From Phycisphaerales bacterium UBA1926 (lineage in GTDB: Bacteria > Planctomycetota > Phycisphaerae > Phycisphaerales > UBA1924): DNA of 24,446 nt. The position numbers and the translations under genes are program-made. The notes beneath the pieces are model-generated. The model was given only the letters and a program-made list of their open reading frames with translations. It had not been told where the DNA came from and ran no database searches. The stretch covers positions 413 through 24,858 of the forward strand of contig DDFO01000005.1 of NCBI GenBank assembly GCA_002337215.1. The letters run 5' to 3'. Below are positions 1-24,446 of this stretch, piece after piece; the first letter of the stretch is position 1; each line of letters starts with the position of its first letter.

Positions 1-271
1 GCCGCGTCTTGGTATCCACCGCGACCGCTTTCCACCAGCCGGGCATCGGGCCCGCGTACCACGCCTCCGCCCGGCTCGCGACCCCGCTGAACCCGCCGGC
101 GCTCCCGCCCGCCGCGATGTTGAGCGCGCGCACGAGGCCGAGCGACGAGCCAAGGGCATCGCCGTCCGGCTTGCCGTGGGTAACGACCACCACCGATCGC
201 TTGGGCTTGAGCCACGCCGCGATCTCATCCAGCGTCGTGCTCGACGCCCACTCCGTTGCCGTCTCGGTCAT
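1..271 (-). CDS. DHH-family phosphoesterase, NrnA-like (N-terminal 90 residues, runs off the window)
   Basis: Only the N-terminus is present; the gene continues beyond base 1. Residues about 26-50 carry the first metal-binding motif of DHH phosphoesterases, here THGKPDGDALGS with H32, D36 and D38, in place of the usual H-x-x-PDGDA-x-GS. In this family the motif binds Mn2+ for hydrolysis of short oligoribonucleotides (NrnA) or 3'-phosphoadenosine 5'-phosphate. The ATG overlaps the ribF stop as ATGA (bases 268-271), so translation is probably coupled to ribF. Other bacteria often keep nrnA near ribF, truB and rbfA, which favours the NrnA assignment. The DHHA1 substrate domain lies outside the window, so a related family member such as a RecJ-like protein cannot be excluded. 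Confidence 0.75.
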   Translation of the reverse strand, partial: MTETATEWASSTTLDEIAAWLKPKRSVVVVTHGKPDGDALGSSLGLVRALNIAAGGSAGGFSGVASRAEAWYAGPMPGWWKAVAVDTKTR

Positions 272-1269
272 GCCGTCTCCCTGTCTCCGGCCGAACGCGC
301 CGAAGCCGAACACTCAGACTCCAAACGCTCGGCTGCGCGCGCACAATCCCGCGACAGCTGATCTCTCAGTCGTTCGAGCGACCCGAACCCGATCGGGTCG
401 CGCAGCCGGCTGACGAACCGCAGCGCGATCCCCCAGCCGTACTCGGGGAGTTCCCCGACCGGCGACCACGCGTCGGGCGCGGATCCGTTCCCGAAGCTCG
501 TCGGGAGCCCGAGCAGGTGGGCCTCGACGCGGTGCGCCCCGTCCCCGATCGTGGGGCGTTCGCCGACGTGGACCGCCGCGGGCACCTCCGCGCCGCCTGG
601 CAGGACCGCGATGCAGGCGTAGACCCCGGCGTCCGGCGCGACCTGCTGCGTGCGCACGTTCGCCGTCGGGAAGCCCAGCCCCCGGCCTCGCCGGTCACCC
701 CGGACGACCTCACCCGTGACCTCGTGGAGTCGGCCCAGAACAATCGCCGCGTCGCGGACGCGTCCGTGCGCGAGCAGCCAGCGGGCGATCGAGCTCGAGG
801 CCGTCACGATCGAATCATCGCCCAGCACGACCTCGACTGGCTCGACGACCTCCACTGCGAAGCCCAGGCGGTCGCCGATCATCCTCAGCTCGTCGATGTG
901 TCCGGACCGCCCCTTGCCGAAGTGGAAGTCGGCCCCCTCGACCATCGCCTTGGGCGAGAACGATTCGTGGATGTGCTTGAGGAAGCCGGTGGGCGACATG
1001 CCGAGAAGCCCCGAGTCGGGCTCGAGACGCAGAACCTCGTCGGCCCCGGCGTCCCGCAGGAGGCGGGAACGCTGGGCGAACGTCGTCAGCCGCTCGGGCT
1101 CCGTCCCCGGTCGGAGCACCGACTTGGGGTGCGGGTCGAACGAGAGCGCGACCACCCGGCTTCCCTCGCTGCCGGTGGGCCTTGCAAGGTCGCGGGCGCG
1201 CTCGATGAGCGTCGCGTGCCCCCTGTGCACGCCGTCGAAGTTCCCGATGGTCACCACGGTCCCCGGCAT
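268..1269 (-). CDS. ribF: Bifunctional riboflavin kinase / FAD synthetase
   Basis: This 333-residue protein makes FMN from riboflavin and then FAD, in the cytoplasm. The N-terminal nucleotidyltransferase half begins at once with IGNFDGVHRGH (residues 8-18), the HxGH-type adenylyltransferase motif, followed by SFDPHP. The C-terminal kinase half has ARWLLAHGRV, then GRGLGFPTANV (the flavokinase PTAN motif), GVYACIAV and VGERPTIG, all in the usual order. Length is normal for RibF (about 300-340). The ATG at 1269 is preferred because the nucleotidyltransferase fold starts directly there; the upstream in-frame extension to 1590 is unlike the family and would run into putA. No clear Shine-Dalgarno is visible. 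The gene is divergent from putA and translationally overlaps the downstream phosphoesterase. Confidence 0.95.
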   Translation of the reverse strand: MPGTVVTIGNFDGVHRGHATLIERARDLARPTGSEGSRVVALSFDPHPKSVLRPGTEPERLTTFAQRSRLLRDAGADEVLRLEPDSGLLGMSPTGFLKHIHESFSPKAMVEGADFHFGKGRSGHIDELRMIGDRLGFAVEVVEPVEVVLGDDSIVTASSSIARWLLAHGRVRDAAIVLGRLHEVTGEVVRGDRRGRGLGFPTANVRTQQVAPDAGVYACIAVLPGGAEVPAAVHVGERPTIGDGAHRVEAHLLGLPTSFGNGSAPDAWSPVGELPEYGWGIALRFVSRLRDPIGFGSLERLRDQLSRDCARAAERLESECSASARSAGDRETA

Positions 1270-1344
1270 TGCCGATAGGTTAGGGGCGGCGGGGGGGCGG
1301 CGGTCGGCGCGCAGCCTTCCGCGATGTCTCGACGGCGTACCCCC

Positions 1345-1371
1345 TTGGGTGTATCGTCCCGCATCTAGAAT
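1345..1371 (+). promoter_or_regulatory. Possible sigma-70 promoter for putA
   Basis: TAGAAT at 1366-1371 matches the -10 consensus at five of six positions. A weak -35 candidate, TTGGGT, lies at 1345-1350 with a short 15-bp spacer. It sits in the 178-bp divergent ribF/putA spacer about 76 bp before the putA ATG. The short spacer keeps confidence low. Confidence 0.3.
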
Positions 1372-1447
1372 ATGAGCGACGATTCGGGACGAGTGGTTTT
1401 TCCTTGATCGATCGCTGCCGAGACGGTCTGTCTGCCAGGAGTTCCGC

Positions 1448-4400
1448 ATGCCGCTGTTCACGTCACGCTCGAAGCGGTCGAAGCCGGTCGGTAAAGCCGA
1501 CTTCGCCGTCCCCCCCGCGGTCTCGGGCGAGCTCGAGCCGCGGATCAGCGCGATCGGCGGGGAGATGCTCCGCCATGCGCGCGCGCACAAGGCGGGCCTG
1601 CTATCGGCAAAGTTCTACAGCGACAAGATGATGGACTGGGCGATGAAGGACCAGGAGTTCAAGGTCCAGCTCTTCCGCTTCGTCGATGCCTTTCCGGTGC
1701 TCACAACCCCCGACATGGTGCACGACCATCTGATGGATTACCTGACCCAGCCTGGCGTGAAACTGCCGGCGGGGATGGACGTCGGCCTGAAGATGGGCGG
1801 CATCGCGAAGGGCCTGACGACCAAGACCATCGCGGGGCAGATCACGTCGATGGGCGAGAAGTTCATCGCGGGCACCGACGCCGCCAGCGCGCTGCCCGGC
1901 CTCAAGAAGCTCTGGGACCAGGGCATCGCCTTCAGCGTGGACCTGCTCGGCGAGGCGTGCGTCTCGGACGCGGAGGCGGACTCGTACAAGGACAAGTACC
2001 TCGACCTGGTGACCAATCTCACCGAACGGGTCAGCGGGTGGCAAGAGAAACCCGTCCTCGAGCGCGACCATCTCGGCGTGGTCCCACGGACAAACGTGTC
2101 GATCAAGATCAGCTCGCTGAGCGCCAAGTACGACCCGATCGATCCGGAGGGGGCGATCAAAGACGCTCACAGCCGGCTGATCCCGATCCTCGAAGCGGCG
2201 CGCGAGCGAGGCGTGTTCATCAACATGGACACCGAGCAGGCGGACTTCAAAGACCTCACGCTCGACCTCTGGTTCCGTGCGTGCGAGCAGGTCGACTTTG
2301 ACGCCGGGCTCGCGATGCAGGCGTATTTGAAATCGGGTGTCGAGGACGCCAAGCGGGTCGTCGAGTGGACCAAGCGGACCGGACGCGTGCTGACTGTCCG
2401 TCTGGTGAAGGGTGCGTACTGGGACTACGAGACGATCCACGCCGAGCAGATGGGGTGGCCCTGCCCGGTCTGGCCTGAGAAGTGGATGACCGACCGATGC
2501 TTCGAGCAGATGGCGGAGGTTTTCCTCGATGCCACGCCCATGAAGCCGGGCGAGGGGGGCGTGAAGCTCGCGCTCGGGAGCCACAACGCTCGGTCGATCG
2601 CCGCGACGCTCGCGGCCGCCGAGAAGCGTGATATCCCGCGTGAAGCGGTCGAGTTCCAGATGCTGCACGGCATGGCCGACCAGCTCAAGTTCGCGGCCGC
2701 CGAGATGGGCCTGCGGATCCGCGAGTATGTCCCCGTGGGCGAGATGATCCCGGGGATGGCGTACCTCGTCCGCCGGCTGCTGGAGAACACGAGCAACGAG
2801 AGCTGGCTCAAGGCGAGCGTCCTGGATGAGAAGGACGCGGGGGTGCTGCTCGCGCCGCCTGCGCCCAAGGACGACAACGCGGAGCCCAAGCCCGATCTGC
2901 ATGAGATCGCCGCCGATCGGCACCAGCTCAGCCCGTCCTTCCCGGGGGTGGGCGACGGCAAGGCGTTCGTGAACGAGCCGCTGCGGAACTTCGCCGACCG
3001 GGCGCAGCACAAGGCGTTCGGCGACGCCGTCAAGGAGTGCGTGGTTCCCGACGCGGGGTCGATGGTGGGCGTCGAGATGGCCGACCAGATGGTCGGGACC
3101 GCCAAGGCGGCCTTCCCCGATTGGCGCGATACCGACGCCGTCGAGCGGTGCAACATCATCGTCCGCGCGGCTGGGTTGATACGGCAGCGCCGCGATGAAC
3201 TCTCGGGTGTCATGGTCAAAGAGGCGGGCAAGACCTGGGCCGAGGCGGACGCGGACATCTGCGAGGCGATCGACTTCTGCGAGTACTACGCCCGCTGCGC
3301 CGCGCCGATGTTCAGCCCCCAGCGGCTCGGCCGGTTCATCGGCGAGCTCGACGAGCAGTGGTACCAGCCCAAGGGTGTCGCGGTCGTCATCAGCCCCTGG
3401 AATTTCCCGGCCGCGATCTTCACGGGTATGGTCACCGCGGCACTCTCGTGCGGCAACACCGTGATCGCCAAGCCGGCCGAGCAGACGCCCGGCATCGCGA
3501 AGGTCATCTGCGACATCCTCTGGAGCGCGGGCGTTCCCAGAGAGGTGCTGCACTACTGCCACGCCCGCGGCGAGACGGTGGGCGCTCAGCTCGTCCGCGA
3601 CCCCCGCGTGTGCATGGTGGCGTTCACGGGCTCCAAGGCCGTCGGGCTCGACATCATCGCCGCCTCGGGGCAGACCCGGCCCGGTCAGGACAACGTCAAA
3701 AAGGTCGTCTGCGAGATGGGCGGCAAGAACGCGATCATCATCGATTCGTCGGCCGACCTCGACGAGGCGGTGCTGGGCGTGCGATACTCCGCCTTCGGCT
3801 TCCAGGGCCAGAAGTGCAGCGCGTGCAGCCGGTGCATCGTCGTTGATCCCGAGGGCCCGTCCGGCGACGCGACCCGGCTGTTTATGGAGCGGCTGATCGA
3901 GTCCACGCGTTCGCTGATCGTCGGCGACCCGCGGCACCCCGGGACGGATGTCGGCCCCGTGATCGACGCGGCCGCCAAGCTCGCGATCGAGCAGTACATC
4001 GAACAGGGCAAACGAGAAGCCTCGCTCGAGCTCGAGCTCGAGATCCCCGAGGGGCTCGAAGAAACGACCGGGCGGCACTACGTCGCCCCGCACATCTTCA
4101 GCGGGGTCACGATGAACCACGTGATCGGCAGCGAGGAGATCTTCGGCCCGGTCCTCGGTGTCTTCCACGCCCGCTCGTTCGATGAGGCGCTCGATATCGT
4201 CAACGCGAGCCCCTACAAGCTCACGGGGGGCGTGTTCACCCGCAAGCCCGAGCACATCGCGCGGGCCAAGCGCGAGATCCGGGTGGGCAACCTCTACATC
4301 AACCAGAAGTGCACGGGCGCGGTCGTCGCCCGCCAGCCGTTCGGCGGGGCCGGCATGTCCGGCATCGGCACCAAGGCGGGCGGCAAGGACTATCTCACCC

Positions 4401-4465
4401 ACTTCACCGATCCGAGAGCGTGCTGCGAGAACACGCTGCGGAGCGGGTTCGCACCCGAACTCTGA
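1448..4465 (+). CDS. putA: Bifunctional proline dehydrogenase / L-glutamate-gamma-semialdehyde dehydrogenase
   Basis: This 1005-residue enzyme oxidises proline to glutamate in two steps (FAD-linked proline dehydrogenase, then NAD-linked P5C dehydrogenase). The PRODH half (about 90-460) shows RLVKGAYWDYE, LGSHNARS, QMLHGMAD and REYVPVGEMIPGMAYLVRR, which are hallmark flavin and substrate motifs. The aldehyde dehydrogenase half (about 530-990) shows ISPWNFPAAIFTG, FTGSKAVG, CEMGGKN with the likely general base Glu756, and GQKCSACSR with the catalytic Cys790. AGGAG at 1437-1441, 6 nt before the ATG, supports the start. There is no N-terminal ribbon-helix-helix DNA-binding domain, so this is a short PutA that cannot repress its own gene as the E. 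coli trifunctional protein does. No obvious transcription terminator follows; a 6-bp stem at 4487-4501 lacks a T-tract. Confidence 0.97.
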   Translation: MPLFTSRSKRSKPVGKADFAVPPAVSGELEPRISAIGGEMLRHARAHKAGLLSAKFYSDKMMDWAMKDQEFKVQLFRFVDAFPVLTTPDMVHDHLMDYLTQPGVKLPAGMDVGLKMGGIAKGLTTKTIAGQITSMGEKFIAGTDAASALPGLKKLWDQGIAFSVDLLGEACVSDAEADSYKDKYLDLVTNLTERVSGWQEKPVLERDHLGVVPRTNVSIKISSLSAKYDPIDPEGAIKDAHSRLIPILEAARERGVFINMDTEQADFKDLTLDLWFRACEQVDFDAGLAMQAYLKSGVEDAKRVVEWTKRTGRVLTVRLVKGAYWDYETIHAEQMGWPCPVWPEKWMTDRCFEQMAEVFLDATPMKPGEGGVKLALGSHNARSIAATLAAAEKRDIPREAVEFQMLHGMADQLKFAAAEMGLRIREYVPVGEMIPGMAYLVRRLLENTSNESWLKASVLDEKDAGVLLAPPAPKDDNAEPKPDLHEIAADRHQLSPSFPGVGDGKAFVNEPLRNFADRAQHKAFGDAVKECVVPDAGSMVGVEMADQMVGTAKAAFPDWRDTDAVERCNIIVRAAGLIRQRRDELSGVMVKEAGKTWAEADADICEAIDFCEYYARCAAPMFSPQRLGRFIGELDEQWYQPKGVAVVISPWNFPAAIFTGMVTAALSCGNTVIAKPAEQTPGIAKVICDILWSAGVPREVLHYCHARGETVGAQLVRDPRVCMVAFTGSKAVGLDIIAASGQTRPGQDNVKKVVCEMGGKNAIIIDSSADLDEAVLGVRYSAFGFQGQKCSACSRCIVVDPEGPSGDATRLFMERLIESTRSLIVGDPRHPGTDVGPVIDAAAKLAIEQYIEQGKREASLELELEIPEGLEETTGRHYVAPHIFSGVTMNHVIGSEEIFGPVLGVFHARSFDEALDIVNASPYKLTGGVFTRKPEHIARAKREIRVGNLYINQKCTGAVVARQPFGGAGMSGIGTKAGGKDYLTHFTDPRACCENTLRSGFAPEL

Positions 4466-4616
4466 ACAACGAGCCGATCGGGGCCGGGCCGACGCTCGGC
4501 CGACGTACTGGCGTCGCGCGGGCGTGGCCTGAAAGAGACTCGGCTGCGATGGACCCGAAGGGCTCCGACCGAGGTGAGGGCGGTCCGCTTTCCCCTTGGC
4601 GTCTGCGAATCCAATG

Positions 4617-4640
4617 AAAAACCCCGCCTGATCGGCGGGG
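4617..4640 (-). terminator. Rho-independent terminator of the 4670-6328 gene
   Basis: CCCCGCC (4622-4628) pairs with GGCGGGG (4634-4640) around a 5-nt loop. Read on the minus strand the stem is followed by five T (4617-4621). It lies 30 bp past the stop of the secreted pseudo-astacin gene. On the plus strand no T-tract follows, so it probably does not end putA transcription. Confidence 0.8.
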
Positions 4641-4669
4641 CAGGGGTCGAAACCGATTGTTGGGTGCGA

Positions 4670-6328
4670 TCAGCCGGGCGGGCTGATGCTGCCGCCGGGA
4701 CGGAACCCGGGGCCCGGGAGCCCGAAGTCGTTGCAGAAGCCCGGCGTGAAGACGCCGATGCCGTTGTCCTCGTCGCCCAGAGAGAACGCCTGGAGGTCGA
4801 GGATGTCGATCACGCCGAAGGGCGGGACGAGATCCGCGGACGGATCGCTCGCTTCCCAGAGGGCGACGAACGCCTGGATATCGCTGGCGCTCTGGACGCC
4901 GTCGTTGTTCACGTCGTGCGGGCAGTTCTGGTTCAGCCCGTAATACCAACGGAATTCAACCGAGTACATCTGGGAGATCGCGGCGAGATCGCAATCGCTG
5001 AAGAAGACGGACGGCGGCTGCGATGCCATCCGGTCGTCAGCGCCGAACGGAGTCGTATCAACGTTCCCGTCTTCATCAAGATCGATGTAGCGGAACGGAT
5101 CGTTGATGATGTAGGCCGCGGACCCGCCGAGAGCGAAGGGACGGAGCAGCATGATCGAATCGAGGTCGAAGCCGCAGCCGGGGGTGTCCTCCGCGGTGCT
5201 CAGCACCGCGAGGTCGTCGAAGAGTAGCGGTCCACCGGCGATGCCGATGGCAGGGTCGGGCGACACGAGCCTCGTTACACCCGGGCCGTCGTTGCCGTCG
5301 AGCGACGCGATCGGGAGCGGGAAGTTCTGAGGCGGAAGATTCTGAGGCTGCACCGTAATGAACGAATCGCGGTCCGGGTGGCGCTGCTCCCAGTCGAGTC
5401 CGAGCACGAAGCCGAGCGACCGCACGATCGAGGGGAAGTTGCTCCAGCTCTCGTGCGTCAGGTTGGTCGGCTCGATATCAGGATCAGAAGTGTTGGGCCG
5501 GCCGATCCGGCTGACCACGTTGGGGGCCCGCGGGGCGTCGCCAAAATCGGCGTCGCTCACGCTGGTGAAGAGCAGGAAACCGTTCTCCGGGTCCGTCTGC
5601 GGGTTGAACCCAATGAACTGCACCGGGGCGAACTGCTCGATGATAAGCATGGTTGCCAGCGAACTCGCGATCCCCGCGATCGCGTTGAGCTCTTCTTCGC
5701 TCGGATCGGCCGATACCCACGCCGCGATCATGTCATCGTCGAAGGAGTACGGGATCTGAGCGACAAACCGTCCGTCGAGTTCGATGGTCGGCCAGAGCTG
5801 GTTGACGCTGTGCGCCGTGTTGTCGGGCTGATCGCCTGTGGAGGTCGGGCCGCCCGCATCGAAGCTCTGTGCCCCGCCCTTGATGCCGCGGAGACCAGAA
5901 CCGCCGTTCCTGCGGACCATCTTCTTGCGACCGTTGCCGCCGGCATCACCGATCACGACGCCCGGCTGGGGGAGCCCGGCGTTCGCGGCGTAGTACGCGG
6001 CGGCCTCGGCCCGGAAGTTCTCGAGCCAGTCGTTGGGGTCGCCCGCGAGGATGGGCTGGATGTTGGTCGGGCCGGGACCGACCCAGACCGCCATCTGCGC
6101 GATCGTTTCGCGGTCCGCGTAGATATCGAGGTTCTCGGCGATGGTGTCGTCGGAGATAAACCGGTTAAAGTTCGCGGTGCCCAGGACGACGGCGTCTGAC
6201 TCGCCGTTCGAGAGCTGCGAGCCCTGGCCGTCGATCACGACGATCCCGGGGTTGGCGGCCGCAGCGCACGCGCCGGCCGCGAGCGTCAGCATCGTGGGGA
6301 TCTTCAGATGCGATGTCTTGCTCTTCAT
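4670..6328 (-). CDS. Secreted astacin-like protein with degenerate active site and C-terminal dockerin-like repeat
   Basis: This 552-residue protein starts at ATG 6328, where AGGA sits 7 nt upstream and a signal peptide follows (MKSKTSHLK, then an Ala/Leu-rich core to about residue 26). Residues about 178-456 follow the astacin (M12A) layout: NQLWP, QIPYSF, a helix, VQFIGF, FTS, SRIGR, then the active-site region at 303-321, the Met-turn at 391-395 and a closing DLAAISQMY. At the active site the family pattern HExxHxxGFxHE reads RSLGFVLGLDWE: the three His become R303, F307 and W313 and the catalytic Glu becomes S304. The flanking HPDRD and the Met-turn SIM are kept, but the Met-turn Tyr is L395. 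Residues 469-515 are a dockerin-like pair (DVNNDG, then a weak second repeat). Probably a non-catalytic exported or surface protein. The same family of changes occurs in the neighbouring gene. Confidence 0.75.
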   Translation of the reverse strand: MKSKTSHLKIPTMLTLAAGACAAAANPGIVVIDGQGSQLSNGESDAVVLGTANFNRFISDDTIAENLDIYADRETIAQMAVWVGPGPTNIQPILAGDPNDWLENFRAEAAAYYAANAGLPQPGVVIGDAGGNGRKKMVRRNGGSGLRGIKGGAQSFDAGGPTSTGDQPDNTAHSVNQLWPTIELDGRFVAQIPYSFDDDMIAAWVSADPSEEELNAIAGIASSLATMLIIEQFAPVQFIGFNPQTDPENGFLLFTSVSDADFGDAPRAPNVVSRIGRPNTSDPDIEPTNLTHESWSNFPSIVRSLGFVLGLDWEQRHPDRDSFITVQPQNLPPQNFPLPIASLDGNDGPGVTRLVSPDPAIGIAGGPLLFDDLAVLSTAEDTPGCGFDLDSIMLLRPFALGGSAAYIINDPFRYIDLDEDGNVDTTPFGADDRMASQPPSVFFSDCDLAAISQMYSVEFRWYYGLNQNCPHDVNNDGVQSASDIQAFVALWEASDPSADLVPPFGVIDILDLQAFSLGDEDNGIGVFTPGFCNDFGLPGPGFRPGGSISPPG

Positions 6329-6433
6329 GGATCGGTCCTGTCTGAAACTCGGCCGGCGTGCGGGCCGGCGGGTTATCCCCACGAGGGGAGCGGTTGCTGA
6401 ATCAGCCCGCGGGATCCGCGGGGGAAAGCGCCA

Positions 6434-6451
6434 GGCCCGTTCTCACGGGCC
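6434..6451 (-). terminator. Stem-loop after the larger pseudo-astacin gene (weak terminator)
   Basis: GGCCCGT (6434-6440) and ACGGGCC (6445-6451) form a perfect 7-bp stem with a 4-nt loop in the 141-bp gap between the two secreted-protein genes. On the minus strand it is followed by a broken T-tract (CTTTCC) about 5 nt later. It could be an attenuating terminator or an mRNA-stabilising hairpin between cotranscribed genes. Confidence 0.4.
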
Positions 6452-6469
6452 GGGCGTGGTTCGGAACGA

Positions 6470-9400
6470 TCACCCGGGGGTGATGTCGGTCAGGTTGTTG
6501 AGCCCGAAGTTGTTGTCGGGATCGTTGATGCAGCGGAACGAGTTCTGCACGTCGTTGAAGAACGCGAGCAGGTCGAAGATATCCAGCACGCCCTCGGGGG
6601 CGGCAAAGTCGGCACGCATGTCGCCCGCGTTGAACAGATCGAGGAAGAGTGCCACGTCGACGGCGCTGATAATCCCGTCACCGTTCACGTCCGCCCGGCA
6701 GGGGTCCGGGGCCGGGCCCGAACCGTCAGGGAAGACCGGGATGCCGTAGAGGTTGCTCAGGCCGATGCGGTCGCCGAGGCTGAGCCCGCCGGCCTGACCG
6801 ATCTGATCGGCAAATTCCTCGAAACCTTCGCGGACCTGGATCGTCTCGAACCCCGGATCAAGCGTCCGGGCCGAGAAGAACGGGCCGCCGTGCGTGGCCG
6901 AGCGGAAGTCATAGGGGTTCTGAACCCGGATCCTGTCGATCGCGATCTCGATGGCGCGGGCCGGGTCGGTGTTCTGGGCGATGAACCGGACCTGGAAGGT
7001 CGGCAGACCGGTCTGGCTATCCGCCAACGTCTCACCGATCAGAACCTCGGCGAGCTGCCACTCGTCCGACTGGCTCGTCAGCGTCGTGAGCTCTTCCCAG
7101 GTCGCGCCGCTGTCGGCGGATGTCTGGACGATGAGTCCGTCGCCGTCCTGGATCGGGTCACCGCTCTCGCTGTTGATCCAGTAGGCGAAGCGGACGGACG
7201 CGTCCTGGGGGCCGTAGATGTTCGGCGAGGTGAAGACCGCCGTGCCCTGGATCTGCGTATCGGGGAAGCTCCCCGTCACGAGGGCGATCGCGGAGAGGTC
7301 GTCGTCGTCCACCGCGTAGTCCGCGGTCGGCGCTGCGCCGTCGTTGGCGTTCATGGTCGGATCGAGGAACGACCAGCCGCCCGCCGTTGCGCCGGAGTTG
7401 TCCAGCGTCCAGTTGCCCGGCGCGTGCGGCGTGAGCCCCACCGCGGGAACGGTCTCGGTCGTCGTATCGAAGTTCTCGATGAAGTTCGCGTACTTGTCCG
7501 AACCCGCCGGGACGATGTCGAGCCCGCCGTTGTTCGAGTCGATGTTCTCCTCGAGCACGCGGATGAATTCCTCGCGGTCGGGCCGCGTGTGCTCGTCGGC
7601 GAGGCTCAGCTGCCCCATGAGCGTGTACACGATGAACCCGACGTCCTGGGTGTCGAAGAGGTTCTGGGTGAGCCCGACGAGCCCGCACGGGATCGCGTCG
7701 AACGGGAAGGGGTTGAGCGACGCGGTTGTCCCACCCGGGAACACGCTGTCGGCGATCCCGTCGGCGTTGGTATCGATCGCGAGGTCGTTGAAGATGTCGA
7801 TGACCGAAGCGTCGCCGTCACCGTTCGTGTCGAGCATGTTGTCGAGCGTGCCGTCGAAGTTCATGTCCATGAGGAAGTTCGGGAGCGGGCCGACCGTGTA
7901 CGGGACGCCCTGGCCGCTCTGCAGACCCCGGACCACGAAGCCAGGGCCGAAGACATCCGCCGAGCTGATGGCCGTGTCGAGGTTGTTGTCGAGCACGCTC
8001 CGCGAGGCGTCGCTCAGCGGGACGATGTTGCCGGCGCCGAGTGAGCTGAAGATCACCTGGTCGGGCAGGCCGTCCCCGTTGCTGTCGGGCGTATCGGGGA
8101 ACCCGTCGCCGTCGAGATCGGTGAAGATGTAATCGATCGAGGGCGCGCCAAGCGGGGGTGGGTTCCGGGTCGTGCCGGTTTCGCTCGTGGCGTTGACACC
8201 GTTCTCGCCGTCCGCCGGGTTGCTGCCCTTGAGAATCAGCAACCAGGGGTAGTCATCCTCGGGGAACCAGGGCACCTCAGTGACCGCGGGCTGCGCCCCG
8301 CTCGGGATGCCTCCCGGATCGACCGCGAGCGTCGGAGGGGCGTTATCAAGCGTCCAGCCGACCGCGTTCAGCGGGTAGCTGATGCCCGGGCCGAGGCTCT
8401 GGAGGAACGGCGCGTTGACCGGCGAGAAACCGCCCCAGTCCGGCCGCTCGATGAACACGATGTTCGTCACGCTCTCGATCACCCGCATCGCGGTGAGCAC
8501 GAGTTGGCGTTCTTCTTCCTCAAGCACCTGGTTGCTGTCGAACGTCTCCTCGAACGCGTCCGGATCGGTCGAGTCGAAGTACAGCGACTGGGCGAGCCGC
8601 CACGCGGCCTCCGCGTCGGGGTGCAGGAAGATCGGACGGGCATCACCCCAGCGCGTCCCACCAAGACCGGTCGCCTGCAGGAACGGGAAGAGCTCCTCGT
8701 CGAAGTCGTTCGGGTCCGGCGGGGGGATCACGCTCCGGTTCACAAACTGCGGGTTTGCGGGCCAGGTGTCCGCGATCCCGTCGGTCTCGTCCGCGAGGTC
8801 CGCGAAGTCGATCACATCGTCTTCGTTGTCGTCGTTGGTCCGCAGGCCGACCTGGTTGAGGTTGTCCTCGCCGTCGTCCCATTCGATGTCGGTCATGCTC
8901 TCTTCGAGGAACTGGTAGTAGACCACCACCGGGCGGGCGGGCAACGGGTCGAAGACCTCGCCGTCGCCGTCGAAGTCAACCGTGTTCGAAGGCAACGCGA
9001 GCGGGGGCCAGATGCCGCCACCGTCCGCGCCCTCGACCGCGTCGGCGAACGCAAGGTTGCTGAAATCGGCGTAGCCGCCGAAGAGAGAGCGGAGGTAGAG
9101 GCGCGAGTACCGCATGCTCTTCTCGCGGCGGAGGCGGTGCGTATCCATCGAACGCCAGCCCTCACCGATGCCCGGAACGCCCGGCGGGTTGCGCCATTCG
9201 CCGGGCCCGAGGAGTCCGCGGTCGATCTCGGCCGAGTCGTCCGCGCCGTCGAAGACCACGACGCCGCCGCCCGTGCCGTTGTTGCTTCCGGGACGCCCGA
9301 GGTTCTTTTCTTCTTCGAGCAGCTGCCGGGCACGCTCGGCGACGATGCGGAGCAGTTCGACCTCGTTCAGATCCTTGAGCTGGGGCTGCACCGTCGGGAG

Positions 9401-9673
9401 CAGCTTCGCCACCTCGGTGTACTTCCCGTTCCGAAGATCGTTATCGATCTTCTCGCGGATCGCCTGCTGGTCCTGCTTCGTCCCGGCCGCTGACCGCAGC
9501 GACTCGCCGCTCGGCGAGGCTTTGTGCGCGGTGCCAGTCTCTGCGGACGATCGCTGAGCGGGCGATTGGGTCGGCGCGGTGTCAGCCAGCGCGACCGCCA
9601 TTCCCGAAAAAGCAATCAAGATCCCGGCGCCCGAGATCCGAGAAAAACGTGTCAAGGTCTGCTGCGTGCTCAT
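6470..9673 (-). CDS. Large secreted astacin-like protein with degenerate active site, inserted beta-sandwich-like domain and dockerin-like C-terminus
   Basis: This 1067-residue protein starts at ATG 9673, where a signal peptide begins (Arg-containing n-region, hydrophobic core 13-30, likely cleavage after ALA30). An upstream ATG at 9724 would bury that signal. Residues about 70-125 are charged and helical. Calcium-type Asp/Gly/Asn repeats occur at 517-540 and 602-642. Astacin-like landmarks are split by insertions: VIESVTNIVFIERP (398-411), then the active-site region YTLMGQLSLADE (683-694) followed by HTRPDREEF, then NFIENFD (730-736), a roughly 180-residue insert (about 740-918), YDFRSATHGG (921-930) at the Met-turn position and IGQAGGLSLGDRIGLSNLYG (958-977). 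Against HExxHxxGFxHE the ligands become Y683, G687 and D693, Glu becomes T684, and the Met-turn Met is T927. A dockerin-like block (DVNGDG at 995) closes the protein. Probably non-catalytic. Confidence 0.72.
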   Translation of the reverse strand: MSTQQTLTRFSRISGAGILIAFSGMAVALADTAPTQSPAQRSSAETGTAHKASPSGESLRSAAGTKQDQQAIREKIDNDLRNGKYTEVAKLLPTVQPQLKDLNEVELLRIVAERARQLLEEEKNLGRPGSNNGTGGGVVVFDGADDSAEIDRGLLGPGEWRNPPGVPGIGEGWRSMDTHRLRREKSMRYSRLYLRSLFGGYADFSNLAFADAVEGADGGGIWPPLALPSNTVDFDGDGEVFDPLPARPVVVYYQFLEESMTDIEWDDGEDNLNQVGLRTNDDNEDDVIDFADLADETDGIADTWPANPQFVNRSVIPPPDPNDFDEELFPFLQATGLGGTRWGDARPIFLHPDAEAAWRLAQSLYFDSTDPDAFEETFDSNQVLEEEERQLVLTAMRVIESVTNIVFIERPDWGGFSPVNAPFLQSLGPGISYPLNAVGWTLDNAPPTLAVDPGGIPSGAQPAVTEVPWFPEDDYPWLLILKGSNPADGENGVNATSETGTTRNPPPLGAPSIDYIFTDLDGDGFPDTPDSNGDGLPDQVIFSSLGAGNIVPLSDASRSVLDNNLDTAISSADVFGPGFVVRGLQSGQGVPYTVGPLPNFLMDMNFDGTLDNMLDTNGDGDASVIDIFNDLAIDTNADGIADSVFPGGTTASLNPFPFDAIPCGLVGLTQNLFDTQDVGFIVYTLMGQLSLADEHTRPDREEFIRVLEENIDSNNGGLDIVPAGSDKYANFIENFDTTTETVPAVGLTPHAPGNWTLDNSGATAGGWSFLDPTMNANDGAAPTADYAVDDDDLSAIALVTGSFPDTQIQGTAVFTSPNIYGPQDASVRFAYWINSESGDPIQDGDGLIVQTSADSGATWEELTTLTSQSDEWQLAEVLIGETLADSQTGLPTFQVRFIAQNTDPARAIEIAIDRIRVQNPYDFRSATHGGPFFSARTLDPGFETIQVREGFEEFADQIGQAGGLSLGDRIGLSNLYGIPVFPDGSGPAPDPCRADVNGDGIISAVDVALFLDLFNAGDMRADFAAPEGVLDIFDLLAFFNDVQNSFRCINDPDNNFGLNNLTDITPG

Positions 9674-9795
9674 GTTTGTATCCCGTGCTGTGCGCGGTCG
9701 ATCGGTGTCGACGCTCGCATCCATCGCCCCGCGAGATCGTACCCGGCCCGCGGTCTCGCCGCCCCGGCCGGGTGCCCTCGTCTGTGGATTCTCAT

Positions 9796-9828
9796 CAACA
9801 GTTTACCGGATCCGCTCCCGAACTGTTG
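9796..9828. promoter_or_regulatory. Inverted repeat upstream of the large secreted gene
   Basis: CAACAGTT (9796-9803) and AACTGTTG (9821-9828) are perfect 8-bp inverted arms with a 17-bp spacer, 123-155 bp upstream of ATG 9673. The arm centres are 25 bp apart. This could be a split operator for a dimeric regulator or a large-loop hairpin. No convincing -35/-10 pair was found beside it. Confidence 0.35.
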
Positions 9829-9884
9829 CATCAATCCAAAGACAAAGCAAAAAAAAGAATGTCCTGTCAGGCAATGTGAAACGG

Positions 9885-9910
9885 TTCGACGCGATCCCGT
9901 CGCGTTCGAA
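9885..9910 (-). terminator. Imperfect hairpin downstream of rpoD
   Basis: TTCGACGCGA (9885-9894) pairs with TCGCGTTCGAA (9900-9910) apart from one bulged T, 33 bp past the rpoD stop. On the minus strand the nearest T-run (eight T, 9848-9855) is about 30 nt further on, so it is not a canonical intrinsic terminator. It may still help end dnaG-rpoD transcription. Confidence 0.35.
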
Positions 9911-9942
9911 GTCGAGTCCAGTCCAGAACTTCAGTGCTTTGT

Positions 9943-11871
9943 TCAGTCTTTGCCTGTGTTTTCGCCGTTCGCCCGGCGTTCCTTGTACTCGTGGTCGCCG
10001 ACAAAGCCCTGGAGCTTGCGGGCACGGACCGGATGTTGGAGTTTTCGCAACGCTTTTGCTTCGACCTGCCGCACCCGTTCACGCGTGACCTTGAAGATCC
10101 GCCCGACCTCTTCGAGCGTGTAGGTGTACCCGTCGCCGATCCCATACCGGAGTTTCAGGATCTCCCGCTCGCGGTAGGTCAGCGTCTTGAGCACCTGCTC
10201 GATCCGCTTGGCGAGCATCTCCTGAGCAGCCGAGTCGCTCGGCGTCTGCTGCCGCTCGTCTTCGATGAAGTCGCCGAAGTGCGAGTCCTCGCCCTCGCCG
10301 ACAGGCCGGTCCAGGCTCACCGGGTGCCGGCTGATCTTCATCACGCGGCGGGTCTCGGAGATCGACATCCCCGCCGCCGACGCCAGTTCCTCGATCGTGG
10401 GCTCGACACCCGTCTTCTGCAGCGCGTCCTTCTGCAGATTGCGCAGCTTCGTCATCGTCTCGATCATGTGGACGGGGATCCGGATCGTGCGGGCGTGGTC
10501 CGCGATCGCTCGCGTGATCGCCTGGCGGATCCACCACGTCGCGTACGTGCTGAACTTGTACCCCCGCTTGTACTCGTACTTGTCCACGGCCCGCATCAGA
10601 CCCGTGTTCCCTTCCTGGATGATGTCAAGGAAGCTCAGGCCACGATTCCGGTACTTCTTGGCGATGGACACCACCAGCCGGAGGTTCCCGCCCGAAAGGT
10701 CCCGCTTCGCCTGCTCATACTCCCAGAAAACCGTTTTGAGCACAGCGCACCGGGCCGCGAGTTCCTCGGGTTCTTCGCGCACGAGGCTCCGCAGCCCGTC
10801 GAGTTCTTCGCGCATCACCGCGAGGTCTTCGGGGTCCAGCGAACCGGGTGCGGCCTCCGCCTTCTCGATCAGCCCCCGTAGATCGGTCATCTTCTGGCTG
10901 ATCGACCGCAGCTTGTTCATCAGCGGGACGATCTTCCCGGTCCGCAGGCACAGCTCCTCGAGCAGGCAACTCAGCCGCACACGCCGCGAGCCGATCCGTC
11001 CGCGGATCTTCGCGAGCGCCGCCTTGGTCGCCTTGCCGGCCCGCTTTTCTTCGAGTTCGGCCCAATCCTCCGCGTTCCGTTCGAGCAACCGCTCGATCGT
11101 TCCCAGGTTCGAGGGGATCCGGTGGCCGATCTTCTCCTTGTGGTTCTCCTCGGCCGTCGAGATCCGCATCGTCCGGTCGAACGGCATGTCCCCCGCCTCG
11201 ACCGCCCGGAGGACCTTCGCCGCCTCCGTCGCGATGTAATCGCATTCCAGGCAGCGGCGCCGGAAGATCATCCGCGTCGTCTCGATCTTCTTGGCAAGCC
11301 GGATCTCCTCGTCGCGCGTCAGCAGCGGGATCATGCCCATCTGCGTCAGGTACATGCGCACCGGGTCGTCCACCCGCTTGGCGTTCTCGCTCGCGACGGC
11401 GTCCTCGATGTCGCGCTGCAGCGTGTCGTCGTCCATCCGCTGCGCCTCGGCGACATCCCGCTCCGCCTGGCTCGCGACATCCGCCGGGTTGATGTTCGCG
11501 TAGTGCGAGCGGTTCATCCGCACCTGGATCGCCAGCGAATCGATCCGCCCGCCCCCGCCTCCGGTCCCCGCGACGCTCATCGCCCGGAACGGGCTCCCGA
11601 GCGCCGCCTGCTGTTCTTTCTTGGCGCGGTAGAGGCGGGCGCGGAACTCGAGCTCATCGACGAGCTCGATGTCGAGCTGGTCGATCGTCGCGAGCAGCTC
11701 GTGCACGCGGTTGGGATCCACCATCTCGTCGGGCATCGCGTTGTTGAGCTCTTCGTAGCTCAGCCAGCCGCGCGACTGCGACGCCTCGAACAGCGCCGTC
11801 AGCCCGGGGTGCAGCGCCGACACGGCTCGGGTTCCATTCGCGGACATTCCTGACCTTCCACTCTTGACCAT
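9943..11871 (-). CDS. rpoD: RNA polymerase primary sigma factor (sigma-70/RpoD)
   Basis: This 642-residue protein is the housekeeping sigma factor that directs RNA polymerase to promoters. A region 1.1-like segment lies at about 22-75. Region 1.2 is at 168-197 ([27 protein letters not shown]). A long non-conserved region spans about 200-390. Region 2 is at 395-467, with [12 protein letters not shown], the core-binding [12 protein letters not shown] and the -10 recognition and melting segment [15 protein letters not shown]. Region 3 follows, then region 4 at 553-620 with [14 protein letters not shown] and the -35 recognition helix [20 protein letters not shown] 11871 has GGAG 5 nt upstream; ATG 11847 (MSANGTRAV) is an equally possible start behind GGAAGG. 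It lies directly after dnaG in the same direction, as in the conserved rpsU-dnaG-rpoD operon, but rpsU is not adjacent here. Confidence 0.96.
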
Positions 11872-11927
11872 TTCCGCTCCGCGTCGCCGGGCACATTCGC
11901 CGGCTCGTGCTGTGGGCGACCGAGCCC

Positions 11928-12009
11928 GCTCAACGACTTCTGCTCAACGGCTCTTGCTCAACCGGCTCTTGCTCAACCGACTCTTGCTCAACTGACTCTT
12001 GCTCAACCG
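11928..12009. repeat. 14-15 bp tandem repeat array across the dnaG stop codon
   Basis: Six copies of a unit with the core GCTCAAC (TTGAGC on the minus strand) occur; the TCA triplets start at 11930, 11944, 11958, 11973, 11988 and 12003. The last four are spaced exactly 15 bp, the first three 14 bp. The unit is about CTCTTGCTCAACCGG with point changes. The dnaG stop TGA is the TGA of the 12003 copy. Because 15 is a multiple of three, the copies at 11988, 11973 and 11958 place further TGA codons in the same frame. The array fills much of the 131-bp dnaG-rpoD gap. Confidence 0.9.
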
Positions 12010-13889
12010 GCGGGCTCCTGACCCGCCCCTCTGACAATACCCCCGCCGCGCCGGTAGGGATTCGCCGCGTTGTTGCCGCCGAAGTCCTTATGCAACTCGC
12101 GCAGCCGGGCGAGCGGGTCGTCGGCCCCGGATCCGCCGTCCTCGATTCCGCCTCCGCTCCTGAGACGGAGCCCGTGCTCGCGGAGCCGGTTCAGGCACGA
12201 CGCGAGTTCCTCGACCACGCCCTCGTCCCCGTCGTCCCCGTTTTCCTGGAACTCTCCCGCGAACGCACGGGCGAGCACCGCCGAGAGCCGTTCGCTCTCC
12301 GACTGCGCCAGCAGCGACGCCGCGTCGAGCGCCCCGCCTCCCGCGAGCGTTTCCGACGCGGAGACCACGATCGCCGCGAGCGGGGGCGGGCACCCGTCGA
12401 GGTCCGTCGTCAGCGCCCGGGCCGCGTCCGCCCGCCGCTCGGCGATCGACTCGGCCGCCCTCGGATCCAGCAGACACGCGATCGCCCTGAGCCGGAACCG
12501 ATCGATCCCCCGCATCGCCGCCGGCTTGAACTCGACCGAGGATTCCTGATCACCCGCGGGTCGGCGTCCCCGCGTCCGCGCCCGCTGATAGGCGTCCGCC
12601 ACGAGCCGGCCCGGCACGCCCAGCGCCCCGGCCATATCCGCGAGCAGCGATTCCCGCTCGATCGGCGCCATCGATTCCAGCCCGGTGTCCGCGAGCCGTT
12701 CGACCTGTTCTTCGAGGTGCCGCGCCCGCCCGGCGGGCCCCATGTCCGCCTGCTTCTCGCGGATGCGCCGTGCCCAACGGTCGATGACGGGTTCCGCGTC
12801 ATCGAGGATCCTGGACATGACATCAGCCCCGCCTTCGGTCTTCAGCAGTTCATCAGGGTCCTTCGATTCGGTCTTCCCCGTGAGCATCGCGACGCGGATA
12901 TCGAGCCTCGAGCCGAAGAGCACCCCGAGCGCCCGGTCCGCCGCGTTCTGCCCAGCCTCGTCACCGTCGAACAGCAGCACGACCTCTTTGCACTGCCCGC
13001 GCAGTTTCTGGGCGTGCCCCTCGGTGAACGCGGTCCCCAGTGTCCCGACGACGTTCGTCAGCCCCGCCTGGTGGCAGGCGATCACGTCGGTGTACCCCTC
13101 GACGATCACCGCCCGCCCGCTCTTGCGGATCGCGTCCCGCGATTGCGGCAGCCCGAACAGCGTCTTCGACTTGTTGAACAGCGGCGTCTCGGGGCTGTTG
13201 AGGTACTTGGGTTCGTCCTCGTCGTCGATGCGACGCCCGCCGAACGCGATCGGGTCGCCCGTCTCCCCGTGGATCGGGAAGACCAAACGGTTCCGCAGCG
13301 CGTCGTACGGCTCGGGGCCTTCCTTGCGCTTCAGCAGCCCCAGGTTCAGGAACGCCGATTCACTGAGGTTCTTGCGCCGCACCGTGGTCAGCAGCCCGTC
13401 CCACCGATCGGGCGACGCCCCGATCGCAAACTTCTCAACCATCGCGAGCGAGATGCCCCGCCGCTCGACGAGCGCCCGGGCCGACTCGCCCGACTCGTGC
13501 TTGCTCAGGATCGTCTGAAAAAAGGCCTGCGCCGCCCGGTTCGCCTCGATCAGTTCTGTGCGCGAAGGGCCGGATTGGGCGCGCTCGTCGGGACGGCGGC
13601 GCGTCAGTTCGATCCCCGCCCGCTCGGCCAGCATCTTGATCGCTTCTCCGAACCCGATGCCGTGATACTTCTGGACGAACGTGAAGACATCGCCCCCGGC
13701 CCCGCACACAAAGCAGTGGTACATCCGCTTGTGGGGGACGACGTACATCGACGGGTTGCGGTCGTCGTGGAAGGGGCACAGGCACTTGAACTCGCGCCCG
13801 TTGGGCACGAGCTTGACGTACTCACCGATGACCTGGGCGATGTCGGACGCCTCGAGGACCTTCAGTTTGTCGTCATCGAGCGTTGCCAT
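12003..13889 (-). CDS. dnaG: DNA primase
   Basis: This 628-residue protein synthesises RNA primers at the replication fork. The N-terminal CHC2 zinc finger is clear: C38, H41, C59 and C62 in CPFH and CFVC. The catalytic core has FPIHGETGDPIAFGGR (204-219) and PKYLNSPETPLFNK. The Toprim motifs are VIVEGYTD with E264 and LLFDGDEAG with D308 and D310, the metal-binding acidic residues. The last 170 or so residues are a variable, helical, acidic domain in the position of the helicase-binding domain. ATG 13889 is chosen because MATLDDDKLKVLEASDI matches the usual DnaG N-terminus; an in-frame extension to 14012 would overlap the divergent acylphosphatase. The stop codon lies inside a tandem repeat. 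It is followed by rpoD and is presumably cotranscribed with it. Confidence 0.97.
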   Translation of the reverse strand: MATLDDDKLKVLEASDIAQVIGEYVKLVPNGREFKCLCPFHDDRNPSMYVVPHKRMYHCFVCGAGGDVFTFVQKYHGIGFGEAIKMLAERAGIELTRRRPDERAQSGPSRTELIEANRAAQAFFQTILSKHESGESARALVERRGISLAMVEKFAIGASPDRWDGLLTTVRRKNLSESAFLNLGLLKRKEGPEPYDALRNRLVFPIHGETGDPIAFGGRRIDDEDEPKYLNSPETPLFNKSKTLFGLPQSRDAIRKSGRAVIVEGYTDVIACHQAGLTNVVGTLGTAFTEGHAQKLRGQCKEVVLLFDGDEAGQNAADRALGVLFGSRLDIRVAMLTGKTESKDPDELLKTEGGADVMSRILDDAEPVIDRWARRIREKQADMGPAGRARHLEEQVERLADTGLESMAPIERESLLADMAGALGVPGRLVADAYQRARTRGRRPAGDQESSVEFKPAAMRGIDRFRLRAIACLLDPRAAESIAERRADAARALTTDLDGCPPPLAAIVVSASETLAGGGALDAASLLAQSESERLSAVLARAFAGEFQENGDDGDEGVVEELASCLNRLREHGLRLRSGGGIEDGGSGADDPLARLRELHKDFGGNNAANPYRRGGGIVRGAGQEPAG

Positions 13890-13930
13890 GCTCAGCCCGG
13901 GCTCCCTCTCTCCTCGTGCCTCCCGCCAAT

Positions 13931-13940
13931 CAGACGTCTG
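13931..13940. promoter_or_regulatory. 10-bp perfect palindrome in the dnaG/acyP divergent spacer
   Basis: CAGACGTCTG is a perfect palindrome 42 bp before the dnaG ATG, in a 113-bp divergent spacer. It could be an operator half of a control site for the replication/transcription operon. A 10-bp palindrome can occur by chance, so this is only a candidate. Confidence 0.2.
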
Positions 13941-14002
13941 GGCGACGCGGATCCGTGAGCCTAGCCAAGAGAGAACCCGCCGGCACCACCCTACAACTCC
14001 GC

Positions 14003-14287
14003 ATGCCCACATCGCCCGAAAAGCGCCTCCGCATCCGCTACACAGGCCGGGTCCAGGGCGTGGGCTTCCGCGCGATGACCCGCGCCGTCGCTCGCAGTTT
14101 CGCCGTGACCGGTTGGGTCCGCAACGAGCCCGACGGGGCGGTCACCGCCGAGATCCAGGGCGACCCCGCCGAGATCGAGAAGACCAAACAGACCCTCGCC
14201 TCGGAGATGGCACGCAACATCACCGGCTTCGACGAGACCGAGATCCCGCCCGCCCGGGGCGAGACGGCGTTCGAGATCGCATACTGA
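14003..14287 (+). CDS. acyP: Acylphosphatase
   Basis: This 94-residue enzyme hydrolyses carboxyl-phosphate bonds of acylphosphates in the cytoplasm. The signature GRVQGVGFR is at residues 14-22, whose final Arg binds the phosphate, and WVRNEPDGAV follows, whose Asn orients the catalytic water. Length is typical (about 90-100). The ATG at 14003 begins the protein just before the first beta strand (KRLRIRYTGRV); a longer in-frame extension to 13883 would overlap the dnaG start region and is unlike the family. It is divergent from dnaG and begins a run of five plus-strand genes. Confidence 0.93.
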   Translation: MPTSPEKRLRIRYTGRVQGVGFRAMTRAVARSFAVTGWVRNEPDGAVTAEIQGDPAEIEKTKQTLASEMARNITGFDETEIPPARGETAFEIAY

Positions 14288-14334
14288 ATCCACCGGCACA
14301 AACCCGCCCCGCCGACTGACCCCGAACGGACCCC

Positions 14335-15030
14335 ATGCTCATCCTCTTCGACATCGACATGACTCTCCTCAAGACCAACGGCGCGGGCCGGCGGGCGATG
14401 GCAGACGCCGGCAAGAGGCTGTTTACCCCCGAGTTCGCCTTCGACGGTGTCGATTTCGCGGGCAGGCTCGACCCGCTCATCATCCGCGACCTGCTCACCG
14501 CCAACGGCATCGAGCCCACCCCCGACAACCTCGCCTCCATGAAGCGCGGCTACATCGAGGCTTTCGCCGACACCGCCGCCCCCTCCATCGAACCCCTCCC
14601 CGGCGCGGTCGAACTCGTGCACGCGATCGCGGACGAGGCCCGGAAAGACCCGTCCACGGTGCCCGGCGTGCTCACCGGCAACTTCGCCGAGACCGGCACC
14701 TTCAAGCTCCGCTCCATCGGGCTCGATCCCGCCCAGTTCCTCGTCCAGGTCTGGGGCGACGATTCCCCCCACGAGCCGCCCACGCGGGACCACCTGCCAC
14801 CCGTCGGCATCGACCGCTACCGGGGACTCCACAAGGCCGACCCGCGCGAGACGGTCATCCTCGGCGACACCGTCCACGACGTCGCGTGCGGGCTCGCAAG
14901 CGGATGCCGCGTCCTCGCCGTCGCGACAGGCCGAACCGACGCGCAGACGCTCGAGAACGCGGGTGCCCACCGCGTCGTCGAGACGCTCGCCGACACCGAA
15001 GACATCGCCCGCTGGTTGCTCATGGGCTGA
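14335..15030 (+). CDS. HAD-superfamily hydrolase (phosphoglycolate phosphatase-like)
   Basis: This 231-residue soluble phosphatase has all the haloacid dehalogenase motifs. Motif I is FDIDMTLL (residues 5-12) with the nucleophile D6 and acid/base D8. Motif II is the Thr of VLTGN. Motif IV is ILGDTVHDVACG with the paired acidic residues that bind Mg2+. The segment after motif I is a helical cap (about 15-90), as in phosphoglycolate phosphatase and beta-phosphoglucomutase-type enzymes. The real substrate cannot be read from sequence. It starts 47 bp after acyP and ends 20 bp before the DUF418 gene, so the three are probably cotranscribed. Confidence 0.9.
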   Translation: MLILFDIDMTLLKTNGAGRRAMADAGKRLFTPEFAFDGVDFAGRLDPLIIRDLLTANGIEPTPDNLASMKRGYIEAFADTAAPSIEPLPGAVELVHAIADEARKDPSTVPGVLTGNFAETGTFKLRSIGLDPAQFLVQVWGDDSPHEPPTRDHLPPVGIDRYRGLHKADPRETVILGDTVHDVACGLASGCRVLAVATGRTDAQTLENAGAHRVVETLADTEDIARWLLMG

Positions 15031-15050
15031 GCTTCTGTTCAACTGCGCAA

Positions 15051-16511
15051 ATGGAAGAGCACTCCGCCCACGATGCGTCGAGCGCGCCAGCACGCGCGAT
15101 CGACTCCCCGGCCCACGTTCAACTCCGCCCGGTGGCCGAGAAAGAACGCTTCCGCTCCATCGACGTCGTCCGCGGGTTTGCCCTTCTGGGCATCCTTGTG
15201 CCCAACATCGTCGCCTTCGGTTGGCCCGCCGCCACGATGGCGGACCCAACGATCATGGACGCCCACCTCGGCGCGACCGACAACTGGAACCACATCGGCC
15301 ACGACATCACCAGCATCTTCACCCTCGGCAAGATGATGGCGCTCTTCAGCATGCTCTTCGGTGCAGGCGTCATCGTCTACGCCCGCAAGTTCGACGAGGC
15401 GGGTGCCCGCGAACGCCTCGGTGCCGACGCCATCAACCGGGCCCACCGCGAGTTGGGCGAGAACATCGCCTACACCTGCCGGAAGTGCGGCTATGACCTC
15501 GCGGCGCTCATCCCCGAGGGCAGAATCGCCGGGGACACCACCTGCCCCGAGTGCGGCCTCGCCCAGCACACGCCGCGACGCCTCAAGATCTCCACCGGCG
15601 CAGGGCTCTGGTACCGCCGGACACTCTGGCTGCTCGCGATCGGGGTATTCCACGGGCTCTTCATGTGGTTCGGCGACATCCTCGTCTGGTACGCCGTCGC
15701 GGGCCTCGCCGCCGTCTGGTGGGTCCGCAGGTGGGACCCCAAACTCCAGATCGCCGTCGGCGTCGTGGGCCACCTGGTCACCACGATCCTCCTGCTGGGC
15801 ATCACCGGGCTCGGCATCTGGGCGATGCAGGCGGGCAAAATCCCGGGCGGGTCGCTCATGGGCGACCCGGCCGCCGAATTCGAGGCCTACACGGGCACCG
15901 TTGTCCAGGCGACCATCGCCCGCCTGATCACCGCTGCGAGTTTTTGGTTCTTTTTCCTGCCCTTCTTCCTCCCCGGTGTCACCGGGCTGATGATGATCGG
16001 CATGGGGCTCACCCGCCTGGGCATCCTCACCGGCGAGCGGTCCACCCGTTTCTACGCGATCATGGGCGGCGTCGGCACCGTTGGAGGGCTCGCGCTCACA
16101 GCGAGCATCTACTACGGACTGAAATCCGCGATGCCCGATTACGGGGGCATGATCTGGCAGTCCATGAGCCAGTTCGTGGGCCTGCCCATCTCGATGGGGT
16201 ACATGGGCCTGCTCATCTGGATGCTCAAGATCGGCCTGCTGAAGCGGGCAACCGCCGCCCTCGCCAACGTCGGACGCATGGCCCTCACCAACTATCTCCT
16301 CCAGACCCTCCTGTGCACGACCTTCTTCTACGGCCACGCCGGGGGCTTCTTCGGCGAGATCGACTACCCCGGCCTCTTTGCCGTCATCGCTTCGGTCTGG
16401 ACCATCAACCTCGTCTTCAGCGCGGTCTGGCTCCGCGCCTTCCGTTTCGGCCCCGCCGAATGGGTCTGGCGCAGCCTGACGTACTGGAAACCCCAGCCTC
16501 TCCGCCGTTGA
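15051..16511 (+). CDS. DUF418-family polytopic membrane protein with an inserted zinc ribbon
   Basis: This 486-residue membrane protein is of unknown function. About ten hydrophobic spans are visible, beginning with RSIDVVRGFALLGILVPN (35-52), the usual DUF418 opening. GKMMALFSMLFGAGVIVYA (93-111) and RRTLWLLAIGVFHGLFMWFGDILVWY (from 189) are the conserved family core, and LTNYLLQTLL and GPAEWVWRSLTYW mark the C-terminal DUF418 region. Between the second and third spans the loop is expanded by a four-cysteine motif: C143, C146, C165 and C168 (CRKCGYDL, then CPECG), a rubredoxin-like zinc ribbon. In typical members this loop is short. The start at 15051 lies 20 bp after the HAD stop; no clear Shine-Dalgarno is seen. 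Family members are often annotated as transporters or acyltransferase-like, but no substrate is known. Confidence 0.88.
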   Translation: MEEHSAHDASSAPARAIDSPAHVQLRPVAEKERFRSIDVVRGFALLGILVPNIVAFGWPAATMADPTIMDAHLGATDNWNHIGHDITSIFTLGKMMALFSMLFGAGVIVYARKFDEAGARERLGADAINRAHRELGENIAYTCRKCGYDLAALIPEGRIAGDTTCPECGLAQHTPRRLKISTGAGLWYRRTLWLLAIGVFHGLFMWFGDILVWYAVAGLAAVWWVRRWDPKLQIAVGVVGHLVTTILLLGITGLGIWAMQAGKIPGGSLMGDPAAEFEAYTGTVVQATIARLITAASFWFFFLPFFLPGVTGLMMIGMGLTRLGILTGERSTRFYAIMGGVGTVGGLALTASIYYGLKSAMPDYGGMIWQSMSQFVGLPISMGYMGLLIWMLKIGLLKRATAALANVGRMALTNYLLQTLLCTTFFYGHAGGFFGEIDYPGLFAVIASVWTINLVFSAVWLRAFRFGPAEWVWRSLTYWKPQPLRR

Positions 16512-16600
16512 TTGCTGTTCCTCTGCGCACAACGCAGAACCGCGGACACCAATCCCCGATGCCCCGCCCATACACTCGCTCCGCGAAGGAGCGCACACCC

Positions 16601-17398
16601 ATGCCCAGCAGCTACCGGGCCCTCTGCTCGGATTTCTACATCAACCAGAAGATGAGCGTGAAGCTCGATCTCCCGCGCGGGCGTGAGACCATCCTCGATC
16701 TCTTCGAGCGTGTCCGCCACACCTTCCCGTCGATGGCGTCGTTCAAGCGGTACAAGGACGAGCTCGCCCTCGAGAGCCCGACCGACGCCGAGCCCCACCG
16801 CTGGCTCGCTGTCCGGTCCAGCACCATCCGCTCGGGCACCGTCAACCCCGACACGTTCGACGACGGGTACGCGATCCACAAGTCCGTGCTCGAGATCGCG
16901 CCCTACTTCCTGTCGATCAGCCCGCTCGACATCGAGTACGTCGAACTCCTTTACGGCTTCGACCTCGCTGCCACCGGTAACCAGGACGCGATGGTCGCCG
17001 AGGCTCTGCTCGAAGGCTCGCCCCTTGGCGAACTGCTCGACGTGGAGAACGCGACCACCATCGATTTCCAGCCCCTCATCGGCATGCTGCTGGGCGGAAA
17101 CGGGCTCGACATCCCCTCGGGAAGCGCCTCCGTGACCCGTGGCACCGACGCGATCGAGGCCCATCTGGAGATCAAGACCCGTTCCGGTGGCGCCGCGGGA
17201 CGGGGCGGCGAGGGCACTGGCGAGCCCATCAGCGTGTACGTCACCCTGAGGCGGTACGAACCGGTGACCAACCTCAAGGCGATGCCCGGGGTCTTCAGGA
17301 CACTCGCCGACCAAGCCGAGCACCTCATCGAGCAGCGGGTGCTGCCGGGGCTCATCGCCCCGCTCCGCCGGGCGATCATGCTGGGCGGCGGAGGGTGA
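16601..17398 (+). CDS. Conserved-looking protein of unknown function (265 aa)
   Basis: I do not recognise this protein. It is soluble, with no signal peptide or membrane span, and acidic in its middle. It reads as an alpha/beta protein with LDLPRGRETILDLFERVR near the start, a strand-rich region with EIAPYFLSISPLDIEYVELLYGF in the centre, and a glycine-rich loop (SGGAAGRGGEGTG) before a strand, SVYVTLRRYEPV. It ends in a helix and GLIAPLRRAIMLGGGG. AAGGAG at 16586-16591, 9 nt before ATG 16601, supports the start; an ATG at 16559 lies in frame upstream but has no ribosome site. Its stop is followed within 6 bp by the next gene, so the two are probably translated together and may work together. 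Codon use looks like the neighbours. Confidence 0.8.
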   Translation: MPSSYRALCSDFYINQKMSVKLDLPRGRETILDLFERVRHTFPSMASFKRYKDELALESPTDAEPHRWLAVRSSTIRSGTVNPDTFDDGYAIHKSVLEIAPYFLSISPLDIEYVELLYGFDLAATGNQDAMVAEALLEGSPLGELLDVENATTIDFQPLIGMLLGGNGLDIPSGSASVTRGTDAIEAHLEIKTRSGGAAGRGGEGTGEPISVYVTLRRYEPVTNLKAMPGVFRTLADQAEHLIEQRVLPGLIAPLRRAIMLGGGG

Positions 17399-17403
17399 GC
17401 CCC

Positions 17404-17850
17404 ATGGCACACGGGCCTCTTCTCGCGCCGATCAACGGCATACCGACAACGCTCGCGCAGGCCGGCAACGCGCCGGTCCTGCTCCACGAGATCCTGCCGT
17501 TGCTCGTCACCCTCCTGGTCCTCTCCATCGTGGGGGGGCTCGTGATCCTGTACCTGCGCAAGCGGATGTTCGCCGACGACAAATCATCAGAAAGCGCGGG
17601 GCTCTTCGCCGACCTCCGCGCGATGCGAGACCGCGGCGAGGTATCAGACGACGAATACGAGCGCACACGCGCCGTCATCATCGCCAAGGCGACCGGCAAG
17701 GACGCCGAGCAGGTCCGCGCCGACGCGATCCGCAAGGCCGGAGGCCGGGTCGCTGAGCCCGGGTTCGATCTCTCGGGCAGGCCGCTCCCCGGAACGGAAC
17801 CTCCGAGACCAGAAAACCCGCCCGACCCGGCGCCGGACAACGACCAGTGA
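17404..17850 (+). CDS. Single-span membrane protein with SHOCT-like C-terminal segment
   Basis: This 148-residue protein has an outer N-terminus of about 30 residues, one membrane span (about 30-52, EILPLLVTLLVLSIVGGLVILYL), a basic stop (RKRM) and a cytoplasmic tail. The tail holds LFADLRAMRDRGEVSDDEYERTRAVI, which matches the SHOCT pattern (short helix, G-x-[IV]-[TS]-x-x-E-[FY]) seen at the ends of many membrane proteins. A Pro-rich end follows. GGAGG at 17390-17394, 9 nt before ATG 17404, sets the start. A GTG at 17395 overlapping the previous stop as GTGA is the alternative, but the ribosome site would then abut it. Function is unknown; tight linkage to the upstream gene suggests a membrane partner. 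Confidence 0.75.
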   Translation: MAHGPLLAPINGIPTTLAQAGNAPVLLHEILPLLVTLLVLSIVGGLVILYLRKRMFADDKSSESAGLFADLRAMRDRGEVSDDEYERTRAVIIAKATGKDAEQVRADAIRKAGGRVAEPGFDLSGRPLPGTEPPRPENPPDPAPDNDQ

Positions 17851-18176
17851 GAATTGACCGGTGATGACGGTGCCCGAAACCGTCCCTGATAACGGTGAAG
17901 ACGCATAAATAAGCACAATCCGGACGCGAACAGACCCTGTGCAGGGGGCCCCGTGTGCGAGGGATGCTCCGCAACACGGTTGGCAGCGCGGGCGTGGGGG
18001 GTACCATGTGCATCGCCCCACCGATTCGGGCTCGACCCGAGCGATTGATGGGCCGATAGACACCGAACCGCTGCCGGCGCGGCCACGCCGGCGCATCCAC
18101 ACCGCTCGAACACCACATCGAGCGGGCCGGAAGCGGGGAGAATTCTCGGGCAGCCGACAGGGAGATCCGACGACCC
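17851..18176 (+). other. 326-bp intergenic region before clpX
   Basis: No convincing gene was found here. It begins with a small hairpin (GACGGT 17866-17871, ACCGTC 17879-17884, 7-nt loop) that lacks a T-tract and could be a weak end for the preceding operon. It then has an AT-rich patch (about 17903-17918), the promoter candidate described separately, and a long GC-rich leader of about 160 nt. Confidence 0.6.
17980..18007 (+). promoter_or_regulatory. Candidate sigma-70 promoter for clpX
   Basis: TTGGCA (17980-17985, five of six to TTGACA) and TACCAT (18002-18007, four of six to TATAAT) are separated by 16 bp. Transcription would start near 18014 and give a leader of about 160 nt before clpX. 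It is in the only sizeable non-coding gap upstream of the gene. Confidence 0.4.
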
Positions 18177-19631
18177 ATGTCTGAACACGCACGCACCAAC
18201 GCCGCACCCGCGACCAGCCCGCCCCCCGCCGACGACGACGCGCGACTTCTCGCGATGGCGGCCGGCGACGACACCGACGCACCCGACGACGGGAACGGTG
18301 ACGGAAACGACGACGGCAACAGCACTTCGGGCCGGGGCGGCTCCGGCGGCGGCTTCAAGGGCCGCAAGATCACCACATGCTCGTTCTGCGGCAAGACCAG
18401 CCGCGAGGTCGGGCCCATGGTCGAGGGCCCCAACGAGGTCTACATCTGCTCCAAGTGTGTCGATCTGTGCCAGAACATTTTCCGCCAGGAACGGCGGCGT
18501 GTCTCCGGCTCGACGGGTGTCCTCCGCGACGTCCCCAGCCCGCGCCAGATCAAAGAGTTCCTCGATGAATACGTCATCGGGCAGACCGCCGCCAAGCGGG
18601 CCCTCTCCGTCGCGGTGCACAGCCACTACAAGCGACTGATCCACGCCGAGAGCGAGGACGCGGGCGACATCGAGCTCGAGAAGTCCAACATCCTGATGAT
18701 CGGTTCGACGGGCTCGGGCAAGACCCTGCTCGCCAAGACGCTCGCCCGGATGCTCAAGGTCCCCTTCGCCATCGGCGACGCGACCACGCTCACCGAGGCG
18801 GGGTACGTCGGCGAAGACGTCGAGAACCTGCTGCTCAAGCTCCTGCAGGCCGCCGACTTCGATGTCGAGGCCGCCCAGCGAGGCATCATCTACATCGACG
18901 AGGTCGACAAGGTCGGCAAAACCTCGAGCAACGTCAGCATCACCCGCGACGTCTCGGGCGAGGGCGTGCAGCGCTCGCTCCTCAAGCTCCTCGAGGGCAC
19001 CGTCGCCAACGTCCCCCCCCAGGGCGGCCGCAAGCACCCCGAGCAGCAGTACATCCAGTTCGACACCAGCCAGGTCCTCTTCATCTGCGGCGGCACCTTC
19101 GTCGGGCTCGAAGAGATCATCCGCCGGCGGATCGGGCAGACCAAGATCGGCTTCGCCGCCTCCATGACCCAGGACGATGACATCACCGCCTGGGAGGGCA
19201 ACATCCACGAACGCGAGCTGCTCCTCCAGAAGGTCAGCAACGAGGACGTCATCGAGTTCGGGGTCATCCCCGAGCTCATCGGCCGACTCCCGGTCATCAC
19301 GCCTCTCATGCCCCTGGGCGAGGACGCGCTGATCCAGATCCTCACCGAGCCCCGGAACGCGCTCGTCAAGCAGTTCCAGCAGATGTTCAGCTTCGAGGGC
19401 GCCAAGCTCACCTTCACCAACGACGCCCTCAGCGCCATCGCCCACAAGGCGATCGAACGCAAGACGGGTGCCCGCGCCCTCCGCGGCGTCGTCGAGGAGT
19501 GCATGAGCGAGCTGATGTTCGAGCTCCCCGACCTCGACAACGAGAACGCGGAGTACGTCATCGACGCGGCCCACGTTGAGAGCCCCCGACCCCTCACGGA
19601 ACTCCGCATCCAGCGGTCGCAATCCGCCTGA
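18177..19631 (+). CDS. clpX: ATP-dependent Clp protease ATP-binding subunit ClpX
   Basis: This 484-residue AAA+ unfoldase recognises tagged substrates and feeds them to ClpP. The N-terminal zinc-binding domain has C68, C71, C91 and C94 (CSFC, CSKC). Walker A is GSTGSGKT (176-183), the pore loop is GYVG (209-212) and Walker B is IIYIDE (237-242). The ClpP-docking IGF tripeptide is at 324-326, and [15 protein letters not shown] is the sensor-2 region. Before the zinc finger is an unusual 60-residue low-complexity tail rich in Asp, Asn and Gly. GGAG at 18161-18164 lies 12 nt before the ATG. clpP and tig, frequent neighbours, are not adjacent. A strong terminator follows. Confidence 0.97.
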
Positions 19632-19663
19632 TCGAACTGATCGAACTCGGACCCAATACAAAG

Positions 19664-19692
19664 ACACCGGGCGAATGCCCGGTGTTTTCTTT
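19664..19692. terminator. Rho-independent terminator between convergent clpX and the 19731-21161 gene
   Basis: ACACCGGGC (19664-19672) and GCCCGGTGT (19677-19685) form a perfect 9-bp stem with a GAAT loop. A T-rich tract (TTTCTTT) follows on the plus strand, 32 bp after the clpX stop. On the minus strand a shorter CTTT follows, so it probably ends transcription from both sides. Confidence 0.9.
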
Positions 19693-19730
19693 GGTCCTTG
19701 TCTTCCGCGTCGCCTGCGGACTTGCAGCGG

Positions 19731-21161
19731 CTAGTCAACAGCCGTCGTCACCCAGCCGTTCGCCGTCGCCGCCGTGATCGGAAGCGCGAGGTGCACCGTC
19801 AACTCGGCGCCGCGCAGATCCGCCGCGACGCCCACCGAGTCGCACACCGCGTGCAGCGTCGCCCGCCGGTTCGATGTGTCGAGCGGCGCAAGCCGAGCGA
19901 GCAGCGGCAGGTTCACACCCGCCCACACGCGTGCTTTCATGAGTTCACCCGCCGCGTCCCCGTCCCACCACGCGAGCAGATGCAGCCCGCCCGCGCCGTC
20001 GATCGCCATCTCGACCCGCTCGGCGACCGGGCAGGGCAGATCGAGCCCCGTGAGCCCCGGGACCAGCGTCGAGGGCAGCGGGCGATCCACCCGAGACTCG
20101 GCGATCGGCCCATCCGCGGCACCCGGCGCGAATCCGCCGACCGCCTTCGGCTCAAGGACAGATTCCTGTGCGAATGTCCTCGTCGAGTGCTCAGTCCCTG
20201 TCCCTGTCCCAGACCCAGGCACAGGCCCCGCCGCAGCGCCGACCGCCGGCGCCGGGCGACCGCTGTCGAGCACCGACGCCACCCGACGCGCGGTGTCCCG
20301 GTCCACCGCCGGTTCGCGGGCGTCCGCCACGCACGCCGCGATTGTCTCCAGCAGGTCCGAGGGCTCGCACCGCGCGTCCGCTTCGCCGATCATCGACACC
20401 GTCGCGGTCTCGATCTTGGGCACCGCCCGCCGGGGCGAGAGCGCCATGCCCAAGAACCGCTTGGCCGCGATCCCGATCCGGTCGGTCGCCCGCGTCGTCT
20501 CGTCGTGCCCCGAGCCCACGACCGAGATCCCGACATCGACCGCCCCCTCGGCGATCGCGTCCCCCCGGTCATCGCTCAGCGTCTTGAGCAGCCGGTACGC
20601 CGACACCACCGCGGGCTCATCCGCCCCGCTCAGCACCGTCACACGGTCAAACCTTTGTTCGCGCAGCATCCCCGCCTGGTCCACCTCGTCGAAGTGCAGC
20701 AGCCAGTGCTCGGTCGCGCTCGATACCGCTTGGATCGCGAGTTCCGTGTCATCCACGGCCTCGGTCTCGACGCTCGACCCGACGAGCTCGACGGTCGTCC
20801 GATCGCCCGTGACGCGCACGAGCGCGACCGGCCGACCCTCACCCCGTGAAACCGCCGACGCGTACGCCCGCACCCACACCGCCCCGCGGACGGGAAGGTG
20901 CCCGGTGATGACCGCCTCGATCGCCGGTTCGGTGATCGGTGCCGGCCGCTCGGAGCGGGCCGTGTCCGCCGCGTGCCCGCGGTCATGCTCATCGCCGCCC
21001 GCGCCCTCCGGCGCAGCGTCGTCGGCTCCGATGAATAGCTCCGCGAGCGCGTCGAGCTCGTCGGTGTCCACCGCGGGATCGGGTTCCCAGACGGCCTCTC
21101 CGCCGGTATCAACGAGTCTCAGCGATGCGCGCGCATCCGCGCTCCCGTGGTGCGATTCCAT
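19731..21161 (-). CDS. Protein of unknown function with a P-loop-less MinD/FlhG-like segment, partner of the ParA-CBM gene
   Basis: This 476-residue protein has no close family that I recognise. Residues about 78-255 read like the ATPase fold of MinD/FlhG without its nucleotide loop: GHLPVRGAVWVRAYASAV where a P-loop would lie, then HWLLHFDEV, FDRVTVLSGADEPAVVSAYR (171-190) with LLKTLS following, and RIGIAAKRFLG (228-238). The later stretch parallels the FlhG/MinD pattern of a strand, TTPEPTAI-x-DAYALIK, and a helix ending in RFLG. Residues 300-365 are Pro/Ala/Gly-rich linker, and 366-476 form a separate alpha/beta C-terminal domain. AGGAG, 4 nt before ATG 21161, supports the start. It begins 46 bp after the ParA-CBM gene on the same strand, so the two are likely cotranscribed and functionally linked. 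Confidence 0.7.
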   Translation of the reverse strand: MESHHGSADARASLRLVDTGGEAVWEPDPAVDTDELDALAELFIGADDAAPEGAGGDEHDRGHAADTARSERPAPITEPAIEAVITGHLPVRGAVWVRAYASAVSRGEGRPVALVRVTGDRTTVELVGSSVETEAVDDTELAIQAVSSATEHWLLHFDEVDQAGMLREQRFDRVTVLSGADEPAVVSAYRLLKTLSDDRGDAIAEGAVDVGISVVGSGHDETTRATDRIGIAAKRFLGMALSPRRAVPKIETATVSMIGEADARCEPSDLLETIAACVADAREPAVDRDTARRVASVLDSGRPAPAVGAAAGPVPGSGTGTGTEHSTRTFAQESVLEPKAVGGFAPGAADGPIAESRVDRPLPSTLVPGLTGLDLPCPVAERVEMAIDGAGGLHLLAWWDGDAAGELMKARVWAGVNLPLLARLAPLDTSNRRATLHAVCDSVGVAADLRGAELTVHLALPITAATANGWVTTAVD

Positions 21162-21207
21162 GGCACTCCTCGTGGACCCGGCGCGAGTGGGCCGCGCGCC
21201 GCGTCTC

Positions 21208-22761
21208 TCAGTCTGCCTCAACAATGCTGTTCCGTTCGCCGAACTCGTTGAGCTCGCTGAACGGGTTGAACTGATCCTCCACCCAACGTCCGTCGACCAC
21301 GAGCCGGTAGCAGATCCGCCCCGAACTCGAATCGAGCGTCGTTTCGTGCACACCCAGCGGCTCGTTCCGCGTCATGGGCGTCGCCGTCGCGCTCCAGTTG
21401 TTGAAATCGCCCGCGATGCGGACATCGAGACCGAGCTCGATCGGCTGGACGAAGACGATCTTGTTGCCGTGCCGCCTTGCACCGAAGAGCCGCGCGACCG
21501 ATTTCGATCGGCGGTCCGAATCGTGCGCGTCCTCAACGAGTCGCACCGCACCGTTCGAACTCCGCAGCCGCGTCTGCAGCCGCGAGGGCCCGGCCGGCGT
21601 GCGTGTTTTCTCGTTCAACGCCGCCGCCCGGCGGACCAGATCCTCCACCCGGCTCAGCGTTTCGACCGGGTCGCCCGCGGGTTTCGGCTCCGTCGCCGGC
21701 GCCGCCTCGGGAGACGGAGCTTTCGTCGCGGTGCTCGAAGCGACCGCAGCACCCTGAGAAGTCGCGCCCGCCGCTCGCAGGGGCTCGACAGCGGGAGCCT
21801 TCGGGGTTGTCGGCGTGGGTGTCGCCGGCGCGGGGGCCGAAACAGCCGGATTCGACCGCCCATTCAGAGGCCGAGCGGTCTTCCGGCGTGCGCCCAAGGG
21901 CAGCTCCGTCGGCTTCACTTCGATTGTCGCGTCGTCCAGCTCGCCCGCGGTGTCGCCCAACAGCCACGCCCCGAGCGCCCTGTAGTCGGTCGAGCCTTCC
22001 GACTCGCCCGCGTATTCGATCACGGGCTGCCCGTACGACGACGCCTCACGGACCCGCGGGTCCTGGCGGATCGACACCGGGATCACCGCGTCGCCGAACC
22101 GCTTGCCGAGCTCATCGCGGAGGTCCTGGGCGAGCGAATGGCTCGGATCGTGGATCGTCGCGAGCAGCCGGGTCACCGGACGCGTGCCCAGTCGCCGGCC
22201 CAGGCTCTGGATCGTCGCGGCCTGCTTGGTCGCGCCCTGCAGGCTGAAGAAACTCGTCTCGACCGGGATCAGGATCTCCTCGGCCGCCGCGATCGCGTTG
22301 TAGGTCAGCAGCCCGATGCCCGGGGGGCAATCGATCACCGCAAACTCGAACGGGCCCGACTCTGTGTCCTTGACCGCGGTGTCCCGCACCACATCGAGCA
22401 CGCGCCGCAGCCGGTGCTCACGCTCCGGTGCCGATGCGAGGCCCCCGCGGACCGCCTCGAGCGCCGCGAGCTTTGTCCGGCTCGGCGCCAGGTCCAGGTT
22501 GCGGGAGACCCGCCACAGCAGTTTTTCAGGATCGAACGACTTGGCGCTCGCTTCGGTGCCGCCGACCTTCAGCATCGCATCGCCGATGTCGTACTCGATG
22601 CTCGCGGGGGGCACGGCGAGCCCGGCGGCGCAGTGCGCCTGGGGGTCGAGATCGACGAGCAGCGTCCGATGCCCCATCTCCGCGAGGACCGCCGAGAGGT
22701 TGATCGCTGTCGTCGTCTTCCCGCAGCCGCCCTTCTGATTGATGATCGCGATCGTCCGCAT
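21208..22761 (-). CDS. ParA/Soj-type ATPase fused to a C-terminal glycogen-binding (AMPK1-CBM/CBM48) domain
   Basis: This 517-residue protein has two recognisable parts. Residues 1-270 are a complete ParA-type ATPase: deviant Walker A NQKGGCGKTT (8-17) with signature K10 and K15, Walker A' LLVDLDPQ (34-41), Walker B FAVIDCPPG (140-148), and SFFSLQGATKQ. Such ATPases position DNA, chemosensory arrays or carboxysomes. Residues about 285-375 are a Pro/Ala/Thr linker, and 376-432 are basic and helical. Residues 433-517 match the glycogen-binding domain of AMPK beta and branching enzymes: DVRIAGDFNNW, CYRLVVDGRWVED, FGERNS. The residues known to hold glycogen in AMPK beta1 (W100, K126, W133, N150) correspond to W456, R486, W493 and N511. 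There is no adjacent parB or parS, so this is probably not the chromosome-partition ParA. Confidence 0.9.
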   Translation of the reverse strand: MRTIAIINQKGGCGKTTTAINLSAVLAEMGHRTLLVDLDPQAHCAAGLAVPPASIEYDIGDAMLKVGGTEASAKSFDPEKLLWRVSRNLDLAPSRTKLAALEAVRGGLASAPEREHRLRRVLDVVRDTAVKDTESGPFEFAVIDCPPGIGLLTYNAIAAAEEILIPVETSFFSLQGATKQAATIQSLGRRLGTRPVTRLLATIHDPSHSLAQDLRDELGKRFGDAVIPVSIRQDPRVREASSYGQPVIEYAGESEGSTDYRALGAWLLGDTAGELDDATIEVKPTELPLGARRKTARPLNGRSNPAVSAPAPATPTPTTPKAPAVEPLRAAGATSQGAAVASSTATKAPSPEAAPATEPKPAGDPVETLSRVEDLVRRAAALNEKTRTPAGPSRLQTRLRSSNGAVRLVEDAHDSDRRSKSVARLFGARRHGNKIVFVQPIELGLDVRIAGDFNNWSATATPMTRNEPLGVHETTLDSSSGRICYRLVVDGRWVEDQFNPFSELNEFGERNSIVEAD

Positions 22762-22885
22762 TCGGATCCGCCCCTAAGCCGGAATCGGCTCTCGCAGAAT
22801 CGACGCCCAAACCCTCGTCCACACCTCCTCTTCCCGGCCGCGTTATCGGCCTCCACTCGGCGAATGCTTGAATGACATAATCACA

Positions 22886-22913
22886 CCACCTTTTAAGGTG
22901 GGTATTTACGTAA
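22886..22913. promoter_or_regulatory. AT-rich patch with two palindromes upstream of the ParA-CBM gene
   Basis: CCACCTT and AAGGTGG (22886-22892, 22895-22901) form a 7-bp dyad around TT, followed by the 8-bp palindrome TTACGTAA (22906-22913). They lie in the 185-bp gap between aroB and the ParA-CBM gene, in the most AT-rich stretch nearby, about 125-150 bp before the ATG. They may be operators, or the first may end aroB transcription, but no T-tract follows on the minus strand. Confidence 0.35.
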
Positions 22914-22946
22914 GTAGGAATACTGAAAGAGGTTTGCGAACGATGC

Positions 22947-24152
22947 TCACCCGGTGCGGATCGCGGACCACCCAAGACGCACCGCCTCAAGCGGGGGGTC
23001 CGTGACCAACGCCGCGGTCGCGTCGCCGGTCGGGAGCGTGAGCCGAAGCACACCCCCCGCGGCCTTCTTGTCGTGCCGCATCCGCGCGACCAGGGCCTCA
23101 TCGTCGGGCAACCCGGCAACCTTGACCGGCAACCCGCACGCCGAAACCGACGCGATCGTGCGCTCGGTGTGGGCCGTGCCGACGAGCCCCATCGCCGCCG
23201 CGCAGGCCGACGCACCGACGAGCCCGAGCGCGACCGCCTCGCCGTGCTGGAGCGGCGCGTGCACCGGATCCCCGTCTGGCGAGAGCGTCGGGATGGTCTC
23301 GATCGCGTGGGCGAACGTGTGGCCCAGGTTCAGGAGCGCGCGCCCGCCGGTGTCCGATTTTTCCTTCTCGTCGGCCGCGACGACCCGGGCTTTGACCGCG
23401 ACGTTTCGCGCCACGCACTCGATCAGCGTCGCCCGATGCTGACCGTTCTCCCGGCTCAGAATCGCGGGGACCGCCGAGTCCATCCATGCGCCCAGCGTCG
23501 GGTCGTCCCAGTCGCCCGAGATCAGGCCGTGCTTGAGACACTCCGCGAGCCCCGCGCGGAGTTGCCGGTCCGCGAGCGAGCCGAGCGCCGTGACGTCCGC
23601 GAGCACCGCGGCCGGCTGGTGGAACGCGCCCGCCATGTTCTTGAGCAGCGCCGGCTGCGAATCGGGGTTCTCGCGATCGCGCGTCGGCACGGTCAGGTTC
23701 ACGCCCGTCTTGCCGCCCACCGACGCGTCCACCATCGCCAGCAGGGTCGTGGGGCACTGGATGACCGGCACGCCCCGGCGGTAGGCACTCGCCGCGAACC
23801 CCGCGACATCGCCGACGATGCCACCCCCGATCGCGAGGACCGGGTCGCGCCGCTCGAGCCCCGCCTCGGCGATCGCCGTGAGCAGAAGGCCCACGGATTC
23901 GAGCGATTTCGTGCGCTCGGTGGCGTGCATCGCGTGCGTGGTGACCGCGTACCCCGCGGCCCGGAACGCGTCGAGCACGGCACCTGTGAAGCCTTCGGGC
24001 ACGCCGTCGTCGAGCACGGCGAACAGCCGGCCCGGCGCATGGCCCAGCACCGAGGTGCACTCGGCGGGGAACGCGGCGGCGACCCCCTCGCCGACGCGGA
24101 CTTCGTAGGCGGGGGCGCTCGCGGGCTCGACGGTCACGCGTCGCACGTCCAT
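22947..24152 (-). CDS. aroB: 3-dehydroquinate synthase
   Basis: This 401-residue enzyme converts DAHP to 3-dehydroquinate, the second step of the shikimate pathway, using NAD+ and a divalent metal. The NAD motif is GGGIVGDVAGFAASAY (109-124), followed by PTTLLAMVDASVGGKTGVNL (134-153), MAGAFHQP (173-180), LRAGLAECLKHGLI (198-211) with the metal-binding Glu204, LNLGHTFAHAIE, and HGEAVALG. The two His-containing motifs complete the metal site. Between NL153 and MAG173 there are about 15 more residues than in typical AroB, where KTGVN is followed quickly by KN-x-IGAF. ATG 24152 is preceded by GAGGACCAAG, a good ribosome site. It lies 39 bp after rsfS on the same strand and is probably in its operon. 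Confidence 0.97.
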   Translation of the reverse strand: MDVRRVTVEPASAPAYEVRVGEGVAAAFPAECTSVLGHAPGRLFAVLDDGVPEGFTGAVLDAFRAAGYAVTTHAMHATERTKSLESVGLLLTAIAEAGLERRDPVLAIGGGIVGDVAGFAASAYRRGVPVIQCPTTLLAMVDASVGGKTGVNLTVPTRDRENPDSQPALLKNMAGAFHQPAAVLADVTALGSLADRQLRAGLAECLKHGLISGDWDDPTLGAWMDSAVPAILSRENGQHRATLIECVARNVAVKARVVAADEKEKSDTGGRALLNLGHTFAHAIETIPTLSPDGDPVHAPLQHGEAVALGLVGASACAAAMGLVGTAHTERTIASVSACGLPVKVAGLPDDEALVARMRHDKKAAGGVLRLTLPTGDATAALVTDPPLEAVRLGWSAIRTG

Positions 24153-24191
24153 CTTGGTCCTCGCTCCCTGGGCTGTTGCGGGTTCTCGTCG

Positions 24192-24446
24192 TTAGTTCTT
24201 GGCGGATGCCGAATCTTCGGCTCGCTGCCACTCGACGCGTGGCGCATCGCCCCAGAGCATCTCGATGTCGTAGTACGCCCGGGTGTTGGGCTCGAAGAGG
24301 TGGACGACGACGTCGACGAAGTCGGCGAGCAGCCAGGTCGAGCGGTCGTCCTTGTTCGTGCGCGCCGCCGAGTAGCCCAGCGATTCCCCGAGCTCGACCG
24401 CGTCGCCGATCGCGGCGTTCATCTGCCGGTCGGACGTGCCGCTCCC
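24192..24446 (-). CDS. rsfS: Ribosome silencing factor RsfS (C-terminal part, 5' end outside the window)
   Basis: RsfS binds ribosomal protein uL14 (L14) and blocks subunit joining when nutrients are scarce. The open frame reaches the window edge; the first residues seen are GSGTSDRQ, the family's SGTSDRQ motif, so the N-terminal third is missing. The rest is typical: WLLADFVDVVVHLFEPNTRAYYDIEMLWGDAP, where the usual form is DYGDVVVHVF and YDLE-x-LWGDAP. The ATG at 24422 lies inside the domain and is not the start. aroB follows after 39 bp. Confidence 0.93.
   Translation of the reverse strand, partial: GSGTSDRQMNAAIGDAVELGESLGYSAARTNKDDRSTWLLADFVDVVVHLFEPNTRAYYDIEMLWGDAPRVEWQRAEDSASAKN

Follow-up and report, generated by a model that had tools for sequence, protein, structure and literature searches.

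Organization of the ParA-CBM locus

The window, by which we mean the whole stretch of 24,446 nucleotides that was analyzed, carries on its minus strand a gene that joins a ParA ATPase, a linker and a carbohydrate-binding module (CBM) in one frame. It is followed by a second gene whose product resembles FlhG/FleN. A first-pass annotation of this DNA described the fusion protein correctly but overlooked the partner gene. The features of the locus are:

21208..22761, minus strand: ParA-linker-CBM fusion gene, 517 aa, ATG start, no internal stops
21952..22761, minus strand: ParA ATPase domain, residues 1-270
22711..22740, minus strand: deviant Walker A motif NQKGGCGKTT, residues 8-17, invariant in 118/118 and 91/91 aligned rows
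21604..21666, minus strand: conserved linker helix, residues 366-386, consensus SRAEDLxxRAxxL
21211..21489, minus strand: AMPK1_CBM/CBM48-type domain, residues 425-517, with W456, R486, W493, F507 and N511
19731..21161, minus strand: partner gene for a P-loop-less, FlhG/FleN-like protein of 476 aa, beginning 46 bp past the parA stop
20313..20933, minus strand: MinD/FlhG-like domain of the partner, approximately residues 77-283
20874..20909, minus strand: place of the P-loop in the partner, residues 85-96 (ITGHLPVRGAVW), without Walker A
19734..20084, minus strand: C-terminal domain of the partner, residues 360-476

The ATPase is intact, as had been proposed from K10 and K15 of the deviant Walker A motif. 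Both lysines are invariant in all 118 aligned relatives (the 120 matches listed in the protein search minus two shorter than 431 aa), and the KGGxGKT pattern with its signature lysine occurs in every row of a 91-row ParA set. Walker A' (DxDPQ) and Walker B (DCPP type) are equally preserved, with D37, D39, P40, Q41, D144, C145 and P147 invariant in 91/91 rows. The domain has a Soj-like fold, Soj/ParA being its closest solved relatives, and basic positions are conserved across the 91 rows. The Pfam family CBP_BcsQ scored 39 against a cut-off of 21.3 and several sister families likewise exceeded theirs, whereas the NCBIfam BcsQ model reached 89.9, far under its cut-off of 157.85.

The Pro/Ala/Thr linker that had also been noted spans approximately residues 271-419. 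The structure prediction gives it low confidence, which we read as probable disorder, except for the helix at residues 366-386, which coincides with conserved alignment columns and has a pLDDT of about 77 at best. By eye, the orthologues L156, L159 and L163, which have no CBM, show an RAxEL motif that resembles this helix. The plus-strand frame at 19774-22875 is open, but nothing in Pfam matched it at E<=1, and we took it to be a mere shadow of the genes on the minus strand. A chance fusion or frame artefact was ruled out since the same fusion recurs in relatives. Indeed, so many relatives share it, with the ligand residues intact, that the observation stands far above chance. Elsewhere, the window encodes a DUF418 protein (14886-16511, plus strand, E 4.3e-39) and, at 6470-9724 on the minus strand, a protein of 1084 aa whose astacin and reelin-like matches are weak.

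The C-terminal domain and its ligand face

Profile searches placed the C-terminal domain inside the AMPK1_CBM/CBM48 group, as the first-pass annotation had anticipated, and its GDFNNW, VDGRW and FGERNS motifs were all found in the translation. PF16561 (AMPK1_CBM) matched with 28.8 bits (cut-off 26.8, E 1.4e-6), and the CBM_48 model scored 21.4, just under its cut-off of 22.4. The whole protein matched the sequence of the solved AMPK beta CBM 1z0n (E 1.6e-5). A 15-row CBM profile had the AMPK beta CBM as its best match (E 1.4e-13), followed by GlgB, pullulanase and the glucan phosphatases LSF1, DSP4 and SEX4. The predicted structure of the domain has a pLDDT of about 89-96.

The sugar contacts of AMPK beta1 are W100, K126, W133 and N150 (PMC4032982), and L146 and T148 of AMPK beta also touch sugar (PMC2642990). 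Profile alignments place W456, R486, W493 and N511 on the first four, which bears out the correspondence originally drawn. In sets gathered by similarity to ParA-CBM, and so with more remote CBMs outside their reach, the face is strongly conserved. Across 118 homologues W456 and W493 are invariant, position 486 is R in 117 and K in one, and position 511 is N in 111; the 91-row set has both tryptophans in 91/91, R486 in 90/91 (K in 1/91) and N511 in 87/91. The combination W,R,W,N occurs in 86 of these 91 rows, W,R,W,D in four and W,K,W,N in one. Position 507, equivalent to AMPK L146, is F in 82/91 and Y in 9/91. The charge-preserving change from K to R is thus a family trait. Judged from its sequence, the C-terminal domain probably binds alpha-glucan.

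Distribution of the fusion

The protein search returned 3741 proteins at E<=0.001. Among the 120 matches listed, all but P0044 and P0065 carry AAA_31 together with PF16561 (by eye), and those with organism names belong to Phycisphaerae or other Planctomycetota MAGs; our naming of the class leans in part on these organism names. ParA-CBM was matched in 61/61 genomes (G000 and its 60 nearest relatives), many of which have a separate ParA as well, with a weaker match. With the CBM alone as profile (A3, E<=1e-10), 271/298 genomes sampled from the class matched, as did 214/230 of the better ones. This is a tally of CBMs and not of proven fusions, since seven listed rows are frames of 119-129 aa and matches in families f2, f9, f15 and f22 are often weak. 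The stand-alone frames have the same CBM subtype (G155:C13, G176:C6, G268:C2, G271:C4, G298:C109, G317:C42 and G319:C55), and in each of these genomes a longer frame, above 430 aa, contains the CBM too.

In a sample of the phylum the CBM profile matched 46/199 genomes, 12 of them within the class; in the 34 outside, the matches were mostly weaker and the frames that held them varied in length. The best outside matches were G386 (E 1.4e-27) and G453 (E 1.6e-24, a 167-aa frame). G386, the only outside case inspected, has CBM and ParA in one 409-aa frame.

Forty-one loci were examined in detail. Besides the window, they comprise 20 order-level loci, chosen chiefly because they matched well, and 20 further ones selected for a good CBM score, of which three belong to the order and 17 to different families within the class. 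In 40 of the 41, ParA and CBM share one ORF, the exception being L041 of G026. An aroB relative lies upstream at 12 of the 21 order-level loci (directly in 11). Opposite-strand shadow ORFs aside, no other neighbor was common to more than eight of the 41 loci.

A P-loop-less FlhG-like partner

The partner matched both the MinD-like fold and the FlhG/FleN sequence profile. In the hhalign alignment its TGHLPVRGAV segment sits over SGKGGVGKTT, and the Walker A pattern was found in 0/39 partner rows; because the P-loop is absent, we did not class the protein as an FlhG ATPase. Its first 76 residues and its linker are of low confidence in the predicted structure. The C-terminal domain has a pLDDT mostly of 90 or more; Pfam gave no match to it for P0122 and, over 39 members, only two isolated matches, both weak (E 0.046 and 0.069).

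The partner's neighbors in the window are ParA-CBM and ClpX, with no FlhF there. FlhG-like ORFs with a Walker A motif were found elsewhere in nine class genomes fetched for comparison, and FlhF-like motif ORFs adjoin eight of nine such FlhG-like ORFs. The partner is missing beside parA at 10 of the 20 further loci, and none was detected at E<=1e-5 in G203, G192 or the CBM-less G048; G112 and G086 have only weak matches in FlhG-sized frames, that of G112 with a Walker A. The partner is consequently no obligatory companion of ParA, which counts against a two-protein module. Where both genes occur, their products very likely constitute a functional pair, as far as can be told from sequence.

Evolution of the ParA-CBM group

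In the tree of 43 ParA domains, built without FlhG outgroups, a branch with support 100/99 has 10 Soj-like ParA copies from the class to one side. The G386 fusion falls on the Soj-like side (100/97, long branch), and for this reason it may have arisen independently. Seven CBM-less ParAs nest among the order-level members of the ParA-CBM group, with no CBM found at their loci. The no-CBM label requires five changes on the tree, four of them forced by well-supported branches; the placement of L163, on a long branch, is unsure. The CBM was lost several times within the class. The partner is present in the CBM-less-ParA genomes G026, G018, G239, G291, G042 and G054 and was not detected in the seventh, G048; G042 and G054 have a weak CBM match elsewhere in the genome. 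Conversely, G203 and G192 keep the CBM, and no partner was detected in them.

A second ParA of G000 (G000:C8; L053:8789-9811) is of the Soj-like kind. By eye, it follows exopolysaccharide-like ORFs (Wzc-like, glycosyl-phosphate-transferase-like and epimerase-like), and no ParB was recognized beside it.

Glucan metabolism and the presence of the CBM

If the CBM holds glycogen, the genomes that carry it are expected to make glycogen. We examined a hand-picked set of 26 genomes, in which 17 were scored as CBM-bearing and nine were not; among the nine, G266 has a weak CBM match (E 1.1e-15), and G077, G137, G097 and G266 have only Soj-level matches to the ParA of the fusion (E 1e-29 to 1e-40). Thresholds were E<=1e-30 for GT35 (TIGR02094), E<=1e-20 for GT3 (PF05693), and the cut-offs of TIGR01515 (GlgB) and TIGR02095 (GlgA). 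GT35 phosphorylase was found in 23/26 genomes, including the 74% complete G000 (16/17 CBM-bearing versus 7/9 others), and the eukaryote-type GT3 glycogen synthase in 13/26 (9/17 versus 4/9). Neither enzyme follows the CBM, which counts against a two-protein glucan module. GlgB exceeded its cut-off in 6/17 CBM-bearing genomes versus 0/9 others (11/26 match at E<=1e-60) and is the only tested enzyme confined to CBM-bearing genomes. GH57 (PF03065) was found in 12/14 genomes (10/10 versus 2/4). GlgA exceeded its cut-off in 1/42 genomes (G386, outside the class) and in 0/41 class members, with weaker generic matches in all 42.

G211 has an intact CBM and a partner, and GH57 was found there but not GT35, GT3, GlgB or GlgA at the thresholds used. 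G018 and G048 have GT3 and GT35, and their ParA is without CBM. Alpha-glucan handling is common among the examined genomes, by varied routes. Co-occurrence with glycogen genes, considered as proof of the cargo, is not decisive; it neither proves nor excludes a glucan ligand and weighs against simple partition of glycogen granules.

GT3 (PF05693), GT35 and GlgB lie within about 7 kb in three genomes (G072:C1:1483962-1490649, G025:C1:94362-101016 and G090:C1:2375766-2382362). In four genomes without GT3, GH57 adjoins a weakly GlgA-like glycosyltransferase (G203:C1:387465-389645, G192:C4:26023-27492, G112:C1:2072379-2073857 and G064:C13:132540-134055), possibly an alternative alpha-glucan synthesis pair.

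Proposed mechanism and alternative explanations

The presence of ParA-CBM beside a pseudo-FlhG suggests that cells may couple carbohydrate state to internal organization. We tentatively favor, at somewhat less than even probability, a two-protein nucleoid-based positioning or regulatory module in which the CBM acts as sensor or tether. Given its intact motifs, fold and conserved basic residues, ParA would dimerize with ATP and bind DNA non-specifically like Soj and McdA. The CBM, on a mostly disordered tether of about 150 residues, would use its conserved W/R/W/N face to bind intracellular alpha-1,4-glucan chains or maltodextrins. The P-loop-less FlhG-like protein, the usual partner, would stand in for ParB or McdB; its gene is linked to parA, and the protein may link ParA to cargo or to a polar machine. 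Glucan binding could then tune the location or cycling speed of ParA, so that carbohydrate status would feed into cell organization. Since some lineages dropped the CBM and kept ParA and partner, the CBM would serve the module as an input without belonging to its core. An R at the AMPK K126 position, here family-wide, is not known to bind, which counts against this two-protein glucan module. A bolder version, which we regard as conceivable but rather doubtful, is a class-wide machine for placing alpha-glucan particles or sharing them out, or else for gating the organization of the cell cycle by the glucan reserve, with a glucan-holding ParA gliding over the nucleoid and a pseudo-FlhG replacing ParB in a phylum without FtsZ.

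The first-pass annotation had offered both granule partitioning and sensing of carbohydrate state, and the latter fits better. In the former, the main reading of that annotation and an unlikely explanation in our judgment, the CBM would be a built-in cargo hook that holds ParA on alpha-glucan particles, spreading them over the nucleoid and sharing them between daughters. The intact ligand face, the glucan enzymes of CBM-bearing genomes given above, and the many cargos that ParA/MinD ATPases place with diverse partners (PMC10241942; for carboxysomes, PMC13052382) all speak for it. However, a scan of window ORFs turned up no glycogen or glucan gene, GlgA exceeds its cut-off in one genome in 42, several lineages have ParA and partner without the CBM, and G211 has CBM and partner without any of the four enzymes at the thresholds used. 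Furthermore, a CBM on ParA instead of on a cargo adaptor would pin the ATPase to its cargo, unlike in ParAB or McdAB.

Many E-set/CBM48 domains are structural modules, and the domain could accordingly be an E-set interaction module for a protein or another sugar polymer. The CBM_48 score just under its cut-off, the R in place of K126, and the failure of GT35 and GT3 to track the CBM are compatible with such a role. We nevertheless consider it improbable, given that the invariance of both tryptophans and the retention of N511 would exceed the likely needs of the fold and that the best profile matches are AMPK beta and glucan-active enzymes. Least probable by far is an ordinary chromosome-partition ParA with an ornamental tail. 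Its nearest solved structures are indeed Soj/ParA, but the class has a separate Soj-like group that includes the second ParA of G000, which weakens this explanation; the conserved neighbor is FlhG-like, and the ParB family was unmatched among the window ORFs scanned.

The sensor or tether module, if correct, has wider implications. ParA ATPases are a main bacterial means of cargo positioning, and many of them are still orphans because cargo adaptors vary so much (PMC10241942). In the present case the sequence itself hints at the input of a ParA, through a sugar-binding domain on the ATPase and a dead FlhG-like partner. Gating of ParA by glucan, if it occurs, would link the energy reserve to cell organization directly and physically, much as AMPK senses glycogen, but in bacteria. 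Planctomycetota are described as lacking FtsZ (PMC5147048), and ParA-CBM could give a handle on their cell organization.

Comparison with known systems

Among the matches listed in the open-licence literature (titles and starts of abstracts), neither a ParA that carries a glucan-binding domain nor a P-loop-less FlhG partner of ParA is described, in keeping with the initial remark that no such system was known. The parts are of known kinds; their combination appears new. ParA-CBM differs from the Soj/ParA chromosome-partition ATPases by its added CBM and linker and its FlhG-like neighbor, and it is separate in the tree from the class's own Soj-like copies. Carboxysomes are positioned by McdA/McdB, in a review whose main text does not contain the word "glycogen" (PMC13052382); here, in contrast, the conserved neighbor is of the MinD fold and not McdB-like, and the sugar-binding domain sits on the ATPase. 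The partner shares fold and profile with FlhG/FleN of the FlhF-FlhG system but has no P-loop, has an extra C-terminal domain, and adjoins ParA-CBM.

BcsQ-BcsE of cellulose secretion likewise combines a MinD-superfamily ATPase with a partner that has a divergent NTPase-like domain, which in BcsE is probably ATP-incompetent (PMC7439463). Unlike in our partner, that domain is RecA-like, and c-di-GMP is sensed by a separate degenerate GGDEF module. Finally, the AMPK beta glycogen-binding domain (PF16561) shares with the CBM its domain family and the W100, W133 and N150 positions, whereas here the domain is fused to a bacterial ParA and carries R for K126 and F for L146.
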